DNA of 64,000 bases from Prosthecobacter vanneervenii (GTDB lineage Bacteria; Verrucomicrobiota; Verrucomicrobiia; Verrucomicrobiales; Verrucomicrobiaceae). The notes under the pieces are model-generated. The model did no database searches, was not told the origin of the DNA, and saw only the letters and a program-made list of their open reading frames with translations. A program made the position numbers and the translations under genes. This document shows, one piece after another, positions 1 through 64,000 of the stretch. Position 1 is the stretch's first letter; each line of letters opens with the position of its first letter. The DNA is taken from assembly GCF_014203095.1 (NCBI RefSeq), contig NZ_JACHIG010000006.1, positions 124,001-188,000 of the forward strand, read 5' to 3'.

Positions 1-479
1 TGGAGCCAGCCGGAGACCTGGCCGAGGCGGCGGGAACCGGCGAGCTCCTTCATGATGCCCATCTTGGCCGGGCTGAGGACGGCGGCCTGGACGGCGAGTA
101 CAAAGAAGCCGACGAGGGAGATCTCGAGGGAGCCGGGCACGCGCTGCATCCACAGGGCGAGGGAGAGCCAGACGAAGCAGATGATCTGCATGACCTGCAT
201 CCAGATGATGACGTTGCGCTTGGAGAAGCGGTCAGACCAGTAGCCCGCGAGGGGGGCGAAGATCATGTAGGGAAGGGAGAAGATGGCGCCGAGCCAGAGC
301 TCCATGTGGCGGCCGACCCAGGAGTCCTTGGCAATGATGATGGACAGCGCGATGAGCAACATCTTGACGAAGTTGTCGCTGAAGGAGTTCATGGCCTGCA
401 CGAACAGCACGAGCACGATGGACGCCCAGTTTCGGCGTGGCAGATGGGGTGCGTGGTCGAGGTCTGCGGAGTCGGGCAT
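1..479 (-). CDS. MFS transporter, N-terminal part (runs off left edge)
   Basis: The 159 N-terminal residues of a major facilitator superfamily permease are visible; the rest lies beyond the window. After a short polar N-terminus come hydrophobic segments around VLVLFVQAMNSF, LLIALSIIIA and LWLGAIFSLPYMIFAPLAGY. The loop GYWSDRFSKRNVI matches MFS motif A between helices 2 and 3. The QAMNSFSDNFVK stretch resembles lysophospholipid transporters of the LplT group, but the substrate cannot be fixed from this fragment. The start is the ATG at 479, only 8 bp after the ispD stop codon, so the two genes are probably co-transcribed. Confidence 0.8.
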   Translation of the reverse strand, partial: MPDSADLDHAPHLPRRNWASIVLVLFVQAMNSFSDNFVKMLLIALSIIIAKDSWVGRHMELWLGAIFSLPYMIFAPLAGYWSDRFSKRNVIIWMQVMQIICFVWLSLALWMQRVPGSLEISLVGFFVLAVQAAVLSPAKMGIMKELAGSRRLGQVSGWL

Positions 480-487
480 GGGGGAGA

Positions 488-1156
488 TCAGTCCACAAAT
501 CGCTGTGCCAGCAGGATGTCTGCCGGGAAGGTGATCTTGGGGTTGAGTTCAAAGTTTTCGACGACGTGCACGGGAGCGCCGAGGTGCTGGACGGCGGAGA
601 CTTCGTCTGTGACGAGGAGGGAGTCGCGGATGACGGCGTCGTAGGCGCGGACGAGGAGGGGGCGCTGGAAGACCTGGGGGGTCTCCATGATCCAGGCGTG
701 GGCGCGGTCGATGGAGCCGATGATGAGGCCGGAGGGATCGCAGCGCTTGAGGGTCTCTGTCATGGGGCGTGCGCAGGCGACGGCGGCCTGGGTGCGTGCG
801 GCCTTGATGCAGCGGGTGATCTGCGCGACGGAGATGAGCGGGCGTGCGCCGTCGTGGACGGCGACGATGTCGCAGGCGGGGCTGAGGGCCTGGAGGCCGG
901 CGTGGACGGAGAGGTGACGCTCTGCGCCGCCGATGATGATCTGGGTGACCTTTTCCAGCCCGCCAGCGGTGCGCCAGGCCTCGATCTCGGGGCGCAGGCC
1001 CTCGCTGGTGACGACGATGATCTCGGCCACGGCCTCGCAGGCCTGGAAGGCGGCGAGGGTGCGGCTGAGCACGGGCTTTCCTGCCAGGGGAGCGAGGAGT
1101 TTATTGAACCCCATGCGCCGGCTGCTGCCTGCGGCAACGATGATGGCGGAGGTCAT
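488..1156 (-). CDS. ispD: 2-C-methyl-D-erythritol 4-phosphate cytidylyltransferase
   Basis: Third enzyme of the MEP (non-mevalonate) isoprenoid pathway. It transfers CMP from CTP to methylerythritol 4-phosphate in the cytoplasm. The 222 residues match the usual length of about 220-240. The nucleotide-binding signature AAGSSRRMG lies at residues 8-16, with the conserved Lys19 just after it, and the DGARP motif at residues 102-106. The C-terminal ENFELNPKITFPADILLA fits the family's closing segment. It is followed at 8 bp by the MFS gene and preceded by a 145-bp gap downstream of the YqeY gene; no IspF partner is adjacent. Confidence 0.95.
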   Translation of the reverse strand: MTSAIIVAAGSSRRMGFNKLLAPLAGKPVLSRTLAAFQACEAVAEIIVVTSEGLRPEIEAWRTAGGLEKVTQIIIGGAERHLSVHAGLQALSPACDIVAVHDGARPLISVAQITRCIKAARTQAAVACARPMTETLKRCDPSGLIIGSIDRAHAWIMETPQVFQRPLLVRAYDAVIRDSLLVTDEVSAVQHLGAPVHVVENFELNPKITFPADILLAQRFVD

Positions 1157-1301
1157 GAAGGCCGGGGAATCATGGAGCTATGGGACCCTGATTTAACAAC
1201 GCAAGAGATTAGAAGACCGCAGAGAATACCTTCTGAATCAAGGCTCTGTGATTTTTCATTGTCTGCGGTGTTGATTGGTTCAGTGTTTCAGAGGCCGGGT
1301 T

Positions 1302-1754
1302 TTAAGCGAGGCGTTTGGCCACTTCTGTGGAGATGGATTTGCTGTCGGCACGACCGGCGACGCGCTCCTGGAGGGCCTTCATGACGCCGCCCATGTCTTT
1401 TTTGGAGGTGGCGCCGAGCTCGGCGATGACGGCCTCGACGAGCTTGCCGAGGTCCTCGGCGCTCATGGCGGCGGGGAGGTATTTCTCAAGGACGGCGATC
1501 TCGGCCCTGGCGGCGGCGACGGCTTCGGGGCGGCCAGCTTTTTCGGCACCGTCCACGCTATCCTGCAGCTTTTTGATCTCCTTGCGGACGACGGCGAGGG
1601 CGTCGGTGTCGCCCAGCTCGCCTTCGGCGCCGAGTTTTTCGATGGCGGCGTATTTGAGGGCGGACTTCAGGTTGCGGATGACGTTGAGGGCCACGGTGTC
1701 CTTGGCACGCATGGCGTTTTTGAGGTCTTCGGAAATTTGGGCGGTGAAGCTCAT
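1302..1754 (-). CDS. yqeY: GatB/YqeY domain protein
   Basis: A 150-residue cytoplasmic protein of the YqeY family, related to the C-terminal tRNA-binding domain of the GatB amidotransferase subunit. Typical family features are the N-terminal DLKNAMRAKDTVALNVIRNL helix, the central VVRKEIKKLQDSV stretch and the C-terminal DMGGVMKALQERVAGRAD segment. Family members are full length at about 150 residues. The precise cellular role is unknown; an influence on tRNA-dependent amidation is only inferred from homology to GatB. It is transcribed divergently from the PIG-L deacetylase gene across about 80 bp. Confidence 0.92.
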   Translation of the reverse strand: MSFTAQISEDLKNAMRAKDTVALNVIRNLKSALKYAAIEKLGAEGELGDTDALAVVRKEIKKLQDSVDGAEKAGRPEAVAAARAEIAVLEKYLPAAMSAEDLGKLVEAVIAELGATSKKDMGGVMKALQERVAGRADSKSISTEVAKRLA

Positions 1755-1835
1755 GGGTGGGGAGCGGCTGGGTTGGATTTAGACGGGCTGGCGATCATGG
1801 CGTGGCGGCGGGCTTTGTCCAGACGTTAGGGAGGG

Positions 1836-2738
1836 GTGAATGGGAATGCGCTTGGCACTGCCCGTCATGCGGTGCATGGTCACAATCCCGTGCAATTTCG
1901 ACATCCCAAACACGATCTCTACATTCCAGACGAAACTGAACCGTGGACGGCGCTGAGGCGCGTCACGCATCTGGGGATTGTCTCCCATCAGGATGACCTG
2001 GAAATCGCCGCGTATCATGGCATCACCGAGTGCTTTCATGACAAGGAGCAGTGGTTTGGCGGAGTGGTGGTGACGGATGGTGCGGGCAGCCCGCGCAAGG
2101 GGCCGTATGAGAGCTACACGGATGAGGAGATGCAGAAGGTGCGCCTGATCGAACAGCGCAAGGCGGCGTATGTGGGCGAGTACAGCATCATGGTGCAGCT
2201 GGGGTACCCGAGCGATGAGATCAAGAAGCCGCGGCATGCGCCGGCGGTGGAGGATTTGAAATTCATCCTGGAGCATGCGCAGCCGAAGATCCTGTACCTC
2301 CACAACCCGTGCGACAGGCATGACACGCATGTGGCGACCTTTCTACGCTGCTTGGAGGCGATCCGCGAGCTGCCGCCGGAGATGCGCCCGGAGAAGGTCT
2401 ATGGCTGCGAGGTGTGGCGCAAGCTGGACTGGCTGCTGCACGACGACAAGGTGATGCTGTGGGTGGACAAGCACCCGCACATGCTGCGCCCGCTGCTGGG
2501 AGTGTTTGATTCGCAGATCAGCGGTGGGAAGCGCTATGACCTGGCGGAAGAAGGCCTGCGCCACGCGAATGCGACCTACTTTGACTCCCACACGACGGAC
2601 AAGACGAGCCTCTTAACGTTTGCGATGGATCTGACGCCGCTGACGCAGGACGACAGCCTGTGCCCGATCGAGTACTCGGTGAACTATGTGAAGCGGCTGG
2701 AGGCGGATGTGCACGACCGCGTGAAGAAGTTTATGTAA
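1836..2738 (+). CDS. PIG-L family deacetylase
   Basis: Zinc-dependent N-acetylglucosaminyl deacetylase-like enzyme (PIG-L/LmbE fold). The metal motif reads SHQDD at residues 50-54, with Gln in place of the commoner Pro, and a second metal ligand motif DRHDTH lies near residues 159-164. The substrate is probably an N-acetyl-sugar conjugate but cannot be specified. No signal peptide is seen. The start is uncertain: the reading frame opens at a GTG at 1836 right after a purine-rich GGGAGGGG, but the GTG at 1890, giving VQFRHPKHDLYIP, would be closer to where conserved sequence begins. No ATG is available upstream of the conserved region in this frame. Confidence 0.85.
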   Translation: MNGNALGTARHAVHGHNPVQFRHPKHDLYIPDETEPWTALRRVTHLGIVSHQDDLEIAAYHGITECFHDKEQWFGGVVVTDGAGSPRKGPYESYTDEEMQKVRLIEQRKAAYVGEYSIMVQLGYPSDEIKKPRHAPAVEDLKFILEHAQPKILYLHNPCDRHDTHVATFLRCLEAIRELPPEMRPEKVYGCEVWRKLDWLLHDDKVMLWVDKHPHMLRPLLGVFDSQISGGKRYDLAEEGLRHANATYFDSHTTDKTSLLTFAMDLTPLTQDDSLCPIEYSVNYVKRLEADVHDRVKKFM

Positions 2739-2826
2739 AGAGCGATGGTTTACGTTTGTTGACGGTGGTTTACAGTTGTTGACCGTTGTTGGCGACGGGG
2801 TGGTTGTTGTTTTGGGTGTTTGCCAT

Positions 2827-2850
2827 GCGCTGATCGACGGGCAGGAGTGC
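2827..2850. repeat. degenerate copy of the GGCAGGAGTGCC palindromic element
   Basis: The sequence GCGCTGATCGACGGGCAGGAGTGC shares 23 of 24 positions with 14589-14612, including a 12-nt flank beyond the hairpin core. Here the right half of the palindrome is lost (GCGG instead of GCCT). It lies in the short gap downstream of the PIG-L gene. The rest of that gap (2739-2826) holds repeats of the type GTTTACNNTTGTTGAC and no gene. Confidence 0.55.
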
Positions 2851-2851
2851 G

Positions 2852-2886
2852 GAAATAAAAATGCCAGCCGATTTCTCGGCTGGCAT
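2852..2886 (-). terminator. rho-independent terminator of the cyclophilin gene
   Basis: ATGCCAGCCGA and TCGGCTGGCAT form an 11-bp stem with a 4-nt loop (2861-2886). On the minus strand it is followed by TTTTTATTTCC. It lies 28 bp after the cyclophilin stop codon, in the correct orientation. Confidence 0.88.
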
Positions 2887-2914
2887 GGGGAGTTCTCGGA
2901 GCTGAGCGGGGTGA

Positions 2915-3502
2915 TTATTCCGCGAGTTTGGCGCTCTTGATGATGATGGGCTCAAGAGGGACGTCGCCGTGAGGGCCCTTGCGGCCGGTTTCGACGGCGG
3001 CCATGGCGTCCACGGTTTCCATGCCCTTGGTCACCTTGCCAAAGACGCAGTAGCCCCAGCCGTCCTGGCCCGGGTAGTCGAGGAAGGAGTTGTCCTTGAG
3101 GTTGATGAAGAACTGGGAGCTGGCGCTGTGGGGGTTGGGAGTGCGTGCCATGGCGATGGAGCCGCGGACGTTCTTGAGGCCGTTCTTGGCTTCGTTTTCG
3201 ATCTGGCCGTCGGGCTGCTTCTGCTGCATGTCGGGGGTGAAGCCGCCGCCCTGGGCCATGAAGCCTGGGATGACGCGGTGGAAGATGAGGCCGTCATAGA
3301 AGCCTTTCTTTACATAGCTGACGAAATTGGCCACGGAGATGGGGGCCTTGGCGGCATCGAGTTCGAGTTCGATGGTGCCTTTGGTGGTTTCCATCACGAT
3401 TTTCACAGGTTTGGCTTCGCTCACGGTTTGGGCTGGGGATGTTCCGGTCAGACCGGCAAACGCGAAAACGAGAGCGGCAAGAGTCGGTGCGATTGATTTC
3501 AT
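2915..3502 (-). CDS. exported cyclophilin-type peptidyl-prolyl cis-trans isomerase
   Basis: Catalyses cis/trans isomerisation of prolyl bonds, probably as a folding helper outside the cytoplasm. The 195-residue product starts at the ATG at 3502, because the residues from there form a clean signal peptide (MKSIAPTLAALVFAFAGLTG, cleavage near SPAQ). An upstream in-frame extension is polar and unlikely. The catalytic cyclophilin block FHRVIPGFMAQGG is present, followed by SIAMARTPNPHSASSQFFI and the Trp of DGWGYCVFGKV. Nearly all active-site residues (Arg, Phe, Gln, Phe) are retained, so it should be active. A strong terminator follows. Confidence 0.93.
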   Translation of the reverse strand: MKSIAPTLAALVFAFAGLTGTSPAQTVSEAKPVKIVMETTKGTIELELDAAKAPISVANFVSYVKKGFYDGLIFHRVIPGFMAQGGGFTPDMQQKQPDGQIENEAKNGLKNVRGSIAMARTPNPHSASSQFFINLKDNSFLDYPGQDGWGYCVFGKVTKGMETVDAMAAVETGRKGPHGDVPLEPIIIKSAKLAE

Positions 3503-3584
3503 AGGTGGGTTGGTAAGAACCGCGAATGAGCCACGGCGCCATTGATTTGCAATGGTCAAAATTGGGGGATGCCGAGGGCTGAAA

Positions 3585-3757
3585 ACAACTCGGCCCGGAA
3601 GGACCCAACCAAAATCCTTCCGGGCCTTTTAGGTGACCAAGGAGTCCCAACCATGAAGTGACTCCCCAGCTCGTTGTGTGTTTCCTCAGGCGAACCCGAG
3701 AAATGTTTGCGAAGCTCGCGCCTCAGCTGATTTTTAGTAGAGCAGCCAGCGGGCCAA
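3585..3757. repeat. tandem structured repeat, copy 1
   Basis: First of two copies spaced 255 bp apart in the 580-bp gene-free stretch between the cyclophilin and M16 genes. It contains a perfect 12-bp stem (GGCCCGGAAGGA / TCCTTCCGGGCC, 3592-3626) followed on the plus strand by TTTT. A second stem GGAGTC/GACTCC comes next, then a third possible stem CTCG/CGAG. It resembles a structured RNA or terminator-like element. No plus-strand gene lies upstream to be terminated. The open minus-strand frame across it is not convincing as protein (see rejected items). Confidence 0.8.
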
Positions 3758-3839
3758 AGTGAGTGAGAAGATGATGGGGAAAGTGAAAAAATTTGGCGCC
3801 ATGTGCCGGAGCGGTTGGCGGTGATGCCGGAGTGTAAAA

Positions 3840-4013
3840 ACAACTCGGCCCGGAAGGACCCAACCAAAATCCTTCCGGGCCTTTTAGGTGACCAAGGAGT
3901 CCCAACCATGAAGCGACTCCCCAGCTCGTTGTGTGTTTTCTCAGGCGAACCCGAGAAATATTTGTGAAGCTTGCGCCCCAACTGAGTGATGGATAGAGCA
4001 ACCGCCGGGCCAA
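3840..4013. repeat. tandem structured repeat, copy 2
   Basis: Second copy. The first 72 or so bases are identical to copy 1, and roughly the next 60 differ by seven transitions only (C/T or G/A). The 12-bp stem is at 3847-3881 with its TTTT tail. The ends diverge after GGGCCAA. The intervening 80 bp (3758-3839) is unrelated and contains no gene. Confidence 0.8.
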
Positions 4014-4040
4014 GTTTGGCGGGGAAGTTTGAAAAAATGA

Positions 4041-4069
4041 AAAAGGCGGCAACTTTTTTGAGCTGCCGC
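4041..4069 (-). terminator. rho-independent terminator of the M16 peptidase gene
   Basis: GCGGCA and TGCCGC (4046-4069) pair on the minus strand and are followed by CTTTTTC. It lies 12 bp past the M16 stop codon. Confidence 0.75.
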
Positions 4070-4081
4070 TTTAGCCAAGTC

Positions 4082-6649
4082 TCACTTTGGCAGCACGCGC
4101 ACTATGAAGGCTTTCTTTTCGCCGAAGTACTTGGCCGCGACGCGCTGGATTTCCTTGGAGCTGATGTCAGCCATGATGCCGGGGAGCTTTTGGAAGTGAT
4201 CCCAGCCGAGGCCGTTGATCTCGTTCCAGGCGCAGACGTCTGCCATGCTGCCATTGCCCTGCTGGGCGCGCAGCCAGGAGGAGCGCCACGTCACGCGGGC
4301 GCGGTCGATCTCGTCGGTGTGGAGGCCATTGGCGGCGAGGTCGTTGATCTGCGCCATGAGCTCCTTCTCTGCGAGCTTCACTTTTTTGGGGTCGGTGCCG
4401 ACGTAGAAGTAGAAGGCACCAGCGCCCATGGCAGCGAAGTTTTGCGCGCCCACGTAGTAGGCGAGGCCGAGCTCCTCGCGGATGCGGTTGAAGAGGCGGC
4501 TGCCCATGTCGCTGCAGGCTTCATCAATGAGATTGAGGGCGTGTACATCGCGGTCTTCGAGGCCGACGGTGCGGAAGCCGACGACGAGCACGGCCTGCTC
4601 CTTGTCCATGTGCTCGGTCCAGGCGGCGGGCTTGGCGCTGGCGTGGTACTCGCGTCCGAGGGCGATCTGGCGGCTGCCGCGTGGGAGTTTGGCCAGGGCT
4701 TTTTCGACCTGTTTTTTCATCTCGGCGGCTTTCACATCGCCAAAGACGGAGATGACGCCGTTGCCGGTGGCAAAGCTGGCCTGAAGCATGGCGCGGCAGT
4801 CGGCCAGCTTGAGTGAGGAGACGGTTTCTTCGGTGCCGAGTGCGGTGCGGTGGAAAGGCTGGCCGGCAAAGATCTCGCGGCGTGCCTTGCGCATGGCGAC
4901 GGTGAGCGGGTCCTCCTTTTCTTCGAGGATGCTGGCGATCTGGCGCTTCTTCACTTCAGCCAGCTGGGCCTGGGGAAGGGCGGGGTTGAGAATAAGGTCG
5001 GCCACGAGGTCAAGAGCGTCGGCTTCATCTCCACGCATCACATCGGCGCCGATTGTGTAGCGGTGGGCATCGGCGGTGCAGATGAGGCTGCCGCCGCGGT
5101 TTTCCAGCTCTGCAGCGATCTCTGCGGCGGCGCGTTTTTTGGTGCCCTTCAGAAGCATCTGTGCGGACACCTGCGTCACGCCAGCGGAGAGGTCTGTCTC
5201 TGCGAGCACGCCGGCGAGGAAATTGGTGCGGACGCTGACGAGCGGCAGGCGCGGGTTTTCCCCCACAATGAGGGTGAGTCCGTTCTTGAGCTTGAAGCGG
5301 TGGATGTCGGGGCGTGCGGAGTCTGAGCTGGCCGTGGCTTTGGAGCTGGTCTCCACGTCTTCTCCCACGGTCACGGTGCACATGGCCTCGGGCACGAGGT
5401 AGCGGCGGGCGGCATCTCGAATGACGTCTGGCGTCAGCGCGGAGATGGCGTGCAGAAACTGGCGCTGGTAATCGAGGGAGCCGGTGAGCAGCCAGCCATG
5501 GCCGAGGCTGCCGGCCTGGCCTTTCACGGTGCTGAGGGTGCGCATCTGGCTGCTGAGCGTGGCGCGCACGGCTTTCTCCAATTCGGCGCGACCGGGGCCG
5601 GTTTTCTTCATCACCTCGATGACTTCCAGCATGCCTTTGCGGAGCTTTTCGGCGTCGTCGGGATTGCATTCGGCCTCGACATTGAAGAGGCCCACTTCAG
5701 GTGCGCACCAAGCGCCGGCCCAGATGTAGTGAGCGAGGCTGCGCTTTTCCCGCAGCTCCTGGTAGAGGCGTGAGCTGCGGCCGGAGCCCAGCAGGAAGGC
5801 GAGCACGTCCAATGCGGGCTTGTCCTCATGGCTGTCTCCGGGAATCTGCCAGCCCAGGGCGATGCGGGTGAGCTCGGTGGCGAAGTTTTTGGAAGCTGTG
5901 CGGCCGCCCTGCTGGCGTGGCTCGGCTGGGAGCAGCACGGGGTCGAAGGCGCGGCGCTGCCAGTCGCCAAAGAGGCTGCGGACGCTCTCCAGCACGGCGG
6001 CGGTGTCCACATCTCCGGCGATGACGATGAAGGCGTTGTTGGGCACGTAGTGCCGCTGCACAAAGCCGTAAACATCCGCGCGGGAGATCTGGTCAAACAC
6101 CTCGCGGTGGCCGATGATGGGGTGGCGAAGCGGGTGCTGGCGGAAGGCGGTGGCCTGCATGAGGTGCTGCACGGCGCTGCCGGGATCGTCATTGTCCATG
6201 GCCATCTCGCGGCGGATGACCTCTTTTTCGCGAGTGAGTTCGTCGGCGTCGAATTTCGAATGCCGGATCATGTCTGCGAGGATGTCGAGGTAGCCCTCGG
6301 CATGCTCGGCCAGACCATCGATCCAGTACACGGTGCGGTTGAAGGAGGTGTAGGCGTTGACGTAACCGCCCAGAGCCTGGATGCCCTGGGAGATCTGCGC
6401 TGCGTCGCGTCTGGCGGTGCCTTTGAAGAGCATGTGCTCCACGCAGTGGGCGATGCCTGCGCCCGTGTGCTGTTCCTCATGAATGCTGCCTGCCTTGATC
6501 CATACCTGCACGCTGACCAGCGGGTGTGCGTGATCCTCCCGCACGATGACTTCCAGGCCATTGGGCAGGGTGGTGACGGCGGCATCCAGGGCGGGGACGG
6601 AAGGCGCGCCTGCTTTGGACGGCGCGGAACGGGACAGAACTTTTTTCAT
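4082..6649 (-). CDS. M16 family zinc metallopeptidase, two peptidase-like halves fused
   Basis: An 855-residue protein made of two M16 (insulinase/processing-peptidase-like) units. The N-terminal half has the inverted zinc motif HCVEH at residues 68-72 and the distal glutamate in EKEVIRREM (Glu148), so it should hydrolyse peptides. In the C-terminal half the equivalent position reads QVSAQ (around residue 488), so that half has lost its zinc ligands and probably acts as the partner domain. This mirrors active/inactive M16B pairs that are often separate genes. No signal peptide is visible, so a cytoplasmic location is likely. Its ATG overlaps the preceding stop by four bases (ATGA), indicating translational coupling with the Minf_1886-type gene. 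Confidence 0.93.
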   Translation of the reverse strand: MKKVLSRSAPSKAGAPSVPALDAAVTTLPNGLEVIVREDHAHPLVSVQVWIKAGSIHEEQHTGAGIAHCVEHMLFKGTARRDAAQISQGIQALGGYVNAYTSFNRTVYWIDGLAEHAEGYLDILADMIRHSKFDADELTREKEVIRREMAMDNDDPGSAVQHLMQATAFRQHPLRHPIIGHREVFDQISRADVYGFVQRHYVPNNAFIVIAGDVDTAAVLESVRSLFGDWQRRAFDPVLLPAEPRQQGGRTASKNFATELTRIALGWQIPGDSHEDKPALDVLAFLLGSGRSSRLYQELREKRSLAHYIWAGAWCAPEVGLFNVEAECNPDDAEKLRKGMLEVIEVMKKTGPGRAELEKAVRATLSSQMRTLSTVKGQAGSLGHGWLLTGSLDYQRQFLHAISALTPDVIRDAARRYLVPEAMCTVTVGEDVETSSKATASSDSARPDIHRFKLKNGLTLIVGENPRLPLVSVRTNFLAGVLAETDLSAGVTQVSAQMLLKGTKKRAAAEIAAELENRGGSLICTADAHRYTIGADVMRGDEADALDLVADLILNPALPQAQLAEVKKRQIASILEEKEDPLTVAMRKARREIFAGQPFHRTALGTEETVSSLKLADCRAMLQASFATGNGVISVFGDVKAAEMKKQVEKALAKLPRGSRQIALGREYHASAKPAAWTEHMDKEQAVLVVGFRTVGLEDRDVHALNLIDEACSDMGSRLFNRIREELGLAYYVGAQNFAAMGAGAFYFYVGTDPKKVKLAEKELMAQINDLAANGLHTDEIDRARVTWRSSWLRAQQGNGSMADVCAWNEINGLGWDHFQKLPGIMADISSKEIQRVAAKYFGEKKAFIVRVLPK

Positions 6650-7059
6650 GAGGATTTTTTCTCGCGCGGCTCACGCTGCGAGGAGGGAAGGAAAGGATTG
6701 GTGAAGGCTGTGGCGAAGTCGTAGCCACCGGCGAAGTCTTCGATGCTGTCGCCGTCGTTTTTGCCGAAGTAGCCGCACTCGATCAGGTTATAGACAATGT
6801 TGCCGACGTCTTCTCCGCGCTGGAGGCCCCACTGGTCGAGAATGATGTTGGACATGGGGCCGTACTCGGAGAGCACGTGCTCACGGAAGCCTGCCAGAAG
6901 CTCCTGGCCGCTCACATGCTGGTCCTCGGCATTTTCATCGCGGAATTTCTTGGCGGCCACGTGAAGGGCATCCCGCACCAGCTCGTAGGCTGCCGGGTGG
7001 TAACGTGGGTCATTTTGAATCGAGCGCCGGACGGCCTCGCCGAAGCTGATGGGAGTCAT
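6646..7059 (-). CDS. Minf_1886 family conserved protein
   Basis: A 137-residue soluble protein matching a family known only from Verrucomicrobia and Planctomycetes (Plancto_Ver_chp/Minf_1886 type), with no assigned function. Recognisable blocks are DPRYHPAAYELVRDAL, SGQELLAGFREHVLSEYGP and the WGLQRGEDVGNIVYNLIECG stretch, which all family members carry. The C-terminus is charged (REPREKKSS). It overlaps the M16 gene by 4 bp and lies 34 bp after the glycosyltransferase gene, so the three probably form an operon. Confidence 0.88.
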   Translation of the reverse strand: MTPISFGEAVRRSIQNDPRYHPAAYELVRDALHVAAKKFRDENAEDQHVSGQELLAGFREHVLSEYGPMSNIILDQWGLQRGEDVGNIVYNLIECGYFGKNDGDSIEDFAGGYDFATAFTNPFLPSSQREPREKKSS

Positions 7060-7093
7060 GAGCGGGCGGACAATGGAGGGGAGAAGAGCAGGG

Positions 7094-8398
7094 TCAATTC
7101 ACGGCTTGGGGGGAGGCCACGGCCTCCTGCAGCACGGCCTCAAAGCGCTCGGCCATGCGGGTGGCGCTGAATTCCTGGCGTACGCGCGCCACGCCGTTGC
7201 GGGAGAGCTTGTCGCGCAGTTCGCCGTCGTTGAGCAGGGTTTCCAGGGCATCGGCCAGCGCCTTGGCGTCGTCGGGCTTGCAGAGCACCCCGCCTTCCGT
7301 GGAGGCGATGAGCTCAGGGAAGGCGCCATGGTCCGGCTGCACCACGGGGACCCCGCTGGAGACGGCCTCAATGACGTAGAGTCCGAAGGCCTCCCCATAA
7401 GTGGCAGGGACGGTGAAGACGGTAAGGTCGTGGAAGAAATGGACCTTGTCTTTGAAGCTGACATTCGGCAGCCACTCCACGCGCTTCTCCAGTCCGGCGG
7501 CCTTGATCTTGCGCTGGAGCTCCGCCACGTATTTTTCATCGATGGGAGTCTTGGCGCCGCCGATGCGGAGCTTGACGCGCGGCACGGAGCCGCGTTTTGC
7601 GAGGTCGATGAAGGCATCCACCAAGGTGGTGAGGCCCTTGCCGTGGATCATGCGTGCAAAGTAGCCGATGGTGGGCCAGTTCGGGTCCGGGGAGGAGGTG
7701 GTGAAGGCGGTGGTGTCGATGCCATTGGGCATGACCTTGATCTGTCCTTCGGCGGCATCCAGGCGCTGGCGCATGAGGCCGGCGTAGAACTGGCTGGGGG
7801 CGACGAAAGCGCGTATGCTGCGTGCATTCCGCTGCATGGCCTGCCAGCACTGCGCGCGATAGGGCTCCGGCAGGGTGTCCAGAAAGCTGTCCTCTCCCTG
7901 CAGAGAGCATACCACCGGAATACCCAGCTCTTTTTCAATGGCCGGAGCGAGGCCGGTGAGCAGGCTGTTGGACAAAGAGACGACGTCAAACCTGCCGTGA
8001 CCGCGAATCCATTCGAGGAGCTTGTGCCATTCGCCCCACTGGCGGCCTTCGGAACCCAGCAGTGCGCCGAGGGTCATTTCCCCCAGCACCCGGGGGCTGG
8101 TCATTCCCATACGCTTTGAGGCCAGGCGCAGGCGGTCCGGTTTGTTGATCCAATTGTGGACGAACCTTGGCAGCTTGTGAAACCAGGTGAACTTCTGCTG
8201 CAAAAAGAGCGAGATGCCGCCGATCTGCACGGGCAGCTCCTGCGCGCCAAATTCACGGTCCGTCACCAGCGGCAGGTACAGCGGCGCCATGAGTGCATCG
8301 TGCCCACGCACGCGCAGCGCCTTGATCAGCGCATGGTCGCGCAGGCAGGAGCCGCAGTGGAAATTGCCGGTGCCGGGTGTGAGGTGGAGGATGCGCAT
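7094..8398 (-). CDS. glycosyltransferase, GT4/GT-B type
   Basis: A 434-residue GT-B fold enzyme that should move a sugar from a nucleotide donor to an unidentified acceptor, at the cytoplasmic side. The start is the ATG at 8398 giving MRILHLTPGTG, the usual first beta strand. The longer frame adds an unlikely hydrophilic leader. The C-terminal Rossmann domain carries GYFARMIHGKGL and the donor-binding EAFGLYVIEAVSSGVPVV with the E-x7-E spacing typical of family GT4. A CGSC motif sits near residue 16. The substrate is unknown. The gene begins the three-gene minus-strand operon with the Minf_1886 and M16 genes. Confidence 0.9.
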   Translation of the reverse strand: MRILHLTPGTGNFHCGSCLRDHALIKALRVRGHDALMAPLYLPLVTDREFGAQELPVQIGGISLFLQQKFTWFHKLPRFVHNWINKPDRLRLASKRMGMTSPRVLGEMTLGALLGSEGRQWGEWHKLLEWIRGHGRFDVVSLSNSLLTGLAPAIEKELGIPVVCSLQGEDSFLDTLPEPYRAQCWQAMQRNARSIRAFVAPSQFYAGLMRQRLDAAEGQIKVMPNGIDTTAFTTSSPDPNWPTIGYFARMIHGKGLTTLVDAFIDLAKRGSVPRVKLRIGGAKTPIDEKYVAELQRKIKAAGLEKRVEWLPNVSFKDKVHFFHDLTVFTVPATYGEAFGLYVIEAVSSGVPVVQPDHGAFPELIASTEGGVLCKPDDAKALADALETLLNDGELRDKLSRNGVARVRQEFSATRMAERFEAVLQEAVASPQAVN

Positions 8399-8660
8399 GA
8401 AAATGACGAAACCAGTACGAGGAATGACAGGGACAACCGTGAGCCGCACACAGGAGCGCCCCTGGTAGGAAGGGATACGCTGGCGGGTCCCGGTTCGTCC
8501 TCCCGATTTCGTCTTGGAAGAGCGTTAGGAAAAGGGATTTTTGACGGGCTGGGAGGAGATTTTCAGAGTTGTCTGACGTAAGCTAGGTGCGTTGGGTGTC
8601 GTTGGTTTTCGATGTTCCACCGCATGCTTTGCCAAGCCGCCCGATTATTGTGGTGTTATA
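8399..8660. other. gene-free stretch upstream of the glycosyltransferase
   Basis: No coding frame with recognisable sequence. This is the upstream region of the minus-strand glycosyltransferase operon and should contain its promoter. The whole gene-free region runs from 8399 to 9131 (733 bp), the largest in the window; the palindrome and terminator inside it are listed separately. Confidence 0.6.
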
Positions 8661-8821
8661 CCTGTTCTCGAAAAGCCTGTCACATTGCCCGGGCGGCGGA
8701 GCGGCCCCATTGGCTGCGTTAGTCGCTTGCCTGTTATTTTCAAATAGCAGTCGGCGCTCCTGCCTTGCCACTGGGGCCGCTGCGCTCGCCGGTTCAATCG
8801 GACATTCTTTTCGAGAACAGG
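8661..8821. repeat. 161-bp imperfect palindrome (possible MITE or structured RNA)
   Basis: The ends are perfect 15-bp inverted repeats: CCTGTTCTCGAAAAG at 8661-8675 and CTTTTCGAGAACAGG at 8807-8821. Pairing continues inward over most of the element, including a 10-bp block AGCGGCCCCA/TGGGGCCGCT and a central hairpin CTGTTATTT/AAATAGCAG. No gene, poly-T tail or clear target-site duplication is seen. The short reading frames crossing it are by-products of the palindrome. Confidence 0.75.
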
Positions 8822-9072
8822 TCTAGCACGCCGGTGTGTCTGCCACATGCTCGCAGACGGGCGGGCTGTCGCCACACCCGTCCTACGACCGGGCTGGGCC
8901 GCCACTGCGAAAATCAGCAATCGAATATTCGTCCACCTGTCTTCCGTAGCAGGAACTGCGAAGGATGGATCTTCAATCATTCATACGCACCGTGCTCCAA
9001 GGCCGGAGGATTGATGATTGTCGAGCCATCGATTTTTGATTTTTGAAGTTTCGCGCTCCGCGTCCAAGGCAT
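8822..9072. other. gene-free stretch between the palindrome and the ilvN terminator
   Basis: No gene recognised. It contains a small inverted repeat GACGGG/CCCGTC near 8858-8885 and an AT-rich ATCGATTTTTGATTTTTG tract near 9030, resembling the one between ilvN and the methyltransferase gene. Confidence 0.5.
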
Positions 9073-9104
9073 GAAAAAGCCAGAGCCCCTTGCGGAGTTC
9101 TGGC
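9073..9104 (-). terminator. rho-independent terminator of ilvN
   Basis: GCCAGAGCCCC and GGAGTTCTGGC (9079-9104) pair with one mismatch around a TTGC loop. On the minus strand the stem is followed by TTTTTC. It lies 28 bp past the ilvN stop codon. Confidence 0.85.
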
Positions 9105-9131
9105 TTCGTTCATTCGTGTGATGACGTGTGT

Positions 9132-9677
9132 TTAGGTCTCAGTCAGGCCGCGGGCCATGACGACCTTGCCGGTGCGCACGGTTTCGACGATTTCGAACTT
9201 GTTGAGCAGGCGCAGGGCGGCGTCGAGCTTGTCGGTATTGCCGCTGATGAGGGCGATGAGGCTGTCTTCCTGGAGGTCAACGGTTTTGCCATTGTAGTGC
9301 TCGATGATCTGCAGGATTTCGGTGCGCTCAGCGGCGCTGGCGGCGACCTTGATGAGCACCATTTCCTTGGCCACGGCATCGCGGTCTGTGTGCTCGATGC
9401 AGTGGATGACGTCGATGAGCTTGTTCACCTGCAGGATGATCTGGGTGAGGCCTTCGGGATGGCCACTGATGCCAATGGTCATGCGGCTGAAGCGTGGGTC
9501 GCGGGTCTGGGAGACGACGAGGGATTCGATATTGAAGCCACGGCGGCTGAAGACGGCGCAGATGCGGCCGAGGACGCCAGGCTGGTTGTTCACCATGACG
9601 CTCAGCGTGTGGATGTTGATGATGTCGGCCTGCGGCGCAGGCTTCTTGTCGGTGGTGGCGGGGATGCGGTCGCTCAT
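9132..9677 (-). CDS. ilvN: acetolactate synthase small (regulatory) subunit
   Basis: Regulatory subunit of acetohydroxyacid synthase, the first shared step of Val/Leu/Ile synthesis. It binds the catalytic subunit and normally confers valine feedback inhibition. The 181 residues fit the longer IlvN/IlvH form. The N-terminal ACT domain is clear: HTLSVMVNNQPGVLGRICAV followed by FSRRGFNIESLVV (about residues 23-57). The second domain contains EILQIIEHYNGKTVDLQEDS. The gene ends the cluster and has its own terminator. It is unusual in being separated from ilvB by a DNA methyltransferase gene. Confidence 0.95.
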   Translation of the reverse strand: MSDRIPATTDKKPAPQADIINIHTLSVMVNNQPGVLGRICAVFSRRGFNIESLVVSQTRDPRFSRMTIGISGHPEGLTQIILQVNKLIDVIHCIEHTDRDAVAKEMVLIKVAASAAERTEILQIIEHYNGKTVDLQEDSLIALISGNTDKLDAALRLLNKFEIVETVRTGKVVMARGLTET

Positions 9678-9682
9678 AGAAT

Positions 9683-10486
9683 TTATGATTTACGATTTTT
9701 GATTGATGATTTGGAAGGTGGGGCGAGGCGCTTCTTGGCGATCTTGATGTAGTTGGAGTCGCGCTCGATGCCGAGCCACAGGCGCTGCAAGCGCTGGGCG
9801 GAGGCGGCGGTGGTGCCGGAGCCGAGGAAGGGATCGAGGACGAGGTCGCCCACGTCTGTGGAGCAGGCGATGAGCTTGTCGATGAGGTTGATCGGCTTTT
9901 GCGAGGGGTGGCCGCACTTCTCCTTGGAGTTTCCCTTCAGGCTGGGCACGCGGATGATGTTGGTGGCGTACTTGCCTTTCTCCAGATGGGCACGGCGGGC
10001 GGTCTTGTCCTTGTAACGATTGTCCCGCATGTAGGCCTCGATGGTGGCGGCGTCGTAGGGGATGCGGACGGTGTCTTTGTTGAACTTCACGTCATCGCCT
10101 TTGCGCAGCACCAGGATCATCTCGTACTGCGGGGTGAAGCTGTCCCGCCGCTCGTCATAGCCCACCGCGCGATCCCAGATGATGAGATCGTGAAACTGGT
10201 GCTGCTGACTGAGACGTGACATGAGGTGGAGGAAGGTGTGCTCGCGCTTGCCTAGCTGGCCGAAGATGAAGGCGAGGCCGTCATCGCGCAGGATGCGCAT
10301 GGACTCGGCCACCCAGGCATCGCACCAGGCGAGGTAGTCGGCGGCTGTCTTCCATTGAGTGTCCCAGGCTTCATCTTCGAGAACGTTAAAATAAGGAGGA
10401 TCGGCGATGATGGTTTGAGCGACGCCTGAGGGGAGTTTTTGCAGCTCCTTGAGGGCATCGCCTTTGAGTATGCGGTTGGTTTTCAT
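9683..10486 (-). CDS. DNA methyltransferase (N4-cytosine/N6-adenine, beta class)
   Basis: An S-adenosylmethionine-dependent DNA amino-methyltransferase of 267 residues. The catalytic motif IV DPPY is at residues 29-32. The AdoMet-binding motif I DPFLGSGTT is at residues 218-226, after the CGHPSQKP block, and this order defines the beta class. The start is the ATG at 10486 (MKTNRILKGDAL); the frame stays open upstream, but that part is encoded by a palindromic repeat and is not conserved in kind. There is no restriction endonuclease next to it, so it is probably an orphan methylase with a regulatory or protective role. It lies between ilvB and ilvN, only 5 bp from ilvN, in an otherwise standard operon. 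The last residues SSIKNRKS come from an AT-rich tract of repeated GATTT words. Confidence 0.92.
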   Translation of the reverse strand: MKTNRILKGDALKELQKLPSGVAQTIIADPPYFNVLEDEAWDTQWKTAADYLAWCDAWVAESMRILRDDGLAFIFGQLGKREHTFLHLMSRLSQQHQFHDLIIWDRAVGYDERRDSFTPQYEMILVLRKGDDVKFNKDTVRIPYDAATIEAYMRDNRYKDKTARRAHLEKGKYATNIIRVPSLKGNSKEKCGHPSQKPINLIDKLIACSTDVGDLVLDPFLGSGTTAASAQRLQRLWLGIERDSNYIKIAKKRLAPPSKSSIKNRKS

Positions 10487-10501
10487 CGAACCGATCAAGA
10501 G

Positions 10502-10519
10502 GCGGACAAGAGTGTCCGC
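10502..10519. repeat. palindromic element GCGGACA-AGAG-TGTCCGC
   Basis: A 7-bp stem with a 4-nt loop in the 43-bp gap between the methyltransferase and ilvB, followed by GCTCTCTT. It matches the copy at 50419-50436 (GCGGGCA-AGAG-TGCCCGC followed by GCTCCCTT). The two core differences, G to A and C to T, lie opposite each other in the stem, so pairing is kept. Confidence 0.75.
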
Positions 10520-10529
10520 GCTCTCTTTA

Positions 10530-12257
10530 TTACGTAGAACCGGTGGGCTTCTCCATCTTCTGCTTGGGAGCCTCGATGAGCATGTCTTCGAGGGCGGCAC
10601 CGGCGGGGATCATGGGGAAGACGTTTTCGGTCTTGATGCACTCGGCTTCGATGATGCAGGGGCCGTCGTTGTAGTCGAGGGCCTGCTGGAGGATGCGCTC
10701 CACATCGGCGGGGCGGCGGATGTGCCAGCCTTTGATGCCGTAGGCTTCGCCGAGTTTGACGAAGTCGGGGTTGCCGATGAGATCGACGCCGCTTTCGCGG
10801 TTTTCGAAGAAGAGCTCCTGCCACTGACGGACCATGCCGAGGTAGCTATTGTTCAGGACGAGGATCTTGATGGGGAGCTTGTGGATGGCGGCGGTGGCCA
10901 GCTCAAACAGGGTCATCTGGAAGCCGCCGTCTCCGGAGATGGAGACGACCGTCTTGTCCGGGCAGGCGAGCTGCGCGCCGATGGCGGCGGGGAAGCCGAA
11001 GCCCATGGTGCCGGCACCGCCGGAGCTGAGCCAGTGGTAGCTTTCGTCGTTCTTGTAGAACTGAGCGGCCCACATCTGGTGCTGGCCGACGTCGGTGGAG
11101 ACGATGGCCTTGCCCTTGGTGAGGTTGTAGAGCTCGTCGATGACCTGCTGCATGCGAAGGCCGCCCTGCTTCTTATAAGTGAGGGGGTACTTCTTCTTGT
11201 AGCCGTCGAGGTGGGCGAGCCAGTCTTCGGTGGGGAGTTTTTCGACGTGGGGGAGGAGGTCGCTGAGGGCGGCCTTGGCATCGCCCTTGATGGCGACGTC
11301 CACCTTGATCATCTTGTTGAACTCAGCGGCATCGATGTCTATGTGGATGAGCTTGGCATTGCGGCCAAACATGGCGGCCTTGCCGATGATGCGGTCGTCA
11401 AAGCGGGAGCCGACATTGAAGATGAGGTCGGCCTCGATCATGGCCTTATTGGCATAGGCGGTGCCGTGCATGCCCAGCATGCCGAGGGAGAGGGGGTGAG
11501 TCTCGGGGAAGACGCCCTTGCCAAGGAGGGTGGTGGTGACGGGGCAGCCGAGGGTTTCTGCGAGTGTGAGCAGCTCCTTGTCGGCACGGGCGATCATGGC
11601 CCCCTGACCCGCGAGGATGACGGGGCGCTTGGCATTGGCCAGCAGGCGGGCGACTTCTTTAATGCCGGCCTGATCGATCTTGAAGTTTTCTTCGGGATGA
11701 TAGCCGGGGAGGTCCATCGGCTCGTCAAAGGTGCCGGTGAAGGGGCCCTGGGAGATGTCCTTGGGGATATCGATGAGGACCGGGCCGGGGCGGCCGGTGG
11801 TGGCGATGTGGTAGGCCTCGCGGGCGATGCGGGGCAGGGCGTTGGAATTCTTGACCAGGTAGTTGTGCTTAACGACCGGGGAAGTGATGTTGAAGATGTC
11901 GGCCTCCTGGAAGGCGTCCTTGCCGAGCATCCAGCTGACGGTCTGGCCGCAGAGGACGATCATGGGAACGCTGTCCATCTGCGCGGTCATGAGGCCAGTG
12001 ATGGTATTGCCAGCGCCAGGGCCGGAGGTGACGAGAACGACGGCGGGCTTGCCCGTGGCGCGGGCATAGCCGTCAGCCATGTGAACGGCACCCTGCTCGT
12101 GGCGGACGAGGATGAACTTCATGTCCGTCTTCACGGTCTGGAGGGCGTCGAAGATCGGGATGGCGGCACCGCCGGAGTAACCGAAGACATACTCGATGCC
12201 GAGATCGGCGAGGGTTTTAATCAGCGCCTGTGCGCCGTCCATTTTTTGCTGGCTCAT
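10530..12257 (-). CDS. ilvB: acetolactate synthase large (catalytic) subunit
   Basis: Thiamin-diphosphate-dependent enzyme that condenses two pyruvates to acetolactate, or pyruvate with 2-oxobutyrate, for branched-chain amino-acid synthesis. 575 residues, the normal length. The N-terminal ThDP domain has [15 protein letters not shown] and [15 protein letters not shown]. The C-terminal ThDP/Mg motif begins [10 protein letters not shown] and ends VLNNS. The [11 protein letters not shown] block typical of IlvB is also present. The start ATG at 12257 opens [14 protein letters not shown]. About 520 bp of gene-free DNA upstream includes a candidate leader ORF, so attenuation is possible. Partner IlvN is encoded downstream beyond a methyltransferase gene. 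Confidence 0.96.
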
Positions 12258-12500
12258 GATGGGGTTGGGTAAAAATTGATGTTTCGAGGGTGAAAGTGGG
12301 GTTGATTTGGAAAATCACAATCAAAAATTCGTGATTTCGGGGTGAATTTGCCTTTTTGGAGTTGGTGGAGTGATGAAAATTGATCAATTCAGGGTTAAAA
12401 ATCCTGATGGAGCAGGGGTTGTGCTTCAAAATTGAACTTTGGGCGATGGGTTCATGGCAAGTCCCCGCCTGAGTGCTCCGGGCTCCGCCACCGACTACCA

Positions 12501-12674
12501 CTACCCCAAGCTGGAGCCGATGCTTTTGAGAATGATGAGGACCACCAGCACCGCTCCGCAATTCCGCCAAAAGAGGCGCCCCTCACGGGCGAGAGGGGAC
12601 TCGCCCGTGACAGAGCTTTCCGCCAGCTCGTGATCAAGCCTGAGAAGGTGAAGAAAGAATTTCAGCAGAGGCAT
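12501..12674 (-). CDS. candidate ilv leader ORF or small membrane protein (57 codons)
   Basis: A small ORF, ATG at 12674 and TAG at 12501, in the long leader region of ilvB, ending 243 bp before the ilvB start. Near its end it has eight consecutive branched-chain codons (GTG CTG GTG GTC CTC ATC ATT CTC, giving VLVVLIIL), as expected of an attenuation leader peptide for ilv genes. Just downstream, GGCTCC can pair with GGAGCC and GTGCT with AGCAC as alternatives. Against this, the ORF is long for a leader peptide, no convincing ribosome binding site precedes the ATG, and no strong terminator hairpin with poly-T was found before ilvB. A small single-pass membrane protein is the alternative. Confidence 0.35.
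   Translation of the reverse strand: MPLLKFFLHLLRLDHELAESSVTGESPLAREGRLFWRNCGAVLVVLIILKSIGSSLG
12583..12610. repeat. 11-bp perfect hairpin
   Basis: TCACGGGCGAG and CTCGCCCGTGA form a perfect 11-bp stem with a 6-nt loop, inside the candidate leader ORF upstream of ilvB. No poly-T follows on either strand, so it is not a standard terminator. The remainder of 12258-12779 shows no other gene. A smaller hairpin CAGGCT/AGCCTG lies near 12690-12708. Confidence 0.7.
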
Positions 12675-12779
12675 GGGAGTGCGGGACAGGCTGTACCAAG
12701 CCTGCAGGCGGCGGTGCCCGCGTCGATTACAATACGCGAGTTGTCTTCGAGGGGGAAACGATGACTCAGTGACCTCGAA

Positions 12780-14057
12780 TCACTTGGCCACGCGGTAGAG
12801 ATTCCCCTCTGTGCGGATGAGCAGGTCTGAGCCGATGATGGCGTAGGAGGCGAGGGAGCGCTCTGCGAGGTCATTTTGAGCGAGCACCTGGTAGGTCTTG
12901 CCGGGCTTGACGACGACACCGAGGCCTTTTTCGTCCTGGAGGTAGAGCTTGCCATCGGCGGCGAGGATGGAGGCGGAGATGGGGCCGGTGCAGCGCTCGG
13001 AGTAGTGGACGGTGCCGGTCTTGGCGTCGGCACAGGTGAGGATGCCGTTGTCGGCCACGAAGTAGAGCTCGTCTCCCACGACGACCATGCTGGGATTGTG
13101 CGGGGCGGCTTTGTCGATGGTCCAGCCGAGGTGGGTGGAGGTGACGTCGCCTTTAGAAGAGGCGTCCACCTTGATGGCGTAGAGCACGGGTTTGTCGTAG
13201 CCGCTGGAGAGATAGATCATGCCATGGGCATAGATGGGGCGTGGGACGACGGAGTAGCCCTGGTCGTAATTGAAGTGCCAGATCTCGGTGCCGGTTTTGG
13301 GATCGAGCGCATTGACCACGCCGCTGCCGGGGGTGATGAGCTGCTTCTGGCCGGCGACGTCGATGATGAGCGGGGTGCAGAAGGAGAACTTCTTTTTGGC
13401 GTCGGACTGACGGGCGAAGGCCCAGCGGAGCTTGCCGGTGGTTTTGTCGAGGGCGATGACCTTGGGCTCGGTCTCGGCATCGGCGGAGAAGATGAGGAGG
13501 TCATCAAAAAGCACGGGGCTGCTGCCATTGCCGTGCACGGGGGAGTATGCAAACTCCTGGGTGGACCAGAGCGTCTTGCCAGTGGCGGCATCGAGGCAGG
13601 CGGTGCCGAGGTGGCCGAAGTGGACGTAGAGCTTTCCATCTTCAAAGACGGGGGTGGGGCTGGCGTGGCTGTTTTTGCGATGGGCGCGGGGGGATTTGGC
13701 CTGGAAGAGCTCGACGTCCCAGGCTGGTTTTCCTGTAGCGGCGTCCAAGGCCAGGGCATGCAACGAGCGGTCTGCGGTGGCTTCTTCCTTGCCGGAGAGG
13801 GAGACGGCGGAAGTGAGGAAGATGCGGGTGCCTACGACCACTGGGGATGACCAGCCGATGCCTGCGACGGGGGCCTTCCACACCATGTGGGAGGTGGGGC
13901 TCCAAGTGAGAGGGAGACCGGTGGCAGCGGAGTGGCCCTGGGCTCCTGCTCCGCGAAACTCAGGCCAGTCGGTGGTGCCAGCCGCAGGTGTGGGCGCTGC
14001 GGAGGCGAGGGTGAGGAACGAGGTGGAAAGCAGGAAAGAGGTGAGGGCAGAACGCAT
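12780..14057 (-). CDS. exported PQQ-like beta-propeller repeat protein
   Basis: A 425-residue protein with a signal peptide starting at the ATG at 14057 (MRSALTSFLLSTSFLTLASA, cleavage near AAPTPA). The mature part begins WPEFRGAGAQGHS, the typical opening of outer-membrane-assembly/PQQ propeller proteins of Planctomycetes and Verrucomicrobia. Repeated blade signatures follow: ALDAATGKPAWD, CLDAATGKTLWS, ALDKTTGKLRWA and ALDPKTGTEIWH. No enzyme active site is evident; such proteins are thought to be scaffolds or binding propellers, so a dehydrogenase role should not be assumed. It is transcribed divergently from the small membrane protein gene to its right. Confidence 0.88.
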   Translation of the reverse strand: MRSALTSFLLSTSFLTLASAAPTPAAGTTDWPEFRGAGAQGHSAATGLPLTWSPTSHMVWKAPVAGIGWSSPVVVGTRIFLTSAVSLSGKEEATADRSLHALALDAATGKPAWDVELFQAKSPRAHRKNSHASPTPVFEDGKLYVHFGHLGTACLDAATGKTLWSTQEFAYSPVHGNGSSPVLFDDLLIFSADAETEPKVIALDKTTGKLRWAFARQSDAKKKFSFCTPLIIDVAGQKQLITPGSGVVNALDPKTGTEIWHFNYDQGYSVVPRPIYAHGMIYLSSGYDKPVLYAIKVDASSKGDVTSTHLGWTIDKAAPHNPSMVVVGDELYFVADNGILTCADAKTGTVHYSERCTGPISASILAADGKLYLQDEKGLGVVVKPGKTYQVLAQNDLAERSLASYAIIGSDLLIRTEGNLYRVAK

Positions 14058-14142
14058 TAGGCGTAAGGTACGCCGCGAGAGAGCGGGCGTTTTCAGCTGA
14101 CATAGACATTGGCTGGCGAAGAAAAGAGTGGGAACGTACCGC

Positions 14143-14568
14143 ATGCGTGTGAAAGCGATCTTGAAATTTCTACTGGCCCTGGCGGCAGCTGTGCTGCTGC
14201 CGCTGGGCTATGCGGTGCAGAAAGACCACTACAGCCACGCGACAAGAACCCGGTGGAGCTGGGGAGGTGTGCCATTGCAGGCCTGGCAGGTGAAAGAAGA
14301 TGCCCTGTCTCGCTGGGTGCGCGATGTCTTGAATCTCCCGCCTGATTATTTCGACGGCGTCGTAGGCGGTCCTTTTTGGATCGCTGCCCATATTGGAGCA
14401 CTGCCCGGCAAGTATGCGGAGGTGCGGCTTTTCAGAGATCTCTGGGAAAATGCCTCGGCTGAGGAAAAGCCTCTAGTGCGGGCTGATGCCGTGCTGTGTC
14501 TGCTGGAGTCTGACTGGCAAGTACGTGAGCTGATGGTGAAGGAAGCTGCGCAGCGCTGGCGGAAGTGA
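14143..14568 (+). CDS. small exported or membrane-anchored protein, function unknown
   Basis: About 141 residues. The N-terminus MRVKAILKFLLALAAAVLLPLGYAV is a basic stretch followed by a hydrophobic helix, so it is a signal peptide or membrane anchor. The rest is soluble and contains SWGGVPLQAWQVKEDALSRW and WIAAHIGALPGKYAEVRLFRDLW. I do not recognise the family. The ATG at 14143 has GGGA about 8 nt upstream; a GTG at 14128 is an alternative start. Divergent from the beta-propeller gene, tail-to-tail with the esterase gene. Confidence 0.65.
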   Translation: MRVKAILKFLLALAAAVLLPLGYAVQKDHYSHATRTRWSWGGVPLQAWQVKEDALSRWVRDVLNLPPDYFDGVVGGPFWIAAHIGALPGKYAEVRLFRDLWENASAEEKPLVRADAVLCLLESDWQVRELMVKEAAQRWRK

Positions 14569-14588
14569 GGGGCGCGGGTGTTTGCGGG

Positions 14589-14614
14589 GCGCTGATCGAC
14601 AGGCAGGAGTGCCT
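14589..14614. repeat. palindromic element AGGCA-GGAG-TGCCT
   Basis: A 5-bp stem-loop core at 14601-14614 preceded by GCGCTGATCGAC, the same 12-nt flank seen at 2827. It sits between two convergent genes, 10 bp from the esterase stop codon. Confidence 0.65.
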
Positions 14615-14623
14615 ATCGTACTT

Positions 14624-15439
14624 TTACTTCACAGCGGCGGATTGTTCTTTGAAGAATCTGGCGATGAGGGCGGGGGCTTCTTCGGGGAATTTGTGGGTGC
14701 CGCCGGGGAGGATGAAGGTGATGAGCGGGGCGCTGACCTTGGAGGGGTAGAGTGTGCAGTTGGGGGCCCAGGGTTTGCCTTCGGGTTCGCATTGGTTGAT
14801 TTCTTTGACCTTGGCGATGGCCTGCTGCTGCCACTCGTATTTGACGAGGGGATCGGCGGTGCCGGCGAGGTGCATGCAGGGCTTTGGCTTGAAGGGGGTG
14901 TCGCGGAGACGGATGGAGGATGCGGCGGAGGGAGCGACGGCGCAGAGGACATCGGGGCGTGTCTGCCAAAGAAGGTATGTGAAGCCGCCGCCATTGGAGT
15001 GGCCGGTGGAGAAGATGCGTTTGGCATCGACCTTGTAGTGTTCTTTGAGGTGGGCGAGGACGGCATCGAAGAGCTTGAGGTCGCGGTCGTCCTGAGCGCC
15101 TGCACCGTGCTGCCAGCCGGATTTTTTGCCCTCGGGGTCGGTGAGCTGGCCGGGGGTGTTGAGGCCCTGGAGATAGACAGAGATGGCCTCGGGCATGTGC
15201 TTGAACATGGCAAAGCTGCGGCCTGCGCTGAGGGCGGTGCCGCCGTGGCCGTGCCAGACGAAGACGACGGGTGCGGGCAGCTCTCTGGCGGTGGTGGGGG
15301 CGTAGATGAAGCCTGTGCGGGAGAGGCCGCCTACGGTGATGTCGAGCTTGGTGATTCCTGGCGGGAGCTGGAGCTGCGCGTGGCCGGTGGCGATGGTGAG
15401 CAGGAGGATGAGCAGGCAGAAGAGGTGGCGGCGGTGCAT
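14624..15439 (-). CDS. exported esterase, PHB-depolymerase/feruloyl-esterase-like alpha/beta hydrolase
   Basis: A 271-residue serine hydrolase of the carbohydrate-esterase-1/LpqC type, with signal peptide MHRRHLFCLLILLLTIATGH from the ATG at 15439. The nucleophile elbow is GHSNGG with Ser148. The oxyanion region is HGHGG (residues 63-67), and a C-terminal GGTHKFPEE probably supplies the histidine. Family members hydrolyse short polyhydroxyalkanoates or acyl groups on plant polysaccharides; which applies here is unknown. Frames extending upstream of the ATG lack a signal peptide and were not used. Cys residues in CMHLAGT and NCTLYP could form a disulfide. Confidence 0.85.
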   Translation of the reverse strand: MHRRHLFCLLILLLTIATGHAQLQLPPGITKLDITVGGLSRTGFIYAPTTARELPAPVVFVWHGHGGTALSAGRSFAMFKHMPEAISVYLQGLNTPGQLTDPEGKKSGWQHGAGAQDDRDLKLFDAVLAHLKEHYKVDAKRIFSTGHSNGGGFTYLLWQTRPDVLCAVAPSAASSIRLRDTPFKPKPCMHLAGTADPLVKYEWQQQAIAKVKEINQCEPEGKPWAPNCTLYPSKVSAPLITFILPGGTHKFPEEAPALIARFFKEQSAAVK

Positions 15440-15617
15440 GATGAAGCGGGCGATGATTGGTGCTTGAACTTCGTGAGTGGGCCAAAGTTGCAGGAGAGAG
15501 GGGGAGACAATCAGACAGGGGGACAATGAGACGGAGTGGTGGAAGGACGGTTTTTTCGGCTTCTGTTTTGGCCTGGTGTCTTGCCTGTTGGGTGTGCTGA
15601 GCTAGGATCGGAAGACT

Positions 15618-16082
15618 ATGAGCTTTGAAAAAGATGCGGTTCCTGTGATCACCCAACCCGGAGAGGGGCGGGGGATGGCGGTGTTTGGAGATCAGGTGGA
15701 GTTTGTGATCACGGGTGAGCAGTCGGGCGGGAGGTTTACGCAGTGGATCGAGACGACGCATCCGGGTGGCGGACCGCCGCCGCACTATCACACAAGGGAG
15801 GATGAGAACTTTTATGTGATCGAGGGGAGCGTGGAGTTTTTCCAAGACGGGCAGTGGACGGCGGTGGCGCCGGGCACGGCGGTCTTTATGCCGAAGGGGA
15901 CGGTGCATGCCTTTCGCAATGCGGGGAGTACGCCGCTGAAGATGCTGATCACGACTGTGCCGTCGGGCTTTGAGACTTTCTTTGACCGGTGTGCGGTGGA
16001 GTTTGCGAAAGAGGGCGGGCCTGATATGGGACGACTTGTGGAGATTGCCGGCGAGCACGGCATCTATTTTGTACAACCGTAA
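15618..16082 (+). CDS. cupin domain protein
   Basis: A 154-residue single-domain cupin. Metal-binding motif 1 reads HYHTREDENFYVIEG, with ligands His56 and His58 and Glu61 or Glu63. Motif 2, PKGTVHAFRN, contributes His97. The fold resembles quercetin-dioxygenase-like small cupins, but the substrate is not predictable. Cytoplasmic, with no signal. The C-terminus (FFDRCAVEFAKEGGPDMGRL) matches a longer tail seen in this subgroup. It is followed after 18 bp by an unknown small gene in the same direction. Confidence 0.85.
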   Translation: MSFEKDAVPVITQPGEGRGMAVFGDQVEFVITGEQSGGRFTQWIETTHPGGGPPPHYHTREDENFYVIEGSVEFFQDGQWTAVAPGTAVFMPKGTVHAFRNAGSTPLKMLITTVPSGFETFFDRCAVEFAKEGGPDMGRLVEIAGEHGIYFVQP

Positions 16083-16100
16083 CCTTTTTATTTTCGCTTC

Positions 16101-16478
16101 ATGTTCAAGACCGGCCAGCAAGTTGTCTGCATCAATGACCAGTTCGATCCCTGGGTGTATGACCTGTACAAGTCACTGCCCAAGAAGGATGAGATCTACA
16201 CGGTGCGGGCGATCCGTGCGGGGAGGTCGAATCCGCAATTTGTGGTGAATGATGATGCGGAGATCAAGCTGGCGGGGGCGGAGTTTGACATTCTGCTGCT
16301 GCTGAAGGAGCTGAACAATCCGGATGATCCGCACTCGAGCGTGAAGCAGGAGCTGGGGTTTAGGTCGGAGAGGTTTGCGCCGCTGCTGGAGGAGACGGAG
16401 GAGGTGGAGGAAGAGGAGCTGGTGGGCGTGGGTGCTGGGAAGAAGGAATGGGAGCCGGAGCCGGCGTGGTCGAAGTGA
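16101..16478 (+). CDS. small conserved-type protein, function unknown
   Basis: A 125-residue soluble protein. The N-terminal 80 residues look like a compact beta domain (TGQQVVCINDQFDPW, DEIYTVRAIR, FDILLLLKEL, LGFRSERFAPL), resembling small SH3-like proteins found in phages and Proteobacteria. The C-terminal 40 residues are low-complexity and acidic (EETEEVEEEELVG). It directly follows the cupin gene. No function can be assigned. Confidence is in the gene being real, not in any role. Confidence 0.65.
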   Translation: MFKTGQQVVCINDQFDPWVYDLYKSLPKKDEIYTVRAIRAGRSNPQFVVNDDAEIKLAGAEFDILLLLKELNNPDDPHSSVKQELGFRSERFAPLLEETEEVEEEELVGVGAGKKEWEPEPAWSK

Positions 16479-16619
16479 GGGGGCTGCCCGTCCTTCGCAC
16501 TTCGTGCTACGGAGGGCTCGCTGCGCTCGCTGGCGCGTGCGCGAGGGATCAATTGCAGTTCCTGCGGGGTGGATGAAAACTTGGCATCGCGGGCGCTGTT
16601 TGATAGAAACCTTTATCTC

Positions 16620-17636
16620 ATGAGCGCTCCTCCCGATCTATCGCCGTCGTCTGCACCCCTCACTGAACGCCAGATCGTCGAGCTGCTCTCCACGGCGCGG
16701 CAGCGGATTTTTGCGGAGGTGGGGAAGGTGATCGTGGGGCAGCAGCATGTGATTGATGAGATGCTGATCGCGCTGCTGAGCGGGGGGCATTGTTTGATCA
16801 CTGGAGCGCCGGGGCTGGCGAAGACGCTGCTGATCAAGACGGTGGCGGATGTTTGTCATTTGAGCTTTCAGCGGATTCAGTTCACGCCGGATTTGATGCC
16901 TTCGGACATCACGGGGACGGAGATTTTGGAGGACAGTCCGGAGGGGCGGAAGCTGGTGTTTAGCCAGGGGCCGGTGTTTGCGAACATGATCCTGGCGGAT
17001 GAGATCAACCGCACGCCGCCGAAGACGCAGGCGGCGCTGCTGGAGGCGATGCAGGAGCATCAGGTGACGGTGAACGGGAAGACGATGCACCTGCCGGAGC
17101 CGTTCTTTGTGCTGGCAACGCAGAACCCGATCGAGCAGGAGGGGACGTATCCGCTGCCGGAGGCGCAGCTGGACCGCTTCATGCTGAACATCGTGATCGA
17201 CTACCTGAGTGAAGATGATGAGGTGGCGGTGGTGACGAAGACGACGGCGGGGAAGGGAGAGCCGGTGCAGCGGCTGTTCAGCGGTGAGGAGATGCTGGCG
17301 TTTCAGCAGACGGTGCGGAAGGTGCCGATCGCGGAAGATGTGGCGCGGTATGCGGTGCGGCTTTCGGCGGCGTCACGGCCAGGAAGAGAGGGCGTGCCGG
17401 ATTTTGTGAACCAGTGGGTGAGCTGGGGCGCAGGGACGCGCGCGAGCCAGAACCTAGTGCTGGGGGCGAAGACGCGGGTGCTGCTGCATAATCGGACGCA
17501 TGTGACGGTGGAGGATGTGCGGGCGATGGCGCTGCCGGTGCTGAGGCATCGTATTTTGGTGAATTATAAAGCGGAGGCGGAGGGGGTGACGGTGGAGAAG
17601 GTGATACAGAGGCTGCTGGAGCATGTGAAGGCCTAG
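16620..17636 (+). CDS. MoxR-family AAA+ ATPase
   Basis: A 338-residue MoxR-type AAA+ chaperone ATPase. Walker A GAPGLAKT is at residues 62-69 and Walker B ILADEINR at 124-131, followed by the pore/sensor region KTQAALLEAMQEHQVTV and sensor 1 LATQNP. Such ATPases work with adjacent DUF58 and VWA proteins, probably in metal insertion or maturation of complexes at the membrane, and that partnership is reproduced here. The start is uncertain: the ATG at 16620 gives MSAPPDLSPSS, while an in-frame ATG at 16572 has a better purine-rich upstream sequence. The normally close DUF58 gene is displaced by an inserted cassette. Confidence 0.93.
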   Translation: MSAPPDLSPSSAPLTERQIVELLSTARQRIFAEVGKVIVGQQHVIDEMLIALLSGGHCLITGAPGLAKTLLIKTVADVCHLSFQRIQFTPDLMPSDITGTEILEDSPEGRKLVFSQGPVFANMILADEINRTPPKTQAALLEAMQEHQVTVNGKTMHLPEPFFVLATQNPIEQEGTYPLPEAQLDRFMLNIVIDYLSEDDEVAVVTKTTAGKGEPVQRLFSGEEMLAFQQTVRKVPIAEDVARYAVRLSAASRPGREGVPDFVNQWVSWGAGTRASQNLVLGAKTRVLLHNRTHVTVEDVRAMALPVLRHRILVNYKAEAEGVTVEKVIQRLLEHVKA

Positions 17637-17642
17637 GGGGTA

Positions 17643-18128
17643 AAAATGACGAATGAGTAAATCCGAATGACTAAATAAATCTGAATGCCGAATGACGAAG
17701 ATGAGCGCTGGGAATGACAAAAATTTCGATTTGGAGGAGCGCACAGCGATGTTCGGCGAACGAGTCATAGACTTTGCGAAGGCGGTGCCTCGGAATGAGG
17801 TGACGAAACCTCTGATCTCTCAGATCGTTCGGTCGGGAACCAGTGTCGGTGCCAATTATGGAGAAGCGGATGATGCCATCTCGAACAAAGACTTCCGAAA
17901 CAAGATCGCCACCTGCAAAAAGGAGTCGCGGGAAACCAAGCATTGGTGCCGCATGATTGTTCGTGCAGAACCTGAGATGCGTGAAGCGGCCAAGCCGATC
18001 TGGCAGGAGGCCAAGGAACTGCATCTCATCTTCTCGGCTATTCTGCGGAAAGCGCCTCCTCCCAAGTGACGAGGCTTGCCAGCGTTTCGTCATTATTTCG
18101 TCATTCGGATTTACTCATTAGTCATTTT
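17643..18128. mobile_element. inverted-repeat cassette carrying a four-helix-bundle protein gene
   Basis: A 486-bp unit fills the space between the MoxR and DUF58 genes. Its ends are 29-bp inverted repeats differing at one position (17643-17671 and 18100-18128, outermost bases AAAATGAC). Further inverted matches lie inside: AAATA, ATGACGAA and CGCTGG. The left arm overlaps or closely abuts the start of the enclosed gene. Without the unit, MoxR and DUF58 would be about 15 bp apart, as is usual for this operon. No transposase is encoded. Repeated ATGACGAAT/AATCCGAATGAC words occur within the arms. Confidence 0.75.
17692..18069 (+). CDS. four-helix bundle protein (23S rRNA intervening-sequence type, TIGR02436-like)
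   Basis: A 125-residue helical protein of the family first found in intervening sequences of 23S rRNA in Leptospira and others, related in fold to the Avd accessory protein of diversity-generating retroelements. Diagnostic blocks are FAKAVPRNEVTKPLISQIVRS, SVGANYGEA, FRNKIATCKKESRETKHW and EAKELHLIFSAI. The biochemical role of the family is unsettled. The start may be the ATG at 17692 or 17701. The gene is embedded in an inverted-repeat cassette between moxR and DUF58 genes, and its codon use (AAA, TTC, GAT mix) is less GC-rich than its neighbours. Confidence 0.88.
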   Translation: MTKMSAGNDKNFDLEERTAMFGERVIDFAKAVPRNEVTKPLISQIVRSGTSVGANYGEADDAISNKDFRNKIATCKKESRETKHWCRMIVRAEPEMREAAKPIWQEAKELHLIFSAILRKAPPPK

Positions 18129-18136
18129 CCAACCCG

Positions 18137-19054
18137 ATGCCTGCTCAGACCACCACCTTCCTCGATCCTGCCGCGCTGATGCGGATCAAGTCGCTTGAGT
18201 TGAGGGCGAAGGTGGTGGTGGAGGGGCTTTGGAAGGGGATGCACCGGAGTCCTTATCATGGGTTCTCGGTGGAGTTTTCGGAGTATCGGGCTTACGTGCA
18301 GGGGGATGATCCGCGGTATATTGACTGGAAGGTGCTGGCGCGGAGTGACCGGACGTACATCAAAAAGTTTGAGGATGAGACGAACCTGCGGTGCCAGATG
18401 GTGATTGATCACAGCAAGTCGATGGGGTTTGGATCGGCGGGCTATACGAAGGCGGATTATGCGGCGACGCTGGCTGCGACGCTGGCGTCTTTTTTGATGA
18501 AGCAGGGGGATGCGGCGGGGCTGACGACGTTTGCGGACGGGATTGAGGAGCATCTGCCGGCGCGAAACAGGCCGGGGCATCTGCGGCGAATCATCACGGA
18601 GCTGGATAGGCCGGCGAAGGCGGCGGGGACGTCGCTGGCGGTGTCGGTGGGACAGCTGGCGGAACTGCTGAGGAAGCGGGGGATGATCTGCCTGATCACG
18701 GATCTGCTGGCACCGGTGGAGCATTTGGAGAAGCAGCTGGCGCTGCTGAGCGCGATGGGTCACGATTTGGTGCTGTTTCACCTGATGGACCGGGCAGAGA
18801 TTGATTTTACGTTTGAGAAGTCGGCGTATTTCCGGGATGCGGAGACGGGGGCGGAGAGGTTCATCGATCCGCTGCTGGTGAGGGAGAATTATTTGAAGCG
18901 GCTGGGGGCGCACCGAGATGCGATCCAGGCGGCGACGGAGCGGCACAATGTGGAGTATCACTTTTGCCCGACGGATGTGGCGCTGGAGGAGGTGCTGTTT
19001 GATTTTCTGAGTGCTAGGCAGAGGAAGAAGAAGGTGGGGAGGGGCGCGGTATGA
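18137..19054 (+). CDS. DUF58 domain protein
   Basis: A 305-residue cytoplasmic protein of the DUF58 family, the usual partner of MoxR ATPases. The conserved opening is KVVVEGLWKGMHRSPYHGFSVEF. The signature YVQGDDPRYIDWKVLARSD follows, then a VWA-like core with VIDHSKSMGFG (a MIDAS-like DxSxS variant, DHSKS). The DUF58/VWA fold may bind a divalent metal and hand clients to MoxR; this is inference from the family. Start: ATG at 18137, just after the inverted repeat of the inserted cassette. About 100 bp without a gene separates it from the next VWA gene. Confidence 0.93.
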   Translation: MPAQTTTFLDPAALMRIKSLELRAKVVVEGLWKGMHRSPYHGFSVEFSEYRAYVQGDDPRYIDWKVLARSDRTYIKKFEDETNLRCQMVIDHSKSMGFGSAGYTKADYAATLAATLASFLMKQGDAAGLTTFADGIEEHLPARNRPGHLRRIITELDRPAKAAGTSLAVSVGQLAELLRKRGMICLITDLLAPVEHLEKQLALLSAMGHDLVLFHLMDRAEIDFTFEKSAYFRDAETGAERFIDPLLVRENYLKRLGAHRDAIQAATERHNVEYHFCPTDVALEEVLFDFLSARQRKKKVGRGAV

Positions 19055-19151
19055 GTGATGCCTTCTTTGCTGGCTTTGTGCTGAACTGTGGGCTGCAGGC
19101 CACAGGGAGGAGGAGTATGAGTAGGAGGAAGAGGAGGATTCAGAGCATATT

Positions 19152-21182
19152 ATGAGCTGGTTGTTTCCCATATACCTTGCGGGTGCGGCGGCGATCATTG
19201 CGCCGATTTTGCTGCACCTGAGACGCAAGCCGCCGCAGGACAGGGTGGAGTTTAGCACGCTGATGTTTTTGGATGCGAGCACGCCGGTGCCGGTGAGCAA
19301 GAGGAGGCTGGAGAACTGGTTGTTGCTGGCACTGCGGTGCCTGGCGCTGATTCTGCTGGCGCTGATGTTTGCGCGGCCGTTTTTGCAGGGGGAGAGCTCT
19401 GCGGCGAAATCTGCGGACCGGGCGATGCTGATCCTGCTGGACCGCAGTGCGTCGATGCGGAGAGAGGATCTGTGGAAGCGTGGGGTGGCGGAGGCGGAGA
19501 GGCTTTTTAAGGAGGCGAAGATTACGGACCATGTGGCGCTGGCGGTGTTTGACCGGAAGCTGGTGCCGGTGTGGACTTTTGAGGAGGATCGCAACACGCC
19601 TGGGAACCGCAGTGCGGCGCTGCAAAGCAGGCTGGCTGAGATGTCGCCGGGCTGGAGTGCCACGCAGATGGATCGCGCGCTGATCGCGGCGGTGCCGTCG
19701 TTTGATGCGAGCACGGCAGGACTGAAGAAGCGGATTCATCTCATCTCGGATTTGCAGGAAGGATCGCGACTGGATGCGCTGCGGACGATTGCGTGGCCTG
19801 CGGAACTGAGTGTGGAAGTGCACCGGCTGGAGCCGAGCACGAATGATGATTTCTCGATCGCCCAGGCGGCGCGGGATGATGAGAGCAGTGCGGATGCGCT
19901 GGTGCGTGTGAGGGTGAGCAACACTCGGGATTCGGCACTGCGGGATTTTACGCTGGCGTGGCAGGGGGCTCCGGTGGCGGGCGGGATTTCATCGCAGATG
20001 CCGCCGGGGGCCTCGCGCATTATGGTGGCTCCGCCGAATGAGACGAAGGCGACGACGCTGGTGCTCACGGGTGACAGGCATGATTTTGACAACCGGCTTT
20101 TCATCGCACCGCCGCAGCCGCGAGCGGTGCGCATTCATTTTCTTGGCGAGGAGAGCACGCGGGATGAGGCGGCGGCTCCGCTGTACTATCTGGCGCGTGC
20201 GCTGCAGCCCACTGCGACGCTGGCTCCGGCGCTGACGGCGAGCCCGGCGCTGCCGAAGCAGAAGCCGGATCTGCTGGTGGTGTCTGGACTGACGCAGCCT
20301 GCTGCGATGCATGCGGGGCTGCGCGACTTTGTGACGGGGGGCGGGTTTCTGGTAGAGGTCGTCACCTCCGCCGCCGATGCAGCACTGCTACAAACTCTCA
20401 CGGGCATTCCTGGAATCACGGTCAAAGACGGTGGCGGGGAGGGCGACTACCGGATGCTGGCGGAGGTCAAGACGGAGCATCCGCTGCTCAGGCCGTTTGC
20501 GGATCCAAAGCTGCGGGACTTTACGAAGCTGCGCTTCTGGAAGCAGCGCGAGATTGAAGTCAAGGATGCAGGAGGCAAGCTGGAAACGCTGGCGAGTTTT
20601 GACAACGGGAAGCCTGCGATCCTCAGCGGAAAGATTGGCCGGGGAACGCTCATTGTGCTGGCCTCGGGATGGCATCCGGGGGACAGCCAGCTGGCGCTCA
20701 GCACGAAGTTTGTGCCACTGCTGTATGGGTGGCTGGCAGCGGCGGGATTCAGCCATGATCCGGCGGGTGCGCTGGTGGTGGGAGATGTGCTGCCGCTGGA
20801 CAGCGGGGCTGTGCATACGATCACGGAGCCGGATGGGAAGGTGCAGCGCCTCAAGGCGGGAGAGTCTTTTACAGCGGGGCAGGTGGGGCTGCATCAGGTG
20901 GAGGGCGGGACGCATACGCGCACGCTGGCGGTCAATCTACCACCGGACGAGGGGCGGGTGCTGCCGATGCCGCCGCAAAAGCTGGCGGAGTATGGAGTCA
21001 AGCTGGCGAGCGGTGACGAGAAGGCGGGGGCTGGAGAGAGTGCGGAGCAACGACTCACCGCGACGGATACCGAACAGAGGCAGCAGTCGTGGTGGTATAT
21101 TCTTCTGGTGCTGCTGGCCGTTCTTGTGCTGGAAACCTGGGTGGCGGGGCGCGCCCGACAGACTGTCCTACAAACCGCGTAA
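19152..21182 (+). CDS. BatA-like membrane protein with VWA domain
   Basis: A 676-residue membrane protein. The N-terminal BatA module consists of helix LFPIYLAGAAAIIAPILLHL (about residues 4-23), the RRKPPQDRVEFSTLMFL linker and a second helix LLLALRCLALILLALMFA (about 56-73). A VWA domain starts at MLILLDRSASMRRED with an intact DxSxS MIDAS motif. The middle region is beta-rich and probably periplasmic. A C-terminal helix (SWWYILLVLLAVLVLETWV) returns it to the membrane. Together with MoxR and DUF58 this matches Bat/aerotolerance-type operons. The large next gene begins 12 bp downstream. Confidence 0.88.
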   Translation: MSWLFPIYLAGAAAIIAPILLHLRRKPPQDRVEFSTLMFLDASTPVPVSKRRLENWLLLALRCLALILLALMFARPFLQGESSAAKSADRAMLILLDRSASMRREDLWKRGVAEAERLFKEAKITDHVALAVFDRKLVPVWTFEEDRNTPGNRSAALQSRLAEMSPGWSATQMDRALIAAVPSFDASTAGLKKRIHLISDLQEGSRLDALRTIAWPAELSVEVHRLEPSTNDDFSIAQAARDDESSADALVRVRVSNTRDSALRDFTLAWQGAPVAGGISSQMPPGASRIMVAPPNETKATTLVLTGDRHDFDNRLFIAPPQPRAVRIHFLGEESTRDEAAAPLYYLARALQPTATLAPALTASPALPKQKPDLLVVSGLTQPAAMHAGLRDFVTGGGFLVEVVTSAADAALLQTLTGIPGITVKDGGGEGDYRMLAEVKTEHPLLRPFADPKLRDFTKLRFWKQREIEVKDAGGKLETLASFDNGKPAILSGKIGRGTLIVLASGWHPGDSQLALSTKFVPLLYGWLAAAGFSHDPAGALVVGDVLPLDSGAVHTITEPDGKVQRLKAGESFTAGQVGLHQVEGGTHTRTLAVNLPPDEGRVLPMPPQKLAEYGVKLASGDEKAGAGESAEQRLTATDTEQRQQSWWYILLVLLAVLVLETWVAGRARQTVLQTA

Positions 21183-21194
21183 TTCATTCTCATC

Positions 21195-24100
21195 ATGATC
21201 GCTCGCACCATTCTTGAAGCCCGTATTGCTGAGGTCCGGGAGATTTTGCGCCGTGCGCGGTTGATGCGGCATCTGGCGGTGGTTTTTGCGCTAGGGGTTT
21301 TGGTGAGGGGGGCGTTTCTGCTGGCGGCTCTGAATGGGATGTCGATTTCGAAAAGGGCGGACCGGTGGTCGATGCTGGGGCTGGTGGTGCTGGGAGTGAT
21401 CGCGTGGATCAAGGGGCGGCGGAATGTGTGGAGTGATCGGGAGATCGCGCGCCTGATCGAGAAGCGGCATGCGAATCTGGATGCGCTGCTGCTGACTGCG
21501 ATCGAGCACGAAGCCGGTGCTGACGAGACGGCGGGGTTTTTGCATGAGCGGCTGATTGATCGCGCGCTGGCGCATGCGGCGACGCAGCAGTGGCAGGTGA
21601 CGGTGACGCAGAAGCCCTACATGCGGGCGCTGGTGGGGGCGTGTCTGGCGGTGGTGGTGTTTTTGGGAACGGAGGTGGCGCTGAGGGTGCAGTCTCGCCG
21701 CAGCCTGGTGGTGGCCGAGCAAAAGAAGGCGGAGGAGCCGGCGAAGCCGACGGAGTTTAAAGCGACACTGACGCCGGGGGATACGGAGTTGGAGCGCGGC
21801 ATGCAGCTGATCGTGGAGGCGAGGTTCAACGGGCCGGTGCCTGCGGATGCGACGCTGGTGGTGAGCGAGGCGGACGGTCAGGAGCGTGAGCGGCTGCCGA
21901 TGCGGCTGACGGTGGATGAGCAGGTGTATGGCGGGATGATCCACAAGGTGGCGCGTGACACGAAATACCACGTGGAGTTTAGCGGCCAGAAGTCGGCGGT
22001 GCACACGATCACGGTGTTTGATTATCCGGCGCTGGTGGGCAGCGATGTGACGGTGACGCCGCCGGAGTACACGAAGCTGCCGGTGAAGGAGACGAAGAAC
22101 ACGAAGAAGGTGACGGCGCTGGAGGGATCGAAAATTGTGTGGCGGATCAAGGTGAACAAGCCGCTGATCGGGAGCGGCGAGGCGGGTGGCGCGGGGCGCA
22201 AGGATGTGAGCCCCTTTGGGCCGCACCTGACGGCTGCGGAGCTTTTTGGCGAGGACAAGTTGGTGATACCTCTGGCGGCTACAGCCGGAGATGCGACGGT
22301 GCTAGAGGGCGTGATGATGGCGGAGAAAACGCAGAAGTACCGGCTGCATCTGGTGGATGAGGCGGAGCGCGGGAACAAGAATCCGCCGTGGTTTACGGTG
22401 ACGGTGCAGTCGAACCAACTGGCGAAGATCGAGGTGGTGTTTCCGAAGCGCGATCTGCAGGTTTCGAGCCTGCAGGAGCTGCCGGTGGAGGCAAAGGTGT
22501 CTGACGACCTGGGGGTGGTGAAGTCGGGGGCGGTGTTCAGCATCAACGGGAGCAGCAAGGAGATCGTGTTCAAGCATGCGGTGACCGCGCCGCTGAAGAA
22601 GCAGGATGTGAAGGCTGAGCTGGCGCTGGAGAAGGAGCACGCGGAGCCACGGCAGCTGGTGAGCTATTACCTGTGGGCGGAGGACACCGGGCCGAAGGGC
22701 GAGGTGCGGCGCAACATGAGCGACATGTTCTTTGCCGATGTGCGGCATTTTGAAGACATCTTCCGCGAGATGGAGGCTCCACCGAGCGAGCCGGGACAGC
22801 CGAAGGCGCAGAGCGACGAGCTGGTGGATCTGGTGAAGCAGCTGGTGAATGCGACATGGAAGATCATCCGTGATACGAACGCGGGGCGCGTGATCGAGGC
22901 GGCGGTGCCTGACATCAACGTGGTGCATCAGTCCACCGGGATCGCGCTGGAGAAGGTGAAGGAGGGCATGGAGAAGGCGGAGGATTCGCAGGTGAAGCAG
23001 GCGCTGACGGAGGCATGGAAGAGCCTGAAGGACGCGGAAGGGCCGCTGCAGCAGGCGGCGGAGGAAAAGAAGAGGTCGCCGCTGAATCAGGCGCTGACTT
23101 TTGAGCAGACGGCACTGGAATGGCTGCACCGTGCGCAGAGCCGCGAGCACCAGGTGATGCGGCAGGACAAGCCGCAGCAGGGAGCCGGGCAGCAGGCCAA
23201 CAAGAACCAGATCATGGACCTGGAGCTGAAGCAGAAGGAGCAGCGCTATGAGGAGGAGAAGATGGCGACGGAGGAGCAGACTGCCGAGCAGCAGGAGAAC
23301 CTGCAGGTGCTGAACCGCCTGAAGGAGCTGGCGAGGAGGCAGGAGGCGATAGCGGAGAAGATCAAGGAGCTGCAAAACCAGATGGCGAATGCGAAGACGG
23401 AGGAGGAGAAGCAGGAGCTGGAGAACCAGCTGAAGCGTCTGCAGACGGAGCAGGAGCAGCTGCTGAGCGACATCGACGACCTCAAGGAGCGCATGGAGAA
23501 GCCTGACAACGCGCAGAACATGGCGGAGGCCAAGGAGCAACTGGAGCAGGCGCGTGAGAAGGCAATGGAAGCGGCCGAACAGCTGAAGGACCAAAAACTG
23601 ACAGATGCCGCGAACTCAACCACCCGTGCCCAGCGCGAGCTGGAAAAGATGGGGGAGGATTTCCGGCAGAAGACCTCGAAAAAATTTGCGGAGGAGATGA
23701 AGCAGATACGTCAGCAGGCGCGTGATGCGGCGGAGAACCAGAAGAAGATCAGCGAGGCGCTGGAGAATCAGAAGGAGGCGGGGTCCGACATCGAGCGGAA
23801 CATGCAGAATGCGGCACAGAGCCGGCAGATGGCGGGGCAGCAGGAGGACATTCAAAAGCTGCTGAACAACATGAAGCAGCTGAGTGAGCAGGCGGAGCAA
23901 AGTGAGCCGCTGCTGCACCGGAATCTCTACGATGCCGTGCGCAAAGCGCAGACGAGCGCGCTGGAGGAAAACCTGCAGGAGGCGCAAAACCAGCTGCGCT
24001 ATGGCTCACAGGCGGATGCGAAGGATGCCGAGCGCAAGGCAGCAAACGCGGTGGAGGAGCTGAAAAAAGGCGTGGAGAAAGCGGCTGAGAGTGTGCTGGG

Positions 24101-25199
24101 CAGTGAGAGCGAGGCGCTGCGCGTGGCGAAGAACGAGCTGGATAAGCTGATCAAGGAAGCCCAGGAGCAGGAGGCTGCGGGCGAAGGTGAGAAGGGCGCG
24201 AAGACTGCGAATGGCACCGATCCCCAAGGCGGTGGAGAGAAGCAAGATCCAAAAGCTGCCGAGGGGCAGAAAGGCAAAGGCCAGGAAGGGCAGGGGCAGA
24301 CGAAGATGGCCCAGCAGGGGCAGCAGGCCGGCAAGGGGCAGGAAGGGAAAGAAGGCCAAGGCGAAGGCAAGGAAGCGCAGACGGCGGAAAACGGCCAGAA
24401 GCCCGGACAGAGTGGCAAGCCAGGCGAGAAAGGTCAGGAGGGGCAGCAACCCGGAACTGAGGGGCAAGGACAGGGAAAAGGCAAGGGACAGCAGCAGGCA
24501 GCCGCGCAGCAGCCGAATGGCAGTCAGCCAGGCAAGGATGGCATGCAGCCCGGGCAAGAAGGGCAGGGGATGGGGCAGGGCGAGCAGCAGGCTCAGACCG
24601 CAGACAGCAGTGGCAAACCCGGCGAGGGGCAGCAGCCGGGGCAAGGCAAGAAGCCAGGGCAGGGGCAGCAGCCGGGCGAGGGGCGAAATTCCGGGCCAGG
24701 ACAAGGCCGGGGGCAGGCGCAGCAGATGGCCGACAGCAATGAGGGCATTGGTGCCACGGGGGACCGAGATTCTGACAACGACCGCAGGCGGCCGCAGATC
24801 GCGGGCGGAGCGGTGCCTGAGGCGCTGTTTTTTGAAGACAGCAAGGAGCAGCCTGACACGGGCGTCTTTACCGGCAACGGCTACGAGCAGTGGAGCGACC
24901 GCCTGCGCAATGTGGAGGAACTGCTGGAGAATTCGGAGCTGCGCAACGAAGCGGCCAAGGTGCAGGACCGTGCACGGGCGCTGCGCATTGAGCTGAAGCG
25001 CAGCAATGAGGCGCCGCAGGTCTCCCACCTGAACACACGGATCACGCAGCCACTGATGGAGCTGAGGGATCGCGTGGTGGAGGAACTGTCGAAGAAAGAT
25101 GCAGGCAAGAATCTGGCCCCGGTGGACCGTGATCCGGTGCCGGCGGAGTACCGGGATCTGGTGAAGCGCTACTACCAGGAGCTGGGAGCTGGAAAGTAA
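21195..25199 (+). CDS. very large DUF4175-like membrane protein with coiled coil and Gly/Gln-rich region
   Basis: A 1334-residue protein with three N-terminal hydrophobic segments (around residues 33-53, 65-80 and 147-165). A mostly beta region follows to about residue 500. Residues about 560-970 form a long, charged, Gln/Glu/Lys-rich coiled coil. Residues about 992-1195 are low complexity, dominated by Gly, Gln, Lys, Pro and Glu (repeats of the type GQEGKGQ, PGQGKKPGQGQQPGEG). A conserved C-terminal helical domain begins near residue 1202 (GGAVPEALFFEDSKEQP). The architecture matches DUF4175-like proteins that accompany MoxR-DUF58-BatA clusters. It is likely an envelope-spanning scaffold; its function is unknown. 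Confidence 0.85.
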   Translation: MIARTILEARIAEVREILRRARLMRHLAVVFALGVLVRGAFLLAALNGMSISKRADRWSMLGLVVLGVIAWIKGRRNVWSDREIARLIEKRHANLDALLLTAIEHEAGADETAGFLHERLIDRALAHAATQQWQVTVTQKPYMRALVGACLAVVVFLGTEVALRVQSRRSLVVAEQKKAEEPAKPTEFKATLTPGDTELERGMQLIVEARFNGPVPADATLVVSEADGQERERLPMRLTVDEQVYGGMIHKVARDTKYHVEFSGQKSAVHTITVFDYPALVGSDVTVTPPEYTKLPVKETKNTKKVTALEGSKIVWRIKVNKPLIGSGEAGGAGRKDVSPFGPHLTAAELFGEDKLVIPLAATAGDATVLEGVMMAEKTQKYRLHLVDEAERGNKNPPWFTVTVQSNQLAKIEVVFPKRDLQVSSLQELPVEAKVSDDLGVVKSGAVFSINGSSKEIVFKHAVTAPLKKQDVKAELALEKEHAEPRQLVSYYLWAEDTGPKGEVRRNMSDMFFADVRHFEDIFREMEAPPSEPGQPKAQSDELVDLVKQLVNATWKIIRDTNAGRVIEAAVPDINVVHQSTGIALEKVKEGMEKAEDSQVKQALTEAWKSLKDAEGPLQQAAEEKKRSPLNQALTFEQTALEWLHRAQSREHQVMRQDKPQQGAGQQANKNQIMDLELKQKEQRYEEEKMATEEQTAEQQENLQVLNRLKELARRQEAIAEKIKELQNQMANAKTEEEKQELENQLKRLQTEQEQLLSDIDDLKERMEKPDNAQNMAEAKEQLEQAREKAMEAAEQLKDQKLTDAANSTTRAQRELEKMGEDFRQKTSKKFAEEMKQIRQQARDAAENQKKISEALENQKEAGSDIERNMQNAAQSRQMAGQQEDIQKLLNNMKQLSEQAEQSEPLLHRNLYDAVRKAQTSALEENLQEAQNQLRYGSQADAKDAERKAANAVEELKKGVEKAAESVLGSESEALRVAKNELDKLIKEAQEQEAAGEGEKGAKTANGTDPQGGGEKQDPKAAEGQKGKGQEGQGQTKMAQQGQQAGKGQEGKEGQGEGKEAQTAENGQKPGQSGKPGEKGQEGQQPGTEGQGQGKGKGQQQAAAQQPNGSQPGKDGMQPGQEGQGMGQGEQQAQTADSSGKPGEGQQPGQGKKPGQGQQPGEGRNSGPGQGRGQAQQMADSNEGIGATGDRDSDNDRRRPQIAGGAVPEALFFEDSKEQPDTGVFTGNGYEQWSDRLRNVEELLENSELRNEAAKVQDRARALRIELKRSNEAPQVSHLNTRITQPLMELRDRVVEELSKKDAGKNLAPVDRDPVPAEYRDLVKRYYQELGAGK

Positions 25200-25266
25200 A
25201 GATGTATTAGATTGATTCAGATAAAGCTGACTCGACCTAAATAAATGTTCAGCCTAGTCTGCGGCG

Positions 25267-27699
25267 ATGGCCCTGACAGTTTTGACATTGCGTACTCAAG
25301 ATGGTGGCGAGCACCGGATTTCGTGCCCCCTGCACAGCTCGCTGACGATGGGCAGCGGGGAGAAGTGCGACATCACGTTTGAGGGGCCGGGGATTCATGA
25401 CAGGCACTGTGTGCTGTACCGCACCAGCGAGCGCACGTTTCAGATTATCGCCGTGGTAGCTGCCGCGCAGTTCTCGGTGAACGGGGTTATTTCGAGCGAA
25501 CTGGAAGTGAATGTGCCGTTCAAATTTGGGATCGGCGGCGAGGTGCTTGAGATGAATCTGGCGGAGGGTGAGGAAGAGGCGCTGATGGAAGCAGACGAGG
25601 TGGAGGGAAGCGGAGCAGAGGCTGGTGAAACTGCCGCTGGTGCACGCCCGAGCCGCCGTGGGTATCTGCTGAAGCCCATCACACTGAAGCCGCGTGCGGG
25701 TGCGCGGGTGGGAGAGGTGATCCTGCCGGCTTTTCCACCACCCAAGGCCGGGGGAGATGCGGCTACAGCGACTGCTGAAGCGGTGGTGGTGACAAAGTCC
25801 AGGCCTACGGCGACGGAGCTGGTGGATGAGGCAGACTCAGAGGAGGAATCCTCCTTTCTGCTGCTGGCGGGACTGGTGGTGTGTGCGGCGATGATCGCGG
25901 GGATCATTTACTGGCCGCATCATCTGGACCGGCTGGCGGCTGAGAAGCAGGCGGCCGAGGAAAAGAGGGCCGCCGTGGCGGAGGTGAGTGATGAGAAAAT
26001 GGTGCGGGCCTGTGCTGGCCTGCGTGCTGCAGGGGCGCCGCATCTGGCTGCAGAGCTGCTGATGCCGCTGGCGGAGAAGGGAGACCCGAGGGCGACGCAG
26101 CAGCTGGCGCTGGCACTGCGGGACTCGGGCGGGTTTGGGCCGGAGGTGATGACGCTGCTGCATCACACGATCAAGGCCGGACGTCTGGATGCGCTGGGGG
26201 ATTATGTGAGCGTGGCGGATGATCCGGAGAATCCGGTGCGCTATACGCCGGAGGCTTTCACTCAGCTGAAGCTGGCGGCCAAGCTGGGAGCGGCCTCCGC
26301 CTGGATGCCACTGGGGGAGCGGTATGAGCATGGCCATGGCACGGAGCCGGACATCGGGCAGGCGCTGGCGGCGTATGAGAAAGCACTGGCTGCGGGAGAC
26401 CGGAGAGCGGCGGCGAAGCTCTCAGCGAAGAAGGAGGCGCTGGAGCGTGCGGCTGCTTATGTGAGATCATGGAACGAGATGTCTGTGGCAACGCTGCTGG
26501 ACCACGTGGCGGCGGGTCAGGGGAGATTTTATGAGCTGGATCATCCGGCGGTGGAGGTGCTGCTGAGGCAGGAGGAGGAGCTGCGTGCGTGTTGGCCGCT
26601 GAGGCGTATCAGCGTGGCGGAGGGTGCGCGGGCAGAGCCGGAGACGCTGGACCTGATCAAGGTGAAGCAGCCGTACCAGTTTGAGGTGCAGAGAGGGGAA
26701 CGCATTGCGCGTGGGAAGGGCGTGCTGACGTGCACGGTGCAGCGTGATACGGCGGAGCACTGGCGCATCACGTCGGCGGCGGATCAAATCGAGCTGGGGG
26801 AGCTGCTTCCGGCGAAGGAGCAGTTTTTGCATGCGGAGTCTCTGCGTGAGCTGAAGCCGGCCTTCACTCCCGCCGAGCAGATGGAGGAGATGAAGCTGGA
26901 GATTCTGGAGCAGACGCGGGGGCTGGAGATGATCCAGGACTTCAAGCCTGCGCTGGCCGTGGTGCTGAAGGCGGTGGAGAAGTTTCCGCAGGAGAAGTTC
27001 TGGATGCTGTATGCCGACAAGGTGTGTGACCGGATGGCGCGGCAGCTTTTCAATGAAGGCAAATGGCTGGACGCCGGATGGGTGGAGAATGTGCATCACC
27101 TGGCGCTGAACGGCAGCATCTCGGCGCTCCTGCTGGAAGGGCACCTGTGTGCCGCAGGGTATGGCTGCGAGCGCGATGCCGCACGCAGCGTGGCACTGTA
27201 TCAGCAGGCCTTTGAGCTGAGCAAGAGGCGTGATGCGCGCTTCTACTATGCGGAGGCGTTGTTTCAAGGAAACGGGGTGCCGCAGGATGCGGAAAAGGCC
27301 GGGGCGCTGGTGCTGGTGGTGATGAGCCGGTCGAAGCACCCGCTGGAGGCCTATCTGGTGGCGCACCTGCTATGGCGGAAAGCAGAGCATGACCCTGCAC
27401 TGTGGCAGGATGTGTATGACTCACTCTCCCGGGTGGCGGAGAAATTTTCTCCGGCCAAAAATCTGGCGGGCATGGTGCTGCTGAACCATGGCCAGACCAC
27501 ACGTGAACGCAAAACGGGCTTTGCCGCGATCAAGGCTGCTGCGGAAGAGGGCGTGGTGGAGGCGATGAAAAACCTGGTGCAGTGCTACCAGGAAGGAGTG
27601 GGATGCGAGAAGGATGTGCAGCAGGCCACCTTCTGGAAGCAAAAGGCACTGGTGACGGAGCCGCCGAGGAGGAAGCACTACACGGAGTTTGAGGAGTGA
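25267..27699 (+). CDS. FHA-like/SEL1-repeat single-pass membrane protein
   Basis: An 810-residue protein. Residues 1-95 look like a forkhead-associated domain (SSLTMGSGEKCDITFEGPGI, HDRHCVLYR), which in other proteins binds phosphothreonine. An acidic linker leads to one transmembrane helix near residues 196-216 (LLLAGLVVCAAMIAGIIYW). The remainder is helical and includes SEL1-type repeats: PLGERYEHGHGTEPDIGQALAAYEKA, AGYGCERDAARSVALYQQA and FQGNGVPQDAEKAGAL, with a last one near the C-terminus. The topology suggests a cytoplasmic phosphopeptide-sensing head and an outside SEL1 interaction domain. It follows the DUF4175-like gene after 67 bp. Confidence 0.78.
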   Translation: MALTVLTLRTQDGGEHRISCPLHSSLTMGSGEKCDITFEGPGIHDRHCVLYRTSERTFQIIAVVAAAQFSVNGVISSELEVNVPFKFGIGGEVLEMNLAEGEEEALMEADEVEGSGAEAGETAAGARPSRRGYLLKPITLKPRAGARVGEVILPAFPPPKAGGDAATATAEAVVVTKSRPTATELVDEADSEEESSFLLLAGLVVCAAMIAGIIYWPHHLDRLAAEKQAAEEKRAAVAEVSDEKMVRACAGLRAAGAPHLAAELLMPLAEKGDPRATQQLALALRDSGGFGPEVMTLLHHTIKAGRLDALGDYVSVADDPENPVRYTPEAFTQLKLAAKLGAASAWMPLGERYEHGHGTEPDIGQALAAYEKALAAGDRRAAAKLSAKKEALERAAAYVRSWNEMSVATLLDHVAAGQGRFYELDHPAVEVLLRQEEELRACWPLRRISVAEGARAEPETLDLIKVKQPYQFEVQRGERIARGKGVLTCTVQRDTAEHWRITSAADQIELGELLPAKEQFLHAESLRELKPAFTPAEQMEEMKLEILEQTRGLEMIQDFKPALAVVLKAVEKFPQEKFWMLYADKVCDRMARQLFNEGKWLDAGWVENVHHLALNGSISALLLEGHLCAAGYGCERDAARSVALYQQAFELSKRRDARFYYAEALFQGNGVPQDAEKAGALVLVVMSRSKHPLEAYLVAHLLWRKAEHDPALWQDVYDSLSRVAEKFSPAKNLAGMVLLNHGQTTRERKTGFAAIKAAAEEGVVEAMKNLVQCYQEGVGCEKDVQQATFWKQKALVTEPPRRKHYTEFEE

Positions 27700-27763
27700 G
27701 GGGGCGCTGTGGTTTGCAGTTGTTGGTGAGAGGGGTGTGAGCTGTGGACGCGTGGATGCTCTG

Positions 27764-27808
27764 GGGAGCCGGAACGGGCTCCCACCGTAGCTCTTCGAGC
27801 TAAGGTGG
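27764..27808. repeat. nested hairpins between convergent genes
   Basis: GGGAGCC/GGCTCCC (27764-27783) pairs around GGAACG. It is followed by CCACC...GGTGG enclosing TAGCTC-TTC-GAGCTA (27782-27808). It lies between the convergent ends of the FHA/SEL1 and triple-secretin-like genes and may stop transcription from both sides, although no poly-T tract is present. Confidence 0.6.
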
Positions 27809-27863
27809 ACAGGGTGGCCGATGCTACCACACGAAGAACCGGAACTGCTGATGCAAAGCGGAG

Positions 27864-30800
27864 CTACTTGACCGCGGCCGCGGGCGGATCATTGAGGCGG
27901 AGGATGTCGCAGGTGATGAAGATGGCCTGGAGGATGTCTTGTTTTTCGAACTCGGGTTTGCCGGTGGGTCTGTAGAGGGACAGGAGACGGGCGGTGCCGG
28001 AGGGAATGGTGATGCCGGTGACGGTCTTGGAGGTGAAGAAGTCCGTGAGCGGGAAATCGAGGCGGTGGCCCTGGGGGGCGATGAGGTGCTCGCGGTGTTC
28101 GAGGGGAGGGGCGGTGTGGTACTCGGCGGAGATGATCAGATCCACGAAGGGGCTGTCTTTGCTGACGGTGGCTTCGAGTTCGACATTGCAGCCGACGGGG
28201 CGTGGTTCTTGCTTGAGGACGGGCTGGCCTTTTTCATCCAGGGTGATCTCGCAGATGGCTTTGTGCTCATGGCCTTGATTGGTGATTGCGCGGGTGCCGG
28301 GCTTGGATTCGAGGCGTGCGGTGTCGAGGTGCAAGACGGTGCCAGCTTTGGCTGCTGTGAGCAGTTCGTCGAACTCGGTGCGGTGGTCGCTTTTGTGAGA
28401 TGCCTGGGAGGCGAGGCTGCGCAGGAGGGGTCCGGGGCCTTGCAGGACGTGCGTGGTGATGGCGACGGTGCTGGGCAAGGCGAGAATGTGTTTTTCAATG
28501 GCAGCGGCAATCAGGGCATGATTTGCGGGAGTGTTGCGCACCGTCAGGGTGGACGTGGTGGCGTCGAAATGAGAGAGGCTGCCTTTGGGGAAGGTGAAGC
28601 CTAATTTTTTTAACACGTCCTGGGGGCTCTTTGGGCTTTGGGGCACTTCTTGTGGAGCGGGAGAATCATTGGTTCCAAAGGGATCTGCTCCCATCGCTGG
28701 GAAGGGCGACGGAGAGTTCAGTTTATGCAATTCAAAGAGGATTTCCGGAGGTGGGTAGTACGTTTTTGTTTCCAGTGCGTCAGGATTTGCAGATGCAAGG
28801 GCTGTGACTTTCAGCGGATGCTTGGGCCTGGGGAAGTGAGGCACCACGTTGCATTGGAGGAAGGTGGCCCAGATGTGGTCTGCATGGCTGCTGCAGAGGT
28901 CCTGATGCAGGGCGATGAGTCTTATTTCTCCCTCATGCATGGTGGTGTGGCTGCGGGTTTTAAGCGCGCGGATGCTGTCTGCTGCGGTGACATGCAGATC
29001 GTGGTTGTAGTCCACTTCAATGGTCCTACCATCGGCACCCAGGGTGGGCTCTAACTCCAAAGAAGACCCGAGAGTCTGGTTTTTGAGGGAAATGGCGGGA
29101 GGGCTTTTGTCTTTGGGTGGTGTTTGAGCGAGGAAGTAACATTCCTTGGCGGCCACATGGGAGGAGCGAGTGCCGGATTTGGTTTCGAAGAAGGCGGATT
29201 CAAGGAACACGGCTTCGCCGCGTGCGGCGGCGGATTCTACTTCTTTCCATTCGGCAGTTTGGTCGGTGGAGTTGAGTGCGGCCTGAGAGAGCTTTGGCAA
29301 ATAAGATGAGGGCAGGCGCACGGTGTGCAGTCTGACAGCGACGTTTTTGGGGGCTTTATGCACTGCGGCCGCGATCAAAGTGGAAATGGTGTCGATGTTT
29401 TCCTGCGTGTTCGTTATTTGAAGGAGGTCGTTTTTCAGTTCGATCACTGAGCCTGAGGGGAAGGTGACACCTTGGTCGATGAGCCAATCCTTGAGAGATT
29501 TGGGTGCGGGCTCCATGATCGACTCAAAGAGCCCCTCCGGGATCTGGAAGGTGATGCTTGAGAGGCCCTTGGGAGGCGTGGAAGTGGAGGGGATGCCGAG
29601 CGCGAGGTGGTGGGGCGGATTTTCTACGTAACGAATGGCGGTCGTGATGAACGCGGCCCAGAGGGTGTCGTTGGCTTTCTGCTGCAGGCCGGGTGGTCGG
29701 GCTATGCCGATAAGCTTGGTGGTGCCATCGCGGATCATCAGACTCGAGGTAAGATGGTGGGATGGAATGTCTGTCGCTGGTGTCGTGCCGTCTGAGTGTG
29801 GGGCATCCGTTGCGGAGGAAGCAAACTGGCGTAATTCGAGGTCGAGTTTGAGATCGATGGTCTGTCCATCGGCCTGAATGCTAGGTTCGAGATTGAGGCA
29901 CAGGCCGGTGGGCTGCTGGTCTGCTGTTTCTGAGATGCGGCTGCTTAGATCTATGGGGGCACGGTTTGAAAGCCAGGGTTCAGACACGGCTTCTGTGGTG
30001 ACGGGGTATCCAGATTTTGTTTCGATGAAGGCATGGCCAGCGACACGAACGGAGGAGCCGGGCTTGTGTGCGAGATCGAGCAGGCTGGTGAGCTGCCTGC
30101 CGGCATCGGCAGACTTGGAGGCATCTGTATTGATCTGGCGGACGAGGTCACCCGGGCCTTCGATGATGGTCAGGGTTAAGGCGATGATTTTGGGAGGATG
30201 GTAGAGAATCGATTCACACAACGCTTCAACCAGATCGAGGTTGGGCTGGTTATTGGTAACTCTGAGAAGGCCGGTGAGTGGATTGAAACTGACGCTGCTG
30301 CCTTCGGGGAAGGTGATGCCTGCGGCTTCGAGGATTTGCTGTGGGGTTTTTCGTGGGATTTTACCAGCCGGGGTATTTGGTGCGAGAGCAGTTGTTGCGA
30401 ATGGATCTGTTGGAACATTTGAAGGATCGTAATCTTCGACTGAAAAAAAGTCTGGCGGAACTCTGAAGGTGCGGGTGTGTCTTTCGCTTTCGTAGGCATG
30501 CCTGTCTGAGAGAATCACGCCTTCGGCATCCACGCGGTACACCATCTGTCCTAGCTCAGTGACATAGAGGAGGGCTTCAGAAAAGGGCACGTCCTTCAAA
30601 TCGAGGGTGATGCGGATCTCCTCTTGTGGAGCGGGCTGGCGAAGGATGAGCTTGATGCCTTTGGTGCCAGTGGGAGCAGATGATTTGTCCAACTGACGGC
30701 TCTTCTTGCGGAGAAATTCCAGTGCCTGCTCAAGCGTGGCATTTTCGAAATGAACCGAGGGGATGATGATCTCGTTCATTTTCTGCTTCAGCCGGGCTAT

Positions 30801-30929
30801 CGCAGCCAGCTCCAAGGGAGATTGTGCTGTGGCGGGGCTTTGAGGCGATGCTTTGTCTTTGGCTGGCTCTGCTCCGTGTGCCAGGGTGATGATGGCCAAA
30901 AGCAGGAGGAGGCTGCTGGAGCGGTGCAT
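27864..30929 (-). CDS. exported protein with three degenerate secretin-like modules
   Basis: A 1021-residue protein with signal peptide MHRSSSLLLLLAIITLAHG (start chosen at the ATG at 30929; the frame upstream is not signal-like). Residues about 57-140 copy the STN-like domain of the pilus secretin at 39303 (ENATLEQALEFLRKKSR, LDLKDVPFSEALLYVTEL). Three modules follow at about 193-435, 477-697 and 767-1011. Each opens with a KTPQQILEAAGITFPEGS-like strand-helix and closes with a secretin-like beta segment (LEPSIQADGQTIDL, LEPTLGADGRTIEV, LEATVSKDSPFVDL). None keeps the LPILGDLPIVGRLF gate-region motif of true secretins, so pore formation is doubtful. Its function is unknown. Confidence 0.8.
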   Translation of the reverse strand: MHRSSSLLLLLAIITLAHGAEPAKDKASPQSPATAQSPLELAAIARLKQKMNEIIIPSVHFENATLEQALEFLRKKSRQLDKSSAPTGTKGIKLILRQPAPQEEIRITLDLKDVPFSEALLYVTELGQMVYRVDAEGVILSDRHAYESERHTRTFRVPPDFFSVEDYDPSNVPTDPFATTALAPNTPAGKIPRKTPQQILEAAGITFPEGSSVSFNPLTGLLRVTNNQPNLDLVEALCESILYHPPKIIALTLTIIEGPGDLVRQINTDASKSADAGRQLTSLLDLAHKPGSSVRVAGHAFIETKSGYPVTTEAVSEPWLSNRAPIDLSSRISETADQQPTGLCLNLEPSIQADGQTIDLKLDLELRQFASSATDAPHSDGTTPATDIPSHHLTSSLMIRDGTTKLIGIARPPGLQQKANDTLWAAFITTAIRYVENPPHHLALGIPSTSTPPKGLSSITFQIPEGLFESIMEPAPKSLKDWLIDQGVTFPSGSVIELKNDLLQITNTQENIDTISTLIAAAVHKAPKNVAVRLHTVRLPSSYLPKLSQAALNSTDQTAEWKEVESAAARGEAVFLESAFFETKSGTRSSHVAAKECYFLAQTPPKDKSPPAISLKNQTLGSSLELEPTLGADGRTIEVDYNHDLHVTAADSIRALKTRSHTTMHEGEIRLIALHQDLCSSHADHIWATFLQCNVVPHFPRPKHPLKVTALASANPDALETKTYYPPPEILFELHKLNSPSPFPAMGADPFGTNDSPAPQEVPQSPKSPQDVLKKLGFTFPKGSLSHFDATTSTLTVRNTPANHALIAAAIEKHILALPSTVAITTHVLQGPGPLLRSLASQASHKSDHRTEFDELLTAAKAGTVLHLDTARLESKPGTRAITNQGHEHKAICEITLDEKGQPVLKQEPRPVGCNVELEATVSKDSPFVDLIISAEYHTAPPLEHREHLIAPQGHRLDFPLTDFFTSKTVTGITIPSGTARLLSLYRPTGKPEFEKQDILQAIFITCDILRLNDPPAAAVK

Positions 30930-31180
30930 GCTGGTGAGATTACCGGGTGATGGGGCGGAGTGTCGAGAGGGATGTTTGGAGTGGGGGATGGCTTTCGCGT
31001 GACTGGCGGCGGGCTTTGGTCTGGAGGGCTGGCGATGAATGGCCGGCTGCCGCATTCGAGGGATTTTGTGGTGCGCGTGAGTCAGTGAGGCCGTCGAAAG
31101 CGATAGCTGCGTTCGTGCCTCACTTCGCGACCGCAGTCCAAATGGGGGCGGCTGAATGAGGAGGGGCAATGTGAGGGCAC
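30930..31180. other. gene-free stretch, promoter region of the triple-secretin-like gene
   Basis: No gene recognised. This 250-bp region precedes the minus-strand gene at 30929. No strong palindrome, promoter-like match or repeat was found by eye. Confidence 0.5.
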
Positions 31181-31211
31181 AAAAAACGCCGCGCTTTTGA
31201 GGGCGCGGCGT
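31181..31211 (-). terminator. rho-independent terminator of the terpene-cyclase-fold gene
   Basis: ACGCCGCGC pairs with GCGCGGCGT (31186-31211) and is followed on the minus strand by TTTTTTG. It lies 45 bp beyond the stop codon at 31256. Confidence 0.85.
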
Positions 31212-31255
31212 TGGGAGATGGAGCTGAGCCAGTTGCGGCGCAACTGGGCAACTTT

Positions 31256-32419
31256 TTAGAGGGTCTGGTGGATGCGGCCGAGGGCCATGAGGATGTAGCT
31301 GGTGACAAGGACGGGGTCGGACTCCATCCAGCGGCCTTCGGCGTTGGCCCAGGAGCCGTCGCCTTTCTGGAGGCTGAGGAGTTTTTCGGTGATGTCTTTG
31401 CGCCAGTCGATAAGCTTGCCGTCCTTGGTCTTGATGAAGTCGATCTTGGCGATGCTGAGGGCCTTGCTCATGGTCTGGTAGTAGTAGTAGAGGCCGGCGG
31501 CGCCGAGGCCGGGGTTTTCATCGGGGTTGTAGTGGTTTTGGAGCCACTCGATGACGGCTTTGACACGAGGGTCGTCTTTGTCGAGTCCGGCGTAGATGAA
31601 GCTCAGAAGGCCGGCGTAGCTGATGCTGCCATAGCTGCGAAGAGCGACGCTGCCATCGGGATTGGTGACTTTGGCGCCGCGGGTTTCGGAGGGGTTGTAG
31701 ATGAAGCCGCCGGCGTCGTCGGGGTCTTTGCTGACCCATGAGGATTTGTTGCTTTCGGGACGGTTCTGGCAGCGCTGGATGAAGTCGATGGCGGCGCTGA
31801 TATTGAGCTGGGGCTCGTTTTTGGCGGCGTCTCCTTTGTCGGCGAGCATGGACTGGGAGTAGTAGAGGGCCTCAAGGGCGAAGGTCATGTTGGAGAGGTC
31901 GGCGTGCATGCCTTTTTCGTCTCCGTAGCCCACGCCGCCGTCGAGGGGATTGTCCTGCTTGCCTTTCTCATCAAGGTCCACCTGGCAGCGGACGAGGTAG
32001 CGGCGGGCTTTGAGCATGACCTCTTCGTTTTCGGGCTTGTTGTTCATGAGAAGCGCCGTCAGCGCCATGGCGGTGTTGTAGTTGCCACGGGCCTTGGTGA
32101 AGATACCGCCATCCGGACGGGCCTGGCTGATGAGGTACTTGGTGGCTTTTTCGACCTCGGCGGGGACGGGATCGCCGGGCTTGCGGTTGGGGTCGAGCAT
32201 GAAGCCGATGATGCCGAGGGCAGTCATGGCGACGGGCTCGGATTCGCCCCACTGGCCGGTGGCGGGGTTCTGCTTGGAGCGGAGGAAATTGATGCCGCGC
32301 TCGACACTGAGGCGGAGCTCCTGCTTGAGGGATTCATTGCGCGCCGGCTGGGTGGCGGCCTGGGGAAAGGCGGCGGTGGTGCCGAGCGCCAGGGTGAGGA
32401 TGAAGGCTGGGATTTTCAT
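31256..32419 (-). CDS. exported prenyltransferase/squalene-cyclase-repeat protein
   Basis: A 387-residue protein with signal peptide MKIPAFILTLALGTTAAFPQ and an alpha/alpha barrel of the terpenoid cyclase/prenyltransferase fold. Repeats resemble QW-like motifs: KQNPATGQWGES, QARPDGGIFT, LQKGDGSWANAEG. The catalytic DxDD motif of squalene-hopene cyclases is not evident, so cyclase activity is doubtful. In Verrucomicrobia and Planctomycetes such exported proteins may serve as binding or structural barrels. The gene lies 16 bp downstream of the YdjY gene and ends in a strong terminator, so the two form an operon. Confidence 0.85.
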   Translation of the reverse strand: MKIPAFILTLALGTTAAFPQAATQPARNESLKQELRLSVERGINFLRSKQNPATGQWGESEPVAMTALGIIGFMLDPNRKPGDPVPAEVEKATKYLISQARPDGGIFTKARGNYNTAMALTALLMNNKPENEEVMLKARRYLVRCQVDLDEKGKQDNPLDGGVGYGDEKGMHADLSNMTFALEALYYSQSMLADKGDAAKNEPQLNISAAIDFIQRCQNRPESNKSSWVSKDPDDAGGFIYNPSETRGAKVTNPDGSVALRSYGSISYAGLLSFIYAGLDKDDPRVKAVIEWLQNHYNPDENPGLGAAGLYYYYQTMSKALSIAKIDFIKTKDGKLIDWRKDITEKLLSLQKGDGSWANAEGRWMESDPVLVTSYILMALGRIHQTL

Positions 32420-32435
32420 GGTGTGAGAGGGGGGA

Positions 32436-33182
32436 TTATTTGGTGGCTGCGGGGGTGATGATGAGGGTGACTTTGGTTTCCTCTGCCGGGATGTTGGATG
32501 GCATGCTGATCCAGAGATCGTCGCGCTGGTTGCCTTTGGCTGCGGAATTGATGATGGCGCTGCGGTCTACGTAGGTGGAGATGATGGAGCCGGTGGTTTC
32601 GGCGGCGAATCCGCCTTCGTCGATCAAGGAGCCATTGAAGATCCAGGTGTCGAGGTCATCGGGAGTTTTGCGTTTTTCGATGTCCTGGATGAAGTCGGAG
32701 AGGGGGACTTTTTTGATTTTGTCACCGTCTTTCCATTCGACGTGGATGGCGAGGCGGTTGGCACCGGGGGTTTTGGGTTCGGTGTCTTTGGCCTTGTAGG
32801 GACGTTCCTCTTTGGGGTCGAGTTTTTCGAGAATGCCGAGGGTGCCGGGCTGATAATTGGCGAGGAGGAGGGCGAGCTGGATCTGGATGGGGCGCACCTT
32901 GGTCTCGAGGATGGTTTCGTGCACTTTTTCGCCGGCCTCATGGCAGAGGGCGTACTCGATGGGCAGCTTTTGATGGAGGATGGAGCAGGGGATGCGGAGC
33001 TCGCGGGTGGCGGCGGTAATCTGGATGCCGTTGAGGTCAAAGACTCCGGGGGAGACCTGCTTGACGAGTTTCTGCGCCTCTTCGAGCTGGGCCTTGGCGT
33101 CGGGCTTGGGCGCGGCATCCTGCGCCCGCAGGTCGGCGAGGGCGATAAGGACAAGGGCGGTGGCGGCGAGGGAGCGCAGCAT
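32436..33182 (-). CDS. exported YdjY-domain protein
   Basis: A 248-residue protein with a signal peptide from the ATG at 33182 (MLRSLAATALVLIALADLRAQ). The frame upstream is proline- and arginine-rich and was rejected as start. The YdjY domain is recognised by PGVFDLNGIQITAATRELRIPC, then the central EYALCHEAGEKVHETILETKV with its conserved Cys-His pair, and then PIQIQLALLLANY. The function of YdjY domains is not known; family members occur beside ferredoxin-like or exported proteins. Two cysteines (in RIPC and ALCHEAG) could be functional. It is upstream of, and coupled to, the cyclase-fold gene. Confidence 0.83.
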   Translation of the reverse strand: MLRSLAATALVLIALADLRAQDAAPKPDAKAQLEEAQKLVKQVSPGVFDLNGIQITAATRELRIPCSILHQKLPIEYALCHEAGEKVHETILETKVRPIQIQLALLLANYQPGTLGILEKLDPKEERPYKAKDTEPKTPGANRLAIHVEWKDGDKIKKVPLSDFIQDIEKRKTPDDLDTWIFNGSLIDEGGFAAETTGSIISTYVDRSAIINSAAKGNQRDDLWISMPSNIPAEETKVTLIITPAATK

Positions 33183-33347
33183 GGCTGGGGAAGGAGTACG
33201 AAGGCGGATGGGGGCGGCAATCATGCGGGGGCGGGGGAGTGGTGCGGTGGGCGATATTTGACCGTGAACGGCCTGCGGTGGGCGTTTTTTGCGCATCGCA
33301 GGAAGAGGGAGGGTAGAGAAAAGGGGGCGGTACCGATGCCGAAAGGG

Positions 33348-34460
33348 CTAAAGCTGCGGAAGCTTGTAGGTGCCGGTGCGCAGACACTGCTCCACGTTTT
33401 TCGGGAGAATCACCATCGGCTGAATTTCATAGGCGGGCTGTGGTTTGAAGGTTTTATCTGTGCGCAGCTTGGCGATGATTTGCAGTGCAAGATCCACGAG
33501 CGCTGGCTGAATGACGCTGGCATCGATCTCACCATCGCGGACGGATTCGAGACCGCGCTTCTGACCAGAGAGCCCGTCTGTGCCGATGATGAAGACATTG
33601 TCGCGCCTGCCTGCGGTTTCGGCAGCTTTGGCAGCGCCGACGGCAATGGCATCGCTGTGGGCATAGATGGCGTCAAAACTTTGCTGGAGTTTGAAGGCTT
33701 CCGCCGTGCGCTGGGTGGCCTTTTCTGTGTTCCAGTCTGCGGGTGCATCGTGAACGATGATGATGCCAGGCTGGCTGCGGAGTCCTTCGCCAAAGCCCTC
33801 GGCCATTTCGCTGGAGGTGTGGCTGTCAGCCGCGCCGCGGAGCTGGACAATACGCCCGGTGATGTCGGTACGATTTTCTTCAGCGGCTTTGCGTTTCAAG
33901 GCCTCGACGACCGTCTCTGCAGCCAGCCGCCCCATGAGGCGCTGGTCTGAGTAAACGATGCTGGCGCAGCCTTCATTGAGCATGCGTTTGTCGAGGCCGA
34001 TGACGATGATGCCCTGGGTTTTGGCCTCGACGATGAGGGCTGCGAGCGCTGCGGGATCGATGGGGCTGACGATGATGGCGGCCGGCTTTGTGGCGATGGA
34101 CTGGCGGAACTGCTCGATCTGCCTGGCACTGCTGCCTTCGGCGTCGCTGGTGGTGAGCTGGTAGCCCGCCCGCCTGCCGACGAGCATGCTGAGGCCGTCG
34201 CGCTGAAATGCCTGCATGGCGATGCGGGCATCTGAGAGAAGCAGGCGTATCTCCGCACGCTCGTCTTTGGCGGCAAGACTGGAAGCCGATAGCAGGGCGG
34301 CGGGAGTGGCCGGAGTGGACTGCTGTGGCGAGGGCTTTTGAGCAGCCGGCTCACTGGAGCTGGGGGCGGCATCTGAGGCGGGCGGCTCCGACGGACCGCA
34401 GGCTGGAAGCAAGGCGGTGGCCAGGCAAAGGGCGGCGGTGCGAATGAAAGGTAATGACAT
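33348..34460 (-). CDS. sugar-type ABC substrate-binding lipoprotein (RbsB-like)
   Basis: A 371-residue periplasmic binding protein of the ribose/galactose class. The lipobox LLPAC follows MSLPFIRTAALCLATA, so it is a lipoprotein anchored after Cys. A Ser/Pro/Ala-rich linker of about 45 residues comes next. The binding domain contains SDARIAMQAFQRDGLSMLV, IIVSPIDPAALAALI and VIGLDKRM, all typical of the family. No ATPase or permease is adjacent, so it may be a receptor or work with distant transporter parts. The start is the ATG at 34460. The 290 bp upstream to the pilus operon is a divergent promoter region with no further gene. Confidence 0.85.
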   Translation of the reverse strand: MSLPFIRTAALCLATALLPACGPSEPPASDAAPSSSEPAAQKPSPQQSTPATPAALLSASSLAAKDERAEIRLLLSDARIAMQAFQRDGLSMLVGRRAGYQLTTSDAEGSSARQIEQFRQSIATKPAAIIVSPIDPAALAALIVEAKTQGIIVIGLDKRMLNEGCASIVYSDQRLMGRLAAETVVEALKRKAAEENRTDITGRIVQLRGAADSHTSSEMAEGFGEGLRSQPGIIIVHDAPADWNTEKATQRTAEAFKLQQSFDAIYAHSDAIAVGAAKAAETAGRRDNVFIIGTDGLSGQKRGLESVRDGEIDASVIQPALVDLALQIIAKLRTDKTFKPQPAYEIQPMVILPKNVEQCLRTGTYKLPQL

Positions 34461-34749
34461 GCTGGTTGATATTTGAGGATCTGGGTGCCAGACCGCAAAA
34501 GAACCAGATAAATGCCAAATCTCCACCAGTCTTCTGCTTGCATGGATGTGCCCGAGGCATCAGACTGATTGTTTTTTCCTCTGCTCAATTCCAGCTTGAT
34601 GAAGCACAAAAAGATACTGTCTGCGCCTTTTGAGAGGCAAATCTGCTCTAGGGCGGAGCATTTTCGCGACTTTCTGCGAATCACTGCTTGATGCGCAGGG
34701 TGTTTTGCTGATAAAACTTTTAAATTCCCGGAACCACCAGCCCCCAGCC

Positions 34750-35376
34750 ATGAAATCCTTCAGCTTGATTCTTGCTTCCCTTCTGTTCACCTGCTCAGTC
34801 CAGGCTCAGGCCCCCAGCAGCAACGCCGACAAGGTCAAGCTGAGGATTAAAAATGTGGTGGTCGAGGAGCAGCCGACTCCCCAGTTCAATGTGAGCAACA
34901 TCAAGATGAAGCGCTGGGAGCCGAAGAACTGGATCGAGCTGGACGTGGAATTTGACATCAAGCTTCCTGAGGAAGCTGGCGGCAGAAAGGGCACCTTTGG
35001 AGGGATGCAGCTCAACATTTACGTGGCGCTGCAGCACATGTCGAAAGAGAACAAGCGTGAAGTGGTCACTGGAACGTTGAACTTGATCGAAATCCCCGCT
35101 GACCAGCCCTGCCACGCGCTCGCCTACATTTCCCCAGCTTCACTGAAATCCATTTTCCAAAAGGATACAGTGACAGCATCGACGGACATTCAGGGCTGGG
35201 GTGTTGAGTTTGTGGTGGACGGCAAAGTGATCGCGGCAAAGTCCAGCGTTGGCAAAACAGCGTGGTGGGAAAACAAAGATGCGTTTGCCATCATGTCGGG
35301 CATGCTCCTGAACAAGACGCAGACTCCCTTTGCCTACGTGTATGGCGATTACGACGTGCCTGTCCAAAGCAAGTAA
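34750..35376 (+). CDS. Amuc_1102-like exported pilus-locus protein
   Basis: A 208-residue protein with signal peptide MKSFSLILASLLFTCSVQAQ. It is the first gene of a five-gene cluster in the same order as Akkermansia muciniphila Amuc_1102, 1101, 1100, 1099, 1098. Amuc_1102 has been described as an OB-fold-like protein linked to type IV pilus assembly; identification here rests on position, size and overall pattern. Sequence features include VKLRIKNVVVEEQPTPQFN, DQPCHALAYISP and the closing FAYVYGDYDVP. The start ATG at 34750 was chosen because longer frames add a non-signal leader. Confidence 0.72.
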   Translation: MKSFSLILASLLFTCSVQAQAPSSNADKVKLRIKNVVVEEQPTPQFNVSNIKMKRWEPKNWIELDVEFDIKLPEEAGGRKGTFGGMQLNIYVALQHMSKENKREVVTGTLNLIEIPADQPCHALAYISPASLKSIFQKDTVTASTDIQGWGVEFVVDGKVIAAKSSVGKTAWWENKDAFAIMSGMLLNKTQTPFAYVYGDYDVPVQSK

Positions 35377-35428
35377 TCCTTGCCCTCAATCAGCTCAGAT
35401 TTGATCAGCAAATTTCCCCTTTTACAGC

Positions 35429-37183
35429 ATGGCAGACCCAAACAGCATCGCAGTCGTTAGCCTCGGCTCCCAACGTGTCAGTGGAGCCGTCTTTGGCAAG
35501 ACGCCAGGTGGGGATCTAATCCTCAAACGCTATGAAATTACTGAGCTTGACGGAGATCCTTCGGTGGATGTCAGCCGTCTGTCTCAGATGAAAACGGCTC
35601 TGGCAGAGCTTGCCACTAAGCTGAAAATCAAAGGGCAGAAAGCCTGGTGCTCCGTGCCAGGACACCCGGTTTTCAGCCGTTTTGTGAAGCTGCCTCCGGT
35701 TTCCAATGACAAGCTCTCTCAGATTGTGGAGTTTGAGGCTCGCCAGAACGTGCCGTGGCAGCTGGACGAAGTCTCCTGGGACTACGAAGTGGTCACCAAA
35801 TCTGATGTAGGCGAGGTCGAAGTGGTGCTGGCCGCCATGAAGCGTGAGCCTCTGAATGAGATGTATCAGGAGGTAAGCGCAAGTGGTGTGAAGGTCGTGG
35901 GCATGGATGTCGGGCCTCTGGCGCTCTACAACGCCTTCCGCTACAGCTATCCTGATGTCGATGAGCCTGTGCTCGTGGTGGACATGGGTGCAAGATCCAC
36001 CAACCTTGTGTTCATTGAAGGCGACCGGTTTTTCACCCGTAATCTGCTTGTCGGTGGAGCGGCTGTGACCAATGCCATTGCCAAGGAGTTTGGCGTGTCG
36101 TTTGCTGAAGCTGAACAGCAGAAGCGCTCTCAGGGCTTTGTGGCCCTTGGTGGAGCTGTGGAGGATCATCCGGACGAAGGCGTGAACGCCATGTCCAAGG
36201 TCATGCGCAACTCCATGACACGCCTGCACTCTGAAATCATGCGCACGATCACCTTCTACCGCAGCCAGCAGGGCGGGAGTGCTCCGAAACGGGTTTTCCT
36301 CGCTGGCGGTGGGTCGGCAACCGGATATGTGGCGGAGTTTTTCACTGAAAAGCTCAAGCTGCCGGTGGAAGTTTTCAACGGCCTGAGAGGGGTGCAGACC
36401 GACCGTGCCGTGAGTGCGGATGCAGCGCAGATTGACGCTCCTGCATTGGGAGAGCTTGTGGGCCTCGCGCTGCGTGGCATGAGCGGCTGTCCATGTGAAA
36501 TCGAGCTGGTTCCAGATGCTCTGGCCTCTGCACGCGATGCCGCACGCCGTGCGCCTGCGTTGATCCTTGCCGGGCTCTGCCTGATGGGTGCTTTGGGAGC
36601 GTCGATTTACTGGTTTAACAGTGCCAACGATGTCATCAAGGAGCGCACAGCTGCGATGCAGAGAGAATTTTCCACGCTGAGTTCGCTTTCGGACGGGATC
36701 CGACAGCTGGATGCGCGGCAGGAGGAATTGAAGGGGCGGAGCATGCAGCTGGAGCAGGCTGTAACGGATCGCTCCTGGTGGGTGCGCCTGCTGAATGACC
36801 TCAACCAGCAGTTTGATAATGATCTTATCTGGCTGCCGGTGGTGGAGGTGCTCAAAGATGACAAGCCCATCACTGCGCCGCTCTGGGCTAACAACGATAA
36901 TGATTCAACCAAATCTGACTCGAGCAGCAGCAAGGCGGGTGCTCCGGCGGCTCCGGCTTATTCCCTCCGTGTGCGCGGTCTCTACCGCAAGAACAATGAA
37001 GGCGAGCAAAAGGTGGTTTACGATTTTGCCGCCAAGCTGGCGAAAATGGACTCCTTTGACATGCCGGACTTTGAAACCAAACGCGATAAATATGTGAAGG
37101 TGGACAGCGGTGTGGATGAAGCACGCTACGCTTACAGCTTCGAAATCAAAATGCCTCTGCGCAAGCCCCTGCAATTTAAATAA
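35429..37183 (+). CDS. pilM: type IV pilus assembly protein PilM with fused PilN-like part (Amuc_1101-like)
   Basis: A 584-residue protein. Residues 1 to about 365 are the actin-like PilM fold, which binds ATP and sits on the cytoplasmic face of the pilus platform: IAVVSLGSQRVSG, RFVKLPPVSNDKLSQIVEFEA, VVDMGARSTNLVF and RVFLAGGGSATGYV. A transmembrane helix near residues 374-396 (ALILAGLCLMGALGASIYWF) leads to a coiled coil and a PilN-like periplasmic domain ending in SFEIKMPLRKP. PilM and PilN are separate in most bacteria, so this is a natural fusion. The next gene starts 6 bp later. Confidence 0.9.
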   Translation: MADPNSIAVVSLGSQRVSGAVFGKTPGGDLILKRYEITELDGDPSVDVSRLSQMKTALAELATKLKIKGQKAWCSVPGHPVFSRFVKLPPVSNDKLSQIVEFEARQNVPWQLDEVSWDYEVVTKSDVGEVEVVLAAMKREPLNEMYQEVSASGVKVVGMDVGPLALYNAFRYSYPDVDEPVLVVDMGARSTNLVFIEGDRFFTRNLLVGGAAVTNAIAKEFGVSFAEAEQQKRSQGFVALGGAVEDHPDEGVNAMSKVMRNSMTRLHSEIMRTITFYRSQQGGSAPKRVFLAGGGSATGYVAEFFTEKLKLPVEVFNGLRGVQTDRAVSADAAQIDAPALGELVGLALRGMSGCPCEIELVPDALASARDAARRAPALILAGLCLMGALGASIYWFNSANDVIKERTAAMQREFSTLSSLSDGIRQLDARQEELKGRSMQLEQAVTDRSWWVRLLNDLNQQFDNDLIWLPVVEVLKDDKPITAPLWANNDNDSTKSDSSSSKAGAPAAPAYSLRVRGLYRKNNEGEQKVVYDFAAKLAKMDSFDMPDFETKRDKYVKVDSGVDEARYAYSFEIKMPLRKPLQFK

Positions 37184-37189
37184 AGAACC

Positions 37190-38170
37190 ATGGACTGGAT
37201 ACGTGAAAACAAACCTCTGGCGGCCATTCTTGGCGTCATTCTCGTCGGCACGCTGGCGCTTGGCTACCTGCTGTATGACTCCTGGAGCAGCTACGAAGAA
37301 ACGAAGGAAGGATACATTGGTCTAGGCAATCAGATGGCGGCTCTCAAAGGGGCTCGTCTGGCACCTACCGATGCCAATCTGCAGGCCAAAAAGCAGATGG
37401 TGGATGAGTATGCGGCTGATGTGAACAAGCTTGGAGCCGCGCTTTTGATTCTTCAGCCGAAGGTCGAGCCCATGAAGGACATTGAGTTTCAGGCAAAGCT
37501 GAAGACGAAGATTTCGGAGATCCGGACAGCTGCCCAATCAAAGATGCAGCTTCCTGCTGATTTCGCCTTCGGATTTGACGAGTACACCTCCAGTCTGCCG
37601 ACTTCTGCGGCGGCGGCCACTGAGCTTTCCGGCTATCTGGACGCGATGGACGAACTGGTGAAAATGCTGCTGAAGTGCAATGTGCAGTCTCTTGACTTGC
37701 TTGAGCGTTCAAAGCTGGCGCTGGAAGCCAAAGCTGCAGCCAATGCACCAGCGGGAGGTGCGGCGGCTCAGAGGCAGGGGGCGGCGGAGATCTTGGAGAA
37801 GAGGCAAATCTCTCTGATTCTGACTCTTGATCAGGGTGCTCTTCAGCTCCTGGTTAGCCGACTGGCCACTACTGAAATGCCATTTTTCACCAGTGTGCGT
37901 CAGCTGCGTATCGAGAACCAGCTTCAGGAGGGGCCTTTGCGCTCTTCAGTGCGACTGCCGGCTACCAATGGTCCCAAAATGGGGGGTGGGCAGGCTGCCG
38001 CTGCAAGCGAGGAAGTGGCCTCAGACGAAATACGCCCTCCTGCTCCTGCTCCAATCGACACCATTCCTGTTTTTGGCAATGAGCTTCTGAAAGTCAGGAT
38101 GGAAATTGACTTGGTAAAATTTTTGGACGCCGCCAAAGGGGTGGCAGCTCAGATTCCTGCTGGACGTTGA
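37190..38170 (+). CDS. Amuc_1100-like pilus-associated membrane protein
   Basis: A 326-residue bitopic protein. A short N-terminus (MDWIRENKPLA) precedes one helix (AILGVILVGTLALGYLLY, about residues 11-28). A coiled coil and an alpha/beta periplasmic domain follow, as expected of a PilO-like subunit. Its position between the PilM/PilN fusion and the Amuc_1099 and secretin homologues identifies it as counterpart of Amuc_1100, the immunomodulatory envelope protein of Akkermansia. Here it presumably links the inner-membrane platform with the secretin. The C-terminal ELLKVRMEIDLVKFLDAAKG matches a ferredoxin-like closing strand and helix. Confidence 0.8.
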   Translation: MDWIRENKPLAAILGVILVGTLALGYLLYDSWSSYEETKEGYIGLGNQMAALKGARLAPTDANLQAKKQMVDEYAADVNKLGAALLILQPKVEPMKDIEFQAKLKTKISEIRTAAQSKMQLPADFAFGFDEYTSSLPTSAAAATELSGYLDAMDELVKMLLKCNVQSLDLLERSKLALEAKAAANAPAGGAAAQRQGAAEILEKRQISLILTLDQGALQLLVSRLATTEMPFFTSVRQLRIENQLQEGPLRSSVRLPATNGPKMGGGQAAAASEEVASDEIRPPAPAPIDTIPVFGNELLKVRMEIDLVKFLDAAKGVAAQIPAGR

Positions 38171-38204
38171 TCCTCAATTTTAAAATCCGCAGCCTAACAG
38201 CATC

Positions 38205-39200
38205 ATGCAGAACAGACAGGGAAACTACGAAAAAACCATCTTGGTCATCTCCTCCATCATCGCGATCGGAGTGGCCGTTTTTTTGATCTTCGAATCTCAA
38301 GGTTTTGAAGAGAGCATCGCCTTGCAGCAGGCGGCTCCAAGAAACGATTTGAACGCTCCGGACAAGCAAAAGGTGGCTGATGCCATCGAGACCTTGAAAA
38401 AGAGATATCTTTGGGTTTCTCCGGTGCGCAACGGCAAGGGGGCACCGCTGAATAAATCCGTGCTGTTGGTGATGAAAGAAGGCAAGTTGTTTGACCTGCT
38501 TCTTCCTGAGCCAAAGCTGAGAGAGCCCATGACGAACCTTTTTCTTGTGGGAGACCAGACCAAGAATCCTCCGGAAAAGCAGCTGCCGAATATTTTTTCT
38601 CCCAACGTCGGGGATTTGGATGCGGACAGCGACGGCTTTTCCAACCTGGAAGAGTTCAAGGCCAACACGGATCCGCGGGATGCAACCTCAATGCCTCCAT
38701 TTACTGACAAGCTGGCCTTGGGCAAGCGCATCAGCCATGATTACATCATCCTGCTGAAGGGCGGAAGCGATGGAACCTTCCAAGTGCAGCGTCTCGTCCC
38801 TAGCAAGGCCAGTGTTTTCAAGCCGCTGAACGAAGAGTTTGGGTTCGATAAAGGAACGCTGCGCTTTAAGATCCTTTCCAGCCGGAAAGAGGTCAGAGAT
38901 AATCCTACTCTTGGGCCGCAGGAGATTTACATCATCAAGGTCCACGACTCAGCCACCCAGAAGGAATTTGAAATGGTGCAGGGCAAAGAAGTGAACCTGG
39001 CTGAGTATGAAGCCGAGTTCATGTTCAATTACCTGAAGCGTCACGTGATTCCAGGCATCAAAGAGGGCGGAACCTTCCAACTTCCAGGGCTTGGTAAAAC
39101 CTACTATATTCACAAATTGGAGGAAACCAAGGCCATCATCTCCCCCGTGGGATCTGATGGCAAACCGACCAAGGAGACCATTGAAGTGAAGCAAGGATAA
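38205..39200 (+). CDS. Amuc_1099-like pilus-locus protein with calcium-binding loop
   Basis: A 331-residue protein with one N-terminal helix (ILVISSIIAIGVAVFLIFES, about residues 11-30) and a soluble outer part. Residues about 135-160 read VGDLDADSDGFSNLEEF, an EF-hand/thrombospondin-3-like calcium loop (DxDxDG). The second half is beta-rich (YIILLKGGSDGTFQVQRLVPS, TFQLPGLGKTYYIHKLEE), resembling the pilotin- or PilP-like position in type IV pilus operons. It sits between the Amuc_1100 and Amuc_1098 homologues. Its role is inferred only from the operon. Confidence 0.78.
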   Translation: MQNRQGNYEKTILVISSIIAIGVAVFLIFESQGFEESIALQQAAPRNDLNAPDKQKVADAIETLKKRYLWVSPVRNGKGAPLNKSVLLVMKEGKLFDLLLPEPKLREPMTNLFLVGDQTKNPPEKQLPNIFSPNVGDLDADSDGFSNLEEFKANTDPRDATSMPPFTDKLALGKRISHDYIILLKGGSDGTFQVQRLVPSKASVFKPLNEEFGFDKGTLRFKILSSRKEVRDNPTLGPQEIYIIKVHDSATQKEFEMVQGKEVNLAEYEAEFMFNYLKRHVIPGIKEGGTFQLPGLGKTYYIHKLEETKAIISPVGSDGKPTKETIEVKQG

Positions 39201-39302
39201 TCACCCTCCGCTTTTTTTGAATGGATGAAGAATTAACTCGCCAAAGTTTGCCCACATCTGTTAGTAATCCTTTTTTACCACAAAATATTGTCAGTTTGCC
39301 CT

Positions 39303-41981
39303 ATGACCCACCACTCTCGTCTGGTCTTTAACCTTTCCCTCCTCGTCCTTTCTGCGGGCGCTTCGCCGATCATGGCGCAAAGCTCAGTCTCCGGAATGGC
39401 TAATCGAGAAATTGCCCGCAGGTATGCCCGCATCGAAGACGCCCGCACAGCCATGGATCGTGGCGACAAGCTCTTCAGTGGGGCAGATTACGAAGGTGCC
39501 TTGGGCTCATACAAAGCCGCCATCGAAAGTCTTCCGAATGCTCCGCTCACCCGCGACTGGCTGGATCTTGCGCAGCTTAAGTATGCTGATTGCAGTGTCA
39601 CTGTGGCGCAAGAACGCGCCAAAGCAGGGGATTACAAGGCGGCAAGAGAGCTTCTGGACGGAGCAATCAAAGCCGTGCCAGGGCACAAAGCTGCGGCAGC
39701 CTTTGCCAAACAACTGGACGACCCAGACCGCTGGCCGCCGGCTCTCACTGCAGAACATGTGACCAACGTGGGCAAAGTCCAAGCAGGCCTCCTCCTTGCA
39801 AACAGCTCTGTGGAGATCGGCAACTATGATGCGGCGATTTCCCAATATCAGGATGTGATCCGCGTGGACCCATACAACAGCGCTGCACGCCGTGGTATGG
39901 AAAACGCCGAGCGCAAGCGCCAAGAATACTTCAAGTCGGCTTATGATCATCAGCGTGCCAAAATGCTTTCTCAGGTTGCCGAAGCTTGGGAGGACAAGGT
40001 GCCAGTGCAGGGGGCAGCAGTTGCTTTTGATTACGGCGTGGGACGCAGCCCAGGTGCCTACCTGACTGAGAAGATGAACAAAATCGTGTTCCCAAGCGTC
40101 AAGTTTGACAATGCGACAATCGACGAAGCGATCGAGTTCCTTCGTGTCAAGAGCCGTGACCTGGATACGTTTACTGAGGCTGGCGGCGTCAAAGGTGTGA
40201 ACATCATCCTTCGCCAAGGAGAAGCCCCGAGCAATGCGTCCATCAGCCTTGACCTCAAGGACGTGCCAATGTCTGAAGCTCTTCGTTATGTCACCGAACT
40301 GGCGCAGATGAAGTACAAGGTGGAAGCTCACGCTGTGCTCGTGGTGCCGCTTTCTGAAAATGCCAGCGAGCAATATACTCGCAGCTATCGTGTGCCACCG
40401 GACTTCCTTAGCAACGGTGGTGGCGACGCTGGTGCCGCTGCCCCGGCTGCTCCCGCTGCTGATCCTTTTGCAGCAGGTGGTGGCGGCGGTGGTGGTGCTG
40501 GTGGCAGTGGCTTGATCGCCAGAAGAACGGCCAAGCAGATTCTCGAAGCTGCAGGCATCAACTTCCCTGAGGGCTCTTCTGCCAGCTACAATCCTGCGAC
40601 ATCGCAGCTCGTTGTCAGGAACACACAGCCGAACCTTGACCTAGTGGAAGCCTATGTGGAGTCCATCACTAAATCGGCGCCCAAGATGGTCGTGATCACT
40701 TCCAAGTTCGTTGAAATCACCCAGAAGAACACAGAAGAGCTGGGCTTCGACTGGCTGCTTGGTGCTTATGGAGCTGGCAACGTCTTTCTCGGCGGTGGTA
40801 CTACTGGCAACGGAAACGCTTACAACTCAGCTAATTATCCGTTTGCTTCCAATTTGGTGCAACCTGGTTACAATGTTGGTGGAACGCAGGTTTTTCCAAA
40901 TATCCCTGTCGCTGGTGCCTTCGCTGGTTTGATTCCAACAGGAGCTGTTAATCCAGCTACTATTACAGCGGCTAACCCCACGGGAACTCCGACATTCCCT
41001 TACGGTGGTGGTCCTATGACCTCCGGAAATCGCAGTGGTGGTTATGCTGTTAATAACAGCAGCATTGATAATCTGCTGACCACGGGTTCCACCACAGGAA
41101 CTACATCTGTGGCTCCTGGCATCTTCTCCACAGCTGGCATCTTCTCTGATCCCCAATTCCAGACGGTGATGCGCGGTCTCAGCCAGAAAAAGGGTGTGGA
41201 CCTCATGAGCGCCCCAAGCGTGACAACCAAGAGCGGTACTCGTGCTACGATGGAAGTGACTCGCGAATTCATCTATCCTACCGAATTTGATCCTCCTCGT
41301 CTTCCCCAAGGCAACGGTGGTCTGAACCTTGGTGGTGGCGGTGGCGGTAACCAGATCGCAACTCCAACGACTCCCACAGCTTTCGAAATGCGCCAGACCG
41401 GTGTTCGTCTTGAAGCTGAACCGACTGTCGGCGCTGATGGCAACACGATTGAACTTACCCTCGCCCCTGAAGTGGTTGAGTTTGACGGCTTCATCAACTA
41501 CGGCTCGCCGATTCTCTCTCCGTCCAGTCAGTCGGTGCTGAGCGTTATCTCCATCGTCACTGACGCACTGGGCAACCAGACAGCAGTTCAGGGCTACGTC
41601 CCCCTGCAGCAGCCAGAACGTCTGATCACCCCGAACATCATCAATCAGCCCGTGTTCTCGGTGCGTAAAGTGACCACTGGTGTTTCCATCTGGGACGGCC
41701 AGACGGTTGCCCTTGGCGGCCTGATGCGTGAGGACGTGCAGGATGTGCAGGACAAACTGCCAATTCTTGGTGATCTCCCGATCGTGGGCCGTCTGTTCAA
41801 GAGTGAAGCTGAACAGCATTACAAGCGCAACCTGATGATCTTCGTGACCGCTCATCTGATCGATCCTGCTGGTCAGCGCATCAAGCCGGTCAACAGTCAA
41901 GCCAGTGGCGGTGCTGATGCTGCTGCGGCTGCTAGCGGTGGTAATGCTCTGCTGCCCCCAGTTTCGGGTCCAGTAAACTAA
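39303..41981 (+). CDS. type II/IV secretion-type secretin (Amuc_1098-like)
   Basis: An 892-residue outer-membrane secretin. The signal peptide starts at the ATG at 39303 (MTHHSRLVFNLSLLVLSAGAS). TPR-like helices occupy about residues 40-230 (YEGALGSYKAAIESLPNAP, YDAAISQYQDVIRVDPYNSA). An STN-type domain follows near 260-350 (FDNATIDEAIEFLRVKSRDL, LDLKDVPMSEALRYV). After a Gly/Ala/Pro-rich linker come an N-domain (QILEAAGINFPEGSS) and the secretin domain, with its gate-region hallmark LPILGDLPIVGRLF near residue 818 and the C-terminal RNLMIFVTAHLID. It should form the multimeric outer-membrane channel for the pilus or secretion system encoded by this operon. Confidence 0.9.
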   Translation: MTHHSRLVFNLSLLVLSAGASPIMAQSSVSGMANREIARRYARIEDARTAMDRGDKLFSGADYEGALGSYKAAIESLPNAPLTRDWLDLAQLKYADCSVTVAQERAKAGDYKAARELLDGAIKAVPGHKAAAAFAKQLDDPDRWPPALTAEHVTNVGKVQAGLLLANSSVEIGNYDAAISQYQDVIRVDPYNSAARRGMENAERKRQEYFKSAYDHQRAKMLSQVAEAWEDKVPVQGAAVAFDYGVGRSPGAYLTEKMNKIVFPSVKFDNATIDEAIEFLRVKSRDLDTFTEAGGVKGVNIILRQGEAPSNASISLDLKDVPMSEALRYVTELAQMKYKVEAHAVLVVPLSENASEQYTRSYRVPPDFLSNGGGDAGAAAPAAPAADPFAAGGGGGGGAGGSGLIARRTAKQILEAAGINFPEGSSASYNPATSQLVVRNTQPNLDLVEAYVESITKSAPKMVVITSKFVEITQKNTEELGFDWLLGAYGAGNVFLGGGTTGNGNAYNSANYPFASNLVQPGYNVGGTQVFPNIPVAGAFAGLIPTGAVNPATITAANPTGTPTFPYGGGPMTSGNRSGGYAVNNSSIDNLLTTGSTTGTTSVAPGIFSTAGIFSDPQFQTVMRGLSQKKGVDLMSAPSVTTKSGTRATMEVTREFIYPTEFDPPRLPQGNGGLNLGGGGGGNQIATPTTPTAFEMRQTGVRLEAEPTVGADGNTIELTLAPEVVEFDGFINYGSPILSPSSQSVLSVISIVTDALGNQTAVQGYVPLQQPERLITPNIINQPVFSVRKVTTGVSIWDGQTVALGGLMREDVQDVQDKLPILGDLPIVGRLFKSEAEQHYKRNLMIFVTAHLIDPAGQRIKPVNSQASGGADAAAAASGGNALLPPVSGPVN

Positions 41982-42015
41982 TCAGCCTTCGCTGTTAGGC
42001 TTACTTAAACAAATT

Positions 42016-42054
42016 TCAGGCAGGATGCATCATGCGTCCTGCCTGATTTGTTTT
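42016..42054 (+). terminator. rho-independent terminator of the pilus operon
   Basis: TCAGGCAGGATGCAT and CATGCGTCCTGCCTGA form a long stem with one G/T position (42016-42045), followed by TTTGTTTTA. It lies 35 bp after the secretin stop codon. Confidence 0.88.
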
Positions 42055-42090
42055 AGGATGGCGGAAAATGAAAGATTTTGACCAAATACG

Positions 42091-42693
42091 ATGAAGTCTT
42101 GGGTGATTACAGGTGGGGCTGGGTGTGGCAAAAGCACGGTGACGAAACTGCTGATGCAGCAGTTTTCGGAAGCGGCTGTGCTGTTTTCCGCCGATTTAGC
42201 AGTGGCGGAAGCCCTGAGGAGTGCGGCTACTCTCAAAGAACTTGCGGGAGTGTTTGGATCCCAAGCGCTGTCCACTTCCGGTGGCGCTAACCGGCAGTGG
42301 CTGAGGGAAGTAGTGCTGCCGAATTCTGAGTCGCGTAAGAAGTTAGAGGCTATTTTGCACCCGGTGGTGCTGGAAGCGCTTGAGGCGGCCCGTGTGGGTG
42401 CTGAGAAGGTGGGGGCAAATCTTTTCCTTGCGGAAGTCCCCCTCCACTATGAGATTGGAGGTACAGTTTCAGCAGACCTTGTCATCGTGGTGGCTTCCAG
42501 CCGGTCGATACAGGTCAGGCGGATGATGGAAACCCGGGGGCTCGACGAACAGACCGTTCATAAGTTCCTGGAGGCCCAATGGCCCATCGAAGCCAAGGTT
42601 GAAAGAGCAGACGCTGTCATTTGGAATGATGGTGCGCTGGCCTCTCTTGAAGCCCAGGTGCTGACGCTGGCAAGTCCACTCTTGCAAGCATGA
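42091..42693 (+). CDS. coaE: dephospho-CoA kinase
   Basis: Last step of coenzyme A synthesis: phosphorylation of the 3'-OH of dephospho-CoA with ATP. 200 residues, the family's usual length. The P-loop GGAGCGKST is at residues 8-16. Further motifs are FSADLAVAEAL (the substrate-binding Asp) and EVPLHYEIG (lid/core). Two family traits are slightly off: the usual DxD near residue 33 is ADLA, and the HP pair LHPVVLEAL is kept. Its stop overlaps the rho start by ATGA. Confidence 0.93.
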   Translation: MKSWVITGGAGCGKSTVTKLLMQQFSEAAVLFSADLAVAEALRSAATLKELAGVFGSQALSTSGGANRQWLREVVLPNSESRKKLEAILHPVVLEALEAARVGAEKVGANLFLAEVPLHYEIGGTVSADLVIVVASSRSIQVRRMMETRGLDEQTVHKFLEAQWPIEAKVERADAVIWNDGALASLEAQVLTLASPLLQA

Positions 42694-44153
42694 ACGATCA
42701 AACTCCCGAATCCCCCTCCACGGTGGCCTCCCCGACAGCCACTCCCTCATCGGAGGCTCCACTTTCCACGGACAGTGCTCCTGTGGCATCTACTGAGACT
42801 CAGAGCCCGGAGGCTGCTACGACGGCCGTTGCTGAAGCGGTCGAAAAGCCCGCAGAGGTGCAGAAACCGGAAGGAGCACAGCCGCCATTCCCGGAGGAAA
42901 TTTCCATCAACGAACTGCAGGATGCATCCTTGGGGGAGCTTCTGGAACTGGCGGACAAGGTGGGCTTCCGCCTGAACGCAAGCCGCAGCAAGCACCAGCT
43001 CATTTATGACCTGTGCTCCTGGATGGCCGAGCACAAGACCCGGCTGAAGGTAGAGGGTGTGCTGGAAATCGGCACCGACAACTACGCGCTGATCCGCTAC
43101 CCGAAATACAGCTTTGCGCCTCTGCCGGAAGACGTGTTTGTGCCGCTTTTCCTGGTCAGAAAGTTTAACCTGCGCGCCAGCCAGAGGATCGCCGGCCAGG
43201 CCAAGGCCCCAAAGGATCGTGACAAGTACATCGCGATCGACCGCATCACGGAAGTGGAAGGCGTGCCTATTGAGCAGTGGGAGACGCCGGTGGAGTTTGA
43301 CAAGCTCACAGCCACTTTCCCGAACAAGCGCATCATTTTGGAAACTCCAAAGCCCTGCGCTGTCAGCTCCCGCATTCTGGACTTGGTGGCCCCGCTGGGC
43401 AAAGGCCAGCGCGGTTTGATCTGCGCACCGCCACGCTCTGGCAAGACGGTGATCCTGAAGGACATCGCCCGTTCCATCACGCAAAATCACAAGGAGATCA
43501 CGCTCATCGTGCTGCTTCTGGACGAGCGGCCAGAGGAAGTGACGGATTTTGAGGAAACCGTGCAGGGCTGCGAGATTTACAGCTCGACCTTTGATGAAGG
43601 TCCGAAGAGGCACAGCCAGGTGGCGGAGATCGTGCGTGAGCGCGCCTGCAGACTGGTGGAGCTGAAGAAGGATGTGGTGATTCTGCTGGACAGCATCACG
43701 CGACTGGCCCGTGGCTACAATGCGCTGAACGGCGGCAAGGACCGCACGGGTTCCGGTGGTGTGGGCGTCAAGGCGCTGCAGAAGCCGCGCAAGTTTTTCG
43801 GGTCCGCCCGCAATGTGGATGAAGGAGGAAGCCTGACGATCATCGCCACGGCCTTGATCGAAACGGAGAACCGCATGGATGACGTGATCTTTGAGGAATT
43901 CAAAGGCACGGGCAACATGGAGGCCACCCTGGATCGCGAAATCTCCGAGCGCCGCATCTTCCCGGCGCTGCATCTGCTGAAGTCCGGCACACGGCGTGAC
44001 GACCTGCTCTACCATCCGGATGAATTCCGCCGTGTGACCCAGGTGAGGAAGCAGCTGGCCGCTGTGCCAGCTGTGGAGGCACTTGAGATGCTGATCCGAA
44101 ACATTAATCGCACCAGCAACAATGCTGAAATCCTTCTGCTGGGACTGAAATGA
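42690..44153 (+). CDS. rho: transcription termination factor Rho
   Basis: Hexameric RNA-dependent ATPase/helicase that ends transcription. 487 residues. An N-terminal extension of about 65 residues is Ser/Thr/Pro/Ala/Glu-rich, as often found in high-GC bacteria. The Rho N-terminal domain starts near 72 ([18 protein letters not shown]), followed by the RNA-binding cold-shock domain ([17 protein letters not shown]). The Walker A motif is APPRSGKT (residues 246-253) and Walker [17 protein letters not shown], with the Q-loop [22 protein letters not shown]. It is translationally coupled to coaE (ATGA overlap) and to rnd (ATGA overlap). Confidence 0.97.
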
Positions 44154-45292
44154 ACGAGGAAGGATCAACCCAGGCGCCGGACTACGAGTTCATCGACACT
44201 CCAGCTCATCTCGAGAAGTGGATCGGCCAGATGCGCCTCTGGCTGGCAGAAAGCCCTGACAAACGCTGCTGCCTCGACACCGAGGCGGACAGTCTGCATC
44301 ATTACCATGAGAAGCTGTGCCTGCTGCAGGTGAACTGCGCGGGCAAGTACGCGCTGGTGGATCCGCTGGCCATCTCTGATGTTTCCCCCCTGCTGGAACT
44401 GCTGGATGCGCATGAGCTGTGGTTCCATGGAGCAGACTACGACCTGACGATGCTGAGGCGGACTTACGACTGGAGCCCGCGGGTGATCCGGGACACGCAG
44501 ATCGCGGCACGTCTGCTGGGCGCGAGGCAGTTTGGGCTGGCTGCGCTGGTGAAAAACGCTTTTGATCTGGATCTTTGCAAAGCCTCGCAGAAGGCTGACT
44601 GGAGCCGCCGCCCACTGCCGCCAAACATGCTTTCGTATGCGGTGGATGACGTGCGCTATCTGCTGCCGATCGCGGACAAATTTGTGGCTGAGCTCAAGGC
44701 CAAGGGCCGGGAAGAATGGTTTCACGAAAGCTGCCGCTCCCTGCAGGAAGATGTGGCTGCGAGAGAAAAGATCTCGCGTGAAGATCCCTGGCGTGTGCAG
44801 GGGTGTGGCAGATTGCATCCCAAAGGTCTGGCGATTCTGAAGGCCATGTGGGAATGGCGCGAGGGCATCGCCCGTGAGCGTGACACGCCCTGTTTCAAGA
44901 TCATGTCCAACAAGCAGATGGTGGCCTATGCCGAGCAGTTTGAGGCTGGGCAGTCGCTGAATCCGCCGAACGGCTGGCGCCCGCGCTGGAAGAAGGAGTT
45001 TTTTGACATCGTGGTGGCGATCATGGCCTCTGCTCCCGCCGACTGGCCCCAGCGTGCCAAGAAGACAAAGGGACGCCTGAGCGATGCGCAGAGAGAGCAG
45101 ATCGACAAACTGTGTGCCTACCGTGAACAGGTGGCGCAGGGACTGGAGATCGAAGCCTCGCTGCTGGGATCGCGCGCCACCATCGAGGAACTCGTCATTG
45201 ATGGCGATCCTGCCAGTCATCTGATGAGCTGGCAGCACGACCTGATGGCGCAGGGCCTGGAGCAGGTGTTGAGTGCGGTAGAGCAGGCGTAG
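44150..45292 (+). CDS. rnd: ribonuclease D
   Basis: 3'-to-5' exoribonuclease of the DEDDy type, used in tRNA and stable RNA maturation. 380 residues. Exo I is CLDTEADSLHHY (Asp43, Glu45), Exo II lies in WFHGADYDLTMLRR and Exo III in LSYAVDDVRYLLPI with the catalytic Tyr and Asp. A C-terminal HRDC domain follows (LAILKAMWEWREGIARERDTP). The final 90 residues extend the HRDC region. It overlaps rho by 4 bp, a grouping that fits RNA turnover after termination. No clear terminator with poly-T follows; a hairpin at 45361 is listed separately. Confidence 0.94.
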   Translation: MNEEGSTQAPDYEFIDTPAHLEKWIGQMRLWLAESPDKRCCLDTEADSLHHYHEKLCLLQVNCAGKYALVDPLAISDVSPLLELLDAHELWFHGADYDLTMLRRTYDWSPRVIRDTQIAARLLGARQFGLAALVKNAFDLDLCKASQKADWSRRPLPPNMLSYAVDDVRYLLPIADKFVAELKAKGREEWFHESCRSLQEDVAAREKISREDPWRVQGCGRLHPKGLAILKAMWEWREGIARERDTPCFKIMSNKQMVAYAEQFEAGQSLNPPNGWRPRWKKEFFDIVVAIMASAPADWPQRAKKTKGRLSDAQREQIDKLCAYREQVAQGLEIEASLLGSRATIEELVIDGDPASHLMSWQHDLMAQGLEQVLSAVEQA

Positions 45293-45360
45293 ATAGAGGA
45301 TTCGGTGGCCTGTTTTCGCATCTGCAGAGGGGTTGCGGATCAGCGGTGACGCCGGGTGAT

Positions 45361-45381
45361 GTGGGATCGGGACGATCCCAC
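45361..45381. repeat. 9-bp palindromic hairpin between convergent genes
   Basis: GTGGGATCG and CGATCCCAC pair around GGA, between the ends of rnd and the ModA-like gene. It resembles the GGGAGCC-GGAACG-GGCTCCC hairpin at 27764 and may belong to the same repeat family or act as a bidirectional stop without poly-T. Confidence 0.6.
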
Positions 45382-45482
45382 TCCGCCAGATGGCTGGCAG
45401 ATGGCCAGTAATGCGGGTGTCCACGCATGACACCTGCGGCCCGTGTGATCTGCGGTGCTGTCTTTGTTTTGAAAGTGCAGCG

Positions 45483-47009
45483 CTACTTCTGCTGCATCCA
45501 GGCTGGTAGAACGATGTCCGCACTTTTGACCGGGGTGGTGTCGCCTTTCCAGGCGAAGCCGACGTTTTCAAAGCTGGTGCGCTTTTCTCGTAGAAAGGCA
45601 AGCAGGCGCTGGCCCATCTGGCGGTAGGGGGAGTCTTTGCGAACGGCGAAGGGCTGCACGGCCTTGGATTTGTCCGCAGGCAGGGGGATGGCTTCGAAGT
45701 GTTCTTTGTCGTTGTTGATGTTGATGCCGTACACCACGGCCGCATCGAGTGAGCCGGTGCGCATTTGATTGACGAGGAAGTCGGCGGTGGGGACCTGGGA
45801 CGAGGCGTTTTTGCTGACGCTTTCCAGGAGGTTCATGGACTTGAGGATGGAGCGGGTGAGGTAGCCGATGGTGGACTGCTCGGCATTGCACAGGCCGACG
45901 CGGAGGCCGGGGCGGGCGAGGTCTGAGAGGGTGTGGACGCCTTTGGGGTTGCCCTTCGGAACGGCGATGACGATCTCGGCTTCGGTGAGCAGGATGGCCT
46001 CGGGAAACTGCTCGGCCACAGGCGGGACGAAACAGACATCGCAGGCGTAATAGACGTCCGGATACTTGGGATTAGCGCTGTCTCCCATGGTCTTCATGGC
46101 GGCGCAGAGGATGCCGCAGCCGTTGAAGACAGTGGTCATGGTGATGCCCTCGTGAGCGGCGAACTCATGAAGGAGCTTTTCGATGGCGGGGCGGTTCACG
46201 CCGCCGCTGTAGAGGATGAGGTCGGGGCGCATGGCCCATTTGTCTCCGGGCACGGCCTTGAAGCCCTGCTTCTTAAACACGGCGGCACCTTTCTCCGGAG
46301 CGGTGAGGTAGCGGGCAAAGCGCAACGCCTCTGCTGGATGCTGGCTGAAGGAAAGCACGGCGGCGGTGCCGGATTCGGTGTGCTTGGAAAACTCCGGCAG
46401 CATGACGGCCTCCAGCCCTTTGAACTGCGGCACCACCGAGTCCCACACGATGGCGGCATCGACGGCACCGAGGGAGAGGTCGGCGGCGATTTCAGTGACG
46501 GTGGGTTTCATCACGGCGGCTTTGGCAGCGAGCGCGTCCCACTCGGGGCCGAGGATCTTTTTCACCACACGGCCGATGCTGGCGGCCTCGGGATTGGCCA
46601 GGGCGACTTTGATTTCGGGAGTCTTCAGCGCGGCGAGGCTGTCGATGTGCTTCGGATTGCCCTTGGCCACAGCGACGACAGGCTGCTGTTTGACCAGAAC
46701 GAACTCCTCGCGGGTGACGCCGAGTTTTTTGGCATCGGCCAGAGCGCCGTCATCTGCGGCGATGAAGATGTCGCCATGCTTGGCGATTTTGAGCTGGCTG
46801 AGCAGTGTGCCGGTACCGCCGAACTGCAGGCGCACCTCGATGCCGGTTTCCTTTTGATAAGCAGCGGCGATTTCCTCGACCGGCTTTTTCATGCCTGCAG
46901 CGCAGAAGACGGTGATGGGGGCGGTGCTGGTCTTGGAAGGTTTCAGCGCGACCCAGGCGGCACCTGCGGCAGCCCCCAGGCAGAGAACGACGATCAGTTT
47001 CTTCAGCAT
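45483..47009 (-). CDS. double-domain ModA-like periplasmic binding protein
   Basis: A 508-residue protein with an N-terminal hydrophobic signal/anchor (KLIVVLCLGAAAGAAWVAL). Two consecutive type-2 periplasmic binding domains follow. The first begins ITVFCAAGMKKPVEEIAAAYQK and has FGGTGTLLSQLKIAKHGDIFI, like molybdate/tungstate binding protein ModA. The second contains EAEIVIAVPKGNPKGV and LVNQMRTGSLDAAVVYG. Four cysteines cluster between residues about 300 and 335 (FNGCGILCAAM, YYACDVCFVPP), unlike ordinary ModA. Fusion of two binding domains with no transporter subunits nearby is unusual. It lies 28 bp after the DUF1501 gene and may belong to the sigma-factor operon. Confidence 0.87.
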   Translation of the reverse strand: MLKKLIVVLCLGAAAGAAWVALKPSKTSTAPITVFCAAGMKKPVEEIAAAYQKETGIEVRLQFGGTGTLLSQLKIAKHGDIFIAADDGALADAKKLGVTREEFVLVKQQPVVAVAKGNPKHIDSLAALKTPEIKVALANPEAASIGRVVKKILGPEWDALAAKAAVMKPTVTEIAADLSLGAVDAAIVWDSVVPQFKGLEAVMLPEFSKHTESGTAAVLSFSQHPAEALRFARYLTAPEKGAAVFKKQGFKAVPGDKWAMRPDLILYSGGVNRPAIEKLLHEFAAHEGITMTTVFNGCGILCAAMKTMGDSANPKYPDVYYACDVCFVPPVAEQFPEAILLTEAEIVIAVPKGNPKGVHTLSDLARPGLRVGLCNAEQSTIGYLTRSILKSMNLLESVSKNASSQVPTADFLVNQMRTGSLDAAVVYGININNDKEHFEAIPLPADKSKAVQPFAVRKDSPYRQMGQRLLAFLREKRTSFENVGFAWKGDTTPVKSADIVLPAWMQQK

Positions 47010-47037
47010 GATGCTGGAACGTGCCAGAAGAGGAAAG

Positions 47038-48462
47038 CTATGCGATCAATTTCTCAATCACCTGGCCGCCGAACTGGCTGAGCTGCTTGAAGCGTCCTGC
47101 GTGGTAGAAGGTGAGCTTGTTGTCGTCCAGGCCGAGGAGGCGGAGGAGGGTGATGTGGAGATTGCGCACATGGTGCACTTCCTCGACAGCTTCCATGCCG
47201 CGATCATCCGTGCTGCCGATGGTGTGGCCTGCTTTGCAGCCGCCCCCGGCGAGCCAGATGGTCATGGCCTTGGGGTTGTGGTCGCGGCCATAGGCGGTGC
47301 CGCCGCGCACGCCGTTGTCCGGGGTGCGGCCGAATTCGCCGCACCAGACGATGAGGGTGTCGTCCAGCAGGCCGCGCTGCTTGAGGTCTTTGATGAGGGC
47401 GGCGATGGGCTGGTCCACCTGATGGATGAGATTGCCATGGGCGCGCTCGATGTAGTCGTGGCTGTCCCAGGTGCCGGCGTAGAGCTGGACAAAGCGCACG
47501 CCTTTTTCCACGAGCTTGCGGGCGAGCAGGCACTTGCGGCCAAAGGCATCGGTGGCACCGCTGCCGATTCCGTACATGGCTTTGGTCTTTTCGTCCTCCT
47601 TGCTGAGATCGAGAGTCTCGGGCACCTGAGTCTGCATGCGGAAGGCGAGCTCGTAATTGTGCATGCGGGCCTGCAGTTCATCGTGCCAGGGGTGGGTCTC
47701 GGCGTGCTTGGTATTGAGCTGGGCGAGCAGGTCGAGATTGGCGCGCTGGTGCTCGGCGGAAATGCCGGGTGGGGGCTGGAGATCGAGAATCGGGGAGCCT
47801 TTGGGGCGCAGCGGAGTGCCCTGAAACTGGGCTGGGAGGTAGCCATTGCTCCAGTTGGCGCTGCCGCCCTGCGGGTAGCTGATTTCGGGAAGCACGACGA
47901 AGCCGGGGAGGTCCTGATTCACGGAGCCGAGGCCATAGGTGACCCAGGCACCGATGGCGGGATCGCCGCCAAAGCGGTTGCCGCAGTTCATTTGATACAT
48001 GGCGGTGGGGTGGTTGACTGAATCCACTTGGCAGCCACGGAAGAAGCAGAGGTCATCGGCGACGGTGGAGAGGTGTTTCCAGGGCTCGCTCATCCATGCG
48101 CCGCTGTGGCCGTGCTGGGCGAACTTGAAGGGGGACTTCACGTAGTAGCGCTTGCCGCTTTCCATGGCGGACTTCTGCTTTCCCTCGCGGACGAACTCTT
48201 TGAGGTGGAGTTTTTCGAGAGCGGGTTTGGGATCGAAGGTGTCGATGTGGCTGGGGCCGCCCTCCATCATAAGGAAGATGCAGCGCTTGGCCTTCGCAGG
48301 AACCTGCTGGGCTTTGGGGGCGAGGGGGGCTTGAGCTTCAGATGCCAGCAGTGAGGTGAGCGCCACGCTGCCGAGAGATGCGCCGAGGCCATACACAAAC
48401 TCGCGGCGTGTGGGGGCATGCAGTGCGCGTGATCCTGCACAGGGGAAGAAGTGAGGGTTCAT
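47038..48462 (-). CDS. DUF1501 protein with Tat-type signal
   Basis: A 474-residue exported protein. The N-terminus has a twin-arginine-like signal (TRREFVYGLGASLGSVAL). The alkaline-phosphatase-like core appears as KRCIFLMMEGGPSHIDTFDPKP, then FVQLYAGTWDSH, WCGEFGRTPDNG and GRDHNPKAMTIWLAGGGCKAG. DUF1501 proteins form pairs with PSCyt1/DUF1549/DUF1553 proteins in Planctomycetes and Verrucomicrobia. The sulfatase-like fold suggests a hydrolase, but no reaction is established. It directly follows the DUF1549/1553 gene (3-bp gap) and is the fourth gene after the sigma factor. Confidence 0.92.
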   Translation of the reverse strand: MNPHFFPCAGSRALHAPTRREFVYGLGASLGSVALTSLLASEAQAPLAPKAQQVPAKAKRCIFLMMEGGPSHIDTFDPKPALEKLHLKEFVREGKQKSAMESGKRYYVKSPFKFAQHGHSGAWMSEPWKHLSTVADDLCFFRGCQVDSVNHPTAMYQMNCGNRFGGDPAIGAWVTYGLGSVNQDLPGFVVLPEISYPQGGSANWSNGYLPAQFQGTPLRPKGSPILDLQPPPGISAEHQRANLDLLAQLNTKHAETHPWHDELQARMHNYELAFRMQTQVPETLDLSKEDEKTKAMYGIGSGATDAFGRKCLLARKLVEKGVRFVQLYAGTWDSHDYIERAHGNLIHQVDQPIAALIKDLKQRGLLDDTLIVWCGEFGRTPDNGVRGGTAYGRDHNPKAMTIWLAGGGCKAGHTIGSTDDRGMEAVEEVHHVRNLHITLLRLLGLDDNKLTFYHAGRFKQLSQFGGQVIEKLIA

Positions 48463-48465
48463 GGC

Positions 48466-51438
48466 TCAGTAGAGGTAGGCAAATTCGTTGGAGTTCAGCA
48501 GCACGAGGCAGACGTCTGCGAGTGCTCGTGTACGGGCATCGACATCGGCGGACTGGAGGTCGGGGACGAAGTCGGCGTAGCCGGGCAGGTTTTCCTGGAA
48601 GCTGAATTTCTCGCCGGTGTTTTCCTCCACAGCGTCTCGCTTCACGGTGAGCGGCGGGGATGACTGGGGGAAGGTGAGGCCGGTTTGTTTCTTTTCCATG
48701 GCCTGCCAGTGAGCGGTGCAGGCGTTTTTTTCATCTGCGGATGGAGCGCGGCCATAGGTGAGCTGGAAGATGCGGGTGATAGCATCGGGTGTCTTTTCCT
48801 TCAGAACGCGGTTTGCGAGTGCGAGTGCGCGGCTGTAGCTGGCCTGGCCATTGAAGAGGCTGAAGACCTGGGGGGTGACGGTGGAGACCTCGCGGGCTTC
48901 GCAGGAGAAGTCGGGGGCAGGTTCATTGAAGACCTCCATGAAAGGATCCCGAACGCCGCGAATTTTGAGCGCGTAGAGGCTGCGGCGGTGGCGCTGTGCA
49001 GGCAGAGCATTGGGCACCCAGGCGGCGGCAAAGGTGCCCATGACCTGGCGTGGCTGCATGGCCACCTCGATATTGATTTCAGGGCGATTGGGGATGCCGC
49101 CGAGCGCGGGGTTGAACTCGCCGGTGATGCTGAGCATGGCATCGCGCAGCTCCTCGGCCATGAGGCGGCGGGGCTTGAAGACAGCGTAGGTTTTTTCAGC
49201 CTCTTCGCGAGTGAGGGGTGAAATCTTGTCGGCAGAGCGGGCTGGAGTGCCCGCGCTCCCTTCGAACTTTGCGCTGCGCTGGTAGGTGGCGCTGGTCATG
49301 ATGATGCGGTGCATCTCTTTGATGGACCAGTTTTTCTCCATCAGCGTTGCGGCCAGCCAGTCGAGCAGGGCAGGGTGCGTGGGCTTTTTGCCGGTGCTGC
49401 CGAAGTTGTTCGGATTGCCCGCGATGGCCTGGCCGAAGTGCCAGAGCCAGAGGCGATTGACGATGACGCGGGCGGTGAGCGGATTGTCCTTGCTGGCGAT
49501 CCAGTTTGCCAGCGCGGTACGGCGGCCGGTGATGGCGTCTGAGAATTCGATGCTGTTGAGAACTGAGAGCACGCCGGGTTTGACGGCCGCGAGTGGAGAG
49601 AAGGGATCGCCACCGCTGAGGATGGCGGTCTTTTCCAACTCGCCAGTGGTCATGGGGGACTGCGGCATGCGGATGGGCTGATTGATGCTGGTGACCTGAG
49701 GGGTGAGGCCGTCATAGACGCTGAAGGCAAAGGGCTCGTAGCGTTCCAGCTCCCACTTCAGGCGTTCGAGGCCTTTGCGGGCCACGCGCTCGTTGCCGTA
49801 ATCCTCGGGCTCAAAGCCGACGAGCTTGGGCGGGTATTGATCCTCGGGAACGTTTTGTTTTTGCAGGGCGGCGCGTGCGGTTTCAAAGACGCCGGTGAAG
49901 CTGCGGCCCTTCTTCATTTTGCCGCCGCCTGCGATGAAGGCGCTTGCGGATGTCACGGCTTTGTCCCAGGCGCTGCGATCGAGATTCTTTTCGGCATACC
50001 ATTTTGAAGCATTTGCGAGCATCTTTTCGTCAAGGCGGGCTAGCATGGCCAGGTGCTCGTCGCGGCGTGACTCCAGGTATTTTTTCTCCTCAAAGCCGGT
50101 GGTGTTTTCCACGGGCAGGAAGGGGGCCGGGCGCTCGACGAGCTGGGTGGTGCCAAAGCAGGCCTGGATGGCGTAGTAGTCGTGCGTGGGCACGGGGTCG
50201 AACTTGTGATCGTGGCAGCGGGCGCACTGCAGCGAGTGGGCGAGGAAGGTCTCGCCGACGCTGTTGGTGACGTCATCGAGGAAGCGCTGGCGGGCGATCT
50301 TGGCGACCTCCATGCTGGTGAGCTCCCAGGGGCCCATGCGGAGGAAGCCGGTGGCGATGAGGAGTTCGGAGTTTGCCGGAGAGGGGGCAGGAATGCCCCC
50401 GTTACGGGGCAGAGAGTTGCGGGCAAGAGTGCCCGCGCTCCCTTCACTGGCAGGAGTTGTCGCTGGGGCGACTGAATTGCGGGCAGGAGTGCCCGCATCA
50501 CTTTGCTGCATTTCGTCTCCGGCGATTTGTTCTTTGATGAAGTGGTCGTAGGGCTTGTCGGCATTGAAACTGCGGACGACGTAGTCGCGGTAGCGCCAGG
50601 CGTTGCCGCGCTCGTAGTCGTTGGCAAAGCCGCTGCTGTCCGCGTAGCGGGTGACATCGAGCCAGTGACGCGCCATGCGCTCGCCGTAGTGAGGGGAGTC
50701 GAGCAGGCGGTTGACTAGATGCTGGACGCTCGATGCTGGATCCTTGCTATAGCTTTGCTCGAAGGCGGCGACTTCCTCGGGAGTGGGAGGGAGTCCGGTG
50801 AGGTCGAAGGTGGCGCGGCGGATGAAGGTGCGTGGATCGGCGGCGGGTGCGGGGTCTTTGACAGCGAGGAGGAAGTCGATGGGATGCTGGCCAGCGGGCA
50901 CGGCGGGCTTTTTCACTGGCTGGTAGGCCCAGAGGCCTTCGGGTTTGTAGCGGCGGCTGGCCCATTCGGGGGAGAGAGCACCAGAGGTTTTCACCACGAT
51001 GCCATCTTCGGCGCTCCATTTTTCGGCGTTGGCTTTGGCGATGGCGGCACGTTTTGTTTCGTCAGGCCACGGAGCACCTTCAGCGATCCAGATTTTGATC
51101 CATCCCAACTGCTCGGCATAGAGCTTGTCGGCTTCCTTGGGGGGCATGGGCTCCCAGTCGTCGGCGTGCTGACGAGTGGAGGCGAGGTAGAGCGGGCTGT
51201 CCTCAGGCCTGCCGGGAATGATGGATTTCTTTTCGCTCTCGCCGCCCTTCATGGCGCTCTCCTGCGTGCGCATGTCGTAGCCGCCTTTTATCTTCTTTTC
51301 GTCATTGCCGTGGCAGGCGAGGCATTTTTCCTGAAACAGCGGCCAGATGCGGCGCACGAAGAGCGCCTCGGCATCCTCGGCATGGAGAGAAGATGCAGCC
51401 AGGAGCAGGCTTATGAAAAAGGTTTGGCGGGTGGTCAT
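48466..51438 (-). CDS. exported PSCyt1-DUF1549-DUF1553 cytochrome protein, carrying in-frame repeat insertions
   Basis: A 990-residue exported protein (signal MTTRQTFFISLLLAASSLHA). A haem-binding planctomycete cytochrome domain has CLACHG near residue 40. Then come DUF1549 (from about residue 180, FIRRATFDLTGLPPTPEEV), a second CARCH motif and the DUF1553 domain (ITGRRTALANWIASKDNPLTARV). Two spots carry extra residues encoded by palindromic elements: about 313-355, between EQIAGDEM and ELLIATGFLRMGPW, and about 726-736 (FEGSAGTPARSAD). Relatives have a short link at the first point. The protein is probably anchored outside the cytoplasm and paired with the DUF1501 protein. Function is unknown; a substrate-oxidising role is inference. 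It overlaps the FecR-LamG gene by ATGA. Confidence 0.92.
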   Translation of the reverse strand: MTTRQTFFISLLLAASSLHAEDAEALFVRRIWPLFQEKCLACHGNDEKKIKGGYDMRTQESAMKGGESEKKSIIPGRPEDSPLYLASTRQHADDWEPMPPKEADKLYAEQLGWIKIWIAEGAPWPDETKRAAIAKANAEKWSAEDGIVVKTSGALSPEWASRRYKPEGLWAYQPVKKPAVPAGQHPIDFLLAVKDPAPAADPRTFIRRATFDLTGLPPTPEEVAAFEQSYSKDPASSVQHLVNRLLDSPHYGERMARHWLDVTRYADSSGFANDYERGNAWRYRDYVVRSFNADKPYDHFIKEQIAGDEMQQSDAGTPARNSVAPATTPASEGSAGTLARNSLPRNGGIPAPSPANSELLIATGFLRMGPWELTSMEVAKIARQRFLDDVTNSVGETFLAHSLQCARCHDHKFDPVPTHDYYAIQACFGTTQLVERPAPFLPVENTTGFEEKKYLESRRDEHLAMLARLDEKMLANASKWYAEKNLDRSAWDKAVTSASAFIAGGGKMKKGRSFTGVFETARAALQKQNVPEDQYPPKLVGFEPEDYGNERVARKGLERLKWELERYEPFAFSVYDGLTPQVTSINQPIRMPQSPMTTGELEKTAILSGGDPFSPLAAVKPGVLSVLNSIEFSDAITGRRTALANWIASKDNPLTARVIVNRLWLWHFGQAIAGNPNNFGSTGKKPTHPALLDWLAATLMEKNWSIKEMHRIIMTSATYQRSAKFEGSAGTPARSADKISPLTREEAEKTYAVFKPRRLMAEELRDAMLSITGEFNPALGGIPNRPEINIEVAMQPRQVMGTFAAAWVPNALPAQRHRRSLYALKIRGVRDPFMEVFNEPAPDFSCEAREVSTVTPQVFSLFNGQASYSRALALANRVLKEKTPDAITRIFQLTYGRAPSADEKNACTAHWQAMEKKQTGLTFPQSSPPLTVKRDAVEENTGEKFSFQENLPGYADFVPDLQSADVDARTRALADVCLVLLNSNEFAYLY
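49237..49262. repeat. palindromic element inside the DUF1549/DUF1553 gene, copy A
   Basis: GCGGGCT-GGAG-TGCCCGC (one mismatched stem pair) followed by GCTCCCTT, the same right flank as copy C. Translated in frame on the minus strand it gives EGSAGTPARSA. Confidence 0.8.
50383..50400. repeat. palindromic element inside the DUF1549/DUF1553 gene, copy B
   Basis: GGGGGCA-GGAA-TGCCCCC, a perfect 7-bp stem with 4-nt loop. In frame it encodes NGGIPAPS. Confidence 0.8.
50419..50445. repeat. palindromic element inside the DUF1549/DUF1553 gene, copy C
   Basis: GCGGGCA-AGAG-TGCCCGC with flank GCTCCCTTC. In frame it encodes EGSAGTLARNS. It is 36 bp from copy B and 60 bp from copy D, both multiples of three. 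Confidence 0.85.
50479..50496. repeat. palindromic element inside the DUF1549/DUF1553 gene, copy D
   Basis: GCGGGCA-GGAG-TGCCCGC, the consensus form. In frame it encodes DAGTPARNS. A left flank TTGC is shared with copy C. Confidence 0.85.
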
Positions 51439-52973
51439 TCGGGTTTGCCGTGGTCGTAGAGGTTACGGACTTCAGAAGCCTTTAATGCGGCGCTGTAGAT
51501 GGCGAATTCGTCGATGGCGCCGTTGAGATTGCGGATGGGGAACTGGTGGCCCTGAGTGGGCAGCCCCCAGTTGCCGATCTCGCAAGGGCCGAATACGATG
51601 TCGCGTCCGGGCTGGTGGAGCTTGGAGATTTCGCGTCCGACTTCCTGGCCATCGAAGTACTGGATGACCTCTCCGCTGGTGTTGTCATACGTGACAGCGA
51701 GATGGTGCCAGCGGCCGAGGCTGTCGGCAGTGAAGACGGGGCGGCTGAAGTACATCTGGTTGTACTTCGCGCTCTTGGCGGCCTCTGCCGGGCGATACAT
51801 GATGGAGAACATGAGGCTGCCGTCCTCGTAGATCTGCCAGTGGGGCTCGCCGTTATCGTAGCCGTCGGTGAGGAGGAGAGAGTTGTACTTTTTGTCCACG
51901 GAATCGACCTTGACCCAGCAGGCGAGGGTGAGGGCGTGGTAGGTGCCGTCGAGGTTGAGCCGCACGCGGTCGCCGGGGCGCTTGAATTCCAGTGCTTCCT
52001 TTTTCTGCCAGCGACCCTGGGTCCAGCTGGCGCCGACCGCGCCACCAGCACGGCTGGGGCGGCGGGGTTCGGTGAAGTTATTGACGAGGCGGTCCCAACG
52101 GTCGTCCTCCCAGTGCTTGAAGGTGTAGTAGGCGATGAGGCGCGGGTCTTTGCGCGTTTCGAGCGACCACTGCTGCCATTCATCAAAGCGCTGTGTGTCG
52201 CGCTTTTGCACGAGGCCGTGAAGCTCATTGATGGAGAGGAAATCCTTGGGCGAGATGCTGGCGGTTTTGGCTGAGGAAAGGGACATGCCTTGCTTCAGGC
52301 TTGCGGAGGTTTGAGCATCGGTGTGGGCGATGACCTCGCCTTCGAAGACATGCACGGCGCTGGTGTTGTCCTTCACATTGAGGGCGAACTCGGTGCCGAG
52401 GTCTTCGAGCTTCATGCCGGGGGCGTGCATGAGGAAACCTTTGGCAGCAGGTGGCACATGTACCCGCACGCGACCGCTGAGGCAGCGTGCCTCCCAGGCG
52501 GAGAGGATTTCGATCTCGGCAGCGCCTTCGATCAAAGCGGTGGCGCCGCTGTAAAACTCGATCTGGGCGAGGCCCTGGGTGAGCTTGACGGTGCCGGGCT
52601 TGAGGGTGTCGCCGCTGCGGAGTGCCGTGGCAAACTTTGCAGCCATGGTCTGGCTGAGCATGGCGACGCCGTTGGAGGTGGCCTCGGTTTCCGCTGGGTG
52701 GCGGGGCCAGAAGAGGAAGGCGCAGGCGATGGCTGCGGCGGCTGCGGTGAGAGAGGGCCACCAGCGGCGAGGCGGAGATTTTTTGGGTGTGGCTGTTGGC
52801 AGGCGGCCAGTATTGACGGCGGGCTGCAGCAGCAGGCGTGCATGCTGATCGACGAGCTCCAGGTAAAGGCGGCGTGCCTGCCAGTCGGAGCGCAGCAGGG
52901 CTTCGAGCTGCGCTTGCTGCTCGGGTGTGATCTCGCCATCGATGGCGGCGTGGATGAGGGATTCGAGATTCAT
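51435..52973 (-). CDS. FecR-type anti-sigma protein with LamG domain
   Basis: A 512-residue bitopic protein, start ATG at 52973. Residues 1-60 are a cytoplasmic anti-sigma-like helical part (LESLIHAAIDGEITPEQQAQ, WQARRLYLELVDQH). A transmembrane helix lies near 77-97 (SLTAAAAAIACAFLFW). A FecR domain follows (LIEGAAEIEILSAWEARCLSG, PGMKLEDLGTEFALNVKD), then a C-terminal LamG/concanavalin domain (LEFKRPGDRVRLNLDGTYHALTLACWVKV) expected to bind carbohydrate. It overlaps the sigma-factor gene (ATGA) and the next gene (ATGA), so the proteins are made in a coupled set. The likely job is carrying an external signal to the sigma factor; this is inferred from the family. Confidence 0.88.
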   Translation of the reverse strand: MNLESLIHAAIDGEITPEQQAQLEALLRSDWQARRLYLELVDQHARLLLQPAVNTGRLPTATPKKSPPRRWWPSLTAAAAAIACAFLFWPRHPAETEATSNGVAMLSQTMAAKFATALRSGDTLKPGTVKLTQGLAQIEFYSGATALIEGAAEIEILSAWEARCLSGRVRVHVPPAAKGFLMHAPGMKLEDLGTEFALNVKDNTSAVHVFEGEVIAHTDAQTSASLKQGMSLSSAKTASISPKDFLSINELHGLVQKRDTQRFDEWQQWSLETRKDPRLIAYYTFKHWEDDRWDRLVNNFTEPRRPSRAGGAVGASWTQGRWQKKEALEFKRPGDRVRLNLDGTYHALTLACWVKVDSVDKKYNSLLLTDGYDNGEPHWQIYEDGSLMFSIMYRPAEAAKSAKYNQMYFSRPVFTADSLGRWHHLAVTYDNTSGEVIQYFDGQEVGREISKLHQPGRDIVFGPCEIGNWGLPTQGHQFPIRNLNGAIDEFAIYSAALKASEVRNLYDHGKPE

Positions 52974-53500
52974 GTGAGGCCCTCGGTGTGAAGCTGACGT
53001 GAGACGCACTCGTGAAGGCGCTGGCGCAGCAGCTCGAGATTGCGGAAAAGGGTCCGGCGACTGAGGGAAAAGCGGCTCATCATTTCCTCCGCGCTCTGGC
53101 GCTGGGCGTAGCGGCTGGTGACGAGCTCCTGATCCTGCGGGGTTAGCTTTTGCAGGCAGGCATCCAGCAGGCGCAGGCGCTCATCGAGCTGTGGCTCGAT
53201 GTGGGAGCGCTCGCTGGCGAGGAGGTCCATGACGTCCTCGCTGAAGAGAAGCGGCGAGCGTGAGGATTTCTCGCGGTGCTTCTGCACCTGAAGGTAGGCG
53301 AAGCGGTAGGCCCAGGGGAGAAAGGGGCGGGCGGGGTCGTACTCGGCGAATTTGCGATACAGCGCCAGGCTCGTCTCCTGCAGGATGTCGCGGGCATCCG
53401 CCTCGCGAGGGACGAGGCTGAAGATATAGCGAAACAACGGCTCCTGATGCTGCGTGAGCAGGAGGACGAGGGTCTCGGTGCTGGATGGAGAATCTGACAT
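52970..53500 (-). CDS. ECF sigma factor (Rhodopirellula/Verrucomicrobium group)
   Basis: A 176-residue sigma-70-family factor. Region 2 contains LFRYIFSLVPREADARDILQET and the DPARPFLPWAYRFAYLQV stretch for -10 binding and core contact. Region 4 is a helix-turn-helix ending SRFSLSRRTLFRNLELLRQRL. The sequence and gene order match the group found beside FecR-LamG, PSCyt1 and DUF1501 genes in Planctomycetes and Verrucomicrobia. It is the first gene of a minus-strand operon reaching at least to 47038. The start is the ATG at 53500. Confidence 0.93.
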   Translation of the reverse strand: MSDSPSSTETLVLLLTQHQEPLFRYIFSLVPREADARDILQETSLALYRKFAEYDPARPFLPWAYRFAYLQVQKHREKSSRSPLLFSEDVMDLLASERSHIEPQLDERLRLLDACLQKLTPQDQELVTSRYAQRQSAEEMMSRFSLSRRTLFRNLELLRQRLHECVSRQLHTEGLT

Positions 53501-53560
53501 GGCCGCTAGGTATTCCCGGTGGGGAGGAGAGGAGTGCCAAAAATTGTACCAGAGGAGCGG

Positions 53561-53633
53561 CCTACGGAATACACGGAATGCACGGAAATCAGAAGTCAGG
53601 GACTGGCTCCGTGTATTCTGTGTATTCCGTAGG
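53561..53633. repeat. inverted repeat of GAATACACGGAAT words
   Basis: CCTACGGAATACACGGAAT... (53561-53587) and ...TGTGTATTCCGTAGG (53608-53633) are inverted with about three mismatches over 26 bases. Each arm repeats the word GAATRCACG. It lies in the 203-bp gap between the divergent sigma-factor and LacI genes. It may be a dispersed repeat or a regulatory hairpin. Confidence 0.7.
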
Positions 53634-53703
53634 TATACAATCGGTTGAGTGAGCGGGTGTTGTTGCGGCGCTGCCGGTTTGTTGCCAGTGTGTCGGAGTT
53701 CGC

Positions 53704-54723
53704 ATGAATCTCAAATCTCTCGCCCAGCATCTTGGTATTTCGGCCAGCACGGTTTCGCGTGTGATGGCGGGGCGGGGGGATGAGTTTCGGATCGCGAAGG
53801 AGACGCAGAAGCACATTCTGGATGAAGCGGCGGCGATGGGGGTGCGTCCGGATGAGCTAGCGCGGAGCCTGCGTCTGCAAAGCACGCGCACGCTGGGGCT
53901 GGTGATTCCGGACATCTCGAATCCGTTCTTTGCTGCGCTGGCGCGGGCGGTGGAGAGGCGTGCACGGGCGCAGGGCTACACGGTGTTGCTGGCTGATTCG
54001 CAGGAGTCCGCGGAGGTGGAGGCGGAGTGCATCCGCATGCTGGTGGATCGACGGATTGACGGGCTCATCCTTGCGCCAGTGGGAGGTGAGTCCGCGCACC
54101 TGAAACCTCTCATTTCATCCGGGCTGCCGCTGACGCAGGTGGATCGTGTGTTTACCTCGTTGAAGACGGCTGCTGTGGTGGCTGACAATTTTGCCGGAGC
54201 GTGTGAGGCTGTGAGGAGGCTGGTGAAGCTGGGGCACAAGCGCATCGCTTGCCTGCAGGGGAGGGAGGACAGCTCGGTTATTGCCGAGCGTGTGCGTGGC
54301 TATCGCGCCGGGTTGAGTGAAGCGGGGCTGCGGTTTGAGAAGAGGTTTCTGGCAGGTGGGGAGCATTCGCTGGCCATCGCTCGGGAGCACACGCTGAAGC
54401 TGCTGGACGCGCGGCCACGTCCCACGGCGATTCTCGCGCTGAGCAATCAGCTTGCGCTGGGGGCGCTGGAGGCGGTGCGTGAACGAGGGCTGGAGATCCC
54501 AAATGATCTCTCGCTGATCGCCTTTGATGAGCAGCCCTGGGCCTCGCTGCTCTCTCCGCCGCTGACAACTCTGGCGCAGCCGGTGGAGGACATGGGCACA
54601 GTGGCGGTGGACCGCCTGTGCGAGCTGATCAAGCGAGGCGGAAAGCCATCCCGGAAGGCGCTGACGACGCTGCCGGTGCGGTTGATCGAGCGCGCGTCCA
54701 TCGGGCCCAAGAAGAAAGATTGA
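53704..54723 (+). CDS. LacI-family transcriptional regulator
   Basis: A 339-residue DNA-binding repressor. The helix-turn-helix is LKSLAQHLGISASTVSRVMAGR (residues 3-24) and the hinge ends near PDELARSLRLQSTRTLG. The C-terminal ligand domain is ribose-binding-protein-like (LVIPDISNPFFAALARAVER, QVDRVF, AGYRAGLSEAG equivalent, VDRLCELI). It lies 52 bp ahead of the binding-protein gene of the nucleoside/ribose cluster and is its probable regulator, with ribose or a nucleoside as effector. Confidence 0.93.
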   Translation: MNLKSLAQHLGISASTVSRVMAGRGDEFRIAKETQKHILDEAAAMGVRPDELARSLRLQSTRTLGLVIPDISNPFFAALARAVERRARAQGYTVLLADSQESAEVEAECIRMLVDRRIDGLILAPVGGESAHLKPLISSGLPLTQVDRVFTSLKTAAVVADNFAGACEAVRRLVKLGHKRIACLQGREDSSVIAERVRGYRAGLSEAGLRFEKRFLAGGEHSLAIAREHTLKLLDARPRPTAILALSNQLALGALEAVRERGLEIPNDLSLIAFDEQPWASLLSPPLTTLAQPVEDMGTVAVDRLCELIKRGGKPSRKALTTLPVRLIERASIGPKKKD

Positions 54724-54749
54724 CCGAAAGTATTCCTTCTGCACAATCG

Positions 54750-54759
54750 TTTGCGCAAA
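54750..54759. promoter_or_regulatory. putative LacI-family operator
   Basis: TTTGCGCAAA is a perfect 10-bp palindrome with a central CG, the hallmark of LacI-family operators. It lies 16 bp before the start of the rbsB-like gene and 27 bp after the lacI-type stop codon. Binding by the neighbouring regulator is inferred. Confidence 0.5.
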
Positions 54760-54775
54760 GTCGTCTTTTCCAGCC

Positions 54776-55711
54776 ATGAAATGCCTTGTTCCACTTCTTC
54801 TCGCCAGCCTGGCGCTCATTTCCTGCAAGCCTGCGGGCGGGCCTGCCAGTTCGACTGCCACAGGAAAACCCAAGGTGGCGCTGGTGATGAAGTCGCTGGC
54901 GAATGAGTTTTTCCAAACCATGGCCGAAGGCGCAAAGAAGCACCAGTCGGCGCATGCGGCGGACTACGAGCTGACCGTGAACGGCATCAAGAACGAGACG
55001 GATCTCGCTGAGCAGGTGGGGCTGGTGGATCAGATGGTGTCGCAAGGAGTGCAGGCCATCGTGATTGCCCCGGCGGACTCCAAGGCGCTGGTGACGGTCC
55101 TGAAGCGCGCGAAGGCGGCGGGCGTGCTCATCATTAACATCGACAACAAGCTGGACGCCGACGCGCTGAAGCAGGCGGGCCTGAGCGTGCCGTTTGTGGG
55201 GCCTGACAACCGTGCGGGTGCGAAGGCGGTGGCGGAGGTGCTGGCAAAGAAGCTCAAGGCGGGAGACGAGGTGGCGATCATCGAAGGCGTGACGACGGCC
55301 TTCAACGGACAGCAGCGCAAGGCTGGCTTTGAAGATGCGATGAACGCGGGCGGCATGAAGATCGTGACTTCGCAGAGCGGTCAGTGGGAGATGGAGAAGG
55401 CGAATGGCATCGCGGCGGGCATCCTGGCGGCGAATTCGAATGTGAAGGCGCTGCTGTGTGCGAATGACAACATGGCGCTGGGCGCTGCGGCTGCGGTGCA
55501 GTCGGCGGGCAAGACAGGGCAGGTGCAGATCGTGGGCTTTGACAACATCGCCGCGCTCAAGCCGCTGCTGGCGGATGGTCGCGTGCTGGCGACGTGCGAC
55601 CAGCATGGAGATCAGCTCGCGGTGTTTGGCATCGAGGCGGCACTGAAGGTTCTGAAGGGCAAGACGACTCCTGCGGATCAGCAGACGCCGGTGGATGTCG
55701 TGACGAAGTGA
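54776..55711 (+). CDS. rbsB: ribose-type ABC transporter substrate-binding lipoprotein
   Basis: A 311-residue periplasmic binding protein. The lipobox LALISC places the lipid anchor at Cys17 or nearby. The mature domain has KVALVMKSLANEFFQTMAEGAKK and IIVIAPADSKAL-like folds typical of RbsB, closing with LADGRVLATCDQHGDQLAVFGIEAAL. The likely ligand is ribose or a nucleoside, given the nucleoside hydrolase and ribokinase genes downstream. The cluster lacks the expected ATP-binding subunit gene. Confidence 0.9.
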   Translation: MKCLVPLLLASLALISCKPAGGPASSTATGKPKVALVMKSLANEFFQTMAEGAKKHQSAHAADYELTVNGIKNETDLAEQVGLVDQMVSQGVQAIVIAPADSKALVTVLKRAKAAGVLIINIDNKLDADALKQAGLSVPFVGPDNRAGAKAVAEVLAKKLKAGDEVAIIEGVTTAFNGQQRKAGFEDAMNAGGMKIVTSQSGQWEMEKANGIAAGILAANSNVKALLCANDNMALGAAAAVQSAGKTGQVQIVGFDNIAALKPLLADGRVLATCDQHGDQLAVFGIEAALKVLKGKTTPADQQTPVDVVTK

Positions 55712-55730
55712 TGGATGGGGGGCTAACTTG

Positions 55731-55997
55731 ATGACCACTGAAGACGAATCAGAACTACATCGACTTTGCGACTTGCTGAGAATTGTCGATAAAAGAATCG
55801 GCGATGAGCCGCTGCTGAGTGCGGCGGTCAAGAAAGCGGCTTTAGGTTTGTCCATTGCGTTCATCCACGGCTTTCGTGCCAAGGTGGAGGACCTAGCTCA
55901 AAATCTCGGTCGCGAACTGAGTGATGCCGACAAGGAGCATCTTAGATCGTGTGGTATTGACCTTGATGCTCCGCTGCCAACCGGAACTCAAAACTAA
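55731..55997 (+). CDS. small protein of unknown function at the rbsA position
   Basis: An 88-residue helical protein (EDESELHRLCDLLRIVDKR, AAVKKAALGLSIAFIHGFRAK, LSDADKEHLRSCGIDLD). I do not recognise the family. It sits exactly between the binding-protein and permease genes, where ribose transporters encode the ATPase RbsA. Its codon use is visibly less GC-rich than the neighbours (many ATC, GAA, TTG, AAA), which suggests a separate origin. ATG at 55731; a TTG directly before it could also serve as start. It ends 3 bp before rbsC. Confidence 0.7.
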   Translation: MTTEDESELHRLCDLLRIVDKRIGDEPLLSAAVKKAALGLSIAFIHGFRAKVEDLAQNLGRELSDADKEHLRSCGIDLDAPLPTGTQN

Positions 55998-55999
55998 AA

Positions 56000-56923
56000 A
56001 TGCGCCGCTTCACCGACTTCTTCATCCTCATGGGCGTGCTGGCGGCAATGATCGGGTTGTTTGGCATGCTGCGGGAGAGTTTCTTCAGTCTGGGCACGCT
56101 GGGGACAGTGGCGAACCGCATCCCTGCGCTGGCGCTGGTGGCCACGGGAATGACGCTGGTGATGGTGACGGGCGGGATCGATCTCTCGGTGGGATCGCTG
56201 CTGGGCTTTTGCGGGGCGGTGGCGGGCGTATTGATGGCGGATCTGCACTGGGGGCTGACGCTGGCGATGACGGCCTGCGTGTGCGTGGGAGCCGTGCTGG
56301 GCGGCACGACGGGTGCGGTGAGCGTGAAGCTGCGGCTGCCGTCGTTCATTGTTTCGCTGGGCATGCTGGAGATCGCGCGCGGGCTGGCGTTTCTGACCAC
56401 GAATTCGCAGACGAAGTACATCGGAGCGGACATCGAGACGCTGGGCGCGCCGTTTGGCGGGATGGTGATTTCACCTGCGTTTGTGATCAGCCTGCTGGTG
56501 GTGGCGGCGGGGCAGGTGATGCTCTCGCAAATGGCGCTGGGGCGGCACTTGATTGCGATTGGCGCGAACCGTGAGGCGGCGCTGGTTTCCGGGCTGCCGG
56601 TGGACCGGCCGCGCATCTTTGCGCATGCGCTGCTGGGGGCGCTGACCGGACTGGCGGCGGTGTTTAACTGTTCGCGTCTGGGCTCGGCGGATCCGAATGC
56701 GGGCACGGGTTTTGAGCTGGGGGCCATCGCGGCAGTGGTCGTGGGTGGCACGAGCCTGATGGGTGGACGTGGCTCTGTGGTGAAGAGCTTCATGGGCGTG
56801 CTCATCATCGCCACGCTGGAGGCGGGATTGATTCAGGTGGGTGCGACGGAGCCGGTGAAGCGTGTGGTGACCGGGTTGGTCATCGTGGCCGCTGTGCTGG
56901 CGGATACCTGGAGAAGGAAATAA
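56000..56923 (+). CDS. rbsC: ribose-type ABC transporter permease
   Basis: A 307-residue inner-membrane permease of the RbsC/XylH family with 8-10 hydrophobic helices. The signature GGIDLSVGSLLGFCGAVAGV is present, and the cytoplasmic loop AIGANREAALVSGLPVDRP contacts the ATPase in relatives. The C-terminal GAIAAVVVGGTSLMGGRGSV block is also typical. Partner binding protein is encoded upstream. No ATPase is encoded in the cluster, so this permease must borrow one from elsewhere or be non-functional. Confidence 0.93.
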   Translation: MRRFTDFFILMGVLAAMIGLFGMLRESFFSLGTLGTVANRIPALALVATGMTLVMVTGGIDLSVGSLLGFCGAVAGVLMADLHWGLTLAMTACVCVGAVLGGTTGAVSVKLRLPSFIVSLGMLEIARGLAFLTTNSQTKYIGADIETLGAPFGGMVISPAFVISLLVVAAGQVMLSQMALGRHLIAIGANREAALVSGLPVDRPRIFAHALLGALTGLAAVFNCSRLGSADPNAGTGFELGAIAAVVVGGTSLMGGRGSVVKSFMGVLIIATLEAGLIQVGATEPVKRVVTGLVIVAAVLADTWRRK

Positions 56924-56928
56924 CAGAC

Positions 56929-57933
56929 ATGAGACCACTCGTTTTTTTAATGCTTCTCGGTGCCTCGGCTTTGGCTGAAAAGCCGCGCATCATCTTTGAT
57001 ACGGACATCACCGGAGATGTGGACGACGTGCTGGCGCTGACCATGTGCCACACGCTGGCAGATCGTGGTGCCTGTGAGTTTCTCGGCGTGACGATCTCGA
57101 AGGACAATCCGCTCACGGCAAGTTTTGTGGATGCGCAGAACACGTTTTACGGAAGGCCGGACCTGCCGATTGGTGTCACGCGTGATCCGACGGCGCAGAA
57201 GCGTGAGAGCAAGTATCTGAAGCTGGCAGATTCGCCGGATTATCCGCACAATTTGAAGAAGAATGAAGATGCACGCGAGGCGGTAGATCTGCTGCGCGAG
57301 CTGCTGGCGAAGCAGCCGGACGGGAGTGTTTCGATCATCAGCGTGGGCATTGCCTCGAACATGGCGAACCTGCTGAAATCGAAGGCGGATGCCCATTCGC
57401 CGCTGGACGGGCCGGCTTTGATCCGGCAGAAGGTGAAGATGCTGTCGATCATGGCAGGAGCGTTCGCGTTCTGCAACAACACGAACTACCACCTGGAGGC
57501 GAACGTGATCAATGGCATCGGCTTCATGCAGACGGTGGCGAATGACTGGCCGGATGAGGTGCCGGTGTACTGGAGCGGGTATGAGATTGGTGAGGCGCTG
57601 CCGTTTCCAAGCGATTCAATTGCGTTGGATTTTGGCTACATGCCGCATCATATCGTGAAAGAGGCCTATCTGCTGCACAGCGGGCCTCTGCATCGCCGGC
57701 CGTGCTGGGACGAAAGCAGTGTGCTGCAGGCGGTGTTTCCTGAGCGTGGGTTTTTCGGCATCTCTGCTGCGGGTCGTGTGAAAGTGGGCGATGATGGTTT
57801 CACGCGAGTTGTGACGCCGGGCCCATCTGTGAAGGTGGCCCGACGTGACCATATTCTCACCCTGACCTCAGTGCAGAAGGCACGCATGCTGGAGGCCATC
57901 GTTCAAACCACTGTGCAACCACCCAAGAAATGA
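56929..57933 (+). CDS. exported nucleoside hydrolase 1
   Basis: A 334-residue inosine/uridine-preferring-type nucleoside hydrolase, releasing free base and ribose. The calcium/ribose motif IIFDTDITGDVDDVLAL carries the DxDxxxDxDD aspartates (here DTDITGDVDD). A signal peptide MRPLVFLMLLGASALA predicts action outside the cytoplasm, unlike many cytosolic family members. Middle motif KMLSIMAGAFAF and the later HHIVKEAYLLHSGPL (His) fit the family. The start codon follows the rbsC stop by 5 bp, and its end overlaps the second hydrolase gene by ATGA. Confidence 0.92.
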   Translation: MRPLVFLMLLGASALAEKPRIIFDTDITGDVDDVLALTMCHTLADRGACEFLGVTISKDNPLTASFVDAQNTFYGRPDLPIGVTRDPTAQKRESKYLKLADSPDYPHNLKKNEDAREAVDLLRELLAKQPDGSVSIISVGIASNMANLLKSKADAHSPLDGPALIRQKVKMLSIMAGAFAFCNNTNYHLEANVINGIGFMQTVANDWPDEVPVYWSGYEIGEALPFPSDSIALDFGYMPHHIVKEAYLLHSGPLHRRPCWDESSVLQAVFPERGFFGISAAGRVKVGDDGFTRVVTPGPSVKVARRDHILTLTSVQKARMLEAIVQTTVQPPKK

Positions 57934-58925
57934 AAAAGCTCATCACCCTATTCCTCTGTGCGCTCTGCGGCCTGTCCCAGGCGGCGCCGGTCAAACTCAT
58001 CTTTGACACCGACATGGGCAACGATGTCGATGACCTGATGGCGCTGGCGATGATCCACAATCTGCAAAAACGCGGTGCGTGCGAACTGCTGGCGGTGACG
58101 ATCACTAAAGACCATCCGCAGGCGGCGGCGTTTGTGGATGCGGTGAACACGCTTTATGGCTATCCGGACATCCCGATCGGCGTGGTGCGTGATGGAGCGG
58201 CAAAGGAGGCTGGGAAGTTCAACCTGCTGGCGGACGAAAAGAACGCTGATGGCAGCCTGCGATATCCGCATGATCTCAAGAGTGGTGCGGATGCGCCGGA
58301 GGCGGTGGGCCTGATCAAGGACATCCTGGCCAAGCAGCCGGACGGCAGCGTGGTGATCGCGCAGGTGGGCTTCTTTACCAATCTGTCCCGCCTGCTGGAT
58401 TCACCGGGCGGGAAAGAATTGGTCGCGAAAAAGGTGAAGGTGCTGAGCATCATGGCGGGCGCGTTTCAGACGGTGCAGTGGGACACGCGGCACCTGGAGT
58501 ACAACGTGAAGCTGGATGTGCCTGCGGCGCAGAAACTGGCCAAGGAGTGGCCTACCCAGGTGGTGTGGAGCGGGTATGAGATCGGTGTGGCAGCGGCGTT
58601 TCCGCATGTGGTGATCGAACAGGATCTCGAATACATCCCGCACCATCCGCTGAAGGAGGCATATTATTTGTACAATCCGCCGCCGCATGACCGCCCGACT
58701 TGGGACCCGACATCGGTGCTATATGCGGTGCTGCCGGAGCGTGGCTACTTTGATCTTTCGCCGCCGGGGACAGTCATCGTGGAAGATGATTCGGCCACGC
58801 TTTTTCGCGCCAATAAAAAGGGCAAAGGCAATCACCGCTTTCTGGTGATGAGCCCGGAGCAAGCGGCGCGCGTGCGCGAGGCTATCGTGCAGCTCAGTGT
58901 GGAACCTCCACCCGCGAAGAAGTGA
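57930..58925 (+). CDS. exported nucleoside hydrolase 2
   Basis: A 331-residue paralogue of the preceding gene, evidently a tandem duplicate that has diverged. Signal peptide MKKLITLFLCALCGLSQA precedes the metal motif LIFDTDMGNDVDDLMAL. Conserved blocks are VKVLSIMAGAFQTVQWDTRH and YIPHHPLKEAYYL. The pair may differ in base preference. It is coupled by ATGA overlap both upstream and to the ribokinase gene downstream. Confidence 0.92.
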   Translation: MKKLITLFLCALCGLSQAAPVKLIFDTDMGNDVDDLMALAMIHNLQKRGACELLAVTITKDHPQAAAFVDAVNTLYGYPDIPIGVVRDGAAKEAGKFNLLADEKNADGSLRYPHDLKSGADAPEAVGLIKDILAKQPDGSVVIAQVGFFTNLSRLLDSPGGKELVAKKVKVLSIMAGAFQTVQWDTRHLEYNVKLDVPAAQKLAKEWPTQVVWSGYEIGVAAAFPHVVIEQDLEYIPHHPLKEAYYLYNPPPHDRPTWDPTSVLYAVLPERGYFDLSPPGTVIVEDDSATLFRANKKGKGNHRFLVMSPEQAARVREAIVQLSVEPPPAKK

Positions 58926-59806
58926 TGGCTACGCAGCGTCCCAGGATTGTCGTCGTCGGCTCGCTGAATGTGGACCACACGCTGCGTGTGCCGCACATTC
59001 CCGCGCCGGGAGAAACCCTCGCAGCGAGCAGCATGCTGACATGCTTTGGCGGCAAGGGGGCGAATCAGGCGGTGGCTGCGGCGCGTGCGGGTGGCCTGGT
59101 GAGCATGATCGGCTGCGTGGGGCAGGATGATTTTGGTGCGCGCTATATCGAGCATCTGCAGCGTGATGGCATCGATACGGCGGGCGTTTTGCGTTCGCCG
59201 CTGCCCACGGGCTCGGCTTTCATTGCAGTGGATGATCTTGGGGAAAACTCCATCGTCGTGAATGCGGGGGCGAATCATGCAATCACGCCGGAGGACATTG
59301 ACCGGCATGCAGAGCTGATCCGCAGTGCGGATGCGCTGCTGCTGCAACTGGAGTGTCCGCTGGCGGTGGTGCAGCGAGCGGCTGAGATCGCGAGGGATGC
59401 GGGTGTGCGGGTGATTTTGAATCCTTCGCCGCTGAGCGCGGAGTATCTGGCTGCGCGGTTTGCGGTGGATGTGCTGATAGTGAATGAAGGGGAGGCGGCG
59501 AAGATCACGCCGGGGCGAAATTTAAACGAGGCGATGTGCCGTCATCTAATCATCACGCGTGGCGCGGAGAGCACGTTGAGCATCACGGAGGACGGCGTGA
59601 CGGAGGTCGCGCCGCCGAAGGTGACGCCGGTGGATACGGTGGGTGCGGGGGATACGTTTGCGGGGGCGTTTGCCGTGGCGAGCAGCGAGGGCAGAGTAGA
59701 TGCGATTCGCTTTGCGAATGCGGCTGGTGCGCTGGCGACGCTGAAGGCGGGTGCGCAGCCGGCGATTCCAGCGAGGGACGAGATCGAGGGGCTTGTGCAG
59801 GGGTGA
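58922..59806 (+). CDS. rbsK: ribokinase
   Basis: Phosphorylates D-ribose to ribose 5-phosphate with ATP in the cytoplasm. 294 residues. The PfkB signature 1 is GGKGANQAVAAARAGG (from about residue 42) and signature 2 is DTVGAGDTFAGAFAVA with catalytic Asp in GAGD (residues about 241-244). It closes the nucleoside/ribose operon, joined by ATGA overlap to the second hydrolase gene. The product ribose 5-phosphate would feed the pentose phosphate pathway. Confidence 0.95.
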   Translation: MMATQRPRIVVVGSLNVDHTLRVPHIPAPGETLAASSMLTCFGGKGANQAVAAARAGGLVSMIGCVGQDDFGARYIEHLQRDGIDTAGVLRSPLPTGSAFIAVDDLGENSIVVNAGANHAITPEDIDRHAELIRSADALLLQLECPLAVVQRAAEIARDAGVRVILNPSPLSAEYLAARFAVDVLIVNEGEAAKITPGRNLNEAMCRHLIITRGAESTLSITEDGVTEVAPPKVTPVDTVGAGDTFAGAFAVASSEGRVDAIRFANAAGALATLKAGAQPAIPARDEIEGLVQG

Positions 59807-59878
59807 GTGATGCAGGCACTCTTGCCTGCTGCGGATGTCACGAGACGTTCGAGTTGCAGGCAGGAGTGCCTGAATCAC
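59807..59878. repeat. inverted pair of palindromic elements
   Basis: Left copy GTGATGCAGGCACTCTTGCCTGC (59807-59829) and right copy GCAGGCAGGAGTGCCTGAATCAC (59856-59878) are mutual inverted repeats with two mismatches. Each also contains its own GGCA/TGCC palindrome. The pair could fold into one long hairpin between the convergent rbsK and DUF1501 genes, acting as a terminator, though it lacks a poly-T tract. The core belongs to the same family as the elements at 50479 and 14601. Confidence 0.75.
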
Positions 59879-59887
59879 TTCAGTCAT

Positions 59888-61363
59888 TCACGCCAGCATC
59901 TGCTTGATCACATGCCCCTCCACATTCGTGAGGCGACGCTGGACGCCGTTGTGCTCGAAGGTGAGGCGTTCGTGGTCGAGGCCGAGGAGGTGGAGAATAG
60001 TGGCGTTGAAGTCGTAGAGAGGGTGGATGTCCTTCACGGCTTTCTGGCCGAGTTCATCGCACTCGCCAGTGCTGACGCCGGGCTTGACGCCTGCGCCGGT
60101 CATCCAGCAGGTGAAGCCGTCGGGGTTGTGGTCGCGGCCTTTGGCTCCTTTTTGGAAGAAGGGCATGCGGCCGAATTCGGTGCACCAGACGACGAGAGTG
60201 TCCTCCAGCAGGCCACGGGCTTTGAGATCGCGGATGAGCGCAGCGGCGGGCTGGTCGAGGATGGAGGCGTGTACATCGTACTGCTCCTTGAGTGCGTTGT
60301 GGCCGTCCCAGTTGAGCTTGCCGCCGCTGGCGTAGGCTCCGTTGAAGAGCTGCACAAAGCGCACGCCTTTTTCGATGAGGCGGCGAGCGAGGATGCAATT
60401 CTTGGCAAAGGCGGCTTTGTCGGCGTTTTGGGTGTCGTCGGCTCCGTAGAGTTTGAGGATGTGCGCGGGCTCGGTGCTGATGTCGCTGATCTCGGGAACG
60501 CTGAGCTGCATGCGCGCAGCGAGCTCGTAGCTGGCGATGCGTGCGGCCAGTTTGCCATCGCCGGGATGGGCGGCGAGGTGGCGGGCATTCATTCGCTGAA
60601 GCAGGGAGCGTGCAGCTTGATCGTTGGCTGGGGGGACGCCCGGTGCGGCGAGGTGGCGCACGGGGGCTTTGGAGCTCATCGTGGTGCCTTGAAAGGCTGC
60701 GGGGAGAAAGCCGGGGCCCCAGTTGTTGGCACCGTTTTGCGGCACACCGCGTGGATCGGGGATGGCGACGTAGGATGGGAGATCCTGGTTCTCGCTGCCG
60801 AGGGCGTAAGTGGTCCAGGCACCGAGGGAAGGGAAGCCGTCGAGATTGAAACCGGTGGAGAGGAAGTTCTCAGCGGGGCCGTGGGTGTTGGACTTGCTGG
60901 TGAGCGAGTGGACGAAGGCGATGTCGTCGGTGAGTTCCGCGAGGTGCGGGATCATGTCGCTGACCCATTTGCCGGTCTGGCCGCGCTGACGGAAGGTGTA
61001 TTGCGGACGTGCGAGATTGCCTGCGGGCCCTTGGAAAGTGACAGCGGGGCCACCGGGCAGGGGTTTGTCGTCCCATTTGATGAGTTCGGGTTTGTAGTCC
61101 CAAGTCTCCAACTGACTGACGGCACCTGCGCAGAAGATGACGATGACGTTTTTGGCCTTCGCAGGGAAATGCGGCTGGCGTGGAGCGTAGGGGCGGGCGG
61201 GGTCAATGATGGGGCCGTTTGACTGAGCAGCGAGCAGCCCATCGAGGCCGAGGAGGTTGGTCAGCGCGATGGAGCCTAGTGCTGTGGCGCTACTGGAGAG
61301 GAAGCGGCGGCGATCCAGAAGCGTGTGGCCTGCGGGGGAGAGATGTTCGACATGGGGAGACAT
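59888..61363 (-). CDS. DUF1501 protein, second copy in the window
   Basis: A 491-residue exported protein with a Tat-like signal ([19 protein letters not shown]). Core motifs match the family: [63 protein letters not shown]. No PSCyt1/DUF1549/DUF1553 partner lies next to it, unlike the copy at 47038. It shares only the fold-level motifs with that copy, so it is a distant paralogue rather than a recent duplicate. It is divergent from the 61572 gene across about 208 bp. Confidence 0.9.
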
Positions 61364-61571
61364 GGCTGGGGCGCGAGGTCAGGGAATGAAGAGTCCGCCT
61401 GACACTCTCCACAACGCGGCGAGATTTAACGATGATTCATGGCGAAATGACGAAAAATGCAGGGGGCGGAGCCGCCGAGGTGGAGTGCTGGAATGGCGTG
61501 ATTCGGAGACTTCTTAGAGAAGCTGAGGTGGCGGCCTGCGTATGAAGTGAGCGCTCCTGCTGATTCATTCG

Positions 61572-63206
61572 ATGAAATTTACCGCCACGCTTGTATTATC
61601 TGCTGTGCTCATGGTGCCCGTGATGGCAGCTGATCTGGGGCTGATGCACAACTTTGATGGTGATCTGTCCTTTCGTGGAGTGACGCCGGAAGACTCGGTG
61701 GTCAAACTGAAGCAGCTCATCGATGAAGAGGCGAAGCTGCCGGTGAACACGGTGTGCTGGTGCATCGGCGCGGGCTCTGACATTCTCTACTATCCGACCA
61801 AAGTCGCGAGCACCTGGGGCTGGAGGAAAACGAAGTATACCGAGGATCCGAAATGGAAGACGCGGATCGAGAAATGCCGCGTGGCCACAGAGGCCGGGCT
61901 GGATGCGCCGCGCATCGTTGGCGAGCGGCTGCATGAACTGGGGCTGAAATTTGTGCCTTCATATCGGATGAACGACGGACACTTCACGACGGATCCCCTC
62001 GAGTATCCGCTCACAGGCCGGTTCTGGATGGAGAATCAGGATGCAACGATCGGCGCATCTCCAGTGCCGGCCTTTGAGGGGTACAAGCATCTGCTGAACT
62101 ATGCCCGAGAGTCGGTGCGCGCCTTTCGCCTGGCGGTGATCTTTGAGACGATGGAGCGCTATGCGGACCTGATGGACGGACTTGAGCTGGACTTTAACCG
62201 CTTCCAGATTTTTTTCCCGCCGGGTGAGGCGGAAAAAGGCGCGCCGCTGATCACGGAGATGCTGCGGCGGGTGCGTTCACGGCTGGAGGAGCAATCGGCG
62301 AAGCAGAAGCGTGCGATGCCGCTGATCGTGAGAGTGCCACCGGCGCTGAAGAACTGCGCGTGGTCTGGCCTGGAGGTGGAGAAGTGGATGCGAGAGCGGC
62401 TGGTGGATGTCGTCATTCCAGCGCCGCTGATGACGCTGACGCATGACATGCCAATCGATGAATTTGTGTGCATTGCGAAGCCTGCGGGGGTGCAGATTGT
62501 GGGCTCGATTTATGGCAGGGGCGGCTACAACTGGCCGTTTGCCGCGAATCATCAGGCTGCGACTTATGACATGGAGGTGAAGCGTGAGCCGGACGCCGCG
62601 CAGATACTTGGCTCCATTCTGAACCAACGCCAGCTAGGTGCGGATGGCGTGCAGATCTTCAACTTCAGCTTTGCATCTGACAGTGCCAGCATGGCCGCTG
62701 CGATCAAAGGAGGCATCTGGCGCGAGCCTCCCGGCAGCCGACGCTATCAGGTGACACAGAGCTATTTTCACGATTCGGAGGACAGCTACGAGTATCGCAA
62801 GCAACTGCCGTTGGCACTAAGGCCTGGGGTTGTTTCAAAGCTGCGGCTGCTGATTGGCGAGTATTTGGCGAAGGCCGTGCCGAAGCCTGACTATGTCGGG
62901 CTGCGTCTCGGTCTGTCCGGCGCGAACAAGACCTTTGCCCCGCTGGCGCTACGAGTGGTGGTGAACGGGCGTGCTTTTCACGAAGGCGATGTGGCCGGTC
63001 AGCTTGTTGTCACCACAGGCAAGCGCCATGGGAATGGATCGCACCCGCCGCCGACGGAGGCTTATGTGCAGTGGCCGGTGAGTGACCTGAGCCAGCTGCA
63101 CGAAGGATGGAATGACATCGAGATCACCCTTTTGCCCGCGAGTCTGGCCCAGCCTTTGCAGCTTGTGGAGCTGGAGGTCGGCGTGGTAGCCCAAACATCC
63201 AACTGA
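61572..63206 (+). CDS. exported TIM-barrel glycosidase-like protein, function unknown
   Basis: A 544-residue protein with signal peptide MKFTATLVLSAVLMVPVMAA. Features suggest a TIM barrel of glycoside-hydrolase type: ERLHELGLKFVPSYRMNDGHF, YADLMDGLELDFNRFQIFF (a strand end with EL-x-F-N) and ILNQRQLGADGVQIFNFSFA. The last 130 residues look like a beta-sandwich (YVGLRLGLSGANKTF, LRVVVNGRAFHEGDVAG), possibly sugar-binding. No catalytic residue can be named. It is followed after 3 bp by another exported protein gene, so the two form an operon. Confidence 0.75.
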   Translation: MKFTATLVLSAVLMVPVMAADLGLMHNFDGDLSFRGVTPEDSVVKLKQLIDEEAKLPVNTVCWCIGAGSDILYYPTKVASTWGWRKTKYTEDPKWKTRIEKCRVATEAGLDAPRIVGERLHELGLKFVPSYRMNDGHFTTDPLEYPLTGRFWMENQDATIGASPVPAFEGYKHLLNYARESVRAFRLAVIFETMERYADLMDGLELDFNRFQIFFPPGEAEKGAPLITEMLRRVRSRLEEQSAKQKRAMPLIVRVPPALKNCAWSGLEVEKWMRERLVDVVIPAPLMTLTHDMPIDEFVCIAKPAGVQIVGSIYGRGGYNWPFAANHQAATYDMEVKREPDAAQILGSILNQRQLGADGVQIFNFSFASDSASMAAAIKGGIWREPPGSRRYQVTQSYFHDSEDSYEYRKQLPLALRPGVVSKLRLLIGEYLAKAVPKPDYVGLRLGLSGANKTFAPLALRVVVNGRAFHEGDVAGQLVVTTGKRHGNGSHPPPTEAYVQWPVSDLSQLHEGWNDIEITLLPASLAQPLQLVELEVGVVAQTSN

Positions 63207-63209
63207 TTC

Positions 63210-63977
63210 ATGAAGCTCACGATTCTTTTCCTCCTTGCTGTGACGAGCCTGGCTCTGGCTAATGATCCCAAGACGCTGATGACCGAGCGCGGGAAGCTGC
63301 TGGCAAGCGAGGATCTCTCCCAGATGCCGACGGACATTTTCAAAGGAGGCGGGCTCGCCAGCATGAGCCACGGCTGGTCGTTCAGACCTGGCCAGTGGGA
63401 TATTGTGGACGGTGCTCTCCGTGGCTATCAGCTCAAGAAGGACAATCATAGCGCGGCGGCGTTTTTTGCGCTGCCGTGGAAAAATGCGGTGCTGCAGTTT
63501 GATGTGAAGATCGACGGCTGCTCGCAGGTGGTCTTTTGTATTGATGATCCGGCGGCAATCAGGGCAGCCACGCCCACACGTCCTGCGCAAAACCGCGTGG
63601 AGCATCTGTGCCGCCTCATCATCAATAAAAACGGATTTTCCACGCAGAAGGACGACCACGACCATGACGGACCGGATGTGAACGAGCCATTTGGCGCGGT
63701 GAAGAAAGCCATGGCCATGGGGGAGTGGAAGACGGTGCTCATCGAGATTATGGAAGAGGAAATGGTCACCACCATTGACGGCCGAACCATTGCCGGGGCG
63801 CATCCGCAGGTGGCGGCTGACAAGGCCTACATCAGTTTTGGAGTCAGCGGCTACTCGAACGGCTTTGACAAAAGCCCGCCGCTCTCCGCTAGCTTTCGAA
63901 ATTTTCGCCTTTGGGAGGGCGTGCCCGCGAAAGGCTGGCCGGCGATGAAGGCGAAATTAAAGGCGCAGGTCGAATGA
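63210..63977 (+). CDS. exported DUF1080-like (concanavalin-fold) protein
   Basis: A 255-residue protein with signal peptide MKLTILFLLAVTSLALA. The mature part resembles the DUF1080/3-keto-disaccharide-hydrolase jelly-roll family: GWSFRPGQWDIVDGALRGY near the N-terminus, AVLQFDVKIDGCSQVVFCID and the late TIDGRTIAGAHP and ASFRNFRLWEG strands. Domains of this type bind or process polysaccharides. The function here is unproven. It overlaps a further ATG at 63974 (ATGA). Confidence 0.72.
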   Translation: MKLTILFLLAVTSLALANDPKTLMTERGKLLASEDLSQMPTDIFKGGGLASMSHGWSFRPGQWDIVDGALRGYQLKKDNHSAAAFFALPWKNAVLQFDVKIDGCSQVVFCIDDPAAIRAATPTRPAQNRVEHLCRLIINKNGFSTQKDDHDHDGPDVNEPFGAVKKAMAMGEWKTVLIEIMEEEMVTTIDGRTIAGAHPQVAADKAYISFGVSGYSNGFDKSPPLSASFRNFRLWEGVPAKGWPAMKAKLKAQVE

Positions 63978-64000
63978 AGGATCTGCCGGAGAACCCAAGC
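63974..64000 (+). CDS. start of a further gene (partial, runs off right edge)
   Basis: An ATG overlapping the preceding stop by four bases (ATGA) opens MKDLPENPS before the window ends. Only nine codons are visible, so identity cannot be judged. The ATGA coupling, seen repeatedly in this genome, is the sole support. Confidence 0.3.

Follow-up and report, generated by a model that had tools for sequence, protein, structure and literature searches.

The moxR-DUF58 locus and its inserted unit

The window analysed here is a 64-kb stretch of the Prosthecobacter vanneervenii genome, in which a 0.48-kb unit with inverted ends splits a moxR gene from a DUF58 gene and encodes, as its sole product, a TIGR02436 four-helix-bundle protein (hereafter IVP). 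The unit sits between protein-coding genes, outside any rRNA gene, and the locus is organized as follows (numbers are window positions; elsewhere, loci, genomes and contigs carry L, G and C numbers):

16569..17636, + strand: moxR-type AAA ATPase gene, upstream neighbour (PF07726, E 4.5e-64); stop codon at 17634-17636, 8 nt from the element edge
17643..17678, + strand: left arm, 36 nt in its alignment with the right arm (2 mismatches, 1 of them within the first 29 nt)
17645..17701, + strand: left end, a heptad array of ~55 nt (consensus of 22 ends from 11 inverted pairs); outer edge AATGAC
17692..18069, + strand: IVP gene, TIGR02436 / PF05635, 125 aa (profile matches, AlphaFold2 fold, Foldseek)
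18093..18128, - strand: right arm, repeating the left array in inverted orientation; element edge at 18126
18137..19054, + strand: DUF58 gene, downstream neighbour (PF01882, E 5e-47); ATG 10 nt from the element edge
19104..19140, + strand: single array of another family, identical over 37 nt to one end of the IVP element L004; stops 11 nt before the BatA ATG
19152..21182, + strand: BatA-type gene of the same operon (PF07584)

The 29-nt inverted repeats with one mismatch that the original prediction placed between moxR and DUF58 are present (17643-17671 / 18100-18128), as are the further inverted matches that it noted inside the unit (I5 and I9). Over their full 36 nt the arms are 94% identical, and they form the only inverted pair in the window (blastn E<0.05, 60-3000 nt between arms). 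The expectation of clean terminal repeats held for the inverted ends and not for a fixed terminal sequence, the ends being arrays of degenerate heptads (AATGACG AATGAGT AAATCCG AATGACN AAATAAT). The left-end array overlaps the more upstream of two possible IVP start codons; judged by relatives, the start codon may be the ATG at 17704. ORF and profile searches of the unit recognized only the IVP and no transposase or recombinase, and an Rfam search of 16400-19400 gave no RNA family match.

The encoded protein

The ORF at 17692-18069 matches both TIGR02436 (E 3e-19, 69.2 bits vs. a cut-off of 24) and PF05635 (E 2e-12, 47.7 bits vs. a curated cut-off of 33.8), and as the only product recognized in the unit it bears out the prediction of a protein of the type encoded in 23S rRNA intervening sequences, and nothing else, as cargo. 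Its AlphaFold2 model (pLDDT 91.5) has four helices (14-31, 38-60, 65-92 and 94-120), and Foldseek with this model retrieved the solved IVP structures 2rld (E 7e-6, target-normalised TM 0.86) and 2gsc (E 1.5e-3), which have five chains each. XCC0516 has been described as forming a toroidal homopentamer (PMC4990558, in part). The full-length window IVP is mildly basic (charge +5), but across the family the domain has a median charge of -1. A strong basic charge was thus not found for the IVP family, which does not favour nucleic-acid binding, and no catalytic domain was shown by any search of the IVP. TIGR02436 was present in 51 of 56 related genomes and in 57 of 274 gammaproteobacterial genomes, i.e., it is a widespread uncharacterised family, known chiefly from rRNA insertions. 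Reports place IVP beside cas genes (PMC3936711, in part) and in rRNA insertions of CPR bacteria (PMC11270868, in part).

PF05635 has also been related to Avd (PMC10053308, in part), and the fold relatives from Foldseek include the diversity-generating retroelement particle 8ub7 and Avd (4dwl), at weak E-values of 0.17 and 0.16, respectively, with a probability of 0.99-1.00. The IVP could accordingly be an Avd-like retroelement part that works with a reverse transcriptase (RT) in trans, the unit moving by RNA copying. The genome does contain three RT matches; however, the nearest (C6:118376 and 119764) lie beyond the window, at a distance of ~21 kb from the element, and none adjoins any of the five IVP loci of the genome, so that we regard this reading as improbable. 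The two nearest RT matches are neighbours, upstream of the element (G000:C6:118376-120309). As to the proposed check for co-occurrence with an RT or a transposase, no transposase is encoded within the unit, and no RT match lies next to the IVP loci of this genome.

Gene-less copies of the element ends

The 27-nt core of the window array occurs in 34 copies in the genome (at most 3 mismatches; 0 copies for a reversed-pattern control), which fall in 24 places. Among the 22 places that were read, eleven are inverted pairs oriented as in the window and eleven are single arrays. An IVP gene is found inside the window pair only, and the other ten pairs are gene-less, enclosing 41-261 nt. The 22 ends of these 11 pairs share ~55 nt, with unrelated interiors and a conservation that drops right outside AATGAC (17645 / 18126 in the window); the 27-nt search pattern behind these pairs itself begins at AATGAC, and the four columns outside it are unconserved. 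Target-site duplications, for which a test had been proposed, were not apparent when the 10 nt on either side of each of the 11 pairs were inspected by eye.

One gene-less pair (C1:625311) lies at the end of a gene, presumably a dehydrogenase-like one, and has no counterpart at the orthologous position in L093; its array supplies a new stop codon. An open frame of at least 150 codons is stopped at the edge of 9 of the 11 pairs, vs. 270 of 2000 random points, a count to which we give no weight, as the array has stops in all frames and a mid-gene insertion would score too.

A second array family, that of L004 (the genome's other moxR-DUF58 IVP element, G000:C8:306004-309327), has 36 copies in the genome. 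Across 26 loci examined, six L004 arrays are partnered (in four places, one of them L004 itself) and the rest are single. The array at 19104-19140, between DUF58 and BatA in the window, is a single array of this type.

Inverted arrays at other IVP genes

Arms were scored as the best local alignment between the pre-gene sequence and the reverse complement of the post-gene sequence, with a cut-off of at least 28. Prosthecobacter vanneervenii has five IVP genes, with clear inverted arms at four and weak ones at the fifth (L002, score 21, below the cut-off of 28), and each of the five has a different arm sequence, built of short degenerate units. Taken literally, the idea that the window's repeats would flank other TIGR02436 genes thus failed at the other four genes of the genome; what recurs instead is that most IVP genes tested have an inverted array of their own.

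In this genome and its relatives, inverted arms were detected at 79 of 92 IVP loci, vs. 1.3% of 2400 intervals drawn as controls from 400 kb of the Prosthecobacter vanneervenii genome, with 13 of the 92 reaching the cut-off in direct orientation. These loci come from 213 IVP matches, of which 94 loci were taken (all five from the genome itself, a single one from each of 29 other genomes, and 60 chosen by place in the upper and lower parts of the match list), i.e., a non-random set of 94 loci with 95 IVP genes, three of which had too little flank to be scored. A many-phyla set, consisting of the best 80 loci for one IVP subfamily in named genomes (77 with enough flank; L175 and L176 duplicate loci of the first set), gave inverted arms at 63 of 77 loci, vs. 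2.9% of 1016 controls, and 20 of 77 in direct orientation. At the same cut-off, 27 of the 169 loci of these two sets were without arms. Among Gammaproteobacteria (29 loci, the best per genome from the 57 IVP-positive of 274 genomes, six of them cut by contig ends), arms were present at 21 of 23 loci, vs. 0 of 138 controls, with L347 and L351 scoring just 28 and 29; the arms of L351 may be due to chance. Four named genomes added 19 IVP copies, two of them cut, with arms at 12 of the 17 uncut copies (four loci repeat loci of the many-phyla set), and viral contigs had arms at 3 of 3 IVP loci, two of which are alike. The first set also includes 16 groups of IVP loci with both flanks alike, some of them paralogous operons, so that the compared loci are not independent events.

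The type of array goes with the type of protein. On the IVP tree, array types track protein clades, and the more alike two IVP proteins are, the more alike are their arms (Spearman 0.353, vs. a highest value of 0.097 in 300 permutations; 12675 pairs among 163 elements, limited to pairs whose flanking genes are dissimilar, the flanks of the gammaproteobacterial set being left uncompared). Since arms and gene are physically linked, this joint divergence demonstrates one travelling unit and falls short of proof of binding. At two sites with unrelated flanks, GATTTAY arms accompany IVP proteins that are 81-92% identical. Two candidate explanations of the arms were set aside: a fixed transposon terminal repeat, as the units differ between families, and a pre-existing hairpin serving as a general landing site, as arm type tracks protein type across unrelated sites (although at the window site arms are retained around other cargo).

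The elements are also polarized, the left arm being richer in G than C in 116 of 142 (reversed in the L004 family). Their position relative to neighbouring genes, taken as the longest open frames, was clear for 158 elements and unclear for three: 106 lie between two genes co-oriented with the IVP, 12 between two opposite-strand genes, 31 between divergent and 9 between convergent genes. Such a placement bears on the possibility that the unit acts at the RNA level, with arms kept to pair in the operon transcript and a stem cut by RNase III to free the IVP message, the unit thereby insulating or being tolerated in the mRNA. The 106 co-oriented cases agree with this possibility, as do the predicted fold of 17637-18136, in which the arms pair (z -5.2), and the Coxiella 23S rRNA intervening sequence, which has a 28-bp stem at its ends and is an RNase III substrate (PMC4990558, in part). 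However, 52 of the 158 elements lie elsewhere than between two co-oriented genes, gene-less pairs and single arrays exist, and a stem requires neither tandem units nor a preferred unit number. Moreover, arm mismatches comprise 141 G-U-tolerated vs. 166 non-tolerated transitions (p 0.17), the other 316 of 623 being transversions, and this absence of a G-U bias gives no sign that the arms are maintained for pairing in RNA. We therefore hold an RNA-level role to be unlikely, and the arms likewise lend no support to the RNA-based route of movement that had been considered for the unit.

Occupied and empty sites in related genomes

Comparison with genomes lacking an insertion, one of the checks proposed for the unit, was informative for the gene-less copy absent from L093 and for a sister element at a second site (site B), which we take to be a transporter permease-ATPase junction from reading the proteins. 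Among 17 congeners, site B holds the IVP element in 6, its right end in 1 more, a GxxExxY cassette in 1, and is empty in 9, Prosthecobacter vanneervenii included; the empty junctions measure 22-23 nt in 8, and one more has no permease match. L260 (G028:C32) has a GxxExxY cassette with GCGCAAAGG-type arrays at the junction that holds an IVP element in sister species.

At the window site, 25 of 30 DUF58 loci have a moxR match. Five of these 25 hold an IVP gene (with arms over the cut-off in four, L126 scoring 26), two a SUKH gene, and fifteen other inserts, with the remaining three empty or nearly so (~16, 20 and 74 nt); in L127 and L143 the junction spans only ~16-20 nt. This variety of inserts designates the moxR-DUF58 junction as an insertion hot spot. 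In two species the SUKH gene is enclosed by the same arms as the window's, which indicates that arms can persist without an IVP gene and outlive it.

Several further observations concern this region. The inserts at the moxR-DUF58 junction of congeners (L116-L143) are small, encoding SUKH and several uncharacterized proteins, and most are without arrays. IVP genes of different clades with different arms are found in four different moxR-DUF58-type operons (L004, L005, L045 and L061), as if this type of junction had been hit repeatedly. The DUF58-BatA junction contains gene-less inverted array pairs in L123 and L128 (CTCCTCTTCC-like, with loops of ~30 nt) and a long gene-less hairpin of different sequence in L133. 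Elsewhere, L103:3113-3829 has a perfect 47-nt inverted repeat around ~0.6 kb, a GTGCGG-type sequence resembling this repeat occurs in L096, L107 and L139, and L097:1117-2729 has GGAGAAACTTCTCC-type repeats clustered in both orientations.

An immobile origin would have slippage and hairpin copying expand the arrays in situ, the enclosed gene being a resident and normal part of the operon that plays a regulatory role. Short repeats can indeed slip, and many elements keep alike flanks across species (the 16 groups above). However, the empty junctions of ~16-23 nt would all have to be deletions, and this scenario has to accommodate dispersed, near-identical ends with a shared edge as well as the same element at unrelated sites, which makes it hardly credible.

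Arrays beside other small genes

The control families were sampled as one best locus per genome per family, with flanks of 330 nt (400 nt for GIY-YIG and GxxExxY). Arms were found at 2 of 27 uncut SUKH loci (PF09346), both at the moxR-DUF58 site, and at 0 of 20 small GIY-YIG loci (four cut loci and six UvrC-length genes, with scores of 18-21, were left out), so that arrays do not accompany every inserted small gene. GxxExxY genes (PF13366/TIGR04256) were chosen because the L260 insert was read as such a gene with its own arrays, and because genes of this family can have arrays of this kind beside them. For these, inverted arms were detected at 23 of 26 loci, and arms in direct orientation at 12 of 26, with four further loci cut. 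For L146 and L297, near contig ends, one gene edge was misplaced by ~100-170 nt in the scoring.

These counts also bear on a role for an unrelated transposase (e.g., RAYT/Y1) that would recognize the ends in trans, the IVP being a passenger or a regulator binding the same arrays. Array ends without IVP, i.e., the SUKH gene between the same arms and the ten gene-less pairs, argue for such an enzyme, as does the similar layout of GxxExxY genes. Conversely, array type tracks IVP type across unrelated sites, arrays are rare beside SUKH and small GIY-YIG genes, and the unit itself includes no transposase gene; on this evidence we consider this alternative to be unlikely.

Period and number of the array units

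The main unit period is 7 nt in 99 of 142 elements, 10 nt in 16 and 8 nt in 14. Five is the commonest number of units per IVP arm (123 of 322 arms, followed by four in 65, six in 40 and three in 24), units being counted as consecutive core matches, to which chance extension can add one. The mode of five holds for periods of 7 nt (81 of 198 arms), 8 nt (7 of 28), 9 nt (4 of 8) and 10 nt (16 of 32), periods 6, 11 and 12 being represented by six arms or fewer, which suggests that unit number rather than length is kept. Five is a mode and not a rule: four and six are common, five is not clearly ahead of four in Gammaproteobacteria (9 vs. 10 arms with spacing shifts, 11 vs. 10 without), and the two are nearly even in the many-phyla set without spacing shifts (40 vs. 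37 arms).

GxxExxY units are mostly 9 nt long, and their arms have three units in 27 of 36 cases (Fisher p ~1e-14 for five vs. three). A search for a solved relative of GxxExxY gave no convincing match (best E 0.68); a trimer is predicted for this protein, to match its three units.

A proposed mobile element family with counted ends

Taken together, the unit is or was mobile: it is bounded, gene-less copies with the same ends are dispersed in the genome, one of these has an empty counterpart, a sister element has occupied and empty sites, and the architecture is shared by most IVP genes tested in many phyla. The original prediction of a non-autonomous mobile unit is therefore supported as to mobility, and its label may be reversed: within its family, only the window unit carries a gene in this genome, which makes the gene-less pairs the better candidates for non-autonomous members.

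On balance, we think it probable that the unit belongs, as its gene-bearing member, to a small family of mobile elements, with ends made of inverted arrays of about five degenerate heptads and with IVP/S23 as sole product, in which an IVP ring would pair the ends. By analogy with the two solved relatives, the IVP would form a pentameric ring; each subunit could contact one unit of an end array, in DNA or in a single strand, and the ring as a whole could bring two element ends together, with a host or other trans-acting enzyme presumably cutting and joining. The element would settle mostly at gene boundaries, where its array may supply a new stop codon, and hence cause little damage. The gene-less pairs would depend on movement in trans, and 23S rRNA intervening sequences might be members that landed in rRNA. 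Recognition of the ends by a ring protein encoded in the element, which we consider probable, is the simplest account of three features: five units stand at genes for five-chain proteins, array and protein types match, and polarity is mostly constant. Ring proteins that read tandem RNA triplets, e.g., TRAP, are comparable in principle.

More tentatively, and as a possibility on which we would not insist, these elements may form a separate mobile-element class in which the units per end equal the subunits of the ring (five for IVP, three predicted for GxxExxY) and in which the protein recognizes the ends and also moves gene-less pairs in trans; rRNA intervening sequences, GGGAATC-type repeats and GxxExxY cassettes would then belong to it. 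If IVP genes are mobile elements with counted array ends, TIGR02436 gains a testable function, orphan heptameric repeats are possibly explained, and a simple protein-to-repeat code (subunit number equals unit number) follows. Because GxxExxY is a second family that shares the architecture but differs in the count, this rule is directly falsifiable. A literature search with partial journal coverage, to which bioRxiv preprints did not belong, brought up work on intervening sequences, Avd and heptameric repeats and found no description of IVP genes bounded by inverted arrays outside rRNA.

Relation to known systems

The closest known system is the 23S rRNA intervening sequence. In Coxiella and other bacteria, these intervening sequences encode the same protein family (S23p/IVP ORF) and have inverted terminal repeats of similar length (the 28-bp stem in Coxiella), and the Coxiella sequence has tandem heptameric GACAGAT repeats before its ORF, as the window unit has heptads at its ends; they are suspected to be mobile or selfish (all PMC4990558, in part). 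As in these sequences, the inverted ends of the window unit can form a stem around the IVP ORF. Unlike them, the window unit lies between protein-coding genes, has arrays at both ends and has gene-less copies, while other loci have different units.

Heptameric intergenic repeats are likewise described in Xanthomonas (GGGAATC, often as close inverted pairs) and Nostoc (GGGGAYT). They resemble IVP ends as intergenic arrays, and the gammaproteobacterial IVP loci L330 and L345 have GGGAATA arms; the portion of the source covered treats them as G-quadruplex repeats and makes no link to an IVP gene (PMC4692102, in part). Avd of diversity-generating retroelements has a related four-helix fold (the weak-E-value matches 4dwl and 8ub7), but its systems differ from the window locus, where no RT match is adjoining.

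As for short dispersed repeats, the window family resembles MITEs and REP elements in its dispersed short units, inverted ends and unrelated interiors, and differs from them in that its ends are degenerate tandem arrays, no target duplication was seen in the pair flanks, and the coding element encodes an IVP rather than a transposase. Finally, GxxExxY cassettes (TIGR04256 / PF13366) share with IVP elements the layout of a single small gene within inverted degenerate arrays, but encode a different protein family (Pfam name PDDEXK_3) between arms of mostly 9-nt units, three per arm.
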